Origin: Motilibacter rhizosphaerae
GTDB taxonomy: Bacteria > Actinomycetota > Actinomycetes > Motilibacterales > Motilibacteraceae
NCBI RefSeq assembly: GCF_004216915.1
Contig: NZ_SGXD01000003.1
Span: 814,222-878,221 of the forward strand
Direction: 5' to 3'
DNA length: 64,000 nt
A program made the translations under genes and the position numbers. The notes beneath the pieces were generated by a model. The model was not told the DNA's origin. It did no database searches and saw nothing but the letters and a program-made list of their open reading frames with translations. Below, piece by piece: positions 1 to 64,000 of this stretch (its first letter is position 1; each line of letters starts with the position of its first letter).

Positions 1-755
1 CGCGGCCGAGCTCGCTCGTGACCTACCTCGACCGCGCGCACGCGTTCTACGCCGCCCTCTGGGAGCGTGGCACCGGGGTGGACTTCCTGCCGCCGGACGG
101 CGACCTCTCGGGCTACCGGCTGCTCGTGGTGCCGACGCTCTACCTCTGCGACACCGCGACGGCGGACCGCGTACGCGCCTACGCCGAGGCCGGCGGAACG
201 GTCGTGGTCACGTACTTCTCCGGCATCGTCGACGAGCACGACGCGGTGCACCTCGGCGGCTACCCCGGGGCCTTCCGCGACCTGCTCGGCATCAGCGTCG
301 AGGAGTTCTTCCCCCTGCTCCCGGGCGAGTCCGTGCAGCTCGACGACGGCACCACGGCCGACACCTGGACCGAGCTGCTGCACCTGCGTGGCGCCGAGGC
401 GCTCGTGCGCTACGCGGACGGTCCCCTGGCCGGGGTCCCCGCCCTCACCCGCGCGCAGGCGGGCAGCGGCACGGCGTACTACGTCGCGACGCGCACCGAC
501 GCGCAGGGCGTGGGGGCGCTCGTCGACCGGCTGCTCGCGGAGACCGGCGTCGTCCCTGTCGCCCAGGTGCCCGCGGGGGTCGAGGCCGTGCGGCGTACGA
601 GCGAGGACGGCAGCTGGCTGTTCCTGCTCAACCACAGCGCTTCCGAGGCGAGCGTGCCCGCCGCCGGCACCGAGCTCGTGACCGGGCGCAGCGTCGAGGG
701 GACCGTCACGGTGCCCGCAGGCGGGGTCGCGGTGGTCCGCGAGGCGAGGGGGTGA
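1..755 (+). CDS. GH42 beta-galactosidase, C-terminal part (5' end outside window)
   Basis: The reading frame is open from the first bases of the window, so only the end of the gene is present (about 250 residues). The protein has the glutamine-amidotransferase-like fold of the GH42 trimerisation domain ('LLVVPTLYLCD', then 'AEAGGTVVVTYFSGIVDEHD'). It ends in a small beta domain ('SWLFLLNHSASEASVPA'), which is the usual C-terminus of bacterial GH42 enzymes. The catalytic TIM barrel lies upstream and cannot be checked. Its stop overlaps the DeoR gene by 4 nt, and galT and galK follow, which fits lactose or galactoside hydrolysis feeding the Leloir pathway. Confidence 0.85.
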   Translation, partial: RPSSLVTYLDRAHAFYAALWERGTGVDFLPPDGDLSGYRLLVVPTLYLCDTATADRVRAYAEAGGTVVVTYFSGIVDEHDAVHLGGYPGAFRDLLGISVEEFFPLLPGESVQLDDGTTADTWTELLHLRGAEALVRYADGPLAGVPALTRAQAGSGTAYYVATRTDAQGVGALVDRLLAETGVVPVAQVPAGVEAVRRTSEDGSWLFLLNHSASEASVPAAGTELVTGRSVEGTVTVPAGGVAVVREARG

Positions 756-1582
756 GCGTGCTCGCACCCCAGCGCCAAGCGCAGATCCTCACCGACCTGC
801 AGAGCAGCGGCGGCGTCCGCGTCAGCGACCTCGTTCGCAAGCTCGGCGTCTCCGACATGACGATCCGGCGCGACCTCGAGGCGCTGGCCCGCCGCGGCCT
901 GCTCGAGAAGGTCCACGGCGGCGCCACCCTCCCGGTCCAGCCGGTGTCCGAGGAGCCGGGCTTCGTCGCGAAGTCCGCCCGCGAGCTGCAGGAGAAGGAC
1001 TCCATCGGCCGGGCGGCCGCCCGGCTGGTCGAGCCGGGCGCCACGGTCGCCATCAGCGCGGGCACGACGACGTGGGCGCTCGCCAAGCACCTGGGTACGG
1101 TCCCCGGCCTCACCGTCGTCACCAACTCGGTGCCGGTGGCCGACGCCCTCAGCGCCGCAGAGGCGTCGGACCGCACGGTGATCCTCACCGGCGGCGTCCG
1201 CACGCCGTCCAACGGCCTGGTCGGCTCGGTCGCCGTCGCCTCGCTGCGCTCCCTCCACGTCGACGTCGTCTTCATGGGCGTGCACGGCATGGACGAGCGG
1301 GCCGGGCTCACCACCCCCAACCTCGCCGAGGCCGACACCAACCGGGCGATGATCGAGTCGGGCCGGCGCCTCGTCGTCGTCGCCGACCACACCAAGTGGG
1401 GCACGGTCGCGCTGGCGCGGTTCGCGCAGGTGGACGACATCGACGTCGTCGTCAGCGACCGCCGCCTGCCGGGCCGTGCCGTCGAGGTGCTCGGCGAGGC
1501 CGCGGAGGTGGTCCTCGCCGGTTCGGAGGACGCCGACGCGGGCACGAGCGGCGCTGACGGCGTCGCGGAAGGAGTCTCGTGA
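752..1582 (+). CDS. DeoR/GlpR-family transcriptional regulator
   Basis: This 276-residue protein starts at a GTG that shares the sequence GTGA with the preceding stop. Residues about 5-60 form the DeoR-type winged helix ('RVSDLVRKLGVSDMTIRRDL', then 'LLEKVHGGA'). Residues about 80-235 form the DeoRC sugar-phosphate sensor ('AISAGTTTWALAKHL', 'TNSVPVADAL', 'LTGGVRTPSNGLVG'). DeoR proteins usually repress sugar catabolic operons until a phosphorylated intermediate binds. Its place inside the galactose operon makes it the likely local regulator. The operator was not identified and may lie upstream of the window. Confidence 0.9.
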   Translation: MSVLAPQRQAQILTDLQSSGGVRVSDLVRKLGVSDMTIRRDLEALARRGLLEKVHGGATLPVQPVSEEPGFVAKSARELQEKDSIGRAAARLVEPGATVAISAGTTTWALAKHLGTVPGLTVVTNSVPVADALSAAEASDRTVILTGGVRTPSNGLVGSVAVASLRSLHVDVVFMGVHGMDERAGLTTPNLAEADTNRAMIESGRRLVVVADHTKWGTVALARFAQVDDIDVVVSDRRLPGRAVEVLGEAAEVVLAGSEDADAGTSGADGVAEGVS

Positions 1583-2688
1583 AGGTCACCTCGACCCGGA
1601 TGGCCGACGGCCGGGAGCTGCTCTACTTCGACGAGCGCGACGACGCCGCGCGCGTGCTCGTCGACCGGCGCGACCTGGCCCGCCCGGAGATCCAGTCCGA
1701 GATGCGCCACGACCCGGTGCTCGACGAGTGGGTCGCCATCGCCGGGCACCGGCAGACGCGCATCTTCCAGCCGACCGGGACTGCGGCCGAGTGCCCGCTG
1801 TGCCCCACGCGGGACGACGACCACCTCACCGAGATCCCGTCGTCGGACTACGACGTGGTGGTGTTCGAGAACCGCTTCCCGTCGTTCGCGCTGGACGCGC
1901 TGGAGCCGGACACGGACGACGCGGCCGGCGGCCTCGTCCCGCGCCGGCCCGCGAAGGGGCGCTGCGAGGTGGTCTGCTTCACGAGCGACCACGACTCCTC
2001 GTTCCGCGCGCTCCCGTCCTCCCGGGTGCGGACGGTCCTCGAGGCCTGGGTGCAGCGCACGACCGAGCTGTCGGGGCTCCCCGAGGTCGAGCAGGTCTTC
2101 GCCTTCGAGAACCGCGGGCAGGAGATCGGCGTCACGCTCTCCCACCCGCACGGGCAGATCTACGGCTACCCGTACGTCACGCCGAAGACCCGGCGCATGC
2201 TCGAGTCGGCGCGCGCGCACCAGGCGCGTACGGGCCGCAACCTGTTCGCCGACGTCCTCGCCGCGGAGGTCGCGGACGGCCGGCGCGTCGTCGCGCGCAG
2301 CGCGCACTGGACGGCGTTCGTCCCCGCCGCGGCCCGCTGGCCGCTGGAGCTGCACGTCTACCCCAACGAGCGGGTGCTCGACCTGCCGGGCCTGTCCGAG
2401 GAGCAGCGGGCGGACTTCGGGCCGTTCTACCTCGACCTGCTGCGCCGGGTCGACGGGCTCTACGACACGCCCACGCCGTACATCGCGGGCTGGCACCAGG
2501 CGCCGGTGCGCACCGACCGCGACCTCGCGTACCTCCACCTGCAGCTGCTCTCCATCCGGCGCGCGCCGGGCAAGCTCAAGTACCTCGCCGGCTCGGAGTC
2601 GATGATGTGGGCCTTCGTGAACGACGTCTCCCCCGAGCAGGCGGCCGAGCGCATGCGCACGGTCACGCCCGTGGACGGGCCGGCGTGA
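1579..2688 (+). CDS. galT: Galactose-1-phosphate uridylyltransferase
   Basis: The 369-residue product has the normal GalT length. It transfers UMP from UDP-glucose to galactose-1-phosphate in the Leloir pathway. The active-site signature 'HPHGQIYGYPYV' near residues 190-201 contains the His-Pro-His whose second histidine carries the UMP. 'CPLCPTR' near residue 73 matches the zinc-binding region of the family, and 'ELHVYPNERV' and 'YIAGWHQAPV' belong to the C-terminal half. The GTG start overlaps the DeoR stop by 4 nt and the stop overlaps the galK start by 4 nt, so the genes are probably translationally coupled. Confidence 0.96.
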   Translation: MKVTSTRMADGRELLYFDERDDAARVLVDRRDLARPEIQSEMRHDPVLDEWVAIAGHRQTRIFQPTGTAAECPLCPTRDDDHLTEIPSSDYDVVVFENRFPSFALDALEPDTDDAAGGLVPRRPAKGRCEVVCFTSDHDSSFRALPSSRVRTVLEAWVQRTTELSGLPEVEQVFAFENRGQEIGVTLSHPHGQIYGYPYVTPKTRRMLESARAHQARTGRNLFADVLAAEVADGRRVVARSAHWTAFVPAAARWPLELHVYPNERVLDLPGLSEEQRADFGPFYLDLLRRVDGLYDTPTPYIAGWHQAPVRTDRDLAYLHLQLLSIRRAPGKLKYLAGSESMMWAFVNDVSPEQAAERMRTVTPVDGPA

Positions 2689-3827
2689 GCGGGGCGGCGG
2701 ACGCGTACCAGCAGGCGCACGGCACCGCCCCCGAGGGCGTGTGGGCGGCTCCCGGTCGCGTGAACCTCATCGGCGAGCACACGGACTACAACGACGGGTT
2801 CGTGCTGCCGTTCGCGCTCGAGCAGTCCTGCTGGGTGGCGGCCGCGCGCCGCGACGACGGCGTGCTCGACGTGCGCTCCCTGCAGGACCCGCAGACCGCG
2901 CAGCTGCGCGTCGACGAGCTCTCGCCCGAGGGCGTCGAGGGCTGGGCGCGCTACGTCGCGGGCACGGTCTGGGCGCTGCGCGAGGCCGGGTACGCGGTCG
3001 GCGGGCTCACGCTGGTCGTCGACGGGCAGGTGCCGCTGGGCTCCGGGCTCTCCTCGTCGCACGCGCTGCAGTGCGCCGTCGCGCTCGCGGCCACCGAGCT
3101 GCACGGCCTCGAGGTCGAGCGCCCGGAGCTGGCGCGGATCATCCAGCGCTCCGAGAACGGCTTCGTGGGCGCGCCGACCGGGATCCTCGACCAGACGGCG
3201 TCGCTGCGCTGCACCGACGGGCACGTGCTGTTCTACGACTGCCGCAGCGGCGATGCCGAGCAGGTGCCGTTCGACGCGCCCGCGCTCGGGGTGCGGGTGC
3301 TCGTCGTCAACACCCGCGTGCAGCACGCGCACGACGACGGCGGCTACGCCGAGCGCCGCGCCCAGTGCGAGCAGGCCGCGCGCGAGCTCGGCGTCCCGGC
3401 GCTGCGCGACGTCCCCGCGGAGGGGCTCGACGAGACGCTGGCGCGCCTCTCGGACGACGTCGTACGCCGCCGTGCGCGCCACGTCGTCACCGAGGACGCC
3501 CGGGTCGTCGAGACCGTCGCGGCGCTGCGGGCGGAGGACCTCGAGGAGGTCGGCCGGCTGCTCGACGCCTCGCACGTCTCGATGCGCGACGACTTCGAGA
3601 TCTCCTGCGCCGAGCTCGACCTCGCGGTGGAGTCGGCGCAGGGCGCGGGCGCGCTGGGCGCGCGGATGACGGGCGGCGGGTTCGGCGGCTCGGCGGTCGC
3701 GCTCGTCCCCGAGGAGCGGATCGAGCAGGTCACCGAGGCCGTGCGCGCCGCCTTCGCGGACAAGGGCTACCTCGAGCCGGAGTTCTTCGTCGTCCGCCCT
3801 GCGGCCGGCGCCCGCCGGGAGGCATGA
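2685..3827 (+). CDS. galK: Galactokinase
   Basis: This 380-residue GHMP kinase phosphorylates galactose at C1. Visible motifs are the galactokinase signature 'GRVNLIGEHTDYNDGFVLP', the ATP-binding loop 'PLGSGLSSSHALQCAVALA', and the C-terminal glycine-rich motif 'GARMTGGGFGGSAVALV'. The GTG at 2685 is chosen because it overlaps the galT TGA (GTGA) like the other joints of this operon and places the sugar-binding signature at the usual N-terminal position. It is the last gene of the operon. A cluster of GTGATCATGCA repeats begins 16 nt after its stop. Confidence 0.96.
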   Translation: MSGAADAYQQAHGTAPEGVWAAPGRVNLIGEHTDYNDGFVLPFALEQSCWVAAARRDDGVLDVRSLQDPQTAQLRVDELSPEGVEGWARYVAGTVWALREAGYAVGGLTLVVDGQVPLGSGLSSSHALQCAVALAATELHGLEVERPELARIIQRSENGFVGAPTGILDQTASLRCTDGHVLFYDCRSGDAEQVPFDAPALGVRVLVVNTRVQHAHDDGGYAERRAQCEQAARELGVPALRDVPAEGLDETLARLSDDVVRRRARHVVTEDARVVETVAALRAEDLEEVGRLLDASHVSMRDDFEISCAELDLAVESAQGAGALGARMTGGGFGGSAVALVPEERIEQVTEAVRAAFADKGYLEPEFFVVRPAAGARREA

Positions 3828-3843
3828 CCCCCTCGAGACGCCC

Positions 3844-3973
3844 GTGATCATGCACGACCTGGTTGCTGTGTCCCCGCATCTCGCCCAGGACGTGCATGAT
3901 CACGGGGAGGGGGCGGCGCCCAGGAACTGCATGATCACGGGGAGGGGGCGGCGCCCAGGAACTGCATGATCAC
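3844..3973. repeat. Intergenic repeat cluster A (GTGATCATGCA family, 4 copies)
   Basis: One forward copy of GTGATCATGCA at 3844-3854 faces three inverted copies at 3893-3903, 3928-3938 and 3963-3973. The first pair could form a hairpin with 12-bp arms (GTGATCATGCAC and GTGCATGATCAC) around a 38-nt loop. The last two copies lie in two perfect 35-bp tandem units (3904-3938 and 3939-3973). The cluster fills the gap between the convergent galK and ATPase genes and contains the ATPase stop codon. Confidence 0.9.
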
Positions 3974-6882
3974 GGGGAGAGGTCGAGGTCGGTCAGCGCG
4001 GCGCCGAGGTCCAGCTCCCCCGTGAGCACGGCGGCGACCAGGTGCCGGCGCGCCCACTGCCCGGCGACCCAGCTCGCGCCGTCGGCGAGCCCGGTCGTCG
4101 TCGCGGCGTGCACCCGTCCGTCCACGACCCGCCAGTCGAGCTCGACGCCGCGGACCACCAGCTGCTCGTGCTCGACCCAGGTCGGCGGGGCGGCGGGCAG
4201 CAGGGCGCGTACGGCGTCCGGCGTCGCGCGCTCCACCCCGGCCGAGGGGTCGGGGAGGTCGAGCTCCTCGGAGGCGAGCGGCAGGTCGAGGACGTCGGCG
4301 AGCGCGGGCGCCAGGCCCGGCGGCACCACCAGCACGGGCACGTCCGCGAGCAGCGGCAGCAGGTCGGGTGCGTCGAGCACGACGGCGTCGTCGGCGGCGA
4401 CCACCCGCGTACCCGTCCCGTCGGCGACGCGGACGCGGGCCGGCGGTCCCACCTGCGGCGCGTGCTCGGCGAGCGCGCGCAGCACCTCGGCGAGCTGCGC
4501 CCGGTCGAGCGCACGGGCCGGGTCACCCCACCGGTCGAGCAGGTCGGCGGGGGCGCTCTCGAGCACCTCGTCCAGCGAGGTCCGCACCCCCAGCGCCGCT
4601 GCCAGCGCCGGCTCCACCGGGACGGGCAGCGGGTCCCACAGGGCGCCGAGCACCCCGCCGGCCGTCGCGTAGGACGGGAGCGGGCGGCCGGCGAGCCGCG
4701 CCCGCGCCCGCAGCTCGACCGCGGCGGGCGACGCCACCTCCGCGGTGCCCCCGTCGGCGAGCACGAGGCGTACGCGGTCGAGCACCGCCCGGCGCACGTC
4801 GGGCTCCCCGGCGAGCAGGTCGAGCGCCGCGGGCCACGCGTCGGAGCGCACCGCGTCGAGGTCGCGGACGACCGGCAGCTCGGGCGCGAGGGCGGGGAGC
4901 CCCGGCGGCGCGACCTCCTCGACCCACGGGAGGAGCCAGCCGGGCACCGAGTCCTCGTCGAGCACGACGTCGCGCAGCACCTCGACGACCGGTCCGCGCA
5001 CGACCCCCGCCGCCGCGAGGACGTCGGCGCCCCACCGCTCGACGAGCGCGGGGTCGACCGGGACGAGCACCTCCTCGTCGACGACGGCGGCGAACGCCGT
5101 CCCCGGCAGGCACAGCTCGCCCGCCGGCGTCGGCTCGCCCTCGTCGTCGGGCAGCAGCAGGTCGCGCAGCCACGGCGGCTGCGTCACCGGCGCCGCTGCC
5201 GCGACCAGCGCCAGCACGGCGTCCGCGACCGCGCGGACCTCCGCCTCGTCGTCGGTGTCCTGGGCGGCGAGCACCGCCTCGGCGAGCTCGTCGGACGCGA
5301 GCAGGTCGGCGACGGCCAGGCGGCGGGCGCCCAGCCGCTCGAGCAGGGGGTGGGCCGCGGCCGCGTCGACGACACGCAGCCCCAGCCGGGCGACCGGCTC
5401 AGCAGCGGCGTCGAGCAGCAGGCAGCCCCGCGCGCCGCGGACCACGCGGCCGTCGGCGAGCGGCACCGGCAGGCCCCCGAGCTCCTCGGCCGGGGCGGTC
5501 GCGAGCGCGGAGTAGAGCGCGGGCCAGTCGTGCCGGCCACGGGTGGGCAGCGCGTCGACGGCGTCGGCGAGCGGGAGCACCCGCGCGCCGAGCCGCTCCA
5601 CGAGCGCCGCCCATGGCGCGACGGCGCCGTCCGCCACGCCGTCGAGCAGGTCGCCCAGCAGCGGCAGCGCCGGCGCGGGCGCGTCGACGAGGACGGCGGC
5701 CGTCGGGCGGACCACCCCGCCGGCGGCGAGGGGGACGACGGCGGCGGTGCGCAGCGCGGCGTACGCGGCCTCCCGCACCAGCGCGTCGACCTCCCCGACG
5801 CCGGCCGGCACCGGGAGCAGCGGGAGCGCAGCCCGGGGCTCGGTGGCTGCGAGCCGCTCGAGCAGCGCGGCGTACGCCTCCCCGGCGACCCGCGCCACCG
5901 CGTCGCGCAGCGGACCTGGAGCCGTGCGGCGGCGGGTCGGCTCCAGCGGGAGGTCGGCGACGAGCAGCGCCGGGAGGCCGAGGGGCTCGTCGGTCGGCGT
6001 GGGCGCGAGCACCACCCCGGGGAGCTGGCGGGGAGGCGCGGGCAGCGCCCAGACGACGGCCCGGCGCGTACGCCGCCGCTCCTCCAGCGGGCGGTCGGCC
6101 AGGAGCTCCGGGCCGGCGTCGAGGACGCGGCGCACCAGGGTCCACCGGGTCGCCGCACCGTCCTCGGTGACGAGCAGCCCGCCCTCGACCGGCTCCGACC
6201 GCAGCACGCGCCGGGCGCCGCCGAGCTCGACGACGACCTCGGCCAGCCCGGGCAGGGCGACGAGCAGCTCCTGGCCCAGCGCGGCGAGCTGGGCGCGGAC
6301 GACGTCGGCCGAGAGCAGCGGCAGCTCGACCGCCGTGTCGTAGCCCTCAGGCACCGCGACCTCGGCCGGGTGCGGCAGCCGGAGCACGGGCACGCCCTCC
6401 TCGCCCCGGCGCGCCACCTCCTCGGCCAGGGCGGGCACGCCCGCCGCCAGCGCGTACGCAGTTCCGCGCGACCAGCCCACCCCGCCCGTGGCCCGCGACC
6501 CGATGCGGGGCTCGTCGCTGGCGGGCAGCACGGCGGCGAAGCCGAGCCCGAAGCGGCCGACCGCGTCGTCGTCGCGCTTGGCCGAGGCGCGCAGCGTGCT
6601 GAGGGCGGCGACGCCGGCCGCGTCCAGCGGCGCTCCGGTGTTGGCCGCGACGAGGGTGCCCTGCTCGAGCCGGAGCAGCAGCCGGCAGGGGACGCCCGCG
6701 CGGGACGCGGCGTCGACGGCGTTCTGCGCGAGCTCGACGACCAGCCGGTCGCGGTAGCCGCCGAGGGCGAGCTCCTCCTCGGCGTTGGCGTCCTCGCGGA
6801 AGCGCGCGGGCGAGGCGGCCCACGCGTCCAGCACGGCACCGCGCAGCTGCGCGGTGCCGAAGGGGTCGGCCGGCGGCGTCAG
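3970..6882 (-). CDS. Sacsin/HSP90-like GHKL ATPase domain protein
   Basis: This large protein (970 residues from the CTG at 6882) has an N-terminal HSP90/sacsin-type ATP-binding fold. The Bergerat motifs are visible: 'VELAQNAVDAA' near residue 45 (E/N/D) and 'DAVGRFGLGFAAVLP' near residue 100 (DxVGxFGxGF). The rest is an Ala/Leu/Val-rich region without a recognised catalytic motif. It is usually annotated as a sacsin N-terminal ATPase-like or chaperone-like protein, and its substrate is unknown. The start is uncertain. Homologues begin with a short 'MT..DPFGT' segment, which here would need CTG (6882) overlapping the DUF3027 stop as CTGA. The next conventional start is GTG at 6834, leaving 954 residues. 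The stop TGA lies inside repeat cluster A. Confidence 0.85.
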   Translation of the reverse strand: MTPPADPFGTAQLRGAVLDAWAASPARFREDANAEEELALGGYRDRLVVELAQNAVDAASRAGVPCRLLLRLEQGTLVAANTGAPLDAAGVAALSTLRASAKRDDDAVGRFGLGFAAVLPASDEPRIGSRATGGVGWSRGTAYALAAGVPALAEEVARRGEEGVPVLRLPHPAEVAVPEGYDTAVELPLLSADVVRAQLAALGQELLVALPGLAEVVVELGGARRVLRSEPVEGGLLVTEDGAATRWTLVRRVLDAGPELLADRPLEERRRTRRAVVWALPAPPRQLPGVVLAPTPTDEPLGLPALLVADLPLEPTRRRTAPGPLRDAVARVAGEAYAALLERLAATEPRAALPLLPVPAGVGEVDALVREAAYAALRTAAVVPLAAGGVVRPTAAVLVDAPAPALPLLGDLLDGVADGAVAPWAALVERLGARVLPLADAVDALPTRGRHDWPALYSALATAPAEELGGLPVPLADGRVVRGARGCLLLDAAAEPVARLGLRVVDAAAAHPLLERLGARRLAVADLLASDELAEAVLAAQDTDDEAEVRAVADAVLALVAAAAPVTQPPWLRDLLLPDDEGEPTPAGELCLPGTAFAAVVDEEVLVPVDPALVERWGADVLAAAGVVRGPVVEVLRDVVLDEDSVPGWLLPWVEEVAPPGLPALAPELPVVRDLDAVRSDAWPAALDLLAGEPDVRRAVLDRVRLVLADGGTAEVASPAAVELRARARLAGRPLPSYATAGGVLGALWDPLPVPVEPALAAALGVRTSLDEVLESAPADLLDRWGDPARALDRAQLAEVLRALAEHAPQVGPPARVRVADGTGTRVVAADDAVVLDAPDLLPLLADVPVLVVPPGLAPALADVLDLPLASEELDLPDPSAGVERATPDAVRALLPAAPPTWVEHEQLVVRGVELDWRVVDGRVHAATTTGLADGASWVAGQWARRHLVAAVLTGELDLGAALTDLDLSP

Positions 6883-7856
6883 CCCTCCGCCGGTGCGGCG
6901 GGCGCGTCCGAAGGCGTGCGCTCCGCGTCGTCGGCCGCGCTCTCCTCGATCACGGCCGGCTGCGCGACGCCGACGGCCACGACCTCGATCCCCAGCTCGT
7001 CGAGCACGGGCGGCGCGGGAGCCACGGACTCGCGGGGCACCGCGGCCTCCGAGTGCGCGCCGCAGCCGTAGTCGAGCGCGACGACCTGGCCGTCCCGGGG
7101 GGAGAGCTCGTTGGCGCAGACGCCGACGGCCTGCCCGAGCGAGCCGCGCAGCGGCGCGAGGAACCCGCAGGTGGAGCACTGCCCGGGCGCGGCCACGGCG
7201 ACGGGGGCGAGCGGGCCGCCGTCCCCGGCGTACCAGCGCTCGGCGGCGTCGCCGCGCCCGGCCAGCGAGAGCACGCGCGCGCGGCCGAGGCCCAGCTCCC
7301 ACACCTCGGCGGCGTCGTCGTCGGTGAGGTCGGGGGACGCGCCACCGGTCCAGCCGGGGGCCAGGCGGGGGTCGTCGGGCTCCGGGGGCAGCAGGTCGCC
7401 GACGCCGAGGTCGCCCGGGCGCAGCCGCTCGCTCCACGGCACCCACGTCGGCGCCTGCAGCGCGTCGGGGCCGGGGAGCAGGGCGGACTCGACGACCGTG
7501 GCCTGCTTCTGCCGCGGCGCGCGGCCCACGACGACGACCCAGCGCCAGCCGGCGTAGCCGCGCAGCGTGCAGGCGAACTCGTGGCTCACCAGCCGGTCGC
7601 CCTCGGGCGCGACGCCGAGGTGCTCGCCGACGCCGCCCGCCTCGGGCGCGTCCGCGGCCATCTCCTCGGCCGCCGCGCGGGCGAGGTCGACAGCGGCGGC
7701 GCAGACGGCGTCGACGGTGGGCTTGCGGGCGCGGGCGGCGCGCACCGGGCGGGAGGGCGCGTCGGTCCCGTCGACGACGGCACCGGCGTCGTCGACAGCG
7801 GGGTCGTCGACAGCGGTGTCGGCAGGGTCATCGAGCGCAGGGGGCACGACACGCAT
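6879..7856 (-). CDS. DUF3027 domain protein
   Basis: This 325-residue protein matches the actinobacterial DUF3027 family. Recognisable stretches are 'HEFACTLRGYAGWRWVVVV' near residue 90, 'PTWVPWSERLRPGDLGVGD' near residue 140, a segment with a CxxC ('QCSTCGFLAP'), and 'GVCANELSPRDGQVVALDYG'. The function is not established. The ATG at 7856 is the first start in a region free of the upstream gene. The gene is transcribed toward the HSP90-like ATPase, whose proposed start overlaps this stop, and this pairing recurs in actinobacteria. It is divergent from the MFS gene with only about 50 bp between starts. Confidence 0.85.
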   Translation of the reverse strand: MRVVPPALDDPADTAVDDPAVDDAGAVVDGTDAPSRPVRAARARKPTVDAVCAAAVDLARAAAEEMAADAPEAGGVGEHLGVAPEGDRLVSHEFACTLRGYAGWRWVVVVGRAPRQKQATVVESALLPGPDALQAPTWVPWSERLRPGDLGVGDLLPPEPDDPRLAPGWTGGASPDLTDDDAAEVWELGLGRARVLSLAGRGDAAERWYAGDGGPLAPVAVAAPGQCSTCGFLAPLRGSLGQAVGVCANELSPRDGQVVALDYGCGAHSEAAVPRESVAPAPPVLDELGIEVVAVGVAQPAVIEESAADDAERTPSDAPAAPAEG

Positions 7857-7892
7857 CCTCGCACTCCTGCGCGCCGCGCTCCTCCCGGGCGG

Positions 7893-7898
7893 CAGGAT
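7893..7898 (+). promoter_or_regulatory. -10 box (CAGGAT) for leaderless MFS gene
   Basis: CAGGAT lies 7 nt before the GTG at 7906, so transcription would begin at or next to the start codon. This selects GTG 7906 over the ATG at 7897, which overlaps the box itself. Confidence 0.5.
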
Positions 7899-7905
7899 GG
7901 GCGCC

Positions 7906-9360
7906 GTGACCGCCCCCGACGACGCGCCTCCTCCCGCGGGCGACACCGCAGGGGCGCACGCGCGCGGCGTCGCCCGGGCCGCGGGCACCGCCGCCCGCGA
8001 GACCGCGGCCCTGACCCGCGTCGGGTGGCGGGCGACGCGGCGCTTCGTCCGCTCGCACGGCGCCGGCGAGACCGGTCTCGCCAAGCTCATCGACCTCACC
8101 GCGCTCGGCTCCGCCGGCGACGCCATCGTCACGGTCTCGCTGGCGGGCACGCTGTTCTTCTCCGTGCCGACCGGGCAGGCGCGCGGCCGCGTCGCGGTCT
8201 ACCTGCTCGTCACCATGGCGCCGTTCGCCGTGCTCGCCCCGGTCGTCGGGCCCGCGCTCGACCGGCTCGGGCACGGGCGGCGCTTCGCGATGGCGGCGAC
8301 GTTCGGCCTGCGGGCCCTGCTCGCGCTCGTCATGGCCGGCGCGGTCGCCGGCACCGAGGACCCGCTGCGGCTCTACCCGGCGGCCTTCGGGGTGCTCGTC
8401 GGCGTCAAGGCGTACGGCGTGGCCCGCGCCGCCGCCATGCCCCGCCTGCTCCCCCGCGGGCTCGACCTGGTCACCGCCAACTCGCGCGTGTCGCTCGCGT
8501 CGCTGGTCGCGCTCACCGTCATGGGACCCGTGGGCGCAGGGGTCGTGCGGCTGTTCGGGCCGGACTGGGCGCTGCGGCTCGCGGCCGTCGTGTTCGTCGT
8601 GGGCGGGGTGCTGGCGGTGCGGCTGCCGGCGCGCCTGGACGACGAGCGCGTACGCCCCGCCGCCCTGCGCGAGGACGACGAGGTGCCCCCGCCGGAGCCG
8701 CGGGGCCCGCGCGCGTCCGGGCTAGGCCCGCGGCTGCGCGAGGGCCGGGAGAAGCGCGCCCAGGCCGTCGGCCCCTCCGTCGTCCGCGCGCTGCGGGCCA
8801 ACGCGGCCGTACGCGCGTTCGCCGGCTTCCTCCTGCTCCACCTGGCCTTCCTGCTGCGCGCGCACCCGCTCGCCGGGCTGCCCGCGACGGGCCTGCTCGC
8901 CGCTGCGGCCGCAGCGGCCGGCATCGGCAGCGCCGTCGGAGCCTCGCTGGGCTCCGCGCTGCGGGCGCGTCCGCCGGAGGGCACGGTGCTCGTCAGCCTG
9001 CTCGGCACGACGGTCGCCGCGGCCCTCGGCTGGCTGCTGTTCGGGCTCGTGGCCGTGCTCGCGGTCGCCGTGGTCGCCGGCCTCGCCCAGACGCTGGCGA
9101 AGCTCGCGCTCGACGCGCTGATCCAGCGCGACGTCCCGGGCGAGGTGCGCGCGTCCGCCTTCGCCCGCTCGGAGACGCTGCTCCAGCTGTCATGGGTGGT
9201 GGGCGCGGGTGCCGGGACGCTGCTGCCGCCGCACGGCGGGCTCGCCCTCGGGCTGGCCGCGCTCGTGCTCGCCGCCACGCTCGTCGTCGTGGCCACGAGC
9301 GGGCGCCGGAGCCGCCGGGTGCCGCCCCCGGCGCAGGCGGGACCCGCCCCGGCCGGGTAG
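7906..9360 (+). CDS. MFS-type membrane transporter
   Basis: The 484-residue protein has about 10-12 hydrophobic helices and an MFS layout. A soluble N-terminal stretch of about 55 residues precedes the first helix. The first half includes 'LVTMAPFAVLAPVVGPALDRLGHGRR', here cited by its positions 102-127, with the loop-2 motif of the superfamily. A charged loop of about 65 residues separates the halves. The substrate cannot be inferred. The order DUF3027, MFS, DUF2771, phosphorylase-like gene is, from memory, recurrent in actinomycetes. The start is set by the -10 box at 7893-7898. The TAG stop also forms the first bases of the next gene's -10 box. Confidence 0.8.
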   Translation: MTAPDDAPPPAGDTAGAHARGVARAAGTAARETAALTRVGWRATRRFVRSHGAGETGLAKLIDLTALGSAGDAIVTVSLAGTLFFSVPTGQARGRVAVYLLVTMAPFAVLAPVVGPALDRLGHGRRFAMAATFGLRALLALVMAGAVAGTEDPLRLYPAAFGVLVGVKAYGVARAAAMPRLLPRGLDLVTANSRVSLASLVALTVMGPVGAGVVRLFGPDWALRLAAVVFVVGGVLAVRLPARLDDERVRPAALREDDEVPPPEPRGPRASGLGPRLREGREKRAQAVGPSVVRALRANAAVRAFAGFLLLHLAFLLRAHPLAGLPATGLLAAAAAAAGIGSAVGASLGSALRARPPEGTVLVSLLGTTVAAALGWLLFGLVAVLAVAVVAGLAQTLAKLALDALIQRDVPGEVRASAFARSETLLQLSWVVGAGAGTLLPPHGGLALGLAALVLAATLVVVATSGRRSRRVPPPAQAGPAPAG

Positions 9361-9363
9361 GTT
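9358..9363 (+). promoter_or_regulatory. -10 box (TAGGTT) for leaderless DUF2771 gene
   Basis: TAGGTT ends 7 nt before the GTG at 9371. Its first three bases are the MFS stop codon TAG, so the stop and the promoter element share sequence. Confidence 0.6.
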
Positions 9364-9370
9364 CTTCCGC

Positions 9371-9820
9371 GTGCCAGCACCCCGTTCCGCGCGCGCCCTC
9401 GCCGGGCTCGCCCTGGTCTCACCGTTCGTCCTCGCCGGCTGCGACAAGCCGGTGCCCGGCATCACGGTCGTCGGCGAGGGCTCGTCCCACCGGATCGAGG
9501 CGGCCTGCTGGTCCCAGCACTCCTCCACCCCGGTGCAGGAGCAGAGCTGCACGGGCGACGGGCCGAAGGTGTCCGCGGGATCCGCCAGCCGCATCGGCAT
9601 CAGCGTCGACAAGGCGGTCCGCCAGGCGGGCTGGCAGGTCTACGTGAGCCAGTCCGGCCAGGCGCAGCCCGTCACGCAGAAGACCCTCACCGAGAGCTGG
9701 TTCCGCCTGCCGCTCAACGGCGGCACGGTGCCGGAGACGGGCGTCGTGCTCCAGGTCGTGGCCTTCGACGAGTCGGGCCAGCAGCCGCGCGGCATCTGGA
9801 AGTTCCGACTCGTCCCGTGA
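9371..9820 (+). CDS. DUF2771-like lipoprotein
   Basis: The product is 149 residues. It has a short positively charged N-terminus, a hydrophobic segment and a lipobox ('FVLAGC'), so it is predicted to be exported and lipid-anchored at Cys23. The mature part ('RIEAACWSQ', 'RIGISVDKAVRQAGWQVYVS', 'LQVVAFDESGQQPRGIWKF') is a beta-rich domain that I match to DUF2771 by its size, lipobox and position beside the phosphorylase-like gene. Function is unknown. The GTG start is supported by the -10 box 7 nt upstream and by the correct signal-peptide length. The next gene overlaps its stop by 4 nt. Confidence 0.75.
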   Translation: MPAPRSARALAGLALVSPFVLAGCDKPVPGITVVGEGSSHRIEAACWSQHSSTPVQEQSCTGDGPKVSAGSASRIGISVDKAVRQAGWQVYVSQSGQAQPVTQKTLTESWFRLPLNGGTVPETGVVLQVVAFDESGQQPRGIWKFRLVP

Positions 9821-10287
9821 GGGTCGTCGCCGTCGTCGCCGGGACGGGCGAGCGCGACGCGGTCCTCGCCGGGCTCACCATCCCGGAGCACCCGCGGCTC
9901 GCCCGGCTGGCGCCGTACGCCGAGACCCGCGTCGCCGAGTGCGGCGTCGGCACCCTCGTGCTGCTGACCGCGCGGCCCGACGGGACCCCCGGCGGCACCG
10001 CCGACGCGGCCTGCGCCACCGGGATCGCGGTCAACCGGCTGCTCCCCGACCTCGTGCTGGGCATCGACGTGCAGGCCGGGCCGACGACGTTCGCCGGCGA
10101 CGACTGGCTGGTCGCGCTCGCGCAGGGCCGCGTGCCGGGGTCCGCGGAGGGCCAGGCCGGGCCGGTCGCCGCGGGGGCGGCGGCCGCGGCCGCCGCCCAC
10201 CGCCGCCCCTTCCTCGCGCTCGCCGCGGCCGGCACGGACGGCCTGCAGGCCGCCGTCGGGCCCCTGCTGGCCTCCGAGCTCCGCTAG
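9817..10287 (+). CDS. Small phosphorylase-fold protein, possibly a reduced futalosine hydrolase
   Basis: The 156-residue product resembles a shortened nucleoside phosphorylase/hydrolase. It has an N-terminal 'MRVVAVVAGTGERDAVLAGL', a 'VAECGVGT' turn, and the strand 'LLPDLVLGIDVQAG', where MqnB-type enzymes have 'DLVVSAGIGGG'. Futalosine hydrolases are about 220-240 residues and retain catalytic Glu/Asp motifs, which I do not see here. The gene may be a degenerated or repurposed mqnB; the identification rests on weak similarity and gene order. GTG overlaps the lipoprotein stop as GTGA. Its TAG shares the palindrome CTAG with the stop of the convergent efflux gene. Confidence 0.45.
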   Translation: MRVVAVVAGTGERDAVLAGLTIPEHPRLARLAPYAETRVAECGVGTLVLLTARPDGTPGGTADAACATGIAVNRLLPDLVLGIDVQAGPTTFAGDDWLVALAQGRVPGSAEGQAGPVAAGAAAAAAAHRRPFLALAAAGTDGLQAAVGPLLASELR

Positions 10288-11738
10288 CGCCGGCGCAGCG
10301 CCGCCCCGACCACGACCGCGCCCGCCAGCGTCGCCACCACGTCGACGAGCAGCGCGGCGTGCACGCCGCCGAGCAGCGCCTCCCGCGGCGGCAGCGCGTC
10401 GAGGGCGCCGCGCCGCGCCGTCAGCACCGCGCCGAGCAGCGGGATGCCGAGCGTGATGCCGACCTGCTGGGTGAGCGTGGTGAGCCCCGTCGCGAGCCCC
10501 TGCTCGTCGTCCGGCAGCCCGCTCGTCGCGGTGACGGTCGCGGCGACGATCGCGCTGACGTGCCCGAAGAAGCCGGCGAACAGCACGCCCGCGAGCAGCA
10601 CCAGCCCCCAGCGGTGCAGCCCGACGAGGAGCAGCGGGGCGTTCGCGAGCCCCTGGACGAGCAGGCCGACCGCGAGCGTACGGGCCACGCCGAGGCGTCC
10701 GAGCACCCGCGGCGCGACCATGCCCGCGAGCACCGCCGCCGTCCCCGGCAGGCCGAACGCCAGGCCCGTGGCGAGCGCCGAGAAGCCGAGGACGTCCTGC
10801 GCGTACAGCGTCATGACGAAGACGACCGAGCTCTCCAGGCTGAAGACGAGGAACAGCCCGGTGTTGCCCCACGCGACCGTCCGGCGGCGCAGCACGGGCA
10901 GGGCGACGAGCGGCTCCGCGGCGCGCCGCTCGACCGCGACGAAGACCGCGAGCAGGGCCGCCGCGGCGGCGAGGGCGAGCAGCGTACGCGGGTCGCCCCA
11001 CCCGTCGCGCCCGGCGGAGGTGAGGCCGTAGACGAGGGCGAGCAGCCCTCCGGTGACGCTCGCGGCGCCGGGGACGTCGAGCCGGGGGCGCGCACCCTCG
11101 GGGCGGCCGGCCGGGACGACGCGCGGCACGGCGGCGAGCACGGCGATCGCGACCGGCACGTTGACGAGGAACGCCCAGCGCCAGGACAGCGCGGAGGTGA
11201 GCAGGCCGCCGAGCAGCGCGCCGACGGTGAAGCCGCCCGAGAGCAGCGCACCGTTGAGCCCGAGCGCGCGGCGGCGCAGCGGTCCCTCCGGGAAGGACGT
11301 GGTCAGCAGCGAGAGCGCGGCCGGCGTCGCCATCGCGGCGGCGAGCCCCTGCACGACGCGCGCGCCGAGCAGCACCGCAGGACTGCCGGCGAGCCCGCCG
11401 ACGAGCGAGCCGGCGGCCAGCAGGGCGAGCCCGGCGAGGAAGAGGCTGCGCCGGCCGAACAGGTCGGCGACCCGCCCGAACAGCAGGGTGAGCCCCGCCG
11501 CGGGCAGCGCGAACGCGGTCGCCACCCAGGCGAGGTCGTGGTCGGCCAGCCCGACGCCGCGGCCGACGGCCGGCAGCGCGACGTTGAGGATGGAGAAGTC
11601 GACCGCGAGCATGAACTGGGTGCCGAGCAGCAGCACGAGCAGCAGGCCCTGGCGCCGGGTCAGCCGCTCGCCCGCCGGCGCGGCCCGCTCCCGCTGCGGG
11701 TCGGCCGGCAGCCCGGCGGTCGTGTCGAGGACGGTCAT
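10284..11738 (-). CDS. DHA2-family (EmrB/QacA-type) MFS efflux transporter
   Basis: The protein has 484 residues and about 14 predicted helices, the DHA2 size. Helix 1 carries the motif 'FMLAVDFSILNVALPAVGRG' with the Asp typical of drug/H+ antiporters. 'LTLLFGRVADLFGRRSLFLA' is motif A, and 'VQGLAAAMATPAALSLLTTS' follows the helix 4 Arg motif. It probably exports a drug or toxic metabolite using the proton gradient. It is divergent from an XRE regulator, with a strong palindrome between them, so it is probably controlled by that protein. It ends in a CTAG shared with the convergent gene. Confidence 0.9.
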   Translation of the reverse strand: MTVLDTTAGLPADPQRERAAPAGERLTRRQGLLLVLLLGTQFMLAVDFSILNVALPAVGRGVGLADHDLAWVATAFALPAAGLTLLFGRVADLFGRRSLFLAGLALLAAGSLVGGLAGSPAVLLGARVVQGLAAAMATPAALSLLTTSFPEGPLRRRALGLNGALLSGGFTVGALLGGLLTSALSWRWAFLVNVPVAIAVLAAVPRVVPAGRPEGARPRLDVPGAASVTGGLLALVYGLTSAGRDGWGDPRTLLALAAAAALLAVFVAVERRAAEPLVALPVLRRRTVAWGNTGLFLVFSLESSVVFVMTLYAQDVLGFSALATGLAFGLPGTAAVLAGMVAPRVLGRLGVARTLAVGLLVQGLANAPLLLVGLHRWGLVLLAGVLFAGFFGHVSAIVAATVTATSGLPDDEQGLATGLTTLTQQVGITLGIPLLGAVLTARRGALDALPPREALLGGVHAALLVDVVATLAGAVVVGAALRRR

Positions 11739-11808
11739 GGGACTCCGTTCGGGTCGAGGGACGTCCCCACCGTCGCCGCCCGCAGGTCCTGCACCCAGGT
11801 CACTGCGG

Positions 11809-11833
11809 TGGCTACCACTGGCAGTGGCAGCCA
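11809..11833. promoter_or_regulatory. Palindromic operator candidate between efflux gene and XRE regulator
   Basis: An inverted repeat of TGGCT-N-CCACTG around a single G, then CAGTGG-N-AGCCA, gives 11 paired positions per arm with one mismatch. It lies about 70 nt upstream of the efflux start and about 43 nt upstream of the regulator start, where one dimer could control both promoters. Confidence 0.6.
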
Positions 11834-11863
11834 GCGCCCTGGCCCGAGCCCGGCCCGCGCTGC

Positions 11864-11869
11864 GATGCT
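11864..11869 (+). promoter_or_regulatory. -10 box (GATGCT) for leaderless XRE regulator gene
   Basis: GATGCT ends 6 nt before the ATG at 11876, matching the spacing seen at a dozen other starts in this window. No Shine-Dalgarno sequence is visible. Confidence 0.45.
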
Positions 11870-11875
11870 CGGACC

Positions 11876-12775
11876 ATGACGGCGAGGTCCGAGCTCACCG
11901 AGTTCCTCCGCTCCCGCCGCGCGCGGCTCCAGCCCGAGGACGTGGGGCTGGTGGCCTACGGCGAGCGCCGGCGCGTGCCCGGCCTGCGCCGCGAGGAGCT
12001 GGCGCAGCTCGCCGGCGTCAGCGCGTCGTACTACGTCCGCCTCGAGCAGGGGCTCGCCGGCGGGGTCTCCGACGACGTCGTGGCGTCGGTCGCGCGGGCG
12101 CTGCGCCTCGAGCCCGACGAGCGCGCGCACCTGCGCCGGCTGCTGCGCACGGCCCCGGGACGGCGGACGCGCCCGCCGGCCGCCGCCCTCTCCCCCGGCC
12201 TGCGCCAGCTGGTGCTCGCCCTGGGCGACGCGCCGGTCTGGGTGCTCGGCCGCTGGGGCAAGGTGCTCGCGTGGAACCGGCTGGGGCACGCACTGCTCGC
12301 CGGCCACCTCGACCCGGCGTCCGTCGACGACCCGGAGCGGCGGCCGAGCGTGCCGCGGCTGCTCTTCCGCGACGAGCCGACCCGCCGGCTCTACGTCGAC
12401 TGGGAGGCGAAGGCGCGCTCGTGCGTGGCGTACCTCCGGCTCACCGCCGGCAAGCACCCCGACGACCCCGCCCTGCCCGCGCTGGTCGGCGAGCTCAGCG
12501 TGGCGAGCGCGGAGTTCGCGCGCTTCTGGGCCGAGCACCCGGTGCGCCACTGCGTGCCGGTGTCGTACGCCTTCGACCACCCGCAGGTCGGCCGGCTCAC
12601 CCTCGCCCAGCAGGTGCTCACCGTCCCCGAGGACCCCGACCTGCTGGTCGTCGCGACGAGCGCCGCTCCGGGCAGCGCCGACGAGGACGCCCTGCGCATG
12701 CTCGCGAGCCTCGCCGCCCCCGCGCTCGAGCGGCGGCCCGAGGGCTCAGGGCCGCTGGTGCACCACCAGGGGTAG
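11876..12775 (+). CDS. XRE-family regulator with MmyB-like sensor domain
   Basis: The product has 299 residues. Residues about 8-75 are a lambda-repressor-type helix-turn-helix ('RVPGLRREELAQLAGVSASYYVRLEQG', positions 25-51). Residues about 105-280 match the MmyB-like ligand-binding domain ('PVWVLGRWGKVLAWNRLGHALL', then 'AYLRLTAGKHPDDPAL', and 'RFWAEHPVR'), a PAS-like fold that binds small lipophilic ligands in characterised relatives. Such regulators often sit divergent from the transporter or oxidoreductase they control, here the DHA2 efflux pump. The 3' end overlaps the RecQ gene by 30 nt in the opposite orientation. Confidence 0.92.
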   Translation: MTARSELTEFLRSRRARLQPEDVGLVAYGERRRVPGLRREELAQLAGVSASYYVRLEQGLAGGVSDDVVASVARALRLEPDERAHLRRLLRTAPGRRTRPPAAALSPGLRQLVLALGDAPVWVLGRWGKVLAWNRLGHALLAGHLDPASVDDPERRPSVPRLLFRDEPTRRLYVDWEAKARSCVAYLRLTAGKHPDDPALPALVGELSVASAEFARFWAEHPVRHCVPVSYAFDHPQVGRLTLAQQVLTVPEDPDLLVVATSAAPGSADEDALRMLASLAAPALERRPEGSGPLVHHQG

Positions 12776-14857
12776 CACCGCGGGGGCCCCGGCCTCCCGG
12801 AGCAGCACCGCGGCGACGGTCGCGGTCCAGCCGGTCGCCCAGGCGTCGTCGACGAGCAGCAGCGGGCCGTCGGGCGGCTGCGCGCCGCTGCGCACCCGCA
12901 GGCCGGCGAGCACGCCGGCCGCCCGGGCACCGCTGGCGACGTCGCGCGGCGGTGGTGGGCCGGCGGCCTCGAGCAGGTCGAGCACGGGCAGCCGCCCGAC
13001 CTCGCCGATGCGCGCGGCGAGCGAGGCCACCAGCCGCGGCCGCGTGCGCGACGGCACCGGCACGACGGCCACCGGCCGCTCGCCCCACTCGCGGCGCCAG
13101 CGGGATAGCACCGCGACCAGCCCCTCGACGACCTCGTCCGGCACCTCGCCGTCCCCGTCGCCGAGCCGGCCGATGACGTCGCCCCACGCGGGGTCGTCGG
13201 CGTAGGCGAGCGCGCGTCCGGGCTCCGCCTGGAGCGAGGGGCCGATGCGGCCGCGCCGGTCGGGCACGGCCGAGGGCCACATCCGGCGGGGGTCGAGCAC
13301 GACGTCGCGCCCGCGCAGCGAGCGCTGGGCGGCGGCGACGGTCTCCGCCGGCACGCCGCGGCCGGGGGGCGGCAGCTGCCCGGTGCACACCGAGCAGCGG
13401 CCGCAGGGCTGCGGGTCGGGGTCGTCGAGGGCCCGCTGCAGGAAGGCCATGAGGCACGCGCGCCCCGCGGCGTAGTCGCGCATGACCTGCGCCTCGGCCT
13501 CCCGCGCGGCGCGCAGCCGGTCGAAGCGCTCGGCGTCGTAGCGCCAGCCCGTCCCCGTCGCGCGCCACGCGCTGCCGGCGCGCGCCACCGCACCGTCGAC
13601 GGCCAGCAGCTTGAGCAGCGCCTCGATGCGGGTGCGGCGCACGCCCGTGGCGGCCTCGAGGGCCGGGACGCTCAGCGGCTCCTCGCTGGCCCCGAGCTCG
13701 GCGAGCACCGCGTCGACCGCCCGCGGGTCGGGCAGGCTCGCGGTCGCGAAGTGCTGCCAGATCCGCTCGTCGGACTCCGCCGCCGGGAGCAGCACCGCGA
13801 CCGCGGAGTCGATGCCGCGGCCGGCGCGGCCCACCTGCTGGTAGTAGTCGACGGGGCTCGCGGGCGAGCCGACGTGGACGACGAAGGCCAGGTCGGGCTT
13901 GTCGAAGCCCATCCCGAGCGCACTCGTCGCGACCACCGCCTTGAGCTCGTTGGCGCGCAGCGCGTCCTCCACGCGCAGCCGGTCCTCCGGCTCGAGCTTC
14001 GAGGAGTAGGCCCGCACGGCCATCCCCTGCTCGGCGAGGAACCCCGCGAGCCGCTCGGTCTCGGCGACGGTGAGGACGTAGACGATCCCCGAGCCGGGCA
14101 GCGCGCGCAGCGCCTCGGCCACCCACGCGTACCTCTCCAGGGGCGCGAGCCCCGGCACGACCGCGAGCGTGAGCGAGGCCCGGGCGAGCGGCCCGCGCAG
14201 CGTCACGGTGCCCTCGCCGAGCTGGGCGGCCACGTCCTCGGTCACGCGCGCGTTGGCCGTCGCCGTCGTGGCGAGGACCGGGACGCCCGGCAGCGCCGCG
14301 AACAGCTCGCGGGACAGGCGCAGGTAGTCGGGCCGGAAGTCGTGGCCCCAGCTCGACAGGCAGTGCGCCTCGTCGACGACGACGAGCCCCACCCGCGCCA
14401 GCGGGCCCGGCAGCACCTGGGTGGCGAAGCGCGGGTTGGCCAGCCGCTCGGGCGAGACGAGCAGCAGGTCGACGCGGTCGGCGGCGAGCTCCTGCTCCAC
14501 CCGCGGCCAGTCGTCGACGTTGCCGCTGTGGAGGGCGGCCGCGCGGACGCCGGCCCGCTCCGCCGCGGCGACCTGGTCGCGCATGAGGCTCAGCAGCGGG
14601 CAGACGACGAGCGTCGGCCCGCCACCGGCTCCGCGCGTCGCCGCGGTCGCGAGCAGGTAGACCGCCGACTTGCCCCACCCGGTGGCCTGGACCACGAGCG
14701 TGCGCCTGCCCTCGACGACGAGCGCCCGGGCCGCCGCTACCTGGTCGTCGCGCGGCACGGCGCCCGGACCGGCCAGGGCGGTGACGACGCGGGTGGCGGC
14801 GGAGTCGAGGTCGGCGGGGGCGACGGGCGTGAACGGCACGGCGCCAGCCTGCCCCAC
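12746..14857 (-). CDS. RecQ-family DNA helicase fused to a phosphoribosyltransferase-like domain
   Basis: This 703-residue protein has the RecQ helicase core. Walker A is 'VQATGWGKSAVYLLA' near residue 55, the DEAH box is 'VVVDEAHCLSSWGHDFRPDY' near residue 160, motif V is 'ATSALGMGFDKPDLAFVVH' and motif VI is 'YYQQVGRAGRG'. The RecQ zinc-binding region follows ('CLMAFLQ', then 'CGRCSVC', near residues 448-475). After it comes a domain resembling ComF-type phosphoribosyltransferases, with 'VAVVPVPSRTRPRLV' and the PRPP-loop-like 'LLLVDDAWATGWTATVAAV'. The helicase probably acts in DNA repair; the role of the fused domain is unknown. GTG 14857 is the likely start, with GTG 14839 possible. Confidence 0.9.
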   Translation of the reverse strand: MGQAGAVPFTPVAPADLDSAATRVVTALAGPGAVPRDDQVAAARALVVEGRRTLVVQATGWGKSAVYLLATAATRGAGGGPTLVVCPLLSLMRDQVAAAERAGVRAAALHSGNVDDWPRVEQELAADRVDLLLVSPERLANPRFATQVLPGPLARVGLVVVDEAHCLSSWGHDFRPDYLRLSRELFAALPGVPVLATTATANARVTEDVAAQLGEGTVTLRGPLARASLTLAVVPGLAPLERYAWVAEALRALPGSGIVYVLTVAETERLAGFLAEQGMAVRAYSSKLEPEDRLRVEDALRANELKAVVATSALGMGFDKPDLAFVVHVGSPASPVDYYQQVGRAGRGIDSAVAVLLPAAESDERIWQHFATASLPDPRAVDAVLAELGASEEPLSVPALEAATGVRRTRIEALLKLLAVDGAVARAGSAWRATGTGWRYDAERFDRLRAAREAEAQVMRDYAAGRACLMAFLQRALDDPDPQPCGRCSVCTGQLPPPGRGVPAETVAAAQRSLRGRDVVLDPRRMWPSAVPDRRGRIGPSLQAEPGRALAYADDPAWGDVIGRLGDGDGEVPDEVVEGLVAVLSRWRREWGERPVAVVPVPSRTRPRLVASLAARIGEVGRLPVLDLLEAAGPPPPRDVASGARAAGVLAGLRVRSGAQPPDGPLLLVDDAWATGWTATVAAVLLREAGAPAVLPLVVHQRP

Positions 14858-14910
14858 GCCACCGACGGTCCGGCACGTGGACGCCCCGGCGACCGACCTC
14901 CGCCCGCTGG

Positions 14911-14916
14911 GACGAT
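14911..14916 (+). promoter_or_regulatory. -10 box (GACGAT) for leaderless GNAT gene
   Basis: GACGAT ends 6 nt before the GTG at 14923, the spacing expected if transcription starts at the initiation codon. Confidence 0.4.
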
Positions 14917-14922
14917 GGCGCC

Positions 14923-15384
14923 GTGCGCACGAGAGACGGCTACGCCATGAGCACCGACCCGGCCGACCTCGACCTCGACCGCGTCCACCAGTGGCTCTCC
15001 GTCGAGTCGTACTGGGCGACCGGCCGGGCCCGCGAGGTGACCGAGCGCGCCTTCGCGGGGTCCCGGGTGTGGTCCGTCCTGCACGACGGCGAGCACGTGG
15101 CCGTCACCCGCGTGGTGACCGACGGGGCGACGTTCGCCTGGGTGTGCGACGTGTTCGTCGCCGAGGAGCACCGCGGCCGCGGGCTGGGGCAGTGGATGGT
15201 CGCCGAGGCGGTGGCGGACCTGCGCGCGGAGGGGGTGCAGCGCTTCCTGCTCGGGACGCGCGACGCCCACGAGGTGTACGCCCGGGTCGGGTTCGAGCCG
15301 CTCGCGGGCCCGCAGCGCTTCATGGAGATCGACGACCGGCCGACGCGGGCGGCGATCCTGGCGGCGGTCGGCGCAGCGGGCTGA
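14923..15384 (+). CDS. GNAT-family N-acetyltransferase
   Basis: The product has 153 residues. It carries the GNAT acetyl-CoA motif 'VFVAEEHRGRGLGQWMVAEA' near residues 77-96 (R/Q-x-x-G-x-G/A), and the C-terminal motif 'VYARVGFEPLAGPQRFMEI' near residues 118-136, which is the usual end of this fold. The acceptor substrate is unknown. The layout resembles small stand-alone GNAT enzymes of about 140-150 residues. The start is GTG 14923, supported by the upstream -10 box; ATG 14947 would also keep the fold intact. It is divergent from the RecQ gene. Confidence 0.88.
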   Translation: MRTRDGYAMSTDPADLDLDRVHQWLSVESYWATGRAREVTERAFAGSRVWSVLHDGEHVAVTRVVTDGATFAWVCDVFVAEEHRGRGLGQWMVAEAVADLRAEGVQRFLLGTRDAHEVYARVGFEPLAGPQRFMEIDDRPTRAAILAAVGAAG

Positions 15385-15391
15385 GCGCGGG

Positions 15392-15397
15392 TATCGT
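15392..15397 (+). promoter_or_regulatory. -10 box (TATCGT) with a leader of about 73 nt before the DHA1 gene
   Basis: TATCGT would start an RNA near 15404, giving a GC-rich leader that could fold, ending in GAGGAG and the GTG start at 15477. I recognised no known riboswitch in this leader. Confidence 0.35.
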
Positions 15398-15476
15398 TCG
15401 CCGGTCCTCCGGTGTTGGCGCCGGGGACGGCGTCACGAGGTGGTGGCGGCACGCCCGCCCCCGCTGAGGAGACCCC

Positions 15477-16697
15477 GTGACGCTCGACTCGCTCGACCCC
15501 GTGCTCGAGGACGACCTCGACGTCACCGCCGCTCACCGGCCGCTCGCCCTCAGCCTGCTCGCGCTCGCGCTGGGCGGCTTCGGGATCGGCACGACGGAGT
15601 TCGCGACGATGGGCGTGCTGCCCGACATCGCCTCCGGGGTGCACGTCTCGATCCCGACCGCCGGGCACCTCATCAGCGCGTACGCCCTCGGCGTGGTCGT
15701 CGGCGCCCCGCTGCTCGCCGTCGCGACCGCCAAGCTGCCCCGCAAGCTCGTGCTGCTCCTCCTCATGGTCGCCTTCGCGCTCGGCAACCTGGGCTCGACC
15801 GTCGCGCCGGGCTACCACTCCCTGCTGCTCGCGCGCTTCGCCTCCGGGCTGCCGCACGGCGCGTACTTCGGCATCGCCGCGGTCGTCGCGGCCTCGCTCG
15901 TGCCCGTGTCGCGCCGCGGCTGGTCCGTCTCCATGGTGATGACCGGGCTCACGATCGCCAACCTCGCGGGCGTCCCGCTCAGCACGCTGCTCGGCCAGCA
16001 CCTCGGCTGGCGGGCGGCGTTCGCGGTGGTCGCGGGCATCGGCGTGCTGACCGTCGCCGCCATCGCGTACGCCGTGCCGCCCGTGCCGGTCGTCGACGGC
16101 GCGAGCCCGGCGCGCGAGCTGACCGCGCTGCGCAGCCCGCAGGTGCTGCTGACGCTGCTGACGGGCTCGGTGGGGTTCGGCGGGTTCTTCGCGGTCTACA
16201 GCTACATCACGCCGACGCTGACGAAGGTGACGGGCTACGAGGAGGCCGCGGTCCCGGTGGTGCTGGCGCTGTTCGGCCTCGGGATGACGCTGGGCAACCT
16301 CGCCGGCGGCCGGCTCGCCGACTGGTCGGTGGACCGCACGGTCGCGCTCGGGCTGGTGGCGTTCATCGTGGCGCTGCTGGTGTTCACGCAGGCGGCCCAC
16401 TACGTCGTCCCCGCTGCGCTCGACGTCGTCCTCATCGGCGGCATCGGCTCGGCCACGATCCCCGCGCTGCAGATGCGGCTCATGGACGTCGCGGGCGACG
16501 ACGCGCAGGCGCTCGCCGCGGCCTCGAACCACTCCGCGCTCAACATCGCCAACGCGCTCGGCGCCTGGCTCGGCGGCGTCGTCATCGCCGCGGGCCACGG
16601 CTACACCGCGCCCGCGGTGGTCGGGGCGGGGCTGGCGGTGCTGGGCCTGGCCGTGCACGGCGGCGCTGTCCTCGTCGGCCGGCGCGCGGCGGTCTAG
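15477..16697 (+). CDS. DHA1-family MFS transporter
   Basis: The product has 406 residues and about 12 helices. The N-terminal helix has the AraJ/YdhP-type segment 'LALGGFGIGTTEFATMGVLP', followed by 'GHLISAYALGVVVGAPLLA' and 'FASGLPHGAYFGIAAVVAAS' in the position of the helix 4-5 antiporter motif. Relatives export sugars, purine ribonucleosides or drugs, and the substrate cannot be told here. A GAGGAG Shine-Dalgarno sequence 5 nt upstream supports GTG 15477. The gene stands alone between the GNAT gene and a 350-bp non-coding region with repeats. Confidence 0.88.
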   Translation: MTLDSLDPVLEDDLDVTAAHRPLALSLLALALGGFGIGTTEFATMGVLPDIASGVHVSIPTAGHLISAYALGVVVGAPLLAVATAKLPRKLVLLLLMVAFALGNLGSTVAPGYHSLLLARFASGLPHGAYFGIAAVVAASLVPVSRRGWSVSMVMTGLTIANLAGVPLSTLLGQHLGWRAAFAVVAGIGVLTVAAIAYAVPPVPVVDGASPARELTALRSPQVLLTLLTGSVGFGGFFAVYSYITPTLTKVTGYEEAAVPVVLALFGLGMTLGNLAGGRLADWSVDRTVALGLVAFIVALLVFTQAAHYVVPAALDVVLIGGIGSATIPALQMRLMDVAGDDAQALAAASNHSALNIANALGAWLGGVVIAAGHGYTAPAVVGAGLAVLGLAVHGGAVLVGRRAAV

Positions 16698-16704
16698 GGC
16701 CCGC

Positions 16705-16783
16705 GTGATCGAGCCCGTTTGATCGGGGTCCCCGATCGAAGGGGGCTGATGCCGAGTGGATCTCCTCGGGGTGACCCCCATCT
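16705..16783. repeat. TGATCGGG-family repeat element, copy 1
   Basis: TTTGATCGGGG (16718-16728) pairs with CCCCGATCGAA (16730-16740) to give a near-perfect hairpin. About 18 nt later comes a 23-nt segment at 16758-16780 that matches 62414-62436 at 21 of 23 positions. The whole element therefore has a relative at 62369-62465. It lies just after the MFS gene in a gap of about 350 bp with no credible gene. Confidence 0.75.
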
Positions 16784-16983
16784 GCTCGTGCCGACCACCA
16801 GCTGGGGCTGAGCGGCAGGTGCCGTCGCAGGGGTCGAGGTCCGCGAGGCCGAGCGGGTGGCCGCCCCGTAGTGGATGCGGCGGCGTACCGAGCGGCTGCG
16901 AACGGGCGCCGACGCACGAGGTGTACGCCGACAGCACGAGATCTCGTACCGCCAGGGGTCAGCCCCTGCGGTCGGGCTCGACG

Positions 16984-17005
16984 GTGATCGGGCTACCTGA
17001 TCAAC
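16984..17005. repeat. TGATCGGG-family inverted repeat, short form
   Basis: GTGATCGGGC-TA-CCTGATCAAC is an imperfect palindrome similar to the one at 43787-43810. The stretch between it and the element at 16705-16783 shows no other recognisable feature. It lies about 45 nt past the 3' end of the cold-shock gene, on that gene's downstream side. Confidence 0.6.
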
Positions 17006-17051
17006 TTCCCAGCCCGCCCGCGCACCAGCCCGCCCGGCGCCGAGCCGCGCC

Positions 17052-17435
17052 CTACGCGTCCAGGTCCTCCGCGACCGCGCGCAGCACCGCGGCGACCTTC
17101 GCCCCGCTCGCCTTGTCCGGGTAGCGCCCGCGGCGCAGCGCCCCGCCGACGCCGTCGAGCAGGCGGATGAGGTCCTCGACGATCGGGACGAGGTCGTCGG
17201 GGTCGCGGCGGGCGGCCTTGGCCAGCGAGGGCGGGGCCTCGAGCAGCCGGACCGAGAGCGCCTGGTTGCCCCGGCGGCCCTGGGCGATGCCGAACTCGAT
17301 CCGCTGCCCGGGCTTCAGCGCAGTGGTCCCCTCGGGCAGGGCCGACACGTGGACGAACACGTCCTCGCCCTCGTCGCTGGTGACGAAGCCGAACGCCTTC
17401 TCCGTGTCGTACCACTTCACCTTGCCGGTCGGCAC
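17052..17435 (-). CDS. Cold-shock domain protein with C-terminal extension
   Basis: The product has 127 residues. Residues 1-65 form a cold-shock domain with both RNA-binding motifs, 'GKVKWYDTEKAFGFVTSDEG' (RNP1-like KAFGFV) and 'DVFVHVSAL' (RNP2). The remaining 60 residues form a helical, charged tail ('LVPIVEDLIRLLDGVGGALR', 'KVAAVLRAVAEDL') not found in small CspA proteins but common in this actinobacterial subgroup. It probably binds single-stranded RNA or DNA. It is divergent from a small membrane protein, and XPB-related genes follow. Confidence 0.93.
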   Translation of the reverse strand: MPTGKVKWYDTEKAFGFVTSDEGEDVFVHVSALPEGTTALKPGQRIEFGIAQGRRGNQALSVRLLEAPPSLAKAARRDPDDLVPIVEDLIRLLDGVGGALRRGRYPDKASGAKVAAVLRAVAEDLDA

Positions 17436-17526
17436 CGGGCCACCTCCGCCTCCGCCGCACCGTACGCGCGGGCGGCGGTCAGGTTACCCCCGCCGCGCAC
17501 GGGACGCCCGGCGGCGGAGCGCGGAC

Positions 17527-17532
17527 TACGCT
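17527..17532 (+). promoter_or_regulatory. -10 box (TACGCT) for leaderless small membrane protein gene
   Basis: TACGCT ends 6 nt before ATG 17539. No ribosome binding site is visible between them. Confidence 0.55.
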
Positions 17533-17538
17533 TGCAGG

Positions 17539-17769
17539 ATGCCCTCCTCCCCCGCCTCCGGCGACCGCCGCCCCGGGGACCTGCTCGTCGCCGTCGGCGG
17601 TGCGCTGTTCGTCCTCGGCGTGCTCGCCTGCCTCGGGACGCTCGCGCCGTTCCTCCTGGGCCTGCACCGCTTCCCGGTCGAGGCCTACCTGCTCTCGCTG
17701 CTCGCCCCGCTGGGGCTCGGCACCAGCCTGGCCGGCCTGCTCGCCAGCGCGCGCAGCCGCCGCGCCTGA
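17539..17769 (+). CDS. Small two-helix membrane protein
   Basis: The product has 76 residues with two hydrophobic segments, about residues 14-39 ('LLVAVGGALFVLGVLACLG') and 47-69 ('AYLLSLLAPLGLGTSLAGLL'), joined by a short loop and followed by a basic C-terminus. I do not recognise the family. It sits between the cold-shock gene and the helicase-associated gene and is probably cotranscribed with the latter, since only 17 nt separate them. The start is supported by the -10 box 6 nt upstream. Confidence 0.65.
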   Translation: MPSSPASGDRRPGDLLVAVGGALFVLGVLACLGTLAPFLLGLHRFPVEAYLLSLLAPLGLGTSLAGLLASARSRRA

Positions 17770-17786
17770 CGAGCGCACGGAGCCGC

Positions 17787-20240
17787 GTGACCACACCCAA
17801 CGAGCCGACCGGGCCCACCGGACCGACGAGCCCCGACGACCAGACGACGCCGACGGACGCACCCCCGCCGCGCAGCCTCGCCGACGACCTGCGCGCCCGC
17901 GACGACGAGGCGCTCTCCGCGCTCCTGGAGGCCCGCGCCGACCTCGTGACGCCGGTGCCGGGCGACATGACGGCGCTCGCCACCCGCGCGACCAGTCCGG
18001 CCAGCGTCGGGCGCGCCCTCGACCGGCTCGACGCCGGCTGCCTGCAGGTCGTCGAGGTGCTCTGCACGCTGCCGGAGCCGACGACCCCCGCGCAGGTCGC
18101 CGAGCGCTGGGGCGCCGACCCCACGCGGGCCCTGGCCCTGCTGCGCGACCTCGGCCTGCTCTGGGGCGCGCCCGACGAGCTCCACCTCGTCCGCGCGGTC
18201 CGCGCCACCACCCGCGACCCGGCCGGCCTCGGTGCGCCGGTGCAGACCCTGCTCGCCGGCGCGTCGCCGGAGGGCGTCGCCCGGGTCGTGCGCGCCCTGG
18301 GCCGCAAGCCCACGGGCGACGTGACGAAGGACGCCGCGATCGTCGCGGCGAAGCTCGCGAGCGCGCGCACCGTCGAGCGGCTCCTGGCGGGCGCGCCCGA
18401 GGGCGCGCGCGACGCCCTGCAGCGGCTCGTCTGGGGGCCGCCCTCCGGCGCGGTCAGCGACGCCCGCCGCACCGTCGACCCGGAGAGCGCGCGCACGCCG
18501 GTGGACTGGCTGCTCGCGCACGGGCTGCTCGTCCCCACGGGCGCGGACACCGTGACCCTGCCGCAGGAGGTCGCGCTCGTCCTGCGCGGCGGGCGCGTGC
18601 ACGCGGAGCCGGCGCCAGCGCCGCCGCCCCTCGACGAGGTACGCCGCGGTGCCCTCCCCGGCCGCGCCGGCGCGCAGGCGCACGCCCGCGCGGGCGCCGA
18701 GGCGGCGGCCGAGCTCGTCCGCCGCACGGAGGACCTGCTGGAGGCGTGGGGCGTCGAGCCCCCGCAGGTGCTGCGCCAGGGCGGCCTCGCCGTGCGCGAG
18801 CTGCGCCGCGCCGGGCAGGCGCTCGACCTCGACGACCAGGCCGCCGCGCTCGTCATCGAGGTCGCGCACGCCGCTGGGCTGCTCGCGACCGGCGCGGAGG
18901 GCGACGAGTGGCTGCCCACTCCCGCGTACGACGCCTGGGCCTCGCTGCCCGTCGCCGAGCGCTGGGTGCCCCTCGCCGCGGCGTGGCTCGCCACGACCCG
19001 CGTCGCGAGCCTCGTCGGCGAGCGCGACGACCGCGACAAGCCGCTCAACGCGCTCGGCCCCGGGCTCGACCGCTCCGCCGCGCCGGAGCTGCGGCTCGCC
19101 GTGCTGGGCGCGCTCGCCGAGCTGCCGCCCGGCGCGGGCGCGACCCCGGAGTCGCTGCTCGCGCGGCTCACGTGGCACCGCCCGCGCCGCACCCCGCGCA
19201 CCCGCGACCAGCTGGTCCGGACCGCGCTGCTCGAGGCCGAGCAGGTGGGGCTCACCGGCCAGGGCGCGCTCACCCCGCACGGGCGGGTGCTCGTCGCCGG
19301 GCTGGACGACGACGCCGCCGAGACGCTCGCGCCGATGCTCCCCCAGCCCGTCGAGGAGGTCCTGCTCCAGGCCGACCTCACCGCGGTGGCCCCCGGCCCG
19401 CTCGTGCCAGCGCTGGCCCGGGAGCTCGCGCTCGCCGCGGACGTCGAGAGCACCGGCGGCGCCACCGTCTACCGCTTCACCCCCGCCTCCGTGCGCCGCG
19501 CGCTCGACGCGGGGCGCAGCGCGGAGGACCTGCACGCGCTGTTCCGCCAGCACTCGCGCACACCGGTGCCGCAGCCGCTGACGTACCTCGTCGACGACGT
19601 CGCCCGGAGGTACGGCCGGGTGCGCGTGGGCGTCGCGAGCTCGTACGTCCGCTGCGACGACCCCTCGGTGCTGGAGGAGGTGCTCGCCGACCGCCGCGCC
19701 GCCCAGCTGCGGCTCCGGCGGCTCGCCCCCACCGTGCTCGCCGCGCAGTCCCCCGTCGACGTCGTGCTCGAGCGGCTCCGCGCGATCGGGCTCTCGCCGG
19801 CGGCGGAGTCGCCCGAGGGCGAGGTGGTCGTCCGCCGTCCCGACAGCCGCCGCGCCCCGGCCCGCCCGCGCCCGCCGCGGCTCGTGTCCGACGTGCTCAC
19901 CCCGCCCCCCGCGACCCTGCGCGCCGCCGTGCGCGCGCTGCGCGCCGGGGACCGCGTGGCGGTGGCGGTCGCGTCGCGGCGGGAGCAGCAGTCGAGCGCG
20001 TCGCGGCTGCCGCGCACCACCTCGGCCGAGGCGGTCCCGCTGCTCCGCGAGGCCCTGCGCGAGGGCACGCCGCTCGTCATCGGCTACGTCAACGCCGAGG
20101 CCAGCGCCACCGAGCGGGTCGTGGAGCCGATGAGCTTCGAGGGCGGCTTCCTCACGGCGTACGACCACCTCACCGAGTCGGTGCGCACGTTCTCGGTCGC
20201 GCGCATCACGGGGGTCGCGCCGGTCGCCTCGGACGGGTGA
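17787..20240 (+). CDS. Helicase-associated (XPB N-terminal-like) domain protein
   Basis: The product has 817 residues. A Pro/Thr-rich N-terminus is followed by a series of winged-helix-like segments ('LDAGCLQVVEVLCTLPEPTT', 'RWGADPTRALALLRDLGLLW'). In the C-terminal half, 'LLQADLTAVAPGPLVPALAR' near residue 525 and 'VEPMSFEGGFLTAYDHLTES' near the end match the helicase-associated family found with XPB in actinobacteria. There is no Walker A, so it is not itself a helicase. It probably assists the XPB helicase encoded two genes downstream. GTG 17787 follows the membrane-protein gene by 17 nt. Confidence 0.82.
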   Translation: MTTPNEPTGPTGPTSPDDQTTPTDAPPPRSLADDLRARDDEALSALLEARADLVTPVPGDMTALATRATSPASVGRALDRLDAGCLQVVEVLCTLPEPTTPAQVAERWGADPTRALALLRDLGLLWGAPDELHLVRAVRATTRDPAGLGAPVQTLLAGASPEGVARVVRALGRKPTGDVTKDAAIVAAKLASARTVERLLAGAPEGARDALQRLVWGPPSGAVSDARRTVDPESARTPVDWLLAHGLLVPTGADTVTLPQEVALVLRGGRVHAEPAPAPPPLDEVRRGALPGRAGAQAHARAGAEAAAELVRRTEDLLEAWGVEPPQVLRQGGLAVRELRRAGQALDLDDQAAALVIEVAHAAGLLATGAEGDEWLPTPAYDAWASLPVAERWVPLAAAWLATTRVASLVGERDDRDKPLNALGPGLDRSAAPELRLAVLGALAELPPGAGATPESLLARLTWHRPRRTPRTRDQLVRTALLEAEQVGLTGQGALTPHGRVLVAGLDDDAAETLAPMLPQPVEEVLLQADLTAVAPGPLVPALARELALAADVESTGGATVYRFTPASVRRALDAGRSAEDLHALFRQHSRTPVPQPLTYLVDDVARRYGRVRVGVASSYVRCDDPSVLEEVLADRRAAQLRLRRLAPTVLAAQSPVDVVLERLRAIGLSPAAESPEGEVVVRRPDSRRAPARPRPPRLVSDVLTPPPATLRAAVRALRAGDRVAVAVASRREQQSSASRLPRTTSAEAVPLLREALREGTPLVIGYVNAEASATERVVEPMSFEGGFLTAYDHLTESVRTFSVARITGVAPVASDG

Positions 20241-20246
20241 CACGGG

Positions 20247-20262
20247 TAGTCCAGGTGGACTA
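20247..20262. promoter_or_regulatory. Perfect palindrome TAGTCCA-GG-TGGACTA upstream of the GGDEF-EAL gene
   Basis: The 7-bp arms match perfectly around GG. The site begins 6 nt after the stop of the helicase-associated gene and lies 59 nt before the GGDEF-EAL start, so it could be an operator or a short stem. I do not recognise a cognate regulator. Confidence 0.5.
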
Positions 20263-20320
20263 TCACGCGCTGCGGTGGGCAGACTACGCAGCGTCGCGCG
20301 CTCATAGGGGAGGCCACGCG

Positions 20321-22468
20321 GTGCAGCAGCTCGCCGAGGACGCCAGGCTGGCGGTCCTGGACTCGTACGCCGTCCTGGACACGCCGCCCGAGGCGGCCTA
20401 CGACCAGGTGACGCGCGCACTGGCGGAGCGCTTCGGGACGAAGACCGCCCTCGTCACACTCGTCGACCGCGAGCGGCAGTGGTTCAAGTCGCGCTGGGGG
20501 TTCGAGGAGCGCGAGACGCCGCGCGAGGTCTCCTTCTGCGCCCGTACGATGCACGAGCCCGACCTGCTCGTCGTCCCCGACGCCACCGCGGACCCGCGCT
20601 TCCGGGACAACCCCTACGTCACCGGCCCCGACCACGTCCGCTTCTACGCCGGTGCTCCGCTGGTCGACGCGTCAGGAGCAGCGCTCGGCGCCGTCTGCGT
20701 CGTCCACGACGAGCCGCGCGAGCTGCTGCCGGAGGAGGCGGAGGCCCTGCGCGCCGCGGCCGAGGAGGTGCGAACCCAGCTGCAGCTGCGGCGCTCGCTG
20801 CGCGAGCTCACCGAGCGGGTCACCGGCCGCGCCGACGTCCCGGCCCCCGACCTCCTGCTCGAGCTGCTCGACCGCAGCCCGTCCGGCCTGGCGGTGCTGA
20901 GCCCCGAGCTGAAGGTGCTCTGGTGCAACGAGCCCCTCGGCCGGCTCGTCGGGAGCCGCGGCGCCGCGGGTGACGCGCTCGACGACGTCGTGCCGCCCGC
21001 AGTCGCCGAGCAGGTCGCTCCGCTCGTCCGCCACGCCATGGCCGGTGCGGAGACGACCGACGTCGAGGTCGCGCTGCGCAGCGAGGCCCGCGAGCGGGTC
21101 CTCCGGCTGACGGCGTTCGGGCTGCGCGACTGGCGCGGCGAGCCGTACGCCGTCGGCCTAGGGGTGCGCGACGTCACCGAGCAGCGGCACGCGGAGCACC
21201 GCCTGCGCCACCTCGCCGAGCACGACCAGCTCACCGGGCTCGTCACCCGCGCGCGCTTCGAGGAGGAGGTCGAGCTCGAGCTGCAGCGCGCCGCCCGCTA
21301 CGGCGGCACGCACGGCCTGCTCGTGCTCGACCTCGACAACTTCAAGCACGTCAACGACTCCTGGGGGCACAAGGCGGGCGACGCGCTGCTCGCGGGCGTC
21401 GCCGCGGCGCTGCAGGAGCGGCTGCGCGAGACCGACGTCGTGGCCCGGCTCGGCGGGGACGAGTTCGCGGTCCTCCTGCGCGAGGTGGACCTCACGGCCG
21501 CGACGGCCCTGGCGGAGTCGCTGGTCTCCGCCGTCGCCGCGGTGCGCGTCCCCGGGGCTCGTACGGGCCGGGCCAGCACCAGCATCGGCGGCTGCGTGTT
21601 CGGCGAGGGCTGGGCGGACGCCGCCGCCGTCGTCGTCGCCGCGGACAGCGCGATGTACGACGCCAAGGAGGCTGGGCGCAACCGCGCGGTCGTGCGCGAG
21701 CCGCTGCCCGCGGACGAGGCGCGCCGGCGGGGTGGGCGCACGACGTGGACGGAGCGGGTCCGCAGCGCGCTGGACACCGACGGGTTCGCGCTGTGGGCCC
21801 AGCCGATGCGCCCGCTGCGCCACGACGGGCGGGACCACTACGAGCTGCTCCTCCGGATGGTCGAGGACGGCGGGGTCGTCGCCCCGGACGCGTTCCTCCC
21901 CTCCGCGGAGCGCTACGACCTCATCCAGGCCGTCGACCGCTGGGTCGTCGGGAGCGGCATCGCGGTCGCGGCGCAGCACCCGGACAGCTCGTTCCACCTC
22001 AACGTCTCGGCCAAGTCGCTGCGCGAGCCCGGGCTGCTCCGCCTGGTCGACCGCACGATCGAGGAGCACGGCGCGGACCCCGCCCGCATCGTCTTCGAGG
22101 TGACCGAGACCGTGGCGATCGCCAACCTCGAGGAGTCGCAGCGCTTCGCGCGCGACCTGCGGGCGCTGGGCTGCCGCTTCGCCCTCGACGACTTCGGCCG
22201 CGGGGCCGCGTCGTACTACTACCTCAAGCACCTGCCGCTCGACGTGGTGAAGATCGACGGCGACTTCGTCCGCGACCTGCCGTCCTCCCGCCTGGACCAG
22301 CTCGTCGTGTCCTCGGTCGTCGACGTGGCCGCCGAGCTCGGCTGCGAGACCGTGGCGGAGTTCGTCGAGGACGAGGCCACCCTGCAGCTCGTCCAGCAAC
22401 TCGGCGTCGACCTGGCGCAGGGCTACCACGTGGGGATGCCGGCGCCGAGCGCGCTGCTCGCCGGCTGA
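20321..22468 (+). CDS. GAF-PAS-GGDEF-EAL cyclic-di-GMP signalling protein
   Basis: The 715-residue cytoplasmic protein has a GAF domain (about 20-160), a PAS domain (175-290), GGDEF (295-455) and EAL (470-712). The cyclase motif GGDEF is intact at 378-382, and the product-inhibition I-site RETD lies five residues before it. The EAL domain keeps the main catalytic elements: 'YELLLRM' (ExL), 'FHLNVSAKSL', 'VFEVTET', 'ALDDFG', 'VKIDGDFV' and 'QGYHVG'. Both synthesis and hydrolysis of c-di-GMP are therefore possible, gated by GAF/PAS input. GTG 20321 has a GGGGAGG Shine-Dalgarno sequence. There is no transmembrane segment. Confidence 0.93.
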   Translation: MQQLAEDARLAVLDSYAVLDTPPEAAYDQVTRALAERFGTKTALVTLVDRERQWFKSRWGFEERETPREVSFCARTMHEPDLLVVPDATADPRFRDNPYVTGPDHVRFYAGAPLVDASGAALGAVCVVHDEPRELLPEEAEALRAAAEEVRTQLQLRRSLRELTERVTGRADVPAPDLLLELLDRSPSGLAVLSPELKVLWCNEPLGRLVGSRGAAGDALDDVVPPAVAEQVAPLVRHAMAGAETTDVEVALRSEARERVLRLTAFGLRDWRGEPYAVGLGVRDVTEQRHAEHRLRHLAEHDQLTGLVTRARFEEEVELELQRAARYGGTHGLLVLDLDNFKHVNDSWGHKAGDALLAGVAAALQERLRETDVVARLGGDEFAVLLREVDLTAATALAESLVSAVAAVRVPGARTGRASTSIGGCVFGEGWADAAAVVVAADSAMYDAKEAGRNRAVVREPLPADEARRRGGRTTWTERVRSALDTDGFALWAQPMRPLRHDGRDHYELLLRMVEDGGVVAPDAFLPSAERYDLIQAVDRWVVGSGIAVAAQHPDSSFHLNVSAKSLREPGLLRLVDRTIEEHGADPARIVFEVTETVAIANLEESQRFARDLRALGCRFALDDFGRGAASYYYLKHLPLDVVKIDGDFVRDLPSSRLDQLVVSSVVDVAAELGCETVAEFVEDEATLQLVQQLGVDLAQGYHVGMPAPSALLAG

Positions 22469-22549
22469 GCGCTCGGGAAGCGGTGGCGCCCCGCGGTCGT
22501 TGACAATGGCGTACGCGGGAACCGTCCCGCGCGTCTGCGAGGAGCCTGC

Positions 22550-24277
22550 GTGACCGACGGCCCGCTGATCGTCCAGTCGGACAAGACCCTCCTGCTCGAG
22601 GTCGACCACCCGTCGGCCGAGCAGGCCAGGCGCGACATCGCGCCGTTCGCCGAGCTGGAGCGCGCGCCCGAGCACGTCCACACGTACCGGCTCACCCCGC
22701 TCGGGCTCTGGAACGCACGCGCCGCCGGGCACGATGCCGAGCAGGTGATCGACACGCTGCTGCGCTACAGCCGCTACTCGGTGCCGCACGCGCTGCTCGT
22801 CGACGTGGCGGACACGATGGACCGCTACGGCCGGTTGCGCCTGGAGAAGCACCCCGTGCACGGGCTCGTGCTCATCTCGACCGACCGCCCGGTCCTCGAG
22901 GAGGTGCTGCGCTCGAAGAAGGTCGCGCCGCTGATCGGGGAGCGCGTCGACCCCGACTCCGTCGCCGTCCACCCCTCGGAGCGCGGCCACCTCAAGCAGG
23001 TGCTGCTCAAGCTCGGCTGGCCGGCCGAGGACCTCGCGGGCTACGTCGACGGCGAGGCGCACCCGATCGAGCTGCTGGAGGACGGCTGGACGCTGCGCTC
23101 CTACCAGCGCGAGGCGGTCGAGGGCTTCTGGCACGGCGGCTCGGGCGTCGTCGTGCTCCCCTGCGGCGCCGGCAAGACGCTCGTCGGCGCGGCGGCGATG
23201 GCACGCGCGAAGGCGACCACGCTGATCCTCGTGACCAACACGGTCTCGGCGCGGCAGTGGCGCCACGAGCTGCTCAAGCGCACGACGCTGACCGAGGACG
23301 AGATCGGCGAGTACTCCGGCTCCAAGAAGGAGATCCGGCCCGTCACGATCGCGACCTACCAGGTGCTGACGACGAAGCGGAAGGGCGTCTACCCGCACCT
23401 CGAGGTGTTCGACGCCCGCGACTGGGGCCTCGTGGTCTACGACGAGGTCCACCTGCTGCCCGCGCCCGTGTTCCGCTTCACCGCGGACATCCAGGCGCGC
23501 CGCCGCGTGGGGCTGACCGCGACGCTGGTGCGCGAGGACGGCCGCGAGGGCGACGTGTTCTCGCTCATCGGGCCCAAGCGCTACGACGCGCCGTGGAAGG
23601 ACATCGAGGCGCAGGGCTACATCGCGCCGGCCGACTGCGTCGAGGTGCGCGTGACGCTGACGGACTCCGAGCGGCTGGCGTACGCGACGGCCGAGCCCGA
23701 GGAGCGCTACCGCCTCTGCTCGACCACGGCGACGAAGTCGCGGCTCGTGGAGAAGCTCGTCGAGCAGCACAGCGCCGACCGGCTGCTCGTCATCGGGCAG
23801 TACATCGACCAGCTCGACGAGCTGGGCGAGCGGCTGCAGGCGCCGGTCATCAAGGGCGAGACGACGGTGAAGGAGCGCGAGCGGCTCTTCGAGGCGTTCC
23901 GCTCCGGCGAGATCACCAAGCTCGTGGTCTCCAAGGTCGCGAACTTCTCCATCGACCTGCCGGAGGCGGCGATCGCCATCCAGGTCTCGGGGACCTTCGG
24001 GTCACGCCAGGAGGAGGCCCAGCGCCTCGGCCGGGTGCTGCGCCCGAAGTCCGACGGCCGCGCCGCCCGGTTCTACTCCGTGGTCGCCCGCGACACGGTG
24101 GACCAGGACTTCGCCGCGCACCGGCAGCGCTTCCTCGCCGAGCAGGGCTACGCCTACCGCATCGTCGACGCGGACGACATCCTCGCGGGCTACGACGCGG
24201 ACGGCACGAAGCGCGAGCCGGAGGCCGACCAGCCCGAGCCGGAGCAGCCCGGAGCGGACCAGCCCGGAGCGGAGTAG
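22550..24277 (+). CDS. DNA repair helicase XPB
   Basis: The product has 575 residues, typical for bacterial XPB. Motifs seen are Walker A 'LPCGAGKTLVGAAA' near residue 205, the DEVH box 'VVYDEVHLLPAP', the XPB-specific RED element 'LVREDGREGDVFSL', and motif VI 'EEAQRLGRVLRPKSDGRAA'. An N-terminal damage-recognition-like domain precedes the helicase core. It is a 3'-5' helicase of nucleotide excision repair or transcription-linked unwinding. GAGGAG lies upstream of GTG 22550. The acidic/Pro tail ('QPEPEQPGADQPGAE') looks disordered. It is convergent with the HAD gene, with repeat cluster B between. Confidence 0.95.
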   Translation: MTDGPLIVQSDKTLLLEVDHPSAEQARRDIAPFAELERAPEHVHTYRLTPLGLWNARAAGHDAEQVIDTLLRYSRYSVPHALLVDVADTMDRYGRLRLEKHPVHGLVLISTDRPVLEEVLRSKKVAPLIGERVDPDSVAVHPSERGHLKQVLLKLGWPAEDLAGYVDGEAHPIELLEDGWTLRSYQREAVEGFWHGGSGVVVLPCGAGKTLVGAAAMARAKATTLILVTNTVSARQWRHELLKRTTLTEDEIGEYSGSKKEIRPVTIATYQVLTTKRKGVYPHLEVFDARDWGLVVYDEVHLLPAPVFRFTADIQARRRVGLTATLVREDGREGDVFSLIGPKRYDAPWKDIEAQGYIAPADCVEVRVTLTDSERLAYATAEPEERYRLCSTTATKSRLVEKLVEQHSADRLLVIGQYIDQLDELGERLQAPVIKGETTVKERERLFEAFRSGEITKLVVSKVANFSIDLPEAAIAIQVSGTFGSRQEEAQRLGRVLRPKSDGRAARFYSVVARDTVDQDFAAHRQRFLAEQGYAYRIVDADDILAGYDADGTKREPEADQPEPEQPGADQPGAE

Positions 24278-24295
24278 CCCCCGTCCCCCTCCCCC

Positions 24296-24373
24296 GTGAT
24301 CATGCAGATCCCGGGGGCGCCCCTCCCCGTGATCATGCACTTCTTGGAGGCGCCCCCTCCCCGTGATCATGCA
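24296..24373. repeat. Intergenic repeat cluster B (GTGATCATGCA family, 3 copies)
   Basis: Three direct copies of GTGATCATGCA lie at 24296-24306, 24329-24339 and 24363-24373, each followed by a variant of 'GATCCTGGGG' or 'CTTCTTGGAGG' and a C-rich spacer (period 33-34). The cluster separates the convergent XPB and HAD genes. The HAD stop codon lies inside the last copy. Confidence 0.9.
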
Positions 24374-25014
24374 GATCCTGGGGAGGGGAGCAGGCGCGGG
24401 ATGTCCGCCGGGGCCTCCGCCACCGCGTACGCGCCGGCGGCCTCGAGCTCGCCCGGAGCGCCGTAGCCCCAGCGCACGCCGAGGCAGCGGACGCCGTGCT
24501 GCCCGGCGCCGTGCACGTCGTGCAGCCGGTCCCCGACCATCGTGACGTCGGCGGGGTCGGGGCTGCCCAGCTCGGCGAGCGTACGGGCCACGACGTCGGC
24601 CTTGCGGCGCACGCTGCCGTCCCGGGTCGCGCCGCCCACGACCGCGAAGTGGTGCACGAGGCCGAAGCGGTCGAGGATCCGCGCCGCCGTGTCGGCGGGC
24701 TTGCTCGTGGCGAGCGCGAGCGTCGCCGTCCCACCGAGCTCCTCGAGCACCTCGGGCATGCCGGGGTAGACGGTGTTCTCGAACAGCCCGGTGGTGTCGT
24801 AGTAGGAACGGTAGGCGTGGACCCCCTGCTGCACCGCGTGGTCGTCGAGGCCGAGCGACAGCAGCGTGTCCTCCAGCGGCGGCCCGATCGCGGCGCGCTG
24901 CTGCTCCTCGTCGAGCACCGCGAGGCCGAGCCGCTCACTGACGAAGCGCCAGGCGTTGCGGATGCCGACGTACGGGTCGGAGATCGTGCCGTCGAGGTCG
25001 AGCAGGACGATCAT
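24367..25014 (-). CDS. HAD-superfamily phosphatase (phosphoglycolate phosphatase-like)
   Basis: The 215-residue protein has the HAD motifs 'VLLDLDGTISDP' (nucleophile Asp7 and Asp9), 'LATSKP' (motif II), a Lys in 'RRKADVVARTL' (motif III) and 'MVGDRLHDVHGA' (motif IV). An alpha-helical cap lies at about residues 15-90. It most resembles the Gph/PgpP type that removes phosphate from small metabolites; the exact substrate is unknown. Its ATG overlaps the alpha-glucosidase TGA (ATGA), so the two are coupled. Its own stop lies within repeat cluster B ('PSPGSA' then TGA). Confidence 0.9.
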   Translation of the reverse strand: MIVLLDLDGTISDPYVGIRNAWRFVSERLGLAVLDEEQQRAAIGPPLEDTLLSLGLDDHAVQQGVHAYRSYYDTTGLFENTVYPGMPEVLEELGGTATLALATSKPADTAARILDRFGLVHHFAVVGGATRDGSVRRKADVVARTLAELGSPDPADVTMVGDRLHDVHGAGQHGVRCLGVRWGYGAPGELEAAGAYAVAEAPADIPRLLPSPGSA

Positions 25015-26570
25015 GCGCGTACCCAGGCTGCGGCGTCGGCGGGCAGACGGCCGGCCGCGTCCAGCGGCTCGCTGCTGAGCAGCAGGTCCCCCTGCAGCGC
25101 AACGGGTCCGTCGCCCATGGCGACCACCAGCGCGAAGTCGCCACGGCGCGCCGTCAGCACACCGTCGCGCGCGTCCCACTCCACCTCGTCGTCCACGGAC
25201 AGCAGTCCCTCCTCGTGCAGGGTGCGCCGCAGCCGGAGCGCGGCGCGGGTCAGGTGCAGGGTCGACGCGGGATCGGCCTCCTGCAGCGCGACACTGAGCT
25301 CGCCCCAGCCCTCGGGCTGCGGCAGCCACGACTCCCCGGCGACGGAGAATCCGTTGGCAGTGCTGGGGTCCTGCCGCCACGGGAGGGGTACGCGGCACCC
25401 GTCCCGCGTCACCCCGCTGCGGAACCACGCCGGGTCCTGCCGTGCCTCCTCCGGCACGTCGACCTCGGGCAGGCCGAGCTCCTGCCCCTGGTAGACGTAC
25501 GCCGCGCCCGGCAGCCCGAGCACCGCGAGCAGGGCGGCGCGTGCCCGGCGCAAGCCGTGCTCCCCACCGCCGTAGCGGGTAGGAACCCTTGCCACGTCGT
25601 GGTTCTCGACGACCCAGGTCACGGGACGGGCAGTCCGCAGCAGCTCCGCTCCGGTCTCCGCCCAGCTGGCGGCGTCCCACGGCGCGCTGACGAGCGCGAA
25701 GGCGAACGCCTGGTGCAGCTCGTCGGGCCGGGTGAAGCGCGCGGCGCGCTCCGGCGAGAGGTTGACCTCGCCCACGAGGACGCGCGGAGGGTCGTAGGAG
25801 TCCGCGATGCGCCGCCACTCGCGGTAGACGTCGTGGACCTCCTCCTGGTCGCAGGCGTGCGGATTCCCCCGCAGCCGCATGGGCTCCGGCGCGTACCCCT
25901 CGGGCAGGTCGGGCAGCCCCTCGGCCTTGTAGAGCCCGTGCGCGACGTCGATGCGGATGCCGTCGACCCCTCGGTCGAGCCAGAACCGCAGGACACCGCG
26001 GAACATCTCGTGCACGCGCGGCTCGCGCCAGTTCCAGTCGTGCTGCTCGGGGGCGTAGAGGTGGAGGTACCAGTCGTCGCTGCCGGGCAGCCGCGTCCAC
26101 GCCGGCCCGCCGAACACGCTCGGCCAGTCGTTGGGAGGCCCGTCGGCGCTCGTCGCGACGTGGAACAGCGCGCGCTCAGGCGCTCCTGGCCGCAGCGCCG
26201 CCTGGAAGAGCGGGTGCTGGTCGGAGCAGTGGTTGGGCACGAGGTCGACGATGACCCGCAGGCCGCGCTCGTGCGCGGCGGCGACCAGGGCGTCGGCGTC
26301 CGCGAGCGTCCCGAACAACGGGTCGACGTCGCAGTACTCGCTCACGTCGTAGCCGTGGTCCGCCTGCGGTGAGCGGAAGAACGGCGTCAGCCACACCGCA
26401 TCTGCGCCGAGTCGCTGCACGTGGTCGAGGCGCGCGGTCACGCCCGGGAGGTCACCGACGCCGTCGCCGTCGGAGTCGGCGAACGAGCGGGGGTAGACCT
26501 GGTAGACGACGCCCGAGCGCCACCACTCCGTGCTCGCACGCGTGGCGGTCGTCCCCGACAGGCCGGTCAT
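25011..26570 (-). CDS. GH13 alpha-glucosidase
   Basis: The product is about 519 residues and cytoplasmic (no signal peptide). It belongs to the oligo-1,6-glucosidase/alpha-glucosidase group of GH13. Motifs are 'GVVYQVYPRSFADSDGDGVG', 'DLVPNHCS', the nucleophile region 'DGIRIDVAHGL', the acid/base 'VLVGEVNL' and 'VVENHDVARV' (third Asp). It would hydrolyse short alpha-glucosides such as maltose or isomaltose. Two nearby ATGs are possible, 26579 and 26570; I use 26570, which has a GAGGAT box 7 nt upstream and a TGGAGG nearby. A further ATG at 26600 comes from the repeat sequence. The HAD phosphatase gene is downstream and coupled. Confidence 0.93.
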   Translation of the reverse strand: MTGLSGTTATRASTEWWRSGVVYQVYPRSFADSDGDGVGDLPGVTARLDHVQRLGADAVWLTPFFRSPQADHGYDVSEYCDVDPLFGTLADADALVAAAHERGLRVIVDLVPNHCSDQHPLFQAALRPGAPERALFHVATSADGPPNDWPSVFGGPAWTRLPGSDDWYLHLYAPEQHDWNWREPRVHEMFRGVLRFWLDRGVDGIRIDVAHGLYKAEGLPDLPEGYAPEPMRLRGNPHACDQEEVHDVYREWRRIADSYDPPRVLVGEVNLSPERAARFTRPDELHQAFAFALVSAPWDAASWAETGAELLRTARPVTWVVENHDVARVPTRYGGGEHGLRRARAALLAVLGLPGAAYVYQGQELGLPEVDVPEEARQDPAWFRSGVTRDGCRVPLPWRQDPSTANGFSVAGESWLPQPEGWGELSVALQEADPASTLHLTRAALRLRRTLHEEGLLSVDDEVEWDARDGVLTARRGDFALVVAMGDGPVALQGDLLLSSEPLDAAGRLPADAAAWVRA

Positions 26571-26592
26571 GGCGCCCATCCTCCACCTCCCC

Positions 26593-26705
26593 GTGATCAT
26601 GCACTTCCTAGCACCCCAGGACGTGCATGATCACGGCGAAGTGGGGGCGCCCAGGATGTGCATGATCACGGCGACGTGGGGGGCGGCCATGATGTGCATG
26701 ATCAC
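26593..26705. repeat. Intergenic repeat cluster C (GTGATCATGCA family, 4 copies)
   Basis: One forward copy (26593-26603) faces three inverted copies (26624-26634, 26659-26669, 26695-26705) spaced 35-36 bp apart, the same arrangement as cluster A. The first two can form a hairpin with arms GTGATCATGCAC and GTGCATGATCAC. Unlike the other clusters it lies between divergent genes (alpha-glucosidase and bioY). Confidence 0.9.
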
Positions 26706-26735
26706 GAGGGGGACGCACTGGGGCTCGTCTGTCGC

Positions 26736-26751
26736 GTGACAGGCACGAAAC
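26736..26751 (+). promoter_or_regulatory. GlnR-type box (GTGAC-N6-GAAAC) upstream of bioY
   Basis: GTGAC (26736-26740), a 6-nt spacer and GAAAC (26747-26751) match the actinobacterial GlnR a/b half-site pair exactly. The site ends 10 nt before the likely -10 box TAGATT, overlapping the -35 region. An equivalent site precedes the guanidine operon. Confidence 0.6.
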
Positions 26752-26761
26752 ACGGGTGGTC

Positions 26762-26767
26762 TAGATT
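26762..26767 (+). promoter_or_regulatory. -10 box (TAGATT) of bioY
   Basis: TAGATT would direct a start near 26774 and a leader of about 45 nt that contains AGAGGGG before the TTG start. Confidence 0.5.
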
Positions 26768-26818
26768 CCTCCCTGCGCGGAGCGCCGCGACGAAGACCGA
26801 GACGAGAGGGGCCTCCCC

Positions 26819-27403
26819 TTGACGACCAACGCCGTCACCCTGCGCCGGGCCGTGCTGCCGCGCAGCTCCGCAGCCACCGAGGCCGCCCTGGTCGCCGCTG
26901 GCGTGCTGTTCCTCTGGGCCGGCGCCGCGGTGTCCGTGCCGCTGTGGTTCACGCCGGTGCCGCTGACGCTGCAGACGTTCTCGGTGCTCCTGCTCGCCTC
27001 CGCCTTTGGCGCCCGCCTCGGCGTGCTGACGTTCGCGGCGTACTTCGCGGTCGGGCTCGCCGGCGCCCCCATCTTCAGCCAGGGCCACTCCGGGCTCGCC
27101 GTGCTGCACCTGCCGAGCGGCGGCTACCTCGTCGGGATGCTGCTCGCGAGCCTGCTCGTGGGCGCGCTCGCGGACCGCGGCTGGGACAAGGAGGTCGGCC
27201 GCACGGTCGTCGCCATGGTCCTCGGCAACCTCGTCGTCTACGCGTGCGGCGTGCCGTGGCTCGCGGCAGTCGCGCACTTCAGCCTCGGCACCGCGGTCGC
27301 CAAGGGTGCCGTCCCGTTCTTCGTCGGCGACGGCATCAAGATCGCGCTCGCCACGGCCGTGCTGCCGACGACCTGGGCGCTGCTGCGCCGCGCGCGGGGC
27401 TGA
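26819..27403 (+). CDS. bioY: BioY-family biotin transporter S-component
   Basis: The 194-residue membrane protein matches BioY, the substrate-binding subunit of ECF biotin transporters. It has about six helices and signature segments 'PVPLTLQTFSVLLLASAFGA' and 'AYFAVGLAGAPIFS', then 'PSGGYLVGMLLASLLVGALA'. No bioM/bioN energising genes are adjacent, so it either works alone or uses a shared ECF module. The start is TTG 26819 with AGGGG upstream. The GlnR box ahead of it and the biotin-dependent carboxylase operon 5 kb downstream suggest coordinated biotin supply. Neighbouring ligase and ketoacyl-synthase genes recall the Bacillus bioY-yhfT-yhfS operon. Confidence 0.93.
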   Translation: MTTNAVTLRRAVLPRSSAATEAALVAAGVLFLWAGAAVSVPLWFTPVPLTLQTFSVLLLASAFGARLGVLTFAAYFAVGLAGAPIFSQGHSGLAVLHLPSGGYLVGMLLASLLVGALADRGWDKEVGRTVVAMVLGNLVVYACGVPWLAAVAHFSLGTAVAKGAVPFFVGDGIKIALATAVLPTTWALLRRARG

Positions 27404-27411
27404 CCCGCGCG
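27391..27411. terminator. Bidirectional hairpin between bioY and the ketoacyl synthase gene
   Basis: GCGCGGG (27392-27398) pairs with CCCGCGC (27404-27410) across the bioY stop, between two convergent genes. No T-tract is present on either side, as is common in GC-rich genomes. Confidence 0.4.
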
Positions 27412-27412
27412 A

Positions 27413-28480
27413 TCAGGCGGGGCTGAGCACCAGCGCCGCCAGGTAGCCGCCGAACCCGGCGGAGACCGAGACGACCGGACCGGGGGTCCAGGGCCGCGTG
27501 CCCTGGGCCCCCGCCGCGTCGGTGCAGGGGATCTCGGGCGACAGCAGCGCGAGCACCGCCACCGCCGCGTCCAGGGCGCCGGCCGCCGCCATCGTGTGCC
27601 CCGTGCTGCCCTTGGTCGCGACGAGCGGCGGCAACGTGCCGAAGACCTCCTGCAGCGCCGCCAGCTCTGCCGCGTCCCCGGCCACCGTGCCCGTGGCGTG
27701 CGCGTCCACCGCGGCCACGTCGCCCGGCGCCAGCGACGCGTCCTCCAGCGCGCCGCGGACGACACCGGCCAGCCGGCGCGACGGCTCCACGAGGGCCGCC
27801 GGGTCGAAGCCCGCCGCCGACCCCGCCACCCGGGCCAGGGCGGGCGCCGCACCCTCCGGCTCGAGCACGAGCACCGCCGCCCCCTCGCCGAGGACCAGCC
27901 CGTCGCCCGCGAACGGCCGCGCCCGTCCGGACGGGGAGAGCGCGCCGAGCCGGCGCAGCGCCGCGGCGTTCGCGTCGGTCGCCGCTGCCTCGGCGCCGCC
28001 CACGAGCACGAGATCGCAGCGGCCCGACGCGACGAGCTCCGCGCCCAGCGCCACGGCGTCCGTCCCCGCCGCGCACGCCGTGCTCACCGCGCGGCACGGC
28101 CCGAGCGCCGCGACGTCGCGGGCCACCGCCGCAGCCGCCGCCCCGGGCATGAACGCCACCGAGTCCGCCGGCGACACGGACGCGCCCCGGTCCTGCGCGC
28201 GGACGGCGCGCTCCCACGCGTACAGCCCGCCGAGGCCCGCTCCCAGCACCACCCCCGTGCGCTCGGGCACGACCCGGCGGCCGCCCAGCGCCTCCCGGGC
28301 GGCTGCGACCGCCGCACGGGAGACGACGTCCGCGGACGAGCCGAGCCGCGGGAGGAGCGCGGGGTCGAGCCGGACGACGGGGCCGTCGGCCACCGCGAGC
28401 GCCCCGGCGAGCAGGGTCGGGGCGCCAATCCCGAGCGCGCTGACCGCGCCCACGCCCGTGACGACGACCGGCCTGCGCAT
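27413..28480 (-). CDS. Beta-ketoacyl-ACP synthase-like protein (KAS II fold)
   Basis: The 355-residue thiolase-fold protein has a complete Cys-His-His triad: 'VSTACAAGT' with Cys136, 'DAHATGTVAGD' as the first His, and 'TKGSTGHTMAAAGALDA' as the second His with the conserved Lys. It is about 55 residues shorter than FabF, so it may be a specialised condensing enzyme rather than the housekeeping one. It is convergent with bioY and divergent from the hydrolase and ligase genes. Together these look like an acyl-activation and condensation set beside a biotin transporter, but no biotin-synthesis role is proven. Confidence 0.88.
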   Translation of the reverse strand: MRRPVVVTGVGAVSALGIGAPTLLAGALAVADGPVVRLDPALLPRLGSSADVVSRAAVAAAREALGGRRVVPERTGVVLGAGLGGLYAWERAVRAQDRGASVSPADSVAFMPGAAAAAVARDVAALGPCRAVSTACAAGTDAVALGAELVASGRCDLVLVGGAEAAATDANAAALRRLGALSPSGRARPFAGDGLVLGEGAAVLVLEPEGAAPALARVAGSAAGFDPAALVEPSRRLAGVVRGALEDASLAPGDVAAVDAHATGTVAGDAAELAALQEVFGTLPPLVATKGSTGHTMAAAGALDAAVAVLALLSPEIPCTDAAGAQGTRPWTPGPVVSVSAGFGGYLAALVLSPA

Positions 28481-28506
28481 GCCGGTCAGGCTAGGCGCCC
28501 AGCGGC

Positions 28507-28512
28507 TAGCGT
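28507..28512 (+). promoter_or_regulatory. -10 box (TAGCGT) for leaderless hydrolase gene
   Basis: TAGCGT ends 6 nt before GTG 28519, giving an RNA that would begin at the initiation codon. Confidence 0.55.
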
Positions 28513-28518
28513 GAGCGC

Positions 28519-29274
28519 GTGCTGCCCCGCCGTACGCTCCTGCGCGCCGCCGCGGCCGCCCCGCTCACCGCGGTCCTCGGCTGCGGGCACGCGGAGGCGG
28601 CAGGGCCGGTCCTGCGGACGACGCGGCACTCCGCGGCCCGCGGCCGCACGGTCGACCTCGTCGTGGTCCGGCCGGCGGGGCCGCGCACGCCGCTCCCCGT
28701 CGTGCTCGCGCTGCACGGGCGCGGCGCGAGCCCGCGGACGTTCCTGGACCTCGGGCTCCAGCGGGCGGTCGACGCCACCGGCACGTACGCCGTGGCCGCC
28801 GTCTCGGGCGGCGACGCGTACTGGCACCGGAGGGGCGACGACGACCCGCAGGCGATGCTCGAGCACGAGGTGCCGGGCTGGCTGGCGGAGCTCGGCCTGG
28901 GGCCCGTCCGCGGTGCGCTCGGCATCTCCATGGGCGGCTTCGGCGCGCTGCTGTGGGCCCGTCGGACCGCGCACCCCGTCGCCGTGCTCAGCCCGGCGCT
29001 CTTCCTCGACTGGGGGCAGGCGCGGGCCAGGCACGCCTTCAGCTCCCAGGCCGACTGGGAGGCGGCCGAGCCGCTGCGCCACCTGCCCGCACTCCACGGG
29101 CACGGCCTGGGTGTCTGGTGCGGCGCCCAGGACCCCTTCGCCCCCGCCGCGCGCCGCCTGGCGCACGGGACGCACGCGGCCGTCGCCTCCTTCGGCCCGG
29201 GCGCCCACGACGCGGCCTTCTGGGGTGCCGAGCTGCCGACGGCCGCCCGCTTCCTCGCGAGCCGCGTCGCGTGA
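28519..29274 (+). CDS. Exported alpha/beta-hydrolase (esterase-like)
   Basis: The 251-residue protein starts with a twin-arginine-like signal ('LPRRTLLRAAAAAPLTAVLG') and a Cys that might be lipidated. The fold is an esterase-D-like alpha/beta hydrolase. It has an oxyanion region 'LALHGRGAS', the nucleophile elbow 'LGISMGGFGALL' (Ser near 138), a late 'GAQDPFAP' with the acid, and 'FGPGAHDAAFW' with the His. The substrate is an unknown ester. The gene is coupled to the downstream AMP-forming ligase by a GTGA overlap, so the two probably act on the same acyl group. Confidence 0.82.
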   Translation: MLPRRTLLRAAAAAPLTAVLGCGHAEAAGPVLRTTRHSAARGRTVDLVVVRPAGPRTPLPVVLALHGRGASPRTFLDLGLQRAVDATGTYAVAAVSGGDAYWHRRGDDDPQAMLEHEVPGWLAELGLGPVRGALGISMGGFGALLWARRTAHPVAVLSPALFLDWGQARARHAFSSQADWEAAEPLRHLPALHGHGLGVWCGAQDPFAPAARRLAHGTHAAVASFGPGAHDAAFWGAELPTAARFLASRVA

Positions 29275-30512
29275 GCCTGCTGGAGGCGGTGCGCGACGCC
29301 TGCACGACGTACGCGCCGGAGCCCGCCGTCCGCGAGCTCGCCTCGGGCCGCGTCGTGACCTACGCCGAGCTGGGTCGGCTGCTCGACGGGGCGGACGCGC
29401 AGCCGGGGCTGCACGTGGAGACCAGCGGCGAGGACGTCGACACCCTCGTCCGGCTCCTCGCGCGTTCGGGGGCGGGCGGCAGCACGCTGCTGCTCAACCC
29501 GGCCGCGGGACCAGCGGTGCACGCCGCGCTCCGCGCCGCCGCCCGCGGGTGGGTGCCCCGCGACGACGTCCACCTCGTGCCGACGAGCGGGTCGAGCGGG
29601 ACGCCACGCCTGGTCCGCCTGACGCAGCAGGGCATCCTCGCGGCCACGCAGGTCTACCTCGACCGCGTCCCGCTCGAGCCGGGCTGGACCACGGCGTGCC
29701 CGATGTCGTTCGCCTCGGTCGGCGCACTGCCCTCGGCGGTGCTGCCCGCCCTGCTCACCGGCGGCACGGCGCTGCTCTGCGCGGGTGCCACGCCCCGGGC
29801 CTTCGCCGATGCGCTGGTCAGGCACGACGTGCGGTTCGCCACGAGCTACGCCGCCTGGTGGGAGACGTGCCTGTCCCTGCCCGGCTTCTCGGCTCCCCTG
29901 CACACCCTGGCGGTCGGCGGCGCGCCGTGGCAGCACCTGCTCCCGCGGATCCGCACGGCGCTGCCGGCGGCGCGGGCGCTCGGCATCTACGGGCTGACGG
30001 AGACGCACGGGCCGGGCGTGCACGGGTTCGGCGACGAGCCTGCGGTCGCCGCGGGCGCCAGCGGTCGTCCCGCCCGCGGGCTCGAGGTGGAGCTGCGCGA
30101 CGGCGAGGTCTGGCTGCGGGGCGGGCTCGTGGCTCCCGGCTACGTCGGTGGGGGGATGCGCCGCGACGCCGACGGCTGGCTCGGCACCGGAGACGAGGGC
30201 GAGCTGGATGCCGAGGGCAGGCTGACCGTGCTCGGGCGCCGCGACGACGTGCTCAACCTCGGCGGCCGCAAGGTCCACCCGCTGCAGGTCGAGTCCGTTC
30301 TGGCCGCGCACCCGGGCGTCGTGCGCTGCGCGGTGGTGCGGCGGGGCGACGCGCTCGCCGCGTACGTCATCGGCAGCGCGCGCCCGGACGAGCTGCGCGC
30401 CTGGGTGCGCGAGCAGGTCGCGGCCTACGCCGCGCCGCGCGAGGTCCACCTCGTCGACGCCCTGCCGCTGCTGGCCAACGGGAAGGTCGACCGCGGCGCC
30501 CTACGCGGCTGA
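29271..30512 (+). CDS. Short class I adenylate-forming (acyl-CoA/ACP ligase-like) enzyme
   Basis: The 413-residue ANL-superfamily protein is shorter than the usual 500-550, with a reduced N-terminal half. It keeps the phosphate loop 'LVPTSGSSGTPRLVRLT', the 'YGLTETHG' motif, the 'GDEGELDAEG' hinge region with 'RRDDVLNLGGRKVHP', and the C-terminal catalytic Lys in 'LLANGKVDRG'. It should activate a carboxylic acid as the acyl-AMP and transfer it to CoA or a carrier. It is analogous in position to YhfT near BioY in Bacillus. Its 3' end overlaps the convergent TetR gene by 12 nt. Confidence 0.87.
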   Translation: MSLLEAVRDACTTYAPEPAVRELASGRVVTYAELGRLLDGADAQPGLHVETSGEDVDTLVRLLARSGAGGSTLLLNPAAGPAVHAALRAAARGWVPRDDVHLVPTSGSSGTPRLVRLTQQGILAATQVYLDRVPLEPGWTTACPMSFASVGALPSAVLPALLTGGTALLCAGATPRAFADALVRHDVRFATSYAAWWETCLSLPGFSAPLHTLAVGGAPWQHLLPRIRTALPAARALGIYGLTETHGPGVHGFGDEPAVAAGASGRPARGLEVELRDGEVWLRGGLVAPGYVGGGMRRDADGWLGTGDEGELDAEGRLTVLGRRDDVLNLGGRKVHPLQVESVLAAHPGVVRCAVVRRGDALAAYVIGSARPDELRAWVREQVAAYAAPREVHLVDALPLLANGKVDRGALRG

Positions 30513-31070
30513 GCCGCGCAGCATCCGCAGCGCCGCGTCGGCGACGGCCTGCTGCAGCCCCTCGACCGGCGGGAGCTCCGGCACGTCGCGGCGCAGCGCG
30601 ATGATCCCCTCCACCAGCCCGAGCACGAGGTCGGCGGTGACCTCCGGCACCCCGTCCCCGAGCGCGCGGCGGGCCAGCGAGGCGTACGCCTCGCGCAGCT
30701 GCGCCCGCTCCTCCATGAACGGCGCGAACGGCTCGCCGCCGACGTCCGGCAGCGAGTAGAGGATGCCGACGTTGCCGCGCGAGCGCAGCAGCAGCCCCAC
30801 GTCGAAGCTGACGAGCGCGTGGAGGGCCTCGGGGGCGGGCACGCCCCGCGCGGCGAGGTCGGCGCAGAAGTCCAGCGACGGGCGCACCGTCGAGCGGAGC
30901 AGCTCGACGAGGATCGTCTCCTTGCTCGGGAAGTGGTAGTACAACGAGGCCTGGCGGATGCCCACAGCGTCCGCGATCGCCCTGGTGGGGGTCGCGGCGT
31001 ACCCGCGCTCGGCGAACAGGCGAGCCGCCACGTCGAGGATGAGCTCCCGCGTGGACGACGAGGTCGGCAT
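30501..31070 (-). CDS. TetR-family regulator, divergent from guanidine operon
   Basis: The 189-residue regulator has the TetR helix-turn-helix at residues about 8-55 ('TREL', then 'AERGYAATPTRAIADAVGIR' and 'ASLYYHFPSKETIL'). The rest is a variable ligand-binding domain. ATG 31070 is chosen because it puts the DNA-binding domain at the N-terminus; an upstream in-frame start at 31136 would add 22 unlikely residues. The divergent operon and the palindrome at 31202-31217 make it the likely local repressor of guanidine/urea catabolism. The inducer is unknown. Confidence 0.9.
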   Translation of the reverse strand: MPTSSSTRELILDVAARLFAERGYAATPTRAIADAVGIRQASLYYHFPSKETILVELLRSTVRPSLDFCADLAARGVPAPEALHALVSFDVGLLLRSRGNVGILYSLPDVGGEPFAPFMEERAQLREAYASLARRALGDGVPEVTADLVLGLVEGIIALRRDVPELPPVEGLQQAVADAALRMLRGSAA

Positions 31071-31161
31071 GCCGCGATCGTTCCACAACCGCGTCTGCGG
31101 CAGGCGCTTTCGCGCACAGGACCCTGGCCGAAACACTCGACGCCCATTCGCTTACGCGAAC

Positions 31162-31177
31162 GTTACAGAGCGGAAAC
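31162..31177 (+). promoter_or_regulatory. GlnR-type box (GTTAC-N6-GAAAC) upstream of the guanidine operon
   Basis: GTTAC (31162-31166), a 6-nt spacer and GAAAC (31173-31177) fit the GlnR consensus exactly. It lies between the TetR gene and the operon. A weaker CTTAC sits one 11-nt period upstream at 31151-31155. GlnR would couple this nitrogen pathway to nitrogen limitation. Confidence 0.65.
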
Positions 31178-31201
31178 CACGGCACCACAGCAGAAGGGGA
31201 G

Positions 31202-31217
31202 CCTGTCATGTGACAGG
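31202..31217. promoter_or_regulatory. Perfect palindrome CCTGTCA-TG-TGACAGG (TetR operator candidate)
   Basis: The 7-bp arms match perfectly around TG, about 25 nt before the leader ORF. The size and position suit a TetR dimer site. The related sequence CTGTC-GCG-TGACAG occurs at 26729-26742 upstream of bioY. Confidence 0.55.
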
Positions 31218-31242
31218 TTCTCCTTCCCTGAAAGGGATCGCC

Positions 31243-31317
31243 ATGGCCCTCGACGCCCCCGCGACCCGCCCCGGCAGCGTGGCACCGGCCCCGCGGACGA
31301 CCGGCACCGGCGCATGA
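31243..31317 (+). CDS. Leader ORF of 24 codons, coupled to the first DUF1989 gene
   Basis: ATG 31243, preceded by AAAGGGA, opens a 24-residue Ala/Pro/Thr-rich peptide ('MALDAPATRPGSVAP' and so on). Its TGA overlaps the ATG of the next gene as ATGA. The clean ribosome site and the overlap argue for translation and coupling. I do not recognise the peptide, and it has no run of a regulatory amino acid. It could simply load ribosomes for the downstream gene. Confidence 0.5.
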   Translation: MALDAPATRPGSVAPAPRTTGTGA

Positions 31318-32144
31318 GCACCGCCACCACGGCGGGTGCCCGCGCCCACGCCCGGTCCATGGCCGGCACCGTCGTCGAGGCGATGCCCGTGCTGCCTGCC
31401 ACGGCTGCGGCACCGCCGGCGGGCGTGGATGCCATCGACCTCGTCCGCGCCGAGACCGTGGCGGGCGGGGGCTACACCTCGCTCACCGTGGCGAGGGGCA
31501 CCACGCTGCGCCTCGAGGACCTCACCGGCGACGCCTGCGCGCACGTCGTCCTGCTGAACGCGGCCGGCCCCCACGAGCGGCTGAACATCGCCGACACCGT
31601 GAAGGTCCTCTGGCAGGCCTACGTCACGACCGGGCACCTGCTCCTGTCCGACCAGGGCCGCGTGCTGGCCTCCGTCGTCACCGACACCTCGGGCCGCCAC
31701 GACACGTTCTGCGGCACCTCGACGAAGGCGCGCAACGAGCAGCGCTACGGCGACGGAACGGCCTTCGGACCGACACCCGCCGGGCGCGAGCTCCTCACGC
31801 TGGCGGCGGCGAAGCACGGCCTGAGCAAGCGCGACCTCCCGCCCAGCATGGCATTCTTCCAGGGCGTCCGCGTCGACAGCGCGACGGGGACGTTCGCGTG
31901 GCTCGGCTCCGCCGGCCGGGGTGCGGTCGTCGAGCTGCGCGCGGAGATGGACCTGCACGTGCTGCTCGCGAACGTGCCGCACCCGCTCGACCCGCGCGCG
32001 ACGTACGAGACCGGCCCGCTGCGCCTGCACGCCTGGCGCGGCGAGCCGACGCGGCCGGGCGACGAGCTGTGGGGGCTGACCCCGGAGGGCGAGCGCGCCT
32101 TCCTCAACACGCAGGACTACCTGGCAGCACGGGGGATCTCATGA
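31314..32144 (+). CDS. DUF1989 urea-carboxylase-associated protein 1 (probable carboxyguanidine deiminase subunit)
   Basis: The 276-residue protein matches UAAP1/DUF1989: 'GYTSLTVARGTTLRLEDLTG', 'RLNIADTVKVLWQAYVTTGH', 'SVVTDTSGRHDTFCGTS' and 'HGLSKRDLPPSMAFF'. Family knowledge is that paired DUF1989 proteins encoded beside such carboxylases form carboxyguanidine deiminase, which converts carboxyguanidine to allophanate and ammonia. The first 40 residues are low-complexity and the true start could be later, for example ATG 31359. ATGA overlaps couple it to the leader peptide upstream and to its partner downstream. Confidence 0.88.
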   Translation: MSTATTAGARAHARSMAGTVVEAMPVLPATAAAPPAGVDAIDLVRAETVAGGGYTSLTVARGTTLRLEDLTGDACAHVVLLNAAGPHERLNIADTVKVLWQAYVTTGHLLLSDQGRVLASVVTDTSGRHDTFCGTSTKARNEQRYGDGTAFGPTPAGRELLTLAAAKHGLSKRDLPPSMAFFQGVRVDSATGTFAWLGSAGRGAVVELRAEMDLHVLLANVPHPLDPRATYETGPLRLHAWRGEPTRPGDELWGLTPEGERAFLNTQDYLAARGIS

Positions 32145-32788
32145 CCACGACGACCACCGCACTCGCCCTCGTCGCCGGCGACGTCGTCCTCGACGAGACG
32201 GTCCCGGCCCGCGCGCCGTGGTCGGCCGTCGTCCGCGCCGGGCACGTGCTCACCATCGTCGACCTCGGCGGCAACCAGGCCGTGGACTGCCTGTTCTACG
32301 ACGCGCACGACACCGCCGAGCGCTACAGCGCGCAGGACACGATCGCCGCGCAGGGCGGCATCTTCCTCACCACCGGCAGCGTCCTGCTCAGCAACGAGGG
32401 CGCTCCGCTCGTCACCGTGGTCGCCGACGAGGTCGGACGCCACGACACCGTCGGCGGCGCGTGCAGCAAGGAGTCCAACACCCTGCGCTACGGCCACCAC
32501 ACGCAGCACCAGCACGCCTGCGTCGAGAACTTCCTGCTGGAGGGCGCGAAGTGGGGCCTCGGCAAGCGCGACCTCGTGAGCAACGTCAACTGGTACATGA
32601 ACGTCCCCGTCGACCCCGACGGCAGCCTCGGCATCGTCGACGGCATTTCGGCCCCCGGGCTGCGCATCGCGCTGCGCGCCGAGCGCGACGTCCTCGTCCT
32701 CGTGTCGAACTGCCCGCAGATCAACAACCCCTGCAACGGGTTCGACCCCACGCCGGTGCGCATGGTCGTCACCGCACCGTCGAGCTGA
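32141..32788 (+). CDS. DUF1989 urea-carboxylase-associated protein 2 (probable carboxyguanidine deiminase subunit)
   Basis: The 215-residue protein is the second DUF1989 partner (UAAP2). It contains 'LGGNQAVDCLFYDAHDTAER', 'EVGRHDTVGGACSKESNTLR', 'HHTQHQHACVENFLLEGAKW' and 'VSNCPQINNPCNGF', with several conserved Cys and His that may bind a metal. It begins at an ATG overlapping the previous stop. With its partner it is expected to form the heteromeric deiminase of the guanidine pathway. If the carboxylase instead prefers urea, the deiminase would be redundant, and that is a reason to favour guanidine. Confidence 0.9.
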   Translation: MTTTTTALALVAGDVVLDETVPARAPWSAVVRAGHVLTIVDLGGNQAVDCLFYDAHDTAERYSAQDTIAAQGGIFLTTGSVLLSNEGAPLVTVVADEVGRHDTVGGACSKESNTLRYGHHTQHQHACVENFLLEGAKWGLGKRDLVSNVNWYMNVPVDPDGSLGIVDGISAPGLRIALRAERDVLVLVSNCPQINNPCNGFDPTPVRMVVTAPSS

Positions 32789-32798
32789 AGGACCGGTC

Positions 32799-35700
32799 AT
32801 GACCTTCGACACGCTGCTCGTCGCCAACCGCGGCGAGATCGCCTGCCGCATCCAGCGGACCGCGAAGCGGCTCGGCCTCAAGACGGTCGCCGTCTTCTCC
32901 GACCCCGACCGCTCCGCGCCGCACGTGCGCATGGCGGACGTGGCCGTACGCCTCGGCCCCGCGCCGTCGCGCGAGTCCTACCTGCGCACGGACGCGATCC
33001 TCGACGCGGCGCTGGCCAACGGCGTCGGCGCGATCCACCCGGGCTACGGCTTCCTGTCCGAGGACGCGTCCTTCGCAAGGGTGGTCGAGGCCGCGGGCAT
33101 CGTGTTCGTCGGCCCGACACCCGAGCAGCTCGAGGCGTTCGGGGCGAAGCACACGGCCCGCGCCCTCGCCGCTGCAGCAGGCGTGCCGATGATCGAGGGC
33201 ACCGACCTCCTTCCCGACGTGGCTGCCGCGCTCGAGGCCGCCGGCACCATCGGCTACCCCGTGATGCTGAAGGCGACCGGCGGTGGTGGTGGCATCGGCA
33301 TGCAGGTCTGCCGCGACGCCGCGGAGCTCGCCGACGCGTACGCGCGGGTGGAGCGGATGGCGGCGGCGAGCTTCGCCAGCAGCGGGGTCTTCCTCGAGCG
33401 GTTCGTCGAGCGGGCGCGCCACGTCGAGGTCCAGGTGCTCGGCGACGGGCTCGGCGGCGTCGTCGTCCTGGGTGACCGCGACTGCAGCCTGCAGCGGCGC
33501 AACCAGAAGGTCCTCGAGGAGGCGCCGGCACCGAACCTGCCCGACGCCGTGCGCCAGGCCCTCCACGGCTCCGCTGCGGCGCTCGCCGCGTCCGTGCGAT
33601 ACCGCTCCGCCGGCACGGTCGAGTTCGTCTACGACGCCGAGCGCGAGGTCGCGTCCTTCCTCGAGGTCAACGCCCGCCTGCAGGTCGAGCACCCCGTCAC
33701 CGAGGAGGTGTTCGGAGTCGACCTGGTCGAGAAGATGCTGCGGCTGGCCCAGGGTGAGACCGGTGTCGTGCAGGAACCCCTGCAGCAGAGCGGGTTCGCC
33801 GTCGAGGCGCGGGTCTACGCGGAGGACCCGACACGCGGCCACCAGCCGAGCGCCGGCCTGGTCACGAACGTCAGCTTCCCCGACGACGTCCGCGTGGACG
33901 GGTGGGTGGAGGCCGGCACCGAGGTCACCACGGCGTACGACCCGATGCTCGCGAAGGTCATCGCGACCGGCAGCACCCGCGAGGAGGCGTTCGCCCGGCT
34001 GCGCGAGGCGCTCGTCGCCACGCGCGTGGACGGCATCGAGACCAACCTGGGGCTGCTGCGCGCGTCGCTGGCGGACGAGGACGTGCTGGCAGCACGGCAC
34101 TCCACCTCGACGCTCGGCGGCATCGACGACGCCGAGCCGCGGATCGTCGTGGAGCGGGCCGGGACGCAGACGGCCGTGCAGGACTGGCCGGGGCGCGCGG
34201 GCCTGTGGGAGGTCGGCGTCCCGCCCAGCGGGCCGATGGACGACCTGTCCTTCCGCCTCGGCAACCGCGCCCTCGGCAACCCCGAGGGCGCACCCGGCCT
34301 CGAGTGCGCCGTCGACGGGCCGGCCCTGCGGTTCACCTCCGGCACCACGGTGTGCATCACCGGCGCCCCGGTCACGGTGACGGTGGACGGCGTGCTGGTC
34401 CCGCAGTGGGAGCCGGTCGACGTCCCCGCCGGCGCGACGCTCGACGTCGGGCGCGCGGACGGGCCCGGCCTGCGCGTCTACGTGCTGGTCGCCGGCGGCC
34501 TCGACGTCCCGGCCTACCTCGGCAGTGCCAGCACCTTCACCCTCGGCCAGTTCGGCGGACACGGCGGGCGGAACCTCCGGCTCGGGGACGTCCTGCGGGC
34601 GGCAGCAGCGCCCTCGAGCACCCGAGAGCCGGTGACCGCGCCGACGCTCACCCACGCGTGGGAGATCGGCGTCGTCGAGGGCCCGCACGCGGCGCCGACC
34701 TTCTTCACCGACGAGGACATCGCGACGTTCTACGCGACCTCCTTCGAGGTCCACTTCAACTCGGCGCGCACCGGCGTCCGCCTCGTCGGCCCGAAGCCCC
34801 AGTGGGCGCGCACGGACGGCGGCGAGGCGGGCCTGCACCCGTCGAACATCCATGACACGCCGTACTCCGTCGGCGCCGTCGACTTCACCGGCGACACCCC
34901 CATCCTGCTCGGCCCGGACGGCCCGAGCCTCGGCGGCTTCGTCTGCCCGGCGACGGTCGTCACCGGCGAGCGCTGGAAGCTCGGCCAGCTGCGACCGGGC
35001 GACACGGTGCGCTTCGTGCCGGTCGCCGAGCAGGAGGCCCGGCGGCTGCGCGCCTCCCCCGCCACCTCCCTGCACCGCACGGAGATCGCCGACCAGGGCG
35101 TGATCGGGGCGCGCGAGGAGTCGGCCGCCGGTCCGAGCGTGACCTACCGCCGCTCCGGCGACGACAACCTGCTCGTCGAGTACGGCCCCATGGCGCTCGA
35201 CCTCGGCCTCCGCATGCGCGTCCACGCGCTGATGGACCGGCTGCGTAGCGAGGGTGCCGCGGGGATCGTCGACCTGACGCCGGGGATCCGCTCCCTGCAG
35301 GTGAAGCTCGACCCGGACCGGCTGTCCGTGCGTGACGCCCTGGCGCTCGTCCGCGGCCTCGAGGACGAGCTCCCCGCGACCTCCGAGCTCGTGGTCCCGA
35401 GCCGCACGGTGCACCTGCCGCTGTCCTGGGACGACCCCGCGACGCGCGAGGCGATCCAGCGCTACATGGCGGGCGTGCGCGACGACGCCCCCTGGTGCCC
35501 CTGGAACATCGAGTTCATCCGCCGGGTCAACGGACTCGACAGCGTCGACGACGTCTACCGCACGGTCTTCGACGCGAGCTACCTGGTGCTCGGCCTGGGC
35601 GACGTCTACCTCGGCGCGCCGGTCGCGACCCCGCTCGACCCGCGGCACCGGCTGGTGACGACGAAGTACAACCCAGCCCGCACGTGGACCCCGGAGAACG

Positions 35701-36353
35701 CCGTCGGCATCGGCGGCGCCTACCTCTGCATCTACGGCATGGAGGGACCGGGCGGCTACCAGTTCGTCGGCCGCACGACGCAGGTCTGGTCGCGCTTCCG
35801 CCAGGGCGGCGGCTTCGAGGCGGGGTCTCCCTGGCTGCTGCGGCACTTCGACCGCATCTCGTGGTACCCCGTCAGCGCCGAGGAGCTGCTCGACCTGCGG
35901 GCCGACACCGCGGCCGGCCGGCACGACGTGCGCATCGACGACGGCTCCTTCGCCCTCGCGGACTACGAGGCCTTCCTCGCCGACAACGCGGGCAGCATCG
36001 CGGAGTTCCGGGCACAGCAGGCGGAGGCGTTCGGCGCGGAGCGCGACGCATGGGCCGCGGCGGGCGAGTTCGACCCGCGGCCCGAGCCCCCGGCACCACC
36101 TGCGGCAGGCGAGGTCTCCGTCCCGGCAGGTGGTTCGCTCGTGGAGGCGCCCTTCACGAGCAGCGTCTGGCGCGTCGACGTCCGCCCCGGTGACCGGGTA
36201 CGCGCCGGTTCGCCGCTCCTGGCCCTCGAGGCGATGAAGCTCGAGACCGTCGTCCCCGCCCCGCACGACGCCGAGGTCGTCGACGTGCTCGTCACCCCCG
36301 GCACCCAGGTCACCCCTGGCGCGCCCCTCGTCGTCCTCGGGAGCCCCTCGTGA
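32799..36353 (+). CDS. Biotin-dependent guanidine/urea carboxylase
   Basis: The 1184-residue multidomain enzyme has three parts. Residues 1-450 are biotin carboxylase: 'LVANRGEIACRI', an ATP-grasp 'MLKATGGGGGIGMQV', 'RHVEVQVLGDG', and 'EVNARLQVEHPVTEEVFGVD'. Residues about 455-1080 form the carboxyltransferase of KipA/KipI-like halves ('PGRAGLWEVGVPPSGPMDDL', 'WNIEFIRRVNGLDS'). The biotin carrier is at the end, with 'LLALEAMKLETVV' and the lysine to be biotinylated in MKL. The layout matches urea amidolyase without its hydrolase. The two DUF1989 genes upstream favour guanidine as substrate; sequence reading alone cannot settle it. GAAGGA precedes the ATG. Confidence 0.93.
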   Translation: MTFDTLLVANRGEIACRIQRTAKRLGLKTVAVFSDPDRSAPHVRMADVAVRLGPAPSRESYLRTDAILDAALANGVGAIHPGYGFLSEDASFARVVEAAGIVFVGPTPEQLEAFGAKHTARALAAAAGVPMIEGTDLLPDVAAALEAAGTIGYPVMLKATGGGGGIGMQVCRDAAELADAYARVERMAAASFASSGVFLERFVERARHVEVQVLGDGLGGVVVLGDRDCSLQRRNQKVLEEAPAPNLPDAVRQALHGSAAALAASVRYRSAGTVEFVYDAEREVASFLEVNARLQVEHPVTEEVFGVDLVEKMLRLAQGETGVVQEPLQQSGFAVEARVYAEDPTRGHQPSAGLVTNVSFPDDVRVDGWVEAGTEVTTAYDPMLAKVIATGSTREEAFARLREALVATRVDGIETNLGLLRASLADEDVLAARHSTSTLGGIDDAEPRIVVERAGTQTAVQDWPGRAGLWEVGVPPSGPMDDLSFRLGNRALGNPEGAPGLECAVDGPALRFTSGTTVCITGAPVTVTVDGVLVPQWEPVDVPAGATLDVGRADGPGLRVYVLVAGGLDVPAYLGSASTFTLGQFGGHGGRNLRLGDVLRAAAAPSSTREPVTAPTLTHAWEIGVVEGPHAAPTFFTDEDIATFYATSFEVHFNSARTGVRLVGPKPQWARTDGGEAGLHPSNIHDTPYSVGAVDFTGDTPILLGPDGPSLGGFVCPATVVTGERWKLGQLRPGDTVRFVPVAEQEARRLRASPATSLHRTEIADQGVIGAREESAAGPSVTYRRSGDDNLLVEYGPMALDLGLRMRVHALMDRLRSEGAAGIVDLTPGIRSLQVKLDPDRLSVRDALALVRGLEDELPATSELVVPSRTVHLPLSWDDPATREAIQRYMAGVRDDAPWCPWNIEFIRRVNGLDSVDDVYRTVFDASYLVLGLGDVYLGAPVATPLDPRHRLVTTKYNPARTWTPENAVGIGGAYLCIYGMEGPGGYQFVGRTTQVWSRFRQGGGFEAGSPWLLRHFDRISWYPVSAEELLDLRADTAAGRHDVRIDDGSFALADYEAFLADNAGSIAEFRAQQAEAFGAERDAWAAAGEFDPRPEPPAPPAAGEVSVPAGGSLVEAPFTSSVWRVDVRPGDRVRAGSPLLALEAMKLETVVPAPHDAEVVDVLVTPGTQVTPGAPLVVLGSPS

Positions 36354-38023
36354 GCACGGTCGACCTCGTCCAGCGCGTCCGCGACGCGTACGCCGCCAAC
36401 ACCGCCGCCGACCGGCCGGAGGCCTGGATCACGTTGCGGGCCGAGGACGACGTCGTGCGGGACGCGGAGGCGCTGCAGGCGCGGGTCGCCGCCGGTGAGG
36501 TGCTGCCGCTCGCCGGGAAGCTGCTGGCCGTCAAGGACAACCTCGACGTCGCCGGTCTGCCCACGACCGCCGGCTGCCCCGCCTTCGCGTACGTGCCGGA
36601 GCGCAGCGCCACCGCCGTCCAGCGCCTCGTCGACGCCGGCGCCCTCGTGCTCGGCAAGACCAACCTCGACCAGTTCGCGACCGGGCTGGTCGGCACCCGC
36701 AGCCCGTACGGCGCGGTGCGCGACCTGCGCGATCCCGAGCGCATCTCCGGCGGCTCGAGCTCGGGCTCCGCGGTCGTCGTCGCCGCGGGTGTGGCGGATC
36801 TCGCGCTCGGCACGGACACCGCGGGCTCCGGCCGGGTTCCTGCTGCCTTCCAGGGCATCGTCGGGCTGAAGCCGACCGTCGGCACGGTCCCGAGCGAGGG
36901 GCTCGTGCCCGCCTGCCGCAGCTTCGACTGCATCACCGTCTTCGCGCGCACCCTCGACGAGGGCCGCGACGCGCTGCGGGTCATGGCCGACCCGGTCCGC
37001 GCCGACGCCCCGCGCGCCGCACCGCCGGCGCCGGTCGTCCTCGTCCCCCCGCGTGAGGAGCTGCTGCACCTCAGCGAGTCCTGGCGCGACGCGTTCGAGG
37101 CGGCGGCGAAGACCCTCGAGGCAGCAGGCGCTGTGCTGCGTCCGGTGCACCTCGCTCCGTTCCTCGCCGCGGCGAAGCTGCTCTACGAGGGGGCTTTCGT
37201 CGCGGAGCGCTACGCCGCGGTGGGCGAGTTCGTGGACGCGCATCCCGGCGAGGTGGACCCGGTCGTCGCCGGGATCATCGGCTCCGCCAGGGACATCCGG
37301 GCCGCGGACTACGTGCGGGACCAGGAGCGCCTCGAGCAGCTCCGGGCCGAGGCGATGCTGGAGTGGGGCGACGCCGACGCCCTGCTCATCCCCACCACGA
37401 CGGACCACCCGACGATCGCCGAGGTCCGTGCCGCGCCGGTGGCGGTGAACTCCCGGCTGGGCACGTACACCAACTCCTGCAACCTGCTCGACCTCTCGGC
37501 CGTCGCCGTGCCCGCCGGTGAGGCCGACGGCCGGCCCTTCGGGGTCACGGTCGTCGCCCGGGCCCACGCGGACGCGGTCGCGGCGGACGTCGCCGCGCTG
37601 CTCGGGGGCGCGCCGCTCGCCGACGAGCCGAGCGGGCTGCCGCTCGTCGTCTTCGGGGCCCACCTGCGCGGGCTGCCGCTCAACGGGCAGCTCACCTCCG
37701 TCGGCAGCCGCTTCGTCCGTGAGGTGCGGACGACCGCCGACTACCGCCTGCACGCCCTGGCGACGACGCCTGAGAAGCCGGGCCTCGTCCGCGTCGGCGA
37801 GGGCGGGGCGAGCATCGCCGGCGAGCTCTGGGACGTGCCCCCCGCGGAGCTCGGGCCGTTCCTCGCGGCGCTGCCGCGCCCGATGGTCCTCGGCACCGTC
37901 ACGCTCGACGACGGCAGTGCGCTGACCGGCTTCCTCTGCGAGGCGAGCGCGACGGAGGGCGCGCCCGACATCACGGCCACCGGCTCGTGGCGCGCCTACC
38001 AGGCGAGCCGCTCGCCCGCCTGA
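36350..38023 (+). CDS. atzF: Allophanate hydrolase
   Basis: The 557-residue amidase-signature enzyme splits allophanate to ammonium and CO2. The Ser-cisSer-Lys triad is visible: Lys62 in 'LLAVKDNLDV', cis-Ser136 in 'ISGGSSSGSAV', and nucleophile Ser160 in 'GTDTAGSGRVPAAFQG'. The C-terminal domain of about 120 residues ('LVVFGAHLRGLPLNGQL' onward) is the AtzF extension. The GTG start overlaps the carboxylase stop by 4 nt. It is the last gene of the operon, and its 3' end overlaps the convergent DUF1684 gene by 28 nt. No transporter gene accompanies the pathway. Confidence 0.95.
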   Translation: MSTVDLVQRVRDAYAANTAADRPEAWITLRAEDDVVRDAEALQARVAAGEVLPLAGKLLAVKDNLDVAGLPTTAGCPAFAYVPERSATAVQRLVDAGALVLGKTNLDQFATGLVGTRSPYGAVRDLRDPERISGGSSSGSAVVVAAGVADLALGTDTAGSGRVPAAFQGIVGLKPTVGTVPSEGLVPACRSFDCITVFARTLDEGRDALRVMADPVRADAPRAAPPAPVVLVPPREELLHLSESWRDAFEAAAKTLEAAGAVLRPVHLAPFLAAAKLLYEGAFVAERYAAVGEFVDAHPGEVDPVVAGIIGSARDIRAADYVRDQERLEQLRAEAMLEWGDADALLIPTTTDHPTIAEVRAAPVAVNSRLGTYTNSCNLLDLSAVAVPAGEADGRPFGVTVVARAHADAVAADVAALLGGAPLADEPSGLPLVVFGAHLRGLPLNGQLTSVGSRFVREVRTTADYRLHALATTPEKPGLVRVGEGGASIAGELWDVPPAELGPFLAALPRPMVLGTVTLDDGSALTGFLCEASATEGAPDITATGSWRAYQASRSPA

Positions 38024-38598
38024 ACGGGCCGCTCCAGCCGGTTCTCCGCCGCGGCGAGCGGGCAGACCCAGCGCGAGTCGTAGCGGCACGACGGGTGGTA
38101 GGCGAAGTTGAGGTCGATGACCAGCGTGTCCGCGGTCCCGCCGAGGTCGGCGCTCTTCGCCGTGTCGAGCAGGTAGCGCCCCGCGCCGTACGTCGTGGTG
38201 CCGGCGGTCGCGTCGCGCAGCGGCACGAAGATGCCCTGGGCGTACTGCTGCAGCTCCCACACCCCGAGGCTCCCCCCCACCGGCTCGGGCAGGTCCACGC
38301 GACCGACGAGGCGCTGGACGATCGTGACGTCGCCGGTCGGGACGCGGCGCACCACGCCGTCCTCGACCGGCACCACCGGGAGCTCGAAGCGCACGGCCGG
38401 GTCGTAGTCCCAGCACGGCACCCCGGTCTCCCGCAGCGGCGAGTCGGGCGGGAGCGGAGACTGGGCGTGCGTGCGGAGCAGGTCGTCGCGGCCGGCGCGC
38501 CACAGCCGGTGCGCCCGCTCGGGGACGGGCTCGGCGCGCACCGCGGCGTACAGCTCGGAGACGCGGCGGCGCCAGTCCAGCAGCGTGAGCTCGTCCAT
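37996..38598 (-). CDS. DUF1684 domain protein
   Basis: The 200-residue protein fits DUF1684: an N-terminal 'WRRRVSELYAAVRA', then 'RAGRDDLLRTHAQSPLP', the beta-rich centre 'YGAGRYLLDTAKSADLGG', and the family end 'LNFAYHPSCRYDSRWVCPLA' with conserved His, Cys and Tyr. Function is unknown. ATG 38598 starts the domain at the usual position. It is divergent from the Tat-exported hydrolase and tail-overlaps atzF, which looks like compact packing rather than a functional link. Confidence 0.87.
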   Translation of the reverse strand: MDELTLLDWRRRVSELYAAVRAEPVPERAHRLWRAGRDDLLRTHAQSPLPPDSPLRETGVPCWDYDPAVRFELPVVPVEDGVVRRVPTGDVTIVQRLVGRVDLPEPVGGSLGVWELQQYAQGIFVPLRDATAGTTTYGAGRYLLDTAKSADLGGTADTLVIDLNFAYHPSCRYDSRWVCPLAAAENRLERPVQAGERLAW

Positions 38599-38636
38599 GG
38601 CCGCCACACTGCCATCCGGCGTCGCGCGGCGCGCGC

Positions 38637-38642
38637 TACGGT
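38637..38642 (+). promoter_or_regulatory. -10 box (TACGGT) for leaderless GH88/105-like gene
   Basis: TACGGT ends 7 nt before GTG 38650. Confidence 0.55.
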
Positions 38643-38649
38643 GGCGTAC

Positions 38650-39756
38650 GTGGGTGACGGGCACAGGAGCCTCAGCCGGCGCAGCGTCCTCGGCGCGGGC
38701 GCCCTGCTCGCCCTCGGCGGCGCCACCCGCACCACCCGCACCGGGCGCCTGCTGCCCTCCCCCAGCTCCCGGCTGCCGCTGCGCGCGGACGTCCTGCGCC
38801 TGCTGCGCCGGGTGGACGACGCGTGGATCGCCGACCACCCCGCGCCGGGCGACGCGGACTGGGCGCGCTCGACCTACCTCGGCGGCCACCTCGCCCTCAC
38901 CCGCCTGACGGGTGACCCGCGCTACCTGCGCTACGCGGGAGCGTGGGCGGACGCCAACGACCGGGCCGTGCCCGGGACCCCGGGGGCCCGTACGGCCGAC
39001 GACCTCTGCGCGGCGCAGGCGTACCTCGACCTCGCGGCGCTGACCGGCGACCGCGCCCTCGTGCGGACCGTCGTCGCGGCGGCCGACGAGGTCGTCGCCG
39101 GGCCGGACGACGCCTGGTGGTGGGTGGACGCGCTGCACATGGCGATGCCGGTGCTCTCGCGGGTGACCGCGCTGACGGGCGACGACGCGTACGCGACGAA
39201 GCTCTGGACGATGTACGCCGACACCAAGCACCGCCGCGGGCTCTACTCCTACGACGCCGAGCTCTGGTGGCGCGACGCCCGCTTCGTCGGCGGCCCGGAG
39301 TTCTGGTCGCGGGGCAACGGCTGGGCGGCCGCCGCGCACGCCAAGGTGCTCGGCACGCTGCCGCGCCACGGGCGCTGGCCGGAGTACCGCTCGAACCTGC
39401 AGGGCGTCGCCCGCTCGCTGCTCGCGACCCAGCGCGCCGACGGCGCGTGGTCGGTGGACCTCGGGCAGCCGGGGCACTTCCCCGTGCCGGAGACGAGCGG
39501 CACGGCGCTGCACGTCTACGCGCTCGCGGCCGGGGTGCGCCTCGGGATGCTCGACCGCGGGGCCACCCTCCCGGCCGTGGCGAGGGGCTGGCAGGCGCTG
39601 GTCGCCGCCGTCGCCCCCGACGGCAGCGTGGGCCGGGTCCAGCCGCCCGGCGACTCCCCGGAGTCGGGCCAGCCGGTGCCGGTGACGGCGGAGGAGGACT
39701 TCGGGGTCGGGGCGCTGCTCCTGGCCGGCTGCGAGGTCGCGCGCCTCGTCGGGTGA
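38650..39756 (+). CDS. Exported GH88/GH105-like unsaturated glycuronyl hydrolase
   Basis: The 368-residue protein has a Tat-type signal ('SLSRRSVLGAGALLALGG'). The mature part looks like the alpha6/alpha6 barrel of GH88/GH105, with 'WWWVDALHMAMPVLSRVTAL' (an Asp in the WxxD position), 'MYADTKHRRGLYSYDAELWW', 'EFWSRGNGWAAAAHAKVLGT', and 'PVPETSGTALHVYALAAGVR'. This family removes unsaturated uronic acids from pectin or glycosaminoglycan fragments. Start GTG 38650 is supported by the -10 box 7 nt upstream. It acts outside the cytoplasm and may feed on plant polysaccharides like the cellulase at 46.7 kb. Confidence 0.82.
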   Translation: MGDGHRSLSRRSVLGAGALLALGGATRTTRTGRLLPSPSSRLPLRADVLRLLRRVDDAWIADHPAPGDADWARSTYLGGHLALTRLTGDPRYLRYAGAWADANDRAVPGTPGARTADDLCAAQAYLDLAALTGDRALVRTVVAAADEVVAGPDDAWWWVDALHMAMPVLSRVTALTGDDAYATKLWTMYADTKHRRGLYSYDAELWWRDARFVGGPEFWSRGNGWAAAAHAKVLGTLPRHGRWPEYRSNLQGVARSLLATQRADGAWSVDLGQPGHFPVPETSGTALHVYALAAGVRLGMLDRGATLPAVARGWQALVAAVAPDGSVGRVQPPGDSPESGQPVPVTAEEDFGVGALLLAGCEVARLVG

Positions 39757-39815
39757 GCCCGCGTCCGCGCAGGTCGGAGGAGTGGGCCGCCCCGCGGTGG
39801 GGAACGCAGGCGATC

Positions 39816-40496
39816 ATGACTGCTTCCCCGCGGCGCCTGGCGCCCGTCCTCGCCGCCGCCGCCCTCGCGGCCCCCGTCCTCCTGCCGAGCGCCGCGTCGG
39901 CGGCGCCGAGCTCCTCCTCGCTCAAGGCGCACCTCATCACCGCCAAGCAGCTCCCGGGCTACACCGTGGTCGTCAAGCCCACCGTGGAGAAGGACACCGC
40001 CGACTCCGGGTCCTGCGGGGTCAAGAGCCCGTCCGGCAGCCTCGTGGGCGTCACCGGCCTGGCCCGCAAGCTCTCGGCACCCAAGGGCACCGTGCGCGCC
40101 ATCACCGTCGAGGAGTCGGTGCTCGCGACGCCGACCGCGGCGGGCGCGAAGTCCACCTTCGCGGCGGCCAAGTCCAAGGCGCGCACCTGCTCGCTCGGTG
40201 AGGTCCTCAAGGGCGTCAAGACCACGGTCAAGGTCACGTCGGCGTCGCGGGTCCCCGGCTCCTCGGCCGCCTTCGCGATCGTCCTCACGGCCAAGGGCTC
40301 GACGACGCAGTCCGGGCGCACGATCAAGGTCAACAGCGTCGAGCGCGGCCTGTTCTACCTCGTAGGCAGCCACGTCGTCATCATCGCGGGCAGCCTCACC
40401 ACGACGAGCAGCTCGAGCCTGAGCTCGGTGGACAGCTCGACGAGCCGCACGGCGCTCACCACGGCCGCCCGCAAGGCCGTCGCGCTCCTCGCCTGA
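39816..40496 (+). CDS. Secreted protein of unknown function
   Basis: The 226-residue product begins with a Sec signal peptide ('RRLAPVLAAAALAAPVLLPS' then 'AASAAP', cleavage near residue 29). The mature domain is Ser/Thr/Lys-rich and probably beta-rich ('LKAHLITAKQLPGYTVVVKP', 'SCGVKSPSGS', 'LFYLVGSHVVIIAGSLTT'). It has two cysteines that could form a disulfide. The pattern recalls small extracellular sensor or PknH-like domains of actinobacteria, but I cannot assign a family with confidence. It lies 59 nt after the hydrolase gene. Confidence 0.7.
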   Translation: MTASPRRLAPVLAAAALAAPVLLPSAASAAPSSSSLKAHLITAKQLPGYTVVVKPTVEKDTADSGSCGVKSPSGSLVGVTGLARKLSAPKGTVRAITVEESVLATPTAAGAKSTFAAAKSKARTCSLGEVLKGVKTTVKVTSASRVPGSSAAFAIVLTAKGSTTQSGRTIKVNSVERGLFYLVGSHVVIIAGSLTTTSSSSLSSVDSSTSRTALTTAARKAVALLA

Positions 40497-40501
40497 CCCG
40501 G

Positions 40502-41098
40502 GTGCCCGGCCTCGACGACGCGCTCGCGCGCCTCGCCACCGCGTACGCCGCTCCCGGCCGGCGCTACCACGACGCGCGGCACCTCGCCGAGGTGCTGGCC
40601 GCTGTCGCGCTGCTCGGGGAGGAGGCGGACGACCTCGAGGTCGTCCGCCTCGCGGCGTACGCGCACGACGCGGTCTACGACGGGCGCGCCGGCGAGGACG
40701 AGGAGGCCAGCGCCCTGCTCGCCGAGCGCGAGCTCGCCGGGCTGGTCGAGCCGGACCGCCTCGCGGAGGTGGTCCGGCTCGTGCGGCTGACGGCGTCGCA
40801 CGACCCCGGGCCCGGCGACCGGGACGGCGCGGTGCTCTGCGACGCCGACCTCTGGATCCTCTCCGCGCCGCTGGAGCGCTACGAGGAGTACGCCGCCGAC
40901 GTCCGCGCGGAGTACGCCGCGTACGACGACGCCACCTTCGCCGCCGGGCGGCTGCGCGTGCTCCGGAGCTTCCTCGACCGCCCGCGCGTCTACCGGACGG
41001 CGGGCGCCGCGGCGTGGGAGCCCGCCGCGCGCGCCAACCTCAGCCGGGAGGCCGCTCGCCTCGGGGCCGCCGCAGCCCCGCCGCCCGCAGGCGGGTGA
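40502..41098 (+). CDS. HD-superfamily metal-dependent phosphohydrolase
   Basis: The 198-residue protein has the HD layout of the COG4339 group: 'GRRYHDARHLAEVL' (first His residues), 'RLAAYAHDAVYDGRAGEDEE' (His-Asp pair), and 'AVLCDADLWILS' (last Asp). These residues coordinate divalent metal. Substrates in this group are unknown. GTG 40502 is the first start after the secreted-protein stop, 5 nt away. The 3' end overlaps the opposite-strand DUF4031 gene by 59 nt. Confidence 0.85.
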   Translation: MPGLDDALARLATAYAAPGRRYHDARHLAEVLAAVALLGEEADDLEVVRLAAYAHDAVYDGRAGEDEEASALLAERELAGLVEPDRLAEVVRLVRLTASHDPGPGDRDGAVLCDADLWILSAPLERYEEYAADVRAEYAAYDDATFAAGRLRVLRSFLDRPRVYRTAGAAAWEPAARANLSREAARLGAAAAPPPAGG

Positions 41099-41312
41099 CG
41101 AGCTCGCGCCCGGTCACCGCGGTGGCGCCCAGCTCGACCGCCCGCTCGCGCAGGTCCTCGGGGACGTCGTAGTGGTCGCCCTGGAAGGCCCGGCGCGGCA
41201 GGCCCAGCCGCTCCGCGAACGCGTGCAGCTCGTCGTAGGACTCGTCGCTCACCAGGTGGGCCCAGAGCCGGTCCCTCCACGGCCAGATGGCGGTGTCGAC
41301 GAGCACGGTCAT
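41040..41312 (-). CDS. DUF4031 domain protein
   Basis: The 90-residue product matches DUF4031: 'MTVLVDTAIWPWRDRLWAHL' at the N-terminus, 'SDESYDELHAFAERLGLPRR', and 'FQGDHYDVPEDLRERAVELG'. Function is unknown; the compact Asp/His-rich fold suggests a small hydrolase or binding protein. It is divergent from a 110-residue unknown gene with 29 bp between starts and overlaps the HD gene tail-to-tail. Confidence 0.85.
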   Translation of the reverse strand: MTVLVDTAIWPWRDRLWAHLVSDESYDELHAFAERLGLPRRAFQGDHYDVPEDLRERAVELGATAVTGRELVTRLRAAGLRRPRGERPPG

Positions 41313-41328
41313 CTGCGCAGCGTACGGG

Positions 41329-41334
41329 CAGGAT
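41329..41334 (+). promoter_or_regulatory. -10 box (CAGGAT) for leaderless 110-residue gene
   Basis: CAGGAT ends 7 nt before ATG 41342, within the 29-bp gap to the divergent DUF4031 start. Confidence 0.5.
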
Positions 41335-41341
41335 GAGGGGC

Positions 41342-41674
41342 ATGACGGACCCGCTCCTGGCCGCCCGCGCCCTGCTCCTGCACGACCTCGCCTCGCGGAT
41401 GCTGACCGACGGGATCCACCTCCAGCTCGTCGAGACCGTGCTGGAGCAGCGGCGCTGGTGGGTCGAGGCGTGGGAGGGCGGCGCGGACGTCGTCGCGGGC
41501 CAGGTCGCGCAGGACCTGCAGGACCGGCTGCTCGACGAGGCCGGCACCCGCTGGCCGTCGTGCCTGCTGCACGAGGAGGCGCACGAGCTGCGCGTCGAGC
41601 CGGAGCTCGGCCCGGACCCGTGCTGGGTGTGCGAGGAGGCCGGCGAGGTGGTCGCGCCGCTAGGGGCGCTCTAG
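41342..41674 (+). CDS. Small conserved-looking protein with C-terminal Cys/His cluster
   Basis: The 110-residue protein is unrecognised. The N-terminal half is helical ('LLAARALLLHDLASRM', 'QLVETVLEQRRWWVEAWEGG'). The end carries 'CLLHEEAHELRVEPELG' and then 'DPCWVCEEAG', so three Cys and two His could bind a metal. ATG 41342 follows a -10 box at the usual spacing. Its TAG shares the CTAG palindrome with the convergent SMP-30 stop. Coding bias matches its neighbours, supporting a real gene. Confidence 0.7.
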   Translation: MTDPLLAARALLLHDLASRMLTDGIHLQLVETVLEQRRWWVEAWEGGADVVAGQVAQDLQDRLLDEAGTRWPSCLLHEEAHELRVEPELGPDPCWVCEEAGEVVAPLGAL

Positions 41675-42579
41675 TCCCTCGGGAGCTGGGCCTTGAACGC
41701 CCGGGCGGGCGGCCCGGAGACGGCGGCGTCCACGGCGAAGACCTTGCCCGCGTGCGGCTGTCCGGCGACGGTGCTGGCGTCGAGGCCCTCGCGGGAGGTC
41801 GTGATGTAGAGCGTCGTCCCGGCGAACGCGACGGCCGTGACCTGCTCGACGGGCAGGGAGACGACGGTGAGGATCTCGCCCTCGGGGCTGATCCGGTCGA
41901 CCGCGCCTCCGCCGAACCGCGCGACCCACAGGCAGTCCTCGTCGTCGATGGCGATGCCGTCGCTGACGCCCTGGTCGCGGGAGCGCTGCTCGACCAGCCG
42001 GCCGGGCCCGAACTCGCCGGTCTCGAGGTCGTACGAGTGGGCGGTCAGCCGGCCGGGCCCGCTGTCGGCCCAGTAGACCGTCGCGCCGTCAGAGCTCCAG
42101 GCGAGGCCGTTGGCGACGGTGGCGTCGGCGACGAGGGTGCGCACGCTGCCGTCGAGGTCGACCTGGAGCAGCCGGCCGCCGCCCGGGCGCTGGTCGTACG
42201 CCATGGTGCCCGCGAGCAGGCGCCCCACCGGGTCGCAGACCGCCTCGTTCATCCGCACGTCGTCCTCGCGGCCGGCGTCCGGGCGGGCGAGCTGCTCGAG
42301 CTGCTGGGTGCCGTCCTCGGCGAGCCGGGCATGGACGAACCCGGTGCCCGCGGCGAGGATCCAGCCGTCGTGGCCGGTGACCGGGTTGGCCGCGCCGACC
42401 GGGACGTCGAGCTGCAGCCCGGGCAGCAGCTCGAGCCGCCCCTCGCGCGGCACGGCGCGGTGGACCCGGCCCGCCGGGATGTCGACCCAGGCCAGCTCGC
42501 CGCGGCCGGCGTCCCAGCGCGGCCCCTCGGCGTGCTCGGCGACGAGCTCCGTCACGGGATCTGCGACGAACGTGCGCAT
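41671..42579 (-). CDS. SMP-30/gluconolactonase family protein
   Basis: The 302-residue six-bladed beta-propeller matches the SMP-30/LRE family. It has the metal ligands 'EHAEGPRWDAGRGELAWVDI' (Glu), 'RMNEAVCDPVGRLLAGTMAY' (Asn), 'VANGLAWSSDGATVYWADSG' (Asn) and 'SDGIAIDDEDCLWVARFGGG' (Asp). Relatives hydrolyse sugar lactones. ATG 42579 is used because a longer frame upstream lacks family similarity. The stop lies in a CTAG shared with the preceding gene's stop. Confidence 0.92.
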   Translation of the reverse strand: MRTFVADPVTELVAEHAEGPRWDAGRGELAWVDIPAGRVHRAVPREGRLELLPGLQLDVPVGAANPVTGHDGWILAAGTGFVHARLAEDGTQQLEQLARPDAGREDDVRMNEAVCDPVGRLLAGTMAYDQRPGGGRLLQVDLDGSVRTLVADATVANGLAWSSDGATVYWADSGPGRLTAHSYDLETGEFGPGRLVEQRSRDQGVSDGIAIDDEDCLWVARFGGGAVDRISPEGEILTVVSLPVEQVTAVAFAGTTLYITTSREGLDASTVAGQPHAGKVFAVDAAVSGPPARAFKAQLPRD

Positions 42580-42654
42580 CGGTGACTCCCCTCGCATTCC
42601 GGACACAGCCTGCCACAGGGCCGGAACGCGCTCGACGCCGCGGTCGCGTGCGGT

Positions 42655-42660
42655 TACGGT
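42655..42660 (+). promoter_or_regulatory. -10 box (TACGGT) for the methyltransferase leader
   Basis: TACGGT ends 7 nt before the ATG of the 18-codon upstream ORF at 42668. This gives a transcript that starts with that ORF and reaches the methyltransferase 147 nt later. Confidence 0.55.
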
Positions 42661-42667
42661 ACGGGCC

Positions 42668-42724
42668 ATGACGTCCCGCCCGACCTCGCGGACGGAGTGG
42701 CGCCGCTCGGCGGCCTGCTCCTGA
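42668..42724 (+). CDS. Leaderless 18-codon upstream ORF
   Basis: ATG 42668 opens an 18-residue Arg/Ser-rich peptide ending in 'AACS'. It starts at the predicted RNA 5' end and lies 90 nt before the methyltransferase. That 90-nt stretch is very GC-rich and contains possible stems such as CCTCCGG/CCGGAGG-like segments. It may be a regulatory leader peptide; there is no proof it is translated. Confidence 0.4.
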   Translation: MTSRPTSRTEWRRSAACS

Positions 42725-42814
42725 CCCGACGCTCGACGTCACGTCCGCAGCCGCCCCTCCGGCGGCCCGCGGACGCTCCGGCTGGGTGCGCCGGACCTCC
42801 AAGGAGGAGTCCTC

Positions 42815-43510
42815 GTGCCCACCCTGCTCCCCGACTACCTCGTCACCGCGCGGTCGCTGCGCGAGTACGCCGCCATGCTCGGCCTCGACCCGGCCGCCCT
42901 CGCCGGGCGCGACGTGCTCGACTGCCCGGGCGGCGCGGCCAGCTTCGCCGCGGAGGCCGCGGCTCTCGGCGCTCGCGTCACCGCCGCCGACCCGGTCTAC
43001 GCGCTGCCCGCGGGGGAGGTCGCCGTCCGCGCCCTGGACGACACCGCCGCCGGCGCCCGCGGCATCGCCGCCCACGCCGAGCGCTACGCGTGGACGACCT
43101 TCGCGGGACCCGAGGAGCACGCGGCCGAGCGGACCGCGGCCGCCGCGCGCTTCGCCTGGGACCTGCGGGTCTCGCCCGAGCGCTACGTCGCGGCCGCGCT
43201 GCCGGACCTGCCGTTCAGCGACGGCTCGTTCGACCTGGTGCTGAGCTCGCACCTGCTCTTCACCTACGCCGACCGGCTCGACCCGGCCTTCCACGTCGCC
43301 GCCGCACGGGAGCTGGTCCGGGTCTGCCGCCCGGGCGGCGAGGTGCGGGTCTTCCCGCTCGTGCCGCACGACCCCGCGGCGTACGCGCCGGTGGCCGAGG
43401 TCCGCGCCGCCCTCGAGGCCGACGGCTGCGTGACCGCGGTGCTGCCCGTGGCGTACCGGCTCCAGCGGGGCGCGTACAGCGCGCTGGTGATCACCCCGCC
43501 CCCGCGGTGA
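42815..43510 (+). CDS. Class I SAM-dependent methyltransferase
   Basis: The 231-residue protein has a Rossmann methyltransferase pattern: motif I 'VLDCPGGAASFAAEAAALGA', the acidic end of beta2 'VTAADPVYALP', and 'LPFSDGSFDLVLSSHLLFTY' as motif IV. 'ARELVRVCRPGGEVRVFPL' is the later post-motif region. The substrate is unknown. A strong AAGGAGG lies ahead of GTG 42815. The TGA stop is part of the first repeat of cluster D, and the ending 'VITPPPR' is partly repeat-derived. A short upstream ORF precedes it. Confidence 0.87.
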   Translation: MPTLLPDYLVTARSLREYAAMLGLDPAALAGRDVLDCPGGAASFAAEAAALGARVTAADPVYALPAGEVAVRALDDTAAGARGIAAHAERYAWTTFAGPEEHAAERTAAAARFAWDLRVSPERYVAAALPDLPFSDGSFDLVLSSHLLFTYADRLDPAFHVAAARELVRVCRPGGEVRVFPLVPHDPAAYAPVAEVRAALEADGCVTAVLPVAYRLQRGAYSALVITPPPR

Positions 43511-43662
43511 TCACGCAGATCCCGGGCCCCCTCCCCCCGTCGCCCCCCCCGTGATCATGCACATCCTGGGGCGCCAACCCCGCGGTGATCATGCGAATCC
43601 TGGGCCCCCCTCCCTGGTGATCATGCAGATCGTGGAGACCCCCCTCCCCCGGTGATCATGCA
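43507..43662. repeat. Intergenic repeat cluster D (GTGATCATGCA family, 5 copies)
   Basis: Five direct copies lie at 43507-43517 (GTGATCACGCA), 43551-43561, 43585-43595 (ends GCG), 43617-43627 and 43652-43662. Each is followed by a GATC/CATC/GTCCTGGG-like tail and a C-rich spacer of about 20 nt. The cluster starts inside the methyltransferase stop and fills much of the 432-bp gap before groEL on the opposite strand. Nothing else is seen in that gap apart from the palindrome at 43787-43810 and a terminator. Confidence 0.9.
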
Positions 43663-43786
43663 CGTCCTGGGTCCCACCTCGTGCCAGGTCGCCCGGACAC
43701 CTCGCGATGCCCGGACCGCACCGAGTGAACGCCGGACCGACGACGTTCCAGCCCTTCGACGACCACGTCGTGCGGCTCGGCGCGAA

Positions 43787-43810
43787 GCTGATCGGGCTGC
43801 CCGATCAACT
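43787..43810. repeat. TGATCGGG-family inverted repeat, short form
   Basis: TGATCGGG-CTG-CCCGATCA (43789-43807) is a perfect palindrome with 8-bp arms around CTG. It resembles the one at 16984-17005 and the arms of the larger elements at 16705 and 62369. Confidence 0.65.
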
Positions 43811-43879
43811 GACCGCGGCACGCGGCCCGCACGCCGCACGCCCGCGCGCGCGAGGGCGCCCGCACGTACCCGTGGACGC

Positions 43880-43917
43880 CACGAGGGCGGCCCCGCCGCA
43901 GCGGGACCGCCCTCGTG
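43880..43917 (-). terminator. groEL transcription terminator
   Basis: CACGAGGGCGGCCCC (43880-43894) pairs with GGGACCGCCCTCGTG (43903-43917), a 15-bp stem with one mismatch and an 8-nt loop. It lies about 25 nt past the groEL stop on the minus strand. Confidence 0.8.
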
Positions 43918-43942
43918 AGGACGAACTGGTGGAGCAGCGGGA

Positions 43943-45649
<1,707 letters not shown>

Positions 45650-45694
45650 TCACTCGCGTTGTCACTCGGTCGTTCTGAGTGCCAGTCTCAATGA

Positions 45695-45721
45695 TTAGCA
45701 CTCTCCCTCCCAGAGTGCAAG
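45695..45721 (-). promoter_or_regulatory. CIRCE element (HrcA operator) of groEL
   Basis: TTAGCACTC (45695-45703), a 9-nt spacer, then GAGTGCAAG instead of GAGTGCTAA. Six of nine bases of the second arm are perfect, with partial decay at the end. It lies about 135 nt upstream of the groEL start, implying repression by HrcA at normal temperature. Confidence 0.85.
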
Positions 45722-45758
45722 CCCCGCGGCGTCCGGCCAGCCTCCTGCGCACAGGGGG

Positions 45759-45764
45759 CAGACT
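45759..45764 (+). promoter_or_regulatory. -10 box (CAGACT) for leaderless 214-residue gene
   Basis: CAGACT ends 7 nt before ATG 45772. The spacer GGAGGCG also resembles a Shine-Dalgarno sequence, so both readings are possible. Confidence 0.45.
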
Positions 45765-45771
45765 GGAGGCG

Positions 45772-46416
45772 ATGGAGAGCGACGGCGGCCCCGACCGCAC
45801 CCCGCCCGAGGGCCAGCAGCGCCCGCGCCGCCCCCTGCTGTACCCCACGGCCGGGCTGGGCTGGGCCGACCCGGACCCGGGCGCGGACCCGCACCAGCGC
45901 CGCGAGCGCGCGTACGAGACGGCCGCCGCCGTCCTCCAGGCCGGCGCGGCGGACCCGGAGCTCGCCGACCAGCTCGTGCGGCTCGACGAGACGCTCGGGC
46001 TCGAGGCGCTGCGCGAGCTGTGGGCGGAGCCGGAGGACGACGGGCTCCCCGCAGCGCTGTGGACGCTCTACCTGCTGCGGGCCTGGCTGACGCGGCAGGC
46101 GTCGGAGGCGGCGCGGATCTACGCCGCCGGCCGTACGTGGGTGCCCGTCCCGGACGCCGTCGCCGGGGTGCCCGACCGGCCGGCGCCCGAGGACCTGACC
46201 GCGCTCGGCGACTCGATCCTCGGCACAGCGCTGCACGGGGACCCGGCGGGCGCGATGGAGCGGGCCGCAGCGGTGCACCGGGTCCTCGCCTGCGGGCGCT
46301 TCGCGGTGTCGCACAGCGCCGGGCGGGAGCAGGAGGCGCGGCTCGCCGAGGGCAACCTGCGGGCGGCGGCGCGGCTCGAGCAGGCCGCCGGCGCATGGCG
46401 CGGAGCGCCGGACTGA
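45772..46416 (+). CDS. Uncharacterised acidic helical protein
   Basis: The 214-residue protein is not recognised beyond being a type found near groEL in actinomycetes. After a Pro-rich N-terminus ('PRRPLLYPTAGLGWADPDPG') it is mainly helical ('ETAAAVLQAGAADPELADQL', 'LWTLYLLRAWLTRQASEAAR') with a hydrophobic Trp/Leu core and no signal peptide or membrane helix. It is divergent from groEL across the CIRCE region. Its stop codon lies inside the first unit of the 23-bp tandem repeat, and the last residues 'WRGAPD' are repeat-encoded. Confidence 0.75.
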   Translation: MESDGGPDRTPPEGQQRPRRPLLYPTAGLGWADPDPGADPHQRRERAYETAAAVLQAGAADPELADQLVRLDETLGLEALRELWAEPEDDGLPAALWTLYLLRAWLTRQASEAARIYAAGRTWVPVPDAVAGVPDRPAPEDLTALGDSILGTALHGDPAGAMERAAAVHRVLACGRFAVSHSAGREQEARLAEGNLRAAARLEQAAGAWRGAPD

Positions 46417-46557
46417 CGAAGCGCGGAGCGCCGGACTGACGGAGCGCGGAGCGCCGGACTGACGGAGCGCGGAGCGCCGGACTGACGGAGCGCGGAGCGC
46501 CGGACTGACGGAGCGCGGAGCGCCGGACCGACGGAGCGCGGAGCGCCGGACCGACCC
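46398..46557. repeat. 23-bp tandem repeat, about 7 copies
   Basis: Units beginning GCGCGGAGCGCCGGACTGAC plus GGA start at 46398, 46421, 46444, 46467, 46490, 46513 and 46536. They are nearly identical; the last two read GGACCGAC. Each unit contains the short inverted repeat GCGC-GGA-GCGC. There are no spacers, so this is not a CRISPR array. It fills half of the 323-bp gap before the cellulase gene. Confidence 0.92.
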
Positions 46558-46639
46558 CGCTCCGCACCGCCTCCGTCGCAGCGCGCGACTTGCTGCACCA
46601 CCGAGACCAAGTCGTGACCGAAGCGGGGGCACCTGCCCG

Positions 46640-46668
46640 TTGACAGTCTGCGGGGCGCGGCATTGGAT
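46640..46668 (+). promoter_or_regulatory. Sigma70-type promoter of the cellulase gene (TTGACA-N17-TTGGAT)
   Basis: TTGACA at 46640-46645 and TTGGAT at 46663-46668 are separated by 17 nt. Transcription would begin near 46675, just before the operator at 46683. Confidence 0.7.
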
Positions 46669-46682
46669 GACGGGGCGCCGCT

Positions 46683-46696
46683 AGAGAGCGCTCTCT
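46683..46696. promoter_or_regulatory. CelR/CebR-like operator AGAGAGCGCTCTCT
   Basis: This perfect 14-bp palindrome has the GAGCGCTC core of CebR/CelR (LacI family) operators that respond to cello-oligosaccharides. It lies roughly at +8 to +21 of the predicted transcript, a normal repressor position. Confidence 0.75.
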
Positions 46697-46739
46697 CGCA
46701 CTGTGCGGAGATCTCCGACATCGAGGTCGAGGAGGCCGC

Positions 46740-49487
46740 GTGTCCCCGTTCACCCCCCGCCGGCAGGGCGCCGGAAGGACCCTCGGGCGGTCCACCGCCC
46801 TGAGCGGCGCCGTCGGGCTCGTCCTGCTCGGCACCACTGCTCCCGCGGCCTCGGCCGACGAGCCGGAGCAGGTCGTCAACGGCTCGTTCAGCAACGGCAC
46901 CACGGGCTGGGAGGGCTACCCCGCCTTCGCCGTCCAGGACGGCGCCGGCTGCCTCACGGTCCCCGCCGGCACCGGCGCGTACTCCGCCGCCATCCGCCAG
47001 CCGCTCAAGAACCTCGTGAAGGGCGCGACGTACGCGTTCACCTTCACCGCGTGGGCGAGCGTCGACGGCGGCAGCGCCGACACGGTCGCGCCGTACCCCC
47101 GCGTCGTCATCCAGGGCGGCGCGGACGTCAACTACGCCGCGGCGTTCCCGTCGACGAAGGTCAACCCGACCGGCGCCCACAAGCAGTACACCTACAGCTT
47201 CACCGAGAACGCCGACCTCGGCGCGACGCCCGCGCTGGAGTTCTCGCAGGACATCAGCAACGACAAGGCGTACACCTTCTGCATCGACGACGTGTCGGTG
47301 AAGGGCGGCGCCGAGGTGCCGGTCTACACGCCCGACACCGGCCCGCGCGTGCGCGTCAACCAGGTCGGCTACCTCCCCGCCGGCCCCAAGGGCGCGACGC
47401 TCGTGACGACCTCCACGGACCCCCTGCCGTGGCAGCTGGAGAACGCCGGAGGCACCGTCGTCGCCTCGGGCGTCAGCACGCCCAAGGGCGTCGACCCGAC
47501 GGCCGGGCTCAACGTCCACACGATCGACTTCACGTCCTACACCACGCCCGGCACCGGCTACACCCTCGTGGCCGACGGGCAGACGAGCTACCCGTTCGCG
47601 ATCTCCGGCAGCGCGTACGACCAGCTGCGCGAGGACTCGAAGACGGTCTTCTACACCCAGCGCAGCGGCACCCCGATCCTCGACAGCGTCGCGCCGGGCT
47701 ACGGCCGGGCGGCCGGGCACGTGGGCGTCGCGCCGAACACCGGCGACACGGCGGTCCCCTGCCAGAGCCTCAGCGACGACTCGCAGAAGATCCTGGTCAA
47801 GCAGGGCGACGCGCCCTGGACGTGCGACTACACCTCGGACGTCACGGGCGGCTGGTACGACGCCGGCGACCAGGGCAAGTACGTCGTCAACGGCGGCATC
47901 GCCGTCGGTCAGCTGCTGCAGGAGTTCGAGCGCACCAAGGACGCGCCGTCCACCGACGCGGGCGCCCTCGGCGACTCGACCCTGCGCGTCCCCGAGCGCG
48001 GCAACGCGGTCCCGGACATCCTGGACGAGGCCAAGTGGGAGCTGGACTTCTTCCTCAAGATGCAGGTGAAGCCCGGTCACCCGCTCGCCGGCATGGTCTT
48101 CCACAAGGTGGCCGACGCCAACTGGACCGGCCTCCCCCTCGACCCGGCGCACGACCCGCAGCAGCGCGTGCTCTACCGCCCGTCGACCGCGGCGACGCTC
48201 AACGTGGCAGCGACGGCAGCGCAGGGTGCCCGCCTGTTCGCGCCGTACGACGCGGCCTACGCCCAGAAGCTGCTGCAGGCGGCCAAGACCGCCTACGCCG
48301 CGGCCAAGGCCAACCCCGCGCTGTACGCCCCGGCGCCCGACGCGAGCCTCGACCCGAACCCGGGCAGCGGCCCGTACGACGACAGCAACGTGACCGACGA
48401 GTTCTACTGGGCCGCCTCGGAGCTGTACCTCACCACCGGTGACAGCAGCTTCCGCAGCGACGTCCTCGCCTCGCCGTGGAACTCCGCCGCCACCAGCACG
48501 GTGTTCACGCACGACGGGTTCGACTGGGGCCACGTGGCGGCGCTCGCGCGGCTCGACCTCGCGACGGTGCCGAACGCGCTGCCCGGCCGGGCGGCCATCC
48601 GGCAGTCGGTCATCGACGCGGCGGACCAGTACCTCGCCGACCAGGCGGCGCAGCCCTTCGGCCAGGCCTACGCGCCGGCCGGTGGCAACTACGCCTGGGG
48701 CTCGAACAGCTCCATCCTCAACAACATGCAGGTCATCGGCACGGCCTACGACCTGACCGACGCCGCGAAGTACCGCGACGGCGTCGAGCGGAGCATGGAC
48801 TACCTGCTGGGCCGCAACGCCCTCAACCAGTCCTACATCACGGGCTACGGCACGAAGTACTCCCACAACCAGCACTCGCGGATCTACTCCCACGAGCTGG
48901 ACCCGTCGCTGCCGAACCCCCCGTCGGGCACCATCGCCGGCGGCCCGAACTCCACGACGCTGAGCACCGGTGACCCCGTGGCCGCAGCGACGTTCACCAA
49001 GGGCTGCATCACGCAGTTCTGCTACCTCGACGACATCGGCGCGTGGTCGCTCAACGAGCTGACCATCAACTGGAACGCCCCGCTGTCGTGGGTGTCCTCG
49101 TTCCTGGCCGACCAGGACAACGGAGCGGACCTGCAAACCACCCCGCTGCAGGCGGGCATCACGCTCGGCTCGCGCAACACGACGGGCCCCACGAGTGCGA
49201 CGCTCGTCGTGAGCAACCCCGCGTCGCCGAAGAAGCCGGGCGCTCACGTCTCCAGCGTGACCTTCGCCCTGCCGACGGCGTTCACGGTCAGCAGCAAGCA
49301 GAAGGGCGTGACCGTCTCGCAGGACGGCGCGTTCGTCACGGTGACGCTGCCGGCGTACTCCGGCACCGTCTACGGCGGGAAGCAGGTCTCCGTGAGCCTC
49401 GTGCTCACGCCGGTCCTCGACGGCCAGCTGGCCCGTACGCTGCCCGAGCAGTTCTGGATCGACGGGGTGCCGGCAGCCAACGGCTGA
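46740..49487 (+). CDS. Secreted GH9 endoglucanase with CBM4/9-like and Ig-like modules
   Basis: The 915-residue protein has a Sec signal (cleavage after 'PAASA', near residue 40). A CBM4/9-like module follows at about 45-195 ('QVVNGSFSNGTTGWEGY' to 'FCIDDVSVKGG'), then a CelD N-terminal Ig-like domain at about 205-295 ('RVNQVGYLP'). The GH9 catalytic barrel at about 300-805 has 'GWYDAGDQGKYVVN' (catalytic Asp pair), 'NSSILNNMQVIGTAY', 'LGRNALNQSYITGYG' and 'WNAPLSWVSSFLADQ' (Glu near the end: 'SLNELTINWN'). A beta-sandwich tail of about 95 residues follows. It cleaves cellulose. GAGGAGG precedes the GTG, and a CelR-type operator lies upstream. Confidence 0.95.
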   Translation: MSPFTPRRQGAGRTLGRSTALSGAVGLVLLGTTAPAASADEPEQVVNGSFSNGTTGWEGYPAFAVQDGAGCLTVPAGTGAYSAAIRQPLKNLVKGATYAFTFTAWASVDGGSADTVAPYPRVVIQGGADVNYAAAFPSTKVNPTGAHKQYTYSFTENADLGATPALEFSQDISNDKAYTFCIDDVSVKGGAEVPVYTPDTGPRVRVNQVGYLPAGPKGATLVTTSTDPLPWQLENAGGTVVASGVSTPKGVDPTAGLNVHTIDFTSYTTPGTGYTLVADGQTSYPFAISGSAYDQLREDSKTVFYTQRSGTPILDSVAPGYGRAAGHVGVAPNTGDTAVPCQSLSDDSQKILVKQGDAPWTCDYTSDVTGGWYDAGDQGKYVVNGGIAVGQLLQEFERTKDAPSTDAGALGDSTLRVPERGNAVPDILDEAKWELDFFLKMQVKPGHPLAGMVFHKVADANWTGLPLDPAHDPQQRVLYRPSTAATLNVAATAAQGARLFAPYDAAYAQKLLQAAKTAYAAAKANPALYAPAPDASLDPNPGSGPYDDSNVTDEFYWAASELYLTTGDSSFRSDVLASPWNSAATSTVFTHDGFDWGHVAALARLDLATVPNALPGRAAIRQSVIDAADQYLADQAAQPFGQAYAPAGGNYAWGSNSSILNNMQVIGTAYDLTDAAKYRDGVERSMDYLLGRNALNQSYITGYGTKYSHNQHSRIYSHELDPSLPNPPSGTIAGGPNSTTLSTGDPVAAATFTKGCITQFCYLDDIGAWSLNELTINWNAPLSWVSSFLADQDNGADLQTTPLQAGITLGSRNTTGPTSATLVVSNPASPKKPGAHVSSVTFALPTAFTVSSKQKGVTVSQDGAFVTVTLPAYSGTVYGGKQVSVSLVLTPVLDGQLARTLPEQFWIDGVPAANG

Positions 49488-49500
49488 CGCGTCCCGCGCA

Positions 49501-49542
49501 CGACGGCACCCCCTGGCTCCCTCCGGCCGGGGGGTGCTGTCG
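49501..49542. terminator. Hairpin terminator between the cellulase and larA genes
   Basis: CGACGGCACCCCC (49501-49513) pairs with GGGGGTGCTGTCG (49530-49542) with one G-T pair. It lies 13 nt past the cellulase stop and between two convergent genes, so it could serve both strands. Confidence 0.75.
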
Positions 49543-49555
49543 TCCCCGGGCGCGC

Positions 49556-50812
49556 TCAGCGCAGCCCGAACAGCACCTCGCCCGCATCGGGCACGACGAG
49601 CGCCTCCGGGTCGTCGGCCCACTCCGCGACGTCCACCGTCGCGGGGTCGCGGTAGTCCACCCCGAGCCGACGGACGGTCTGCTCCGGGATCCCCGTCGCG
49701 AGCACCAGCCGCACCCGCGCGTGCTCCACCCCCGTCACGACGTCGTACGTGCCGGCCCCGCGCACGTGCGTCGAGTGCGCGAGCACCGAGCGCGGCACGT
49801 CCCCGACCTCGGACCAGTGCCCCAGCACCCAGTCCCGGCAGTGGTAGCCCACGCGTTCGATGAGCTCGCCGAAGGTGTGGCTCACGGCCGTGACGTGCGG
49901 CGCGTACAGCGTGACCTCACCGCCGTCCGCGACGACCGGCTCCACCTTGTAGAACCCCTTGGCAGCGGTCCACATCTCGTCGTAGCGCTCGGAGACGACG
50001 GACAGCACCCGGCGTACGGGCCGGTCGAGCCGCCGCACGTGCACCTGCGCCGAGACCTCGGCGCAGGCCGCCCACGCCTCGACCGGCGGCTCCGACACCG
50101 CCACCCGGTAGACGTCGTGGGAGCCGGAGCGGACGGTCAGCGCGACGCACGCGCGGCGCGCGGGCACCATCTCGGCGGCGCGGTGGATGAGCGCGCGCAC
50201 GGGGGTGATCCCCGTCGTGCCGATGATCTCCTTGCTCGTGTGCAGCGCGCCCAGCCAGTGCGAGGTCCCGATGACCTCGGGGCCGGAGATGCCGGGGAAG
50301 AAGTACTTGTCACCACCGGAGAACCCGACCACCTCGTGCGGGAAGACGGGCCCGAGCACCAGGCACAGGTCGTGCTCGGCGACCGCGCGGTTGACGCGCA
50401 CGGGCACGTCCTCGGCGAGCAGGCCGCCCGAGATGGCCTCCACCTCCGCGCGCGGGATGACGCCGAGCTCGACGAACGTCTCCGGCCGCCACCACTCGTG
50501 CTGGCGCACCTCCCACCCGGGGTACGCCGCGCCCAGCTCCCGCCCGTCGGCGAGCCAGCGCGACAGCCGCTCGGGCGGCATCTCGGGGTGCGTGCCGAGG
50601 GCGACGAGCACGGTGACCGCGGCGGCGCCGGCCAGCCCCGTTCGCAGCGCGCCGAGCAGCTCGGGCAGCGGGCAGCTGCGGGTGTCGTCGGGGACGACGA
50701 CGCAGACGCGCGCGCCCTCGACGCCGAGCGCGCGCACCTGCTCGGCCACGAGGGCCAGGACGTCCTGGAGCGGCAGCGTGTCCGCGCTCCCGCCGGCAAC
50801 GGCTGCACTCAT
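49556..50812 (-). CDS. LarA-family nickel-pincer racemase (lactate racemase-like)
   Basis: The 418-residue protein matches LarA: 'VVPDDTRSCPL' near residue 40, 'LVALGTHPEMPPERL' (His), and 'GPVFPHEVVGFSGGDKYFFP', where the Lys of GGxK carries the nickel-pincer nucleotide and the neighbouring His ligates nickel. Relatives racemise lactate or epimerise other 2-hydroxy acids, so the exact substrate is open. It is followed 10 nt upstream (minus strand order: larE first) by larE, which makes the cofactor. LarB and LarC genes are not in this window. Confidence 0.88.
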   Translation of the reverse strand: MSAAVAGGSADTLPLQDVLALVAEQVRALGVEGARVCVVVPDDTRSCPLPELLGALRTGLAGAAAVTVLVALGTHPEMPPERLSRWLADGRELGAAYPGWEVRQHEWWRPETFVELGVIPRAEVEAISGGLLAEDVPVRVNRAVAEHDLCLVLGPVFPHEVVGFSGGDKYFFPGISGPEVIGTSHWLGALHTSKEIIGTTGITPVRALIHRAAEMVPARRACVALTVRSGSHDVYRVAVSEPPVEAWAACAEVSAQVHVRRLDRPVRRVLSVVSERYDEMWTAAKGFYKVEPVVADGGEVTLYAPHVTAVSHTFGELIERVGYHCRDWVLGHWSEVGDVPRSVLAHSTHVRGAGTYDVVTGVEHARVRLVLATGIPEQTVRRLGVDYRDPATVDVAEWADDPEALVVPDAGEVLFGLR

Positions 50813-50822
50813 GGCGCAGACG

Positions 50823-51641
50823 CTACGCGCCCGCAGTCCGCCCCTCGTTGAGGGAGCCGTAGCGGTAGGCCGCCACGGCCACCTCCTCCCCCGAGAACCC
50901 GGCGGCGCGGACGCACTCCTCGATGTCGTCGACCCGGAGACCCTCGAGCGCGGCGGCGTCGAGCTCGACGCGCGCGCTGCTGCCGAGGTCGCGCACCCGC
51001 AGGTCGCGCAGCGGGACCCCGCGCTCGGCGGCGAGCCGCCGCACGGCCTCCTCGCCGTCCTCGATGCGCCGCAGCCGCCGCGGGGTCACCTCGATCCCCA
51101 CGGCCACCCGGCTGGCGAGGCAGGGCGACGCGGGCTTGTCCCACACCGGCAGGCCGAGCTCGCGGGCGAGCCGGCGCACCTCGTCCTTCGGGATGCCCGC
51201 CGCGCGCAGCGGCGCGATGACGCCGCGGGCGTCGGCCGCCCGGATGCCGGAGCGGAACGGGTCGAGCGCGTCCGTCGCGTTGGTGCCCGTCGCCACCGCC
51301 GCGAAGCCCTCGGCGGCGGCGAGCGCCAGCAGCGTGTCGAGCAGGACGGACTTGCAGAAGAAGCAGCGGTCGCCGGCGTTGGCGCGGTAGCCCGGGTCGT
51401 CGCCCTCGGCGGTCTCGACGTAGCGGTGGCGCGCCCCGAGCAGCGCGGCCAACCGCCCGGCCTCCGCGTCCTCGCGCTGCGCCAGTGCCGGGGAGCGTCC
51501 CGTCACGGCGAGCACGCCGTCGCGCCCGAGCACCCGCAGCGCCGCGGCCAGCACGAGGGCGGAGTCCACCCCGCCGGAGTACGCGACGACGAGCGGTCCC
51601 GCGCCGGCGAGCTCGGCCTCGAGCCGCTCGAGGGCGCTCAC
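50823..51641 (-). CDS. larE: LarE-type ATP-dependent sacrificial sulfur transferase
   Basis: The 272-residue PP-loop protein has 'VAYSGGVDSALVLAAAL' near residue 20 (SGGVDS), 'DRCFFCKSVLLDTLLALA', 'ATGTNATDALDPFRSGI', and 'KPASPCLASRVAVG', where the Cys corresponds to the sulfur donor that is lost in LarE catalysis. It thiolates the precursor of the nickel-pincer nucleotide used by LarA. Its GTG overlaps the stop of the LOV-phosphatase gene (GTGA), and larA follows after 10 nt, so all three may be one transcript. Confidence 0.92.
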   Translation of the reverse strand: MSALERLEAELAGAGPLVVAYSGGVDSALVLAAALRVLGRDGVLAVTGRSPALAQREDAEAGRLAALLGARHRYVETAEGDDPGYRANAGDRCFFCKSVLLDTLLALAAAEGFAAVATGTNATDALDPFRSGIRAADARGVIAPLRAAGIPKDEVRRLARELGLPVWDKPASPCLASRVAVGIEVTPRRLRRIEDGEEAVRRLAAERGVPLRDLRVRDLGSSARVELDAAALEGLRVDDIEECVRAAGFSGEEVAVAAYRYGSLNEGRTAGA

Positions 51642-54175
51642 GCCCGCTCGTCGAGCTCGAACCAGACGGTCTTGCCCTCGTCGTCCGGGTCGCTCCCCCA
51701 GGCCCGGGCCAGGCTGTCGAGCAGCAGCACGCCGCGGCCCCGCTCGGAGGGGTAGCCGGTGCCGTCGCTGCCCTGGTGCCGCACGACCGGCGAGTCGCCC
51801 GAGCTGTCCGCGACGCTGACGCGCACGCGCGTCCCCTGGCGCTCCACGCGCAGCACCGCTCCCCCGCCGCCGTGCGTGACGGCGTTGCTGACGAGCTCGC
51901 TGGTGAGCAGCAGCGCCACCTGCAGCAGCTCGTCGTCCGCCCCGGCGAGCAACGAGCGGACCGCGCGGCGCGCCGCGCTCGGGGCCGTGCGGTCGCCGGG
52001 GAGCTCGACCCGCTCGCGCACCCAGCCGGGCGTGGGGAGCAGACGGACGACGAGCACGGCGATGTCGTCGTCGGCAGCATCGGGACGCACGCCGGCGAGC
52101 AGCCCGTCGAGCACGGCCTGGGCGTCCGGCGCGCCCACCAGCGAGCGCAGGCAGTCCTCGAGCCGCTGCAGCCCGTCCTCGAGGTCCTGGCCGCGCACCT
52201 CCACGAGCCCGTCGGTCACGAGGACGAGCGTCGAGCCCGGCTCGAGCTGCTCGGTCGCGGTCTGCCGCGCCCCCTCGCCGGGAGCGCCGATGAGCACCGA
52301 CCACGCCCCGCTGAGCCGACGGACGGTCCCGTCGGGCTGGAGCACCATCGGCGGGAGGTGGCCGGCGTTCGCGTACTCCAGGGAGACGGTGTCGGTCTCC
52401 TCGTCGCCCACCAGCCGGGCGAACACCGCGGTCGCGAGCTGCGCCATGTCGAGGCCCTGCACCAGGCGGTCCAGGCTGTCGAGCACCTGGCCCGGGCGCT
52501 GGCGCTGCCAGGCGTAGCTGCGCAGGACGCTGCGCAGCTGCCCCATCGCCGCGGCCGCGGCCATGTCGTGCCCCATGACGTCGCCGATCGCCACGCCCAC
52601 GGAACCGTCCGGGAGGGCGAGCACGTCGTACCAGTCACCGCCGACCTGGGCGCCGACCCCGCCGGGGAGGTAGCGCGCGGCGACGTCGAGTCCCGGCACG
52701 TCGGGCAGCTCCGGCAGCATGCTGCGCTGGAGGGCCTCGGCGACGCGGTGCTCACGGGCGTAGAGCCGGGCGTTGTCGACGATGAGCCCCGCGCGCCGGG
52801 CCAGGTCCGTCGCGAGCTGGAGGTCGTCCTCGTCGTAGCGCCGCCCCGAGCCCGAGGTGATGAGCGCGAGGGCCCCGAGCGGGCCGTGCCGGCCCACGAG
52901 CGGCACGACGATGACCGAGCCGAGCCCCATCCGGCGGTACGCGTCGACGAGCTCCGGGCTGCCCACGTCGACGAGGTCCTGCTCCCCCACCTCGGCGAGC
53001 AGGCGCGGCGCGCCGCCGGCGATCGACTCCGAGAGCAGCGACGCGGGCCCGGCCTGCGAGGGGAGCAGCCGCTCCACGAGCGCGCGGTCGGCCTCGTGGG
53101 CGGGGTCCGCCGAGCCCACGACGACCTCGGTCGCGGCCGAGCTGTCGCGCTCGCTGGGCAGCACGACCATGCACCAGTCGGCGATCCGCGGGACGAGCAG
53201 GTCCGCCAGCCGCGCGAGCGCCTCCCGGGCGTCGAGCGTCGCGACGAGGCTCTCGGTCGCGTCGGCCAGCAGCGCGAGCCGCTCCTGCACGACCTCCGCC
53301 CGCTGCCGGGCCCCCTGCTCCTCGCGGACGCGCTCCTCGCGCAGCAGCTCGGCGGCGACCCGCGCCGTGACGTCGGCCTGGACGCCGACGAAGTGGGTCA
53401 GCGCGCCCAGCCCGTCGAAGACCGGGGAGAGCGAGACCTCGTTCCAGAACGCCGAGCCGTCCTTGCGGTAGTTCAGCAGCACGACCTGCGCGGGCTCGCC
53501 CGCGCGCACCGCGTGGCGCAGCTCGGCGACGGCGGCGGGGTCGGTGTCGGGCCCCTGCAGGAAGCGGCAGTTGTGCCCGAGCACGTCCTCCTGCGTGTAG
53601 CCCGTGGTGCCGAGGAACGCGGGGTTCACCCAGACCAGGGGGTTGTCCGGCTGGTGCGGGTCGGTGATCGTGAACGAGAGCCCGGCGGCCACGAGCGCGC
53701 GGTTGCGGACCTCGATGAGGTCGTCGCGCAGCAGCCCCGGCTCCACCGGCAGCAGCACGAGCAGGCTGACCTGCCGCAGCCCGGCCACGGCGGGCAGCGG
53801 CCAGGCGGTCACCCACATGACACGGGCGCGCGCGCCCTCGCGCGGGGGGACGAGCACGGGGACGCCGTTGACGCTGCTGCCGGCCGCCGCGAGCGCGAAG
53901 GGCCCCGGCCCGGGGTCGTCCCCCTCGCTCGTCCCGGGCACCGTGATCCCGGCGCGCGCCGCCCACTCCTCGACCGGGCAGGGCAGCCGGCCGCCGGCGA
54001 GCTCGCGCGCCAGCGGGTTGGAGTACGTGACGGTGCCCGACGCCGTGTCGATCATGAGCACCGCGGCGGGGGCGTCGGAGAGCACGCGCGGCAGCGCCCG
54101 GCGGTCGGCCGCGCTGGTCGTCTCCACCCCCAGCAGCGCCTGCGCCGGGAGCTCGGTCGTGCCGGCCTCGCTCAC
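51638..54175 (-). CDS. LOV-GAF-SpoIIE phosphatase-HATPase (blue-light stress sensor)
   Basis: The 845-residue cytoplasmic protein has an N-terminal PAS-like region (about 25-145). A LOV domain follows at about 160-272, with the photoactive cysteine motif 'GHNCRFLQGPDTDP' (Cys203), 'LLNYRKDGSAFWN' and 'FVGVQADVT', all flavin-contact residues of LOV. Then come a GAF domain (305-460), a SpoIIE/PP2C phosphatase (480-695: 'GGDWYDVLALPDGSVGVAIG', 'DVMGHDMAAAAAMGQLRS', 'LVTDGLVE', 'DDDIAVLVVR') and a RsbW-like HATPase (715-842: 'LLTSELVSNAVTHG', 'GRGVLLLDSLA'). It could link blue light to partner-switching control of a stress sigma factor. It is upstream of larE with a 4-nt overlap. Confidence 0.93.
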   Translation of the reverse strand: MSEAGTTELPAQALLGVETTSAADRRALPRVLSDAPAAVLMIDTASGTVTYSNPLARELAGGRLPCPVEEWAARAGITVPGTSEGDDPGPGPFALAAAGSSVNGVPVLVPPREGARARVMWVTAWPLPAVAGLRQVSLLVLLPVEPGLLRDDLIEVRNRALVAAGLSFTITDPHQPDNPLVWVNPAFLGTTGYTQEDVLGHNCRFLQGPDTDPAAVAELRHAVRAGEPAQVVLLNYRKDGSAFWNEVSLSPVFDGLGALTHFVGVQADVTARVAAELLREERVREEQGARQRAEVVQERLALLADATESLVATLDAREALARLADLLVPRIADWCMVVLPSERDSSAATEVVVGSADPAHEADRALVERLLPSQAGPASLLSESIAGGAPRLLAEVGEQDLVDVGSPELVDAYRRMGLGSVIVVPLVGRHGPLGALALITSGSGRRYDEDDLQLATDLARRAGLIVDNARLYAREHRVAEALQRSMLPELPDVPGLDVAARYLPGGVGAQVGGDWYDVLALPDGSVGVAIGDVMGHDMAAAAAMGQLRSVLRSYAWQRQRPGQVLDSLDRLVQGLDMAQLATAVFARLVGDEETDTVSLEYANAGHLPPMVLQPDGTVRRLSGAWSVLIGAPGEGARQTATEQLEPGSTLVLVTDGLVEVRGQDLEDGLQRLEDCLRSLVGAPDAQAVLDGLLAGVRPDAADDDIAVLVVRLLPTPGWVRERVELPGDRTAPSAARRAVRSLLAGADDELLQVALLLTSELVSNAVTHGGGGAVLRVERQGTRVRVSVADSSGDSPVVRHQGSDGTGYPSERGRGVLLLDSLARAWGSDPDDEGKTVWFELDERA

Positions 54176-54306
54176 TCCACCTCCACCCCATCCTCCCGGG
54201 CGCGCGCCCGGGGGTCGCGCGTGCGCACGCGCGCCACCATGGTGCCACCACGCGCTGCGCCCGGCGAGACGAGGAGGCGTCCGGCACCGGCTGCGCCGCG
54301 TACGCC

Positions 54307-54339
54307 GACGGCCCGGACCCCCGAGGGGACCGGGCCGTC
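54307..54339 (-). terminator. Terminator of the cold-shock gene
   Basis: GACGGCCCGG (54307-54316) pairs with CCGGGCCGTC (54330-54339); CCCC and GGGG extend the stem into the loop. It starts 18 nt past the csp stop on the minus strand. Confidence 0.75.
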
Positions 54340-54356
54340 AGCGCGACTGCGGGAGG

Positions 54357-54557
54357 TCAGACGAGGTGGACCTTGTCGGCCTGCGGCCCCTTCGACCCCT
54401 GGGTGATCTCGAACTCCACGCGGGAGTTCTCCTCGAGGGTCTTGAAGCCGGGCATGTCGATCGCGCTGTAGTGGACGAAGACGTCCGCGCCACCGTCGAC
54501 GGCGATGAAGCCGTAGCCCTTCTCGCCGTTGAACCACTTGACCGTGCCCTGCGCCAT
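54357..54557 (-). CDS. Cold-shock protein (CspA family)
   Basis: The 66-residue single-domain protein has the canonical '[20 protein letters not shown]' (RNP1 KGYGFI) and 'DVFVHYSAI' (RNP2), and ends with '[10 protein letters not shown]'. It binds single-stranded nucleic acid and acts as an RNA chaperone. The AGGAG-like sequence upstream (AGCAAGGAGCAGCA on the minus strand) supports the ATG at 54557. It lies between the LOV-phosphatase gene and the MoaD/thrC pair, an order that resembles the groEL2-csp-moaD-thrC set remembered from Streptomyces. Confidence 0.97.
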
Positions 54558-54675
54558 TGCTGCTCCTTGCTGTCTCGCGATGCGGCTCCCCGAAGCGGGT
54601 GCCGGGTCGGCGAGACTGTAGTGCCGCGCGGCGCCGCGCACCACCACTACGCGAGAAGTCGTACGGACCGCGGGC

Positions 54676-54960
54676 TCAGCCGCCGGCGACCGCGGGGATG
54701 ACCGAGACGGACGAGCCGGGCGGCGTCGGGGTGGCGAGGCCCTCGGAGAAGCGGACGTCCTCGTCGCCGACGTAGACGTTGACGAAGCGGCGCAGCGCGC
54801 CGCCGTCGTCGAGGACCCGCCCGCGGATCCCGGGGTAGCTCGTCTCCAGCGCCTCGAGCAGGTCGGCGAGGGTCGCCTCGTCGCCCGGCTCTGCGGTCAC
54901 CTCGGCGGCGCCACCGGTGTAGGTCCGGAGGATCGTCGGGATGCGGACGCTGACGCTCAT
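54676..54960 (-). CDS. MoaD/ThiS-family ubiquitin-like sulfur carrier
   Basis: The 94-residue beta-grasp protein ends in the required Gly-Gly ('[10 protein letters not shown]'), the site of thiocarboxylate formation. It has the family patterns '[17 protein letters not shown]', '[15 protein letters not shown]' and '[19 protein letters not shown]'. It is encoded directly after thrC with an ATGA overlap, so it is probably expressed with threonine synthase. In actinobacteria such carriers serve cysteine, molybdopterin or thiamine sulfur transfer; the acceptor here is not evident. Confidence 0.9.
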
Positions 54961-56207
54961 GCGAGCCCTGCCTTCTGGAACGCGTCGTAGGACGGGGGGA
55001 TGGTGGCGCTCGGGCCGACGACGGGCGCGACGGCGTCGAGGGTCTTCAGCCCGTCACCGGTGTTGAGGATGACGGTCTCGGCGTCGGGGTCGAGCAGCCC
55101 TGCGGCGAGCAGCTTGCGGGTCACGGCGACGGTCACGCCGCCTGCGGTCTCGGCGAAGATGCCCTCGGTGCGCGCGAGCAGGCGGATGCCCTCCACGACC
55201 TCCTCGTCGCTCACGTCGGCGATCGCGCCGCCGGTGCGGCGCACGACGTCGAGGGCGTACGGGCCGTCGGCCGGGTTGCCGATCGCGAGGGACTTCGCGA
55301 TGGTCTTGGGCCGGACGGGGCGGACCACGTCGGTGCCGTCGCGGTAGGCCTGCGAGACCGGCGAGCAGCCCGTGGCCTGCGCCCCGAAGACCTTGTACGG
55401 CGTGGCCTCGACGAGCCCGGCCGCGCCGAGCTCCTTGAACGCCTTGTCGACCTTGGTGAGCAGCGAGCCGGACGCGACGGGGGCGACGACCTGCTCCGGG
55501 AGGTGCCAGCCGAGCTGCTCGGCGACCTCGAAGCCGACGGTCTTCGAGCCCTCGGCGTAGTAGGGCCGCAGGTTGATGTTGACGAAGCCCCACGGCTGGT
55601 CGGCCGCGACCTCGCTGCAGAGGCGGTTGACGTCGTCGTAGCTGCCCTCGACGGCCACCAGCGTGCCGCCGTAGACCGCGGTGGTGACGGTCTTGCCGGC
55701 CTCGAGGTCGCTCGGGACGAAGACGACCGAGCGCAGCCCGGCGCGCGCTGCGGCGGCGGCCACCGCGTTGGCGAGGTTGCCGGTGGAGGCGCAGCCGATC
55801 GTCGTGAAGCCGAGCTGGCGGGCGGCCGAGAGCGCGACGGCGACGACGCGGTCCTTGAACGAGTGCGTGGGGTTGCCCGAGTCGTCCTTCACCCACAGCG
55901 AGCGGATGCCGAGCTCGCGCGCCAGGTTGTCGGCCTTGACAAGCTTGGTCCAGCCGGGCCGCAGACCGGGCTGGGAGGCGACGTCGGCCGGCACGGGGAG
56001 GAAGTCCTTGTAGCGCCACAGCGACTGCGGGCCGGCGGCGATCTGCTCGCGGGTCACGCGCGGGACGTCGTAGACGACCTCGAGCGGGCCGAAGCACTCG
56101 AGGCAGGCGTAGTGGGGGCCGAGCTCGGTGCGCGTGCCGCACTCGCGGCAGGCGAGGGCGACGGCGGGGCCGAAGGAGGTGACGGAGTCAGAGCTCAGGA
56201 GCGTCAT
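54957..56207 (-). CDS. thrC: Threonine synthase
   Basis: The 416-residue PLP enzyme converts O-phosphohomoserine to threonine. The cofactor lysine is in 'NPTHSFKDRVVAVALS', the phosphate-binding loop is in 'GCASTGNLANAVAAAAARAG', and a Cys-rich N-terminal element 'ACRECGTRTELGPHYACLEC' looks like a zinc ribbon, a feature of this subfamily. ATG 56207 has the GGAGAGG site 9 nt upstream. A SAM-I riboswitch lies immediately upstream, and the MoaD-like gene overlaps downstream. Confidence 0.96.
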   Translation of the reverse strand: MTLLSSDSVTSFGPAVALACRECGTRTELGPHYACLECFGPLEVVYDVPRVTREQIAAGPQSLWRYKDFLPVPADVASQPGLRPGWTKLVKADNLARELGIRSLWVKDDSGNPTHSFKDRVVAVALSAARQLGFTTIGCASTGNLANAVAAAAARAGLRSVVFVPSDLEAGKTVTTAVYGGTLVAVEGSYDDVNRLCSEVAADQPWGFVNINLRPYYAEGSKTVGFEVAEQLGWHLPEQVVAPVASGSLLTKVDKAFKELGAAGLVEATPYKVFGAQATGCSPVSQAYRDGTDVVRPVRPKTIAKSLAIGNPADGPYALDVVRRTGGAIADVSDEEVVEGIRLLARTEGIFAETAGGVTVAVTRKLLAAGLLDPDAETVILNTGDGLKTLDAVAPVVGPSATIPPSYDAFQKAGLA

Positions 56208-56221
56208 GGTGCGAGGCCTCT

Positions 56222-56353
56222 CCTCATCTTCCCTGCGGTCTTTCCGCAGGCCGGAGTTGGCACCTACTCCACGACGGGCCTCGTGAGGACGAGACGTCGT
56301 GGAGGGTTGCCGGGGCTTCAACGGGCCGTTCCCTCTGCCCCTCTGGATGAGCG
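56222..56353 (-). promoter_or_regulatory. SAM-I (S-box) riboswitch of thrC
   Basis: On the minus strand the P1 arms CTCATC and GATGAG enclose AGAGGGGCAGAGGGAACGGC, then CCGTTGAAGCCCCGGCAACC, then GGTGCCAACTCCGG, then GCGGAAAGACCGC. These are the conserved S-box core elements in the right order. The P1 3' strand runs directly into GAGGAGAGG ahead of the ATG, so binding of S-adenosylmethionine could affect ribosome access. A possible -10 box TATCCT (minus strand, 56402-56407) lies upstream. Confidence 0.93.
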
Positions 56354-56428
56354 GTGTTCAGTTGTGGTGCCGTCCTGCCCGGTGGAGCAGTCGGCACGGA
56401 CCAGGATAGACGATGCTCGCGGGCACCG

Positions 56429-57493
56429 TCAGGGCGTGCCGAACCACCGGTCCCACACCGGGCCCGGCACGCGGACCGGCAGCGGCGCGACGCCGAGCGC
56501 CCGCCACGTCACGGGGCCGACGACCCCGTCGACCGCGAGGTGGTGGGCGCGCTGGAACCGACGCACGGCCAGGGCCGTCGCCCGGCTGAACTGCGGTGCC
56601 GGGGCGATCCCGAGCCGCCGCCGCAGCGCCGCGACGGCCGGGCCGTGCGAGCCGCGCTTGAGGACGAGCCCGGCGTACGTCCGCAGGTCGTCGCTCTCGA
56701 CGCTGACCGGACGGGCGAGCGTCGGGCAGAGCGCGTCGGAGTCGCGGACGTCGTCGTACCACTGGGTCAGCACGACCGGACCGCCGGAGAACGAGGCCTG
56801 GTGGCACATCGCGAGCGCGCCCGCGCGGCCGCGGCGCCCGGCGGTGGCCCACACCGGCAGCTCGGAGCGCATGCCGCCGGTGATCTCCCGCCAGCCGTAC
56901 GCGTACGAGTAGAACCCGACGCCGAAGCCCGCCTCCTGCAGCGCCCGCACCGCGCCGAGCAGCACGGCGCGGTTCGCCGCGGTGTCGTGCGCCCAGTCCT
57001 GCACCTTGCGGTGCTCCACGTCGAGCCAGACGACGGGCACCTGCACGCCACGGCCGCGCACGACCGAGACGGCCCAGGCGCCCTGGGCGTAGCCGACGTT
57101 GCCGAGCGCCCCCAGCCGCGTCCCGCCGTCGTACGGGCCGCTGGGCCCGAGCTCGCGCAGCTGGACGGGGGTCGGCATCGCGGCGAAGGTGTAGACCGCG
57201 AGCCGCGCCCCGATGGCGCGGGTGTGCGCCAGCTGGCGGTCGATGCACGGGTTCTCCGTGAACGGCAGACCGCTGGTGAGCCCCATGACGACGAAGCCGG
57301 TGCCCTTGCCCGGCGGCGGCAGGCCGTGGCCCGGGTGCTCGGTGCACTGCGGCCAGGACACGTCGCCGCCCGAGGTGCTGCGGGCGGAGGCGGGGGCGGC
57401 CGGCAGGGCGACGGCGGCTGTCGCCGCGGCGGCGAGCAGGAGGGCGGCGAGGGCGCGGCACTTGCGGAGGAGCACGTCCTCCCTTCGGCTCAC
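56429..57493 (-). CDS. Secreted GH25-like hydrolase with peptidoglycan-binding domain
   Basis: The 354-residue product has a signal peptide ('RALAALLLAAAATAAVALPA', cleavage after 'PASA'). Residues about 40-255 resemble the GH25/DUF1906-type barrel: 'GGDVSWPQC', 'GFVVMGLTSGLPFTENPCID', 'VPVVWLDVEHRKVQDWA' (Asp-x-Glu) and 'GFYSYAYGWREITGG'. Residues about 270-335 are a PG_binding_1 domain ('LVLKRGSHGPAVAALRRRLG', 'AVRRFQRAHHLAVDGVVGP'). It probably works on the cell wall. GTG 57493 is the longest start; GTG 57475 is an alternative but would have a too-close AGGGAGG. It is divergent from otsA. Confidence 0.85.
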   Translation of the reverse strand: MSRREDVLLRKCRALAALLLAAAATAAVALPAAPASARSTSGGDVSWPQCTEHPGHGLPPPGKGTGFVVMGLTSGLPFTENPCIDRQLAHTRAIGARLAVYTFAAMPTPVQLRELGPSGPYDGGTRLGALGNVGYAQGAWAVSVVRGRGVQVPVVWLDVEHRKVQDWAHDTAANRAVLLGAVRALQEAGFGVGFYSYAYGWREITGGMRSELPVWATAGRRGRAGALAMCHQASFSGGPVVLTQWYDDVRDSDALCPTLARPVSVESDDLRTYAGLVLKRGSHGPAVAALRRRLGIAPAPQFSRATALAVRRFQRAHHLAVDGVVGPVTWRALGVAPLPVRVPGPVWDRWFGTP

Positions 57494-57524
57494 CAGGGCG
57501 GCGACGTGAGCGGGCCCGCGTCAG

Positions 57525-57530
57525 TAGGCT
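57525..57530 (+). promoter_or_regulatory. -10 box (TAGGCT) for leaderless otsA
   Basis: TAGGCT ends 7 nt before GTG 57538. The identical hexamer and spacing precede the LuxR response regulator on the other strand. Confidence 0.6.
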
Positions 57531-57537
57531 GCGGAGG

Positions 57538-59007
57538 GTGGTCGCGCCCGTGCTGCTCGCCTCGAACCGCGGGCCCCTCTCGTTCACGCTCGACGCCGAC
57601 GGTGCGCCGCGCGCGAAGCGGGGCGGCGGCGGCCTCGTCTCCGCGATCATGTCCGCCGGGCACGCCGGCGAGCACCCGCTCTGGGTCTGCACCGCCCTCT
57701 CGGACGCCGACCGCGAGGCGGCCCGCCGGAGCCCGCACGGCCGGCTCGACGAGGCCGGCCACGACACCGGCGGGCTGAGGGTGCGGATGCTCTCGACGCC
57801 CGAGGGCATCGACGCGCGCACCTTCGACCTCGCCTACAACGGGATCGCGAACTCCACGCTGTGGTTCCTGCACCACCTGCTGTTCGCGACGCCGACCGCG
57901 CCGGTCTTCGACGGGTCGTTCGCCCGCGAGTGGAGCGCCTTCAGCGTCTACAGCCAGGCGTTCGCCGAGGGGCTCGCCCAGGACGCCGCGCCCGGGGCGA
58001 AGGTCCTCGTGCAGGACTACCACCTCACGCTCGTCCCCCGGCTGCTCCGCCAGCTGCGCCCGGACCTGCGCATCGGCCACTTCTCGCACACGCCCTGGGC
58101 GCCCGCGGAGTACTTCTCGCTGCTGCCGCAGGGGCTCGCCCGCGAGGTGCTGCTCGGCGTGCTCGGCGCGGACTCGGCGGGGTTCCTCGCGCCGCGCTGG
58201 GCGAGCGCCTTCCTCGACTGCTGCGAGCGCGTCCTCGGCGCCGAGGTGGTCCGCGAGGAGGTCGGCGGCGAGGTCCGGCACGACGGGCGCACCACCCGCG
58301 TCGTCGTGCACGCCCTCGGCATCGACGCCGACGAGCTGCGCGAGCGCGCGGGCCGGGCGGACGTCGCGCGCCACGAGGAGGCGCTGCTGGCCCGCATCGG
58401 CGACTGCAAGGTCATCGCCCGGGTCGACCGCACCGAGCTCTCGAAGAACATCCTGCGCGGGCTGCTGGCCTACCGCGACCTGCTGCGCCGCTACCCCGAG
58501 TGGGTCGGCCGCGTCGTGCACGTCGTCGGCGCCGTCCCCTCGCGCAACGCGCTGCCGGAGTACCGCGAGTACACCGCCCGCGTGCAGCGCCTCGCTGCGG
58601 AGATCGACGAGGAGTTCGCCCGGCCCGGCTGGTCGCCGCTGATCCTCTCCGTCGACGACGACTTCCCGCGCTCGCTCGCGACCTACCGGATCGCCGACGT
58701 GCTGCTCATCAACCCCATCCGCGACGGCATGAACCTCGTGGCCAAGGAGGCGCCCGCGCTCTCCACGCGGGGGTGCGCGCTCGTGCTCTCGACCGAGGCG
58801 GGAGCGGCCGCCGAGCTCGGGCACGCCGCCCTGCTCGTCAACCCGTACGACGTGAGCGGGACCGCCGCCGCCCTGCACGCGGCCCTCGGCATGGACGACG
58901 AGGAGCGGGCGCGGCGCACCCGCGAGCTCGTCGACGCCGCCACCGCGCTGCCGCCGGGCCAGTGGCTCGCCGCGCAGGTGGAGGACCTGGCGGCGGTGCG
59001 GCCCTAG
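57538..59007 (+). CDS. otsA: Trehalose-6-phosphate synthase
   Basis: The 489-residue GT20 enzyme makes trehalose-6-phosphate from a nucleotide-glucose and glucose-6-phosphate. It starts with 'LLASNRGPLSF', followed by 'KRGGGGLVSAIMSAG' (donor loop). 'VLVQDYHLTLVPRLLRQLRP' and 'IGHFSHTPWAPAEYFSLLPQ' are the central motifs, and 'LLINPIRDGMNLVAKEAPAL' is the C-terminal donor-binding segment. The GTG start is set by the -10 box. It is convergent with otsB and shares the stop palindrome CTAG with it. Confidence 0.95.
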   Translation: MVAPVLLASNRGPLSFTLDADGAPRAKRGGGGLVSAIMSAGHAGEHPLWVCTALSDADREAARRSPHGRLDEAGHDTGGLRVRMLSTPEGIDARTFDLAYNGIANSTLWFLHHLLFATPTAPVFDGSFAREWSAFSVYSQAFAEGLAQDAAPGAKVLVQDYHLTLVPRLLRQLRPDLRIGHFSHTPWAPAEYFSLLPQGLAREVLLGVLGADSAGFLAPRWASAFLDCCERVLGAEVVREEVGGEVRHDGRTTRVVVHALGIDADELRERAGRADVARHEEALLARIGDCKVIARVDRTELSKNILRGLLAYRDLLRRYPEWVGRVVHVVGAVPSRNALPEYREYTARVQRLAAEIDEEFARPGWSPLILSVDDDFPRSLATYRIADVLLINPIRDGMNLVAKEAPALSTRGCALVLSTEAGAAAELGHAALLVNPYDVSGTAAALHAALGMDDEERARRTRELVDAATALPPGQWLAAQVEDLAAVRP

Positions 59008-59831
59008 CGGTCGAGCGCGGCCGCGAGCTCCTGCAGCCAGGCCGCGACGCCCGCGGGTCCGTCGACGACGACGTCGGCGCGCTCGGCGAGCTCGGCCACC
59101 TCGGTCGAGCCGCTGCAGACGCAGATCCCGGGCACCCCCGCCTCCCGCTGGCGGGCGACCTCGTCGAAGGCCGGGAGGTCACCGAGGTCGTCCCCGACGA
59201 AGACGAGCGCGGACGCGCCCCCCAGCTCCTCGAGCAGCCCGCGCAGCGCCGCGCCCTTGTCGGCACCGGGCGCGCGCACCTCGAGCACGAGCCGTCCCGG
59301 CTCGAAGGCGAGCCCGTGGGCCTCCGCGACGGCGCGCACCGGCTCGCGCAGCCGGGCGAAGGCGCCCTCGGGGTCCGCGCTGCGCCGGGTGTGGACGGCG
59401 ACTGCCGCCGGCTTGTCCTCGAGGTGCGCGTCGGGCGCCGTGCGCGCCAGCAGCTCGGCGACCTCGGCGCGGGCGGCCGCGACCGCGGGCGGCTCGGGCG
59501 GCGCCTGCACCTCGCCGGTGGCGGCGTCCCAGCGCTCCCGGCCGTACGCGCCGAGCACGGTGACGTGCTCGAGCCCACGCGCCCCCGCGAGGCCGACCAG
59601 CTCCACCGCGAGTGCGGCCGGGCGGCCGGTCACGACGGCCACGCGGCCGAGGAGCGGGGCGAGCGCCTGCAGCGCCGGCAGCGCGTCGGGGTGGGCCCGT
59701 GCCTGCGCGGGGTCGTCGACGATCGGAGCGAGGGTGCCGTCGAAGTCCAGCCCGACGATCGCGCGACGGGGGTCGGCGAGCAGGGCCGCCAGGCCGGCGC
59801 GGCCGGCGGGCGTCGCGGCGTCGAGGGCCAC
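59004..59831 (-). CDS. otsB: Trehalose-6-phosphate phosphatase
   Basis: The 275-residue HAD phosphatase has 'AIVGLDFDGTLAPIVDDPAQ' (nucleophile Asp), 'VAVVTGRPA', 'PGADKGAALRGLLEEL' and 'VFVGDDLGDLPAFDEV' (motif IV). The cap region contains 'HLEDKPAAVAVHTRR', typical of OtsB. It completes trehalose synthesis with the convergent otsA. The opposite orientation is unusual compared with an otsAB operon; the two cannot share one promoter. LytR_C and DUF3263 genes lie upstream of it on the same strand with only 5 nt between. Confidence 0.95.
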   Translation of the reverse strand: MALDAATPAGRAGLAALLADPRRAIVGLDFDGTLAPIVDDPAQARAHPDALPALQALAPLLGRVAVVTGRPAALAVELVGLAGARGLEHVTVLGAYGRERWDAATGEVQAPPEPPAVAAARAEVAELLARTAPDAHLEDKPAAVAVHTRRSADPEGAFARLREPVRAVAEAHGLAFEPGRLVLEVRAPGADKGAALRGLLEELGGASALVFVGDDLGDLPAFDEVARQREAGVPGICVCSGSTEVAELAERADVVVDGPAGVAAWLQELAAALDR

Positions 59832-59836
59832 GCCGC

Positions 59837-60529
59837 TCAGGCGAGGACGAGCGTGAGGTGGCTGGACGAGAGCCCGGCGAACGCGGGGCGGATGCGCTGG
59901 CTGCCGGGGAGCTCGGCCGCGAGCTCCTGGGCCGCGGCGAAGGCGCCGTCGGGGTAGTAGACGGTCGTGGCCGGCACCTTGCCGTGGAAGTTGCCCACGC
60001 CGGAGACGGTCCAGCCGAGGCTGCGCAGCTGGCTCGCGGTGCGGCCGGCGAGCCCGGTCCGGCCCGACTGGTTGAGCACGGAGACCGGCAGGTCCTTGAG
60101 CCCGCCCTCGTCGCCCGCGCCCGGCCCCTCGCTGGGCGTCGCCGAGGGGGTGGCGGAGCCGGCCTCGTCGCCGGCAGCGCCGGACGTGGCGCTGTCGCTG
60201 GGCGACGCGCTCGCGCTCCCCGAGTCCGAGGAGCTCGGGGACGGCTCGCCCACAGTGGGCGCGGCGGCTGCCGCGGTCGGCGTGGGCGTCGGGGAGGCCG
60301 CGGCGCTCGACGAGGTGCTCACGGCCGCGTCGTCGGCGCTGTCGGCTCCGCCGCCGCTCCCGCTCGGGGAGCCGAAGGCGAGGTAGAGCCCGCCGAGCAG
60401 GGCGACCACGGCCACGACGGCGACGAGCGAGACGAGGGCCGAGCGCAGCGGGTGCGCGGCGCCGCGGTGCGCGCCCTGGCGGGGGGCGCCGAGCCCCCCG
60501 AGCGGCGAGGGCCCGTCGGGACCGCTCAC
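59837..60529 (-). CDS. LytR C-terminal domain membrane protein
   Basis: The 230-residue protein has a short cytoplasmic N-terminus, one membrane helix at about 29-52 ('ALVSLVAVVAVVALLGGLYL'), then a Ser/Pro/Ala-rich linker of about 75 residues. A LytR_C domain ends it ('DLPVSVLNQSGRTGLAGRTA', 'LRSLGWTVSGVGNFHGKVPA', 'TVYYPDG'). This domain alone, without the LCP catalytic part, recurs downstream of DUF3263 in actinobacteria. It may be a cell-envelope accessory protein. The GTG start lies 2 nt after the DUF3263 stop. Confidence 0.9.
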   Translation of the reverse strand: MSGPDGPSPLGGLGAPRQGAHRGAAHPLRSALVSLVAVVAVVALLGGLYLAFGSPSGSGGGADSADDAAVSTSSSAAASPTPTPTAAAAAPTVGEPSPSSSDSGSASASPSDSATSGAAGDEAGSATPSATPSEGPGAGDEGGLKDLPVSVLNQSGRTGLAGRTASQLRSLGWTVSGVGNFHGKVPATTVYYPDGAFAAAQELAAELPGSQRIRPAFAGLSSSHLTLVLA

Positions 60530-60531
60530 GC

Positions 60532-60837
60532 TCAGGCCTCGAAGCCGAGGCGGCGCGCCGAGCGCGCGCGCTGGCGCGAGGCGCGCAGGCGGCGCAGGCG
60601 CTTGACCAGCATGGGGTCGTGCGCGAGGGCGTCCGGGCGGTCGAGCAGGGCGTTGAGCACCTGGTAGTAGCGCGCGGCCGACATGTCGAACAGCTCGCGG
60701 ACGGCCTGCTCCTTGGCGCCGGCGTACTTCCACCACTGGCGCTCGAAGGCGAGGATCTCCTGCTCGCGCTCGGTCAGGGAGGTGGTGCCCACCGGCGCGG
60801 CGGCGAGGGTGGTGCTGCTCGCTCGAACGGCGTCCAC
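60532..60837 (-). CDS. DUF3263 domain protein
   Basis: The 101-residue protein matches DUF3263: 'LTEREQEILAFERQWWKYAG', 'AKEQAVRELFDMSAARYYQV', 'LNALLDRPDALAHDPMLVKR', then a basic tail. The fold is a small helix-turn-helix-like domain, and it may bind DNA. It is the usual partner of the LytR_C gene that follows 2 nt downstream. GTG 60837 is the chosen start; the first 20 residues are less conserved. Confidence 0.92.
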   Translation of the reverse strand: MDAVRASSTTLAAAPVGTTSLTEREQEILAFERQWWKYAGAKEQAVRELFDMSAARYYQVLNALLDRPDALAHDPMLVKRLRRLRASRQRARSARRLGFEA

Positions 60838-60938
60838 TGCGTCTCCTCGGGATCGTGCGGTGCTGCGTCCTGCTGCGGTCGACCAGTCCTTCGTCGTGAT
60901 CCTACCCGCCCTGTAACTACACGCGTGTGGTTCACCCG

Positions 60939-61589
60939 TCAGGGTGACCCGAGCCAGGCGAGCACGGCGAGCACGCGCCGGGAGTCCCCGGCGTCGGGCT
61001 GGAGCCCCAGCTTGGTGAAGACGCTGGTCACGTGCTTCTCCACCGCGCCCTCGGTGACGACGAGGCGCTCGGCGATCGCCGCGTTGGAGCGGCCCTCCGC
61101 CATGAGCGCGAGCACCTCGCGCTCGCGCGGCGTCAGCGCCTCGAGCCGGTCGGAGCTGCGCCGGCGGACGAGCACCTGCGCCACGACCTCGGGGTCGAGC
61201 ACGACCTCGCCCCCGACGACCCGGTCCAGCGCCGCGAGGAAGTCCGCGACGTCCGCCACCCGGTCCTTGAGCAGGTAGCCCACCGCGCGCCCGGCGCCGC
61301 TGGCGAGCAGCTCGGCGGCGTAGGCGTCCTCGACGTACTGGCTGAGCACGAGCACCGGCTGGCCGGGCACCCGCTCGCGGGCCTCCACCGCCGCGCGCAG
61401 CCCCTCGTCGCGGTGGGTCGGCGGCATCCGGACGTCGACGAGGGCGAGGTCGGGCTCGTGCTCGATGACGGCGGCGACGAGCGAGGGCCCGTCGGCGACA
61501 GCGGCGACCACCTCGTGGCCGGCGTCGGCGAGCAGCCGGGTGATGCCCTCGCGGAGGAGGACGCTGTCCTCGGCAAGGACGATCTGCAC
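60939..61589 (-). CDS. NarL/LuxR-family response regulator (no adjacent kinase)
   Basis: The 216-residue protein has a receiver domain (1-125: 'VLAEDSVLLREGI', 'DLALVDVRMPP' with the phospho-Asp near 54, 'VGYLLKDRV' with the Lys) and a LuxR helix-turn-helix (about 148-210: 'LTPREREVLALMAEGRSNAA', 'LVVTEGAVEKHVTSVFTKLG'). It would activate or repress target genes on phosphorylation. No histidine kinase gene is next to it; the hemolysin III gene is upstream and a DUF3263 gene downstream. The start is set by the TAGGCT box 7 nt ahead of GTG 61589. Confidence 0.95.
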   Translation of the reverse strand: MQIVLAEDSVLLREGITRLLADAGHEVVAAVADGPSLVAAVIEHEPDLALVDVRMPPTHRDEGLRAAVEARERVPGQPVLVLSQYVEDAYAAELLASGAGRAVGYLLKDRVADVADFLAALDRVVGGEVVLDPEVVAQVLVRRRSSDRLEALTPREREVLALMAEGRSNAAIAERLVVTEGAVEKHVTSVFTKLGLQPDAGDSRRVLAVLAWLGSP

Positions 61590-61596
61590 GCCCCGG

Positions 61597-61602
61597 AGCC
61601 TA
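61597..61602 (-). promoter_or_regulatory. -10 box (TAGGCT) for leaderless response regulator
   Basis: On the minus strand TAGGCT ends 7 nt before GTG 61589, just 2 nt past the hemolysin III stop at 61604-61606. Confidence 0.6.
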
Positions 61603-61603
61603 G

Positions 61604-62287
61604 TCAGCCCGAGGTGTACGCCACCAGGGACACGGCGACGTAGTGCACGACGAACGCCGCGAGCGTGAGCGCGTGGAAGACCTCGTGGAACCCGAACCAC
61701 CGTGGCGAGGGGTCGGGCCGGCGCGCGGCGTAGATGAGCCCGCCGGCGGAGTAGAGCGCCCCCCCGACGACGAGCAGGACGAGCACGGCGACGCCGCCGT
61801 GCTCGAGGATCTCGGGCACGTAGAACACCGCGACCCAGCCCAGCGCGATGTAGACCGGGGTGTAGAGCCAGCGCGGAGCGTCGCACCAGAGCACGCGGAA
61901 CAGCACGCCGAGCAGCGCGCCCGTCCACACCGTCCAGAGCAGCACCTGGCCGCGCGAGGGCGGCAGCAGCAGCGCCCCGAATGGCGTGTAGGTGCCGGCG
62001 ATGATGAGGAAGATGTTCGAGTGGTCCAGGCGCATGAGGACCGCGTGGGCGCGCGGGGACCAGGTGAAGCGGTGGTACGCCGCACTGACCCCGAACAGCA
62101 GCGCCGCCGTCAGCGCGAAGACCGCGGTGGCGACCCGCGCCCGCTCCGTCGGCGAGACGGCGACGAGCACGATGCCCGCGACGACCGCGACCGGGAACGT
62201 CCCGGCGTGCAGCCACCCGCGCAGCCGCGGCTTGACCGTGCCGACGACGCGCTCGACCGCCTCCCCGACCTCCTCGCGGCCCGGCAC
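61604..62287 (-). CDS. Hemolysin III family (PAQR-like) membrane protein
   Basis: The 227-residue protein has about seven membrane helices and the family signature residues: 'GVSAAYHRFTWSP' (His), 'MRLDHSNIFLIIAGTYTPFG' (Asp), and 'GFHEVFHALTLAAFVVHYVA' (His residues), which together could bind zinc. Relatives are described as hydrolases or channels, and true haemolysis is doubtful. GTG 62287 is chosen because GGAGGGG lies 4-5 nt upstream and the first helix then starts at about residue 30. The TGATCGGG-type repeat lies upstream. Confidence 0.9.
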   Translation of the reverse strand: MPGREEVGEAVERVVGTVKPRLRGWLHAGTFPVAVVAGIVLVAVSPTERARVATAVFALTAALLFGVSAAYHRFTWSPRAHAVLMRLDHSNIFLIIAGTYTPFGALLLPPSRGQVLLWTVWTGALLGVLFRVLWCDAPRWLYTPVYIALGWVAVFYVPEILEHGGVAVLVLLVVGGALYSAGGLIYAARRPDPSPRWFGFHEVFHALTLAAFVVHYVAVSLVAYTSG

Positions 62288-62368
62288 GCGACCCCTCCCC
62301 CGCTCGTGCTGCTGACGAGCAGGATGACGCACGCGCGCGGTCCGCGCGTTCCCGGGCGTTGGCTCAGG

Positions 62369-62465
62369 CCCCGTTTGATCGGGGTCCCCGATCGAACGGG
62401 GACGGGTTCGAGGGGATCTCCTCGAGGTGAGCCCCACTTGATCGAGGCCCCCGATCAAAGTGGGA
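62369..62465. repeat. TGATCGGG-family repeat element, copy 2
   Basis: CCCCGTTTGATCGGGG and CCCCGATCGAACGGGG (62369-62401) form a long hairpin with one G-T pair. A second inverted repeat, CCCCACTTGATCGAGG / CCCGATCAAAGTGGG, follows at 62432-62463. Between them GGATCTCCTCGAGGTGAGCC matches the copy at 16758. The element lies between the starts of hemolysin III and the end of the LLM gene. Confidence 0.8.
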
Positions 62466-62472
62466 TAGTGCG

Positions 62473-63477
62473 TCAGCCGCGCCAGGCCTCGGCCAGCAGG
62501 CGCAGCGAGCGCTCGCGGTGCTCGGGCGCGTACGTGCTGGTGACGACCATGAGCTCGTCGACGCCCGTGCGCTCGACCAGCTCGTCGAGCTCGGCCACGA
62601 CCTTGCCCGGCTCGCCGACGACCGGCGTCGAGGGCGAGTGCTCGAGCACCGCGCGCTCCATCGGCGTCCACTCGTGCGCCAACGCCTCCTCGACCGTCGG
62701 CACCGGACGCGGGCGACCGGTGCGCAGCGCCACCTGGACGAGCTGCTGCGGCAGGGCGAGGCGCTGGGCCTCGTCCTCCGTGGGGGCGACGAGGACCGCC
62801 GCGACGATCATGGAGTACGGCCGGGCGAGCGCCGACGACGGCTGGAACAGCGCCCGGTAGGTCTCGAGCGCGAGCTCCGTGCCGGCCGGGGCGAAGTGGT
62901 GGGCGAAGGCGTACGGCAGACCGGTGCCGGCCGCAGCCCGGGCGCCGTAGTCGCTGGAGCCGAGCAGCCAGACGGCGGGCGACGAGCCGGGTGCGGGCGT
63001 CGGCGCGATCGCCCCTCCGCGCGGAGCCGGCAGTGTCGGGTCGCCCAGCATCCGCAGCAGCGTGTCGAGCTCGCCGGGGAAGTCCTCGGCCGACAGGTCG
63101 AGCGTCCGCCGCAGCGCGGCCGCGGTCGCGGGGTCGCTGCCCGGGGCCCGGCCGATGCCGAGGTCGACGCGCCCGGGGTGCAGCGCCTCGAGCATCGCGA
63201 ACTGCTCGGCGACGACGAGCGGGGCGTGGTTGGGCAGCATGACGCCGCCGGAGCCGAGCCGGATCGTCGAGGTCAGCGCCCCGACGTGGGCGAGCAGGAC
63301 AGCAGGACTGGTGCTGGCGACCATGGGCATCGCATGGTGCTCGGCGACCCAGTAGCGCTGGTAGCCCTCCGCCTCGGCCGCCTGCGCGAGGCGGGCCGAG
63401 GCGTGGAGCGCGGCGCCGGAGGTCTGGCCGGTGCCGACGGGAGAGAGGTCCAGGACGGAGAGCGGGACGCGTGCCAC
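62473..63477 (-). CDS. LLM-class flavin-dependent oxidoreductase
   Basis: The 334-residue protein matches the luciferase-like group with 'LSVLDLSPVGTGQTSGAALH', 'YQRYWVAEHHAMPMVASTSP', 'IRLGSGGVMLPNHAPLVVAE' and 'GRVDLGIGRAPGSDPATAAA'. This is the MsnO8-type subfamily, in which reduced FMN/F420 serves as cofactor. The TIM barrel fills the protein. The substrate is unknown. GTG 63477 places the first strand at residue about 6. It is the only gene of its strand block before the FGGY kinase gene. Confidence 0.92.
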   Translation of the reverse strand: MARVPLSVLDLSPVGTGQTSGAALHASARLAQAAEAEGYQRYWVAEHHAMPMVASTSPAVLLAHVGALTSTIRLGSGGVMLPNHAPLVVAEQFAMLEALHPGRVDLGIGRAPGSDPATAAALRRTLDLSAEDFPGELDTLLRMLGDPTLPAPRGGAIAPTPAPGSSPAVWLLGSSDYGARAAAGTGLPYAFAHHFAPAGTELALETYRALFQPSSALARPYSMIVAAVLVAPTEDEAQRLALPQQLVQVALRTGRPRPVPTVEEALAHEWTPMERAVLEHSPSTPVVGEPGKVVAELDELVERTGVDELMVVTSTYAPEHRERSLRLLAEAWRG

Positions 63478-63562
63478 GCCTCGAGCAACACGCGTCCCGC
63501 CCCGTCCCCTTCCCAGGAGGGTCTGTGACCTGGCCGAGCCGGGTCTAGCTGCCGGGCTCGGC

Positions 63563-64000
63563 TCAGCTGCCGCTGTCGCGGCGGTCGAGCACGAGCTCGC
63601 GCGCCTCGGCGTAGCGCGCGCGGACCGCCGGGTCCACGTCCGCCTCGTACGTCTCGACCCCCGAGCGCTCCCACACCGGCGGCTCGGCCGCCCCGGAGAG
63701 CACCCAGGCCGCCTGGCGGGCGGCACCGTCGGCGACGTACTCCCCGGCGGGCGGGACGACGACCGGGCGGCCGAGCACCGTCGGGGCGATCCGCCGCACG
63801 GCCTCGGAGCGCGCGCCGCCGCCGATGAGCAGGACGCGGTCGACCCGCGCCCCCTGCTCGACGAGGGCGTCGATCCCGTCGGCGAGCCCGCAGAGCAGGC
63901 CCTCGACCGCCGCCCGCGCGAGGTACGCGGGGGTGGCCGTCTCGAGGCGCAGCCCGTGCAGCGAGCCCGTCGCGTCGGGCTTGTTCGGGGTGCGCTCGCC
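63563..64000 (-). CDS. FGGY-family carbohydrate kinase, C-terminal part (xylulokinase-like, 5' end outside window)
   Basis: The frame is open through the window edge, leaving about 145 C-terminal residues. The FGGY_C ATPase segments are '[20 protein letters not shown]', '[20 protein letters not shown]' and '[20 protein letters not shown]'. These match xylulokinase best (the conserved E-Y-x-A-x-G-A-A-x-Q-A-A). It would phosphorylate a ketopentose. The substrate-binding N-terminal half is missing, so the sugar is not certain. Between its stop and the LLM gene lie 85 nt with no recognisable site. Confidence 0.87.

Follow-up and report, generated by a model that had tools for sequence, protein, structure and literature searches.

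Why do the gene of a biotin importer and an operon for a biotin-dependent enzyme of nitrogen metabolism carry the same kind of candidate regulatory box? This question is raised by a stretch of 64,000 nucleotides from Motilibacter rhizosphaerae, called the window here. A sequence-only reading of the window had found GlnR-type boxes before bioY and before a guanidine/urea carboxylase operon, and had suggested that nitrogen limitation may raise biotin import together with the biotin enzyme. We analysed the sites, the genes and their counterparts in other genomes.

The probable guanidine carboxylase operon and its neighbours

The genes concerned are as follows.

26762 to 26767, plus strand: candidate -10 element TAGATT of bioY, a weak guess read from the sequence only
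26819 to 27403, plus strand: bioY, S component of a biotin importer, TTG start (Pfam BioY, 128 bits)
30501 to 31070, minus strand: amtR, TetR-family nitrogen repressor (TetR_N domain; the closest solved chains are AmtR, 5e57, E 1.1e-37)
31240 to 31317, plus strand: leader ORF of 25 amino acids between the AmtR operator and UAAP1, with an ATGA overlap with the UAAP1 start; it may or may not be translated
31314 to 32144, plus strand: UAAP1 (DUF1989), probable carboxyguanidine deiminase subunit (TIGR03425 over cut-off)
32141 to 32788, plus strand: UAAP2 (DUF1989), probable carboxyguanidine deiminase subunit (TIGR03424 over cut-off)
32799 to 36353, plus strand: biotin-dependent urea/guanidine carboxylase (TIGR02712, Biotin_lipoyl domain, Asp695)
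36350 to 38023, plus strand: allophanate hydrolase (TIGR02713 over cut-off)

The Biotin_lipoyl domain and the TIGR02712 match support the earlier claim that the carboxylase needs biotin. Asp695 of this enzyme aligns with an Asn of yeast urea amidolyase, in the column that we take to be the deciding Asp/Asn position. Guanidine enzymes have Asp and urea enzymes have Asn (PMC12186494, a review). Together with UAAP1 and UAAP2 in the operon, Asp695 suggests that the carboxylase is probably of the guanidine type rather than the urea type. No guanidine riboswitch was found before the operon in the window at Rfam gathering thresholds; the sole Rfam match there is a SAM riboswitch (RF00162, 56221-56353, minus strand, 87.5 bits). 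A consensus scan of the bioY and operon promoters found no sigma-70 consensus promoter. Unlike some AmtR loci elsewhere, the operon (31314-38023) has no permease gene seen beside it. The interval between bioY and amtR (27413-30512) contains genes for a beta-ketoacyl synthase (minus strand), a putative esterase (plus strand) and an AMP-binding ligase (plus strand).

GlnR-type boxes at the two promoters

The GlnR-type sites are the following.

26736 to 26751, plus strand: GlnR box GTGAC-N6-GAAAC before bioY
31162 to 31177, plus strand: GlnR box GTTAC-N6-GAAAC before the guanidine operon
31151 to 31155 and 31184 to 31188: extra half-sites CTTAC and ACCAC of the operon, which flank its GlnR box in an 11-bp register

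Both boxes that the sequence-only reading had described were confirmed in the window at these positions as exact matches to the pattern; they read GTGACaggcacGAAAC before bioY and GTTACagagcgGAAAC before the operon. They are the only two matches to GTNAC-N6-GAAAC in the window, where shuffled sequences lead one to expect 0.06. Across the 4.3-Mb genome the pattern occurs ten times, these two included, and the reversed pattern once. Other exact boxes in the genome precede glnA, amtB, nirD and the gene for a type III glutamine synthetase, and three more lie at loci L010, L013 and L014. We also scored both boxes with a position weight matrix, as had been proposed beforehand. The matrix was built from 11 boxes, all outside the window, and was run on the window and on retrieved loci; its source boxes were exact-pattern matches, so it largely repeats the consensus. 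In the window the bioY box came first, with 20.2 bits, and the operon box second, with 18.1 bits; the highest score in 20 Markov controls was 17.0 bits. Both boxes match the Streptomyces GlnR box gTnAc-n6-GaAAc exactly, and the bioY box also fits the M. smegmatis form Gn2AC-n6-GnAACA, final A included (PMC10704036, PMC3662644).

The two promoters differ in the number of half-sites. bioY has a single GlnR box, while glnA and the operon have more half-sites: the operon carries the series CTTAC, GTTAC, GAAAC and ACCAC in an 11-bp register, and the glnA promoter has a complete a-b-a-b array. Between the end of the box and the start codon there are 55-74 nt at the nitrogen genes, 67 nt at bioY and 62 nt at the operon (counted to the leader ORF). 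Thus, the spacing at bioY is typical for GlnR targets of this genome. A GlnR gene is present; its protein shares 62% identity with a mycobacterial GlnR query, and its best match among solved structures is 8hih. The nitrogen link that had been suggested for the operon and bioY is supported.

The shared palindrome as a predicted AmtR operator

The same reading had noted a motif CTGTC-NNN-TGACAG in both promoters. The motif and its positions, 26729-26742 and 31203-31216, were borne out, and CTGTC-N4-GACAG, a palindrome, describes it better. The regulator had been overlooked, since amtR, which is divergent from the operon, was absent from that reading; the proposed link of the two promoters through GlnR thus becomes one through GlnR plus AmtR.

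26729 to 26742: predicted AmtR operator core CTGTC-GCGT-GACAG before bioY, an exact palindrome; 22-bp matrix match at 26725-26746
31203 to 31216: predicted AmtR operator core CTGTC-ATGT-GACAG of the operon, in a 22-bp palindrome at 31199-31220; same position in orthologous loci

The recognition segment of the AmtR protein (iadavgirqaslyyhfpsk) is identical to that of C. glutamicum AmtR, so the DNA-contact residues Gln53, Ser55, Tyr57, Tyr58 and His59 (residues according to PMC2723105) are all conserved. AmtR orthologues were found in 44 of the 394 genomes of the class, M. rhizosphaerae counted. In most of the orthologous loci that we read, CTGTC-N4-GACAG or a close variant lies near amtR, often in the promoter facing UAAP1. 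The longer form TTTCTGTCN4GACAGAAA, with up to two mismatches, occurs zero to three times per AmtR genome, in most cases close to amtR, and the reversed form used as a control hardly ever occurs. Several other genomes have a GlnR box before UAAP1 as well, 30-54 bp upstream of the AmtR operator. Hence, the boxes of the operon do recur elsewhere, the AmtR operator across families and the GlnR box in several genomes. At two loci read closely (L217 and L219) the box/operator pair stands before a separate gene for an amino acid permease, and bioY in M. rhizosphaerae appears to take the place of the permease as second target of the pair. In some genomes of one family (f4) a match to GTCAC-N6-GAAAC falls within the AmtR operator; for this reason a GlnR match inside an operator was not taken as separate evidence.

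An AmtR matrix was made from 30 operators of other genomes (TTTCTGTCN4GACAGAAA type) and run on the window and the retrieved loci. The operon operator had the top score in the window (18.0 bits) and the bioY operator the second (14.0 bits), and the next best site reached 6.5 bits; among 20 Markov controls, one scored 18.7 by chance. The bioY operator, the flanks of which are non-palindromic, is 4 bits below that of the operon. Because the palindrome is associated with amtR loci and its two copies rank first and second with a matrix from outside, we conclude that CTGTC-N4-GACAG is a predicted AmtR operator. CTGTCNNGTGACAG without mismatch is found at just two places in the genome, the bioY and operon promoters. 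A further CTGTC-N4-GACAG at positions 1501-1514 of locus L129 (G000:C1:943012-943025), outside the ORFs listed there, scored 9.7 with the AmtR matrix and is possibly a weak third AmtR site.

The arrangement of the two kinds of site differs between the promoters. In the operon promoter the GlnR box and the AmtR operator are 25 bp apart. In the bioY promoter they overlap by 7 bp (26736-26742), so the two motifs are not independent there.

bioY, biotin supply and alternative explanations

bioB was not found in the M. rhizosphaerae genome over the family cut-off, and it is present in 37 of the 42 other AmtR genomes. This suggests that the cell is probably unable to make biotin and needs to import it. 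Import of biotin for the biotin enzyme makes sense in a genome that lacks bioB. If the cell depends on BioY, tight repression would be unaffordable, and any control would have to be partial, with basal expression remaining. Upstream of bioY there is also a cluster of short repeats (26591-26707), which ends about 20 bp before the bioY operator. Similar clusters lie at 3842-3975, 24294-24373 and 43505-43662; the repeats share the core TGCATGATCACGG, occur in both orientations and are mostly spaced by about 35 bp. If two mismatches at most are allowed, there are 17 matches, where 0.6 would be expected, and the repeat is possibly a REP-like or terminator-like element.

Is bioY a real target? One alternative is that GlnR and AmtR act on the operon alone, and that the sites at bioY are a chance resemblance, bioY being regulated otherwise or not at all. 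We regard this as unlikely, and it is the most serious of the alternatives. It is consistent with the comparison of bioY genes, which covered 53 loci besides that of the window (a few genomes appear twice, most loci were scored, and the gene start is uncertain in a few). Neither a GlnR box nor an AmtR operator was found at any other bioY promoter scored, in relatives or in AmtR genomes, and the boxes looked for at bioY in relatives were thus not recovered. This is a weak test. AmtR (E<=1e-25) and a full-length carboxylase match are absent from the one genome of the same genus and from the other family members compared; a same-genus genome that has neither AmtR nor the operon is not a fair test. 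The surroundings of bioY in the genus mate and in two family members showed no common gene order either; beyond bioY itself, these gave weak hits to other window genes only. Chance resemblance is also favoured by the nine occurrences of the looser CTGTC-N4-GACAG in the genome, some of them within apparent ORFs, and by the fact that the palindrome itself provides the GTGAC half of the bioY GlnR box. Against it, bioY has the best GlnR score and the second-best AmtR score in the window, and the distance from its box to the start codon is that of the genome's GlnR targets. Moreover, in a simple composition model that assumes independence, a promoter with both sites within 100 bp would arise by chance anywhere in the genome with a probability below 1e-4, well under 1e-3, a figure that the overlap weakens and makes too optimistic.

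It is also conceivable that GlnR alone acts on both promoters, with the palindrome either belonging to the GlnR site or recognized by no regulator. GlnR boxes are indeed present at both promoters and the two motifs overlap at bioY, but the palindrome is found with amtR in different families, in many cases with no GlnR box, and at the operon it lies apart from the GlnR box with amtR adjoining. For the former reason the palindrome was ruled out as part of a GlnR site, and action of GlnR alone is very improbable. Even less probable is that the TetR-type protein is a biotin-responsive, BioQ-like regulator linking bioY and the biotin enzyme through biotin rather than nitrogen: both targets concern biotin, but the protein resembles AmtR most closely, the motif of BioQ is a different one, and across families the palindrome occurs with amtR and with either the guanidine operon or a permease rather than with bioY.

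A predicted GlnR/AmtR regulon and known systems

We therefore return to joint control by GlnR and AmtR, and consider it likely that the guanidine carboxylase operon and bioY form a small GlnR/AmtR regulon with two promoters. The genomes show directly the sites and genes, the link of the operator to amtR and the operon across families, the presence of GlnR and the absence of bioB. From these we infer binding, the direction of its effect, an AmtR effector, the transcription starts and any response of bioY. When nitrogen is ample, an AmtR dimer from the divergent gene would bind CTGTC-N4-GACAG at both promoters and repress them. Under nitrogen limitation AmtR would leave, and GlnR would bind its own boxes and activate. 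At the operon, the block by AmtR would come from downstream of the GlnR half-sites. At bioY, binding of GlnR and of AmtR would probably be mutually exclusive because the sites share 7 bp. Since biotin synthase is missing and the carboxylase bears biotin, the importer and the biotin enzyme would then rise together under nitrogen limitation.

For bioY this is a plausible and new prediction, drawn from a single genome, and bioY as a second target with overlapping sites appears to be new; no description of GlnR control of an actinobacterial bioY was found in the literature searched. The usual view is that a cofactor controls its own supply. If the model is true, biotin import would follow the nutrient state in which a biotin-dependent enzyme is needed, and bioY would join the GlnR/AmtR targets. 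It would also suggest looking in other auxotrophs for a vitamin importer under the regulators of the enzyme that needs this vitamin. In the wider sense, we lean slightly towards the view that a biotin auxotroph has adapted to growth on guanidine by placing its vitamin importer under the nitrogen activator and repressor of the vitamin-dependent enzyme, with overlapping sites at bioY for which the two regulators compete.

Dual control of the operon itself would be expected, as known biology in a new host. In M. smegmatis, the permease/urea carboxylase operon msmeg_2184-2189 is activated by GlnR and repressed by AmtR (PMC4222082, PMC3662644), and competition between AmtR and GlnR has been proposed for urea metabolism, as the title of Petridis et al. 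2016 indicates (given in PMC5137332). The operon of M. rhizosphaerae is homologous, with AmtR as predicted repressor and GlnR as predicted activator, and the overlap at bioY suggests a similar competition. M. smegmatis showed no AmtR target beyond this operon, and urea and amino acids left its AmtR binding unaffected (PMC4222082), whereas M. rhizosphaerae apparently has bioY as a second target and no permease gene beside the operon. In C. glutamicum, AmtR is a master regulator of at least 35 genes, is released by GlnK and recognizes the box tttCTATN6AtAGat/aA (PMC2723105). The half-site spacing of this box equals that of CTGTC-N4-GACAG, and the recognition segment is shared. Compared with the at least 35 genes there, AmtR of M. 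rhizosphaerae has two strong predicted sites.
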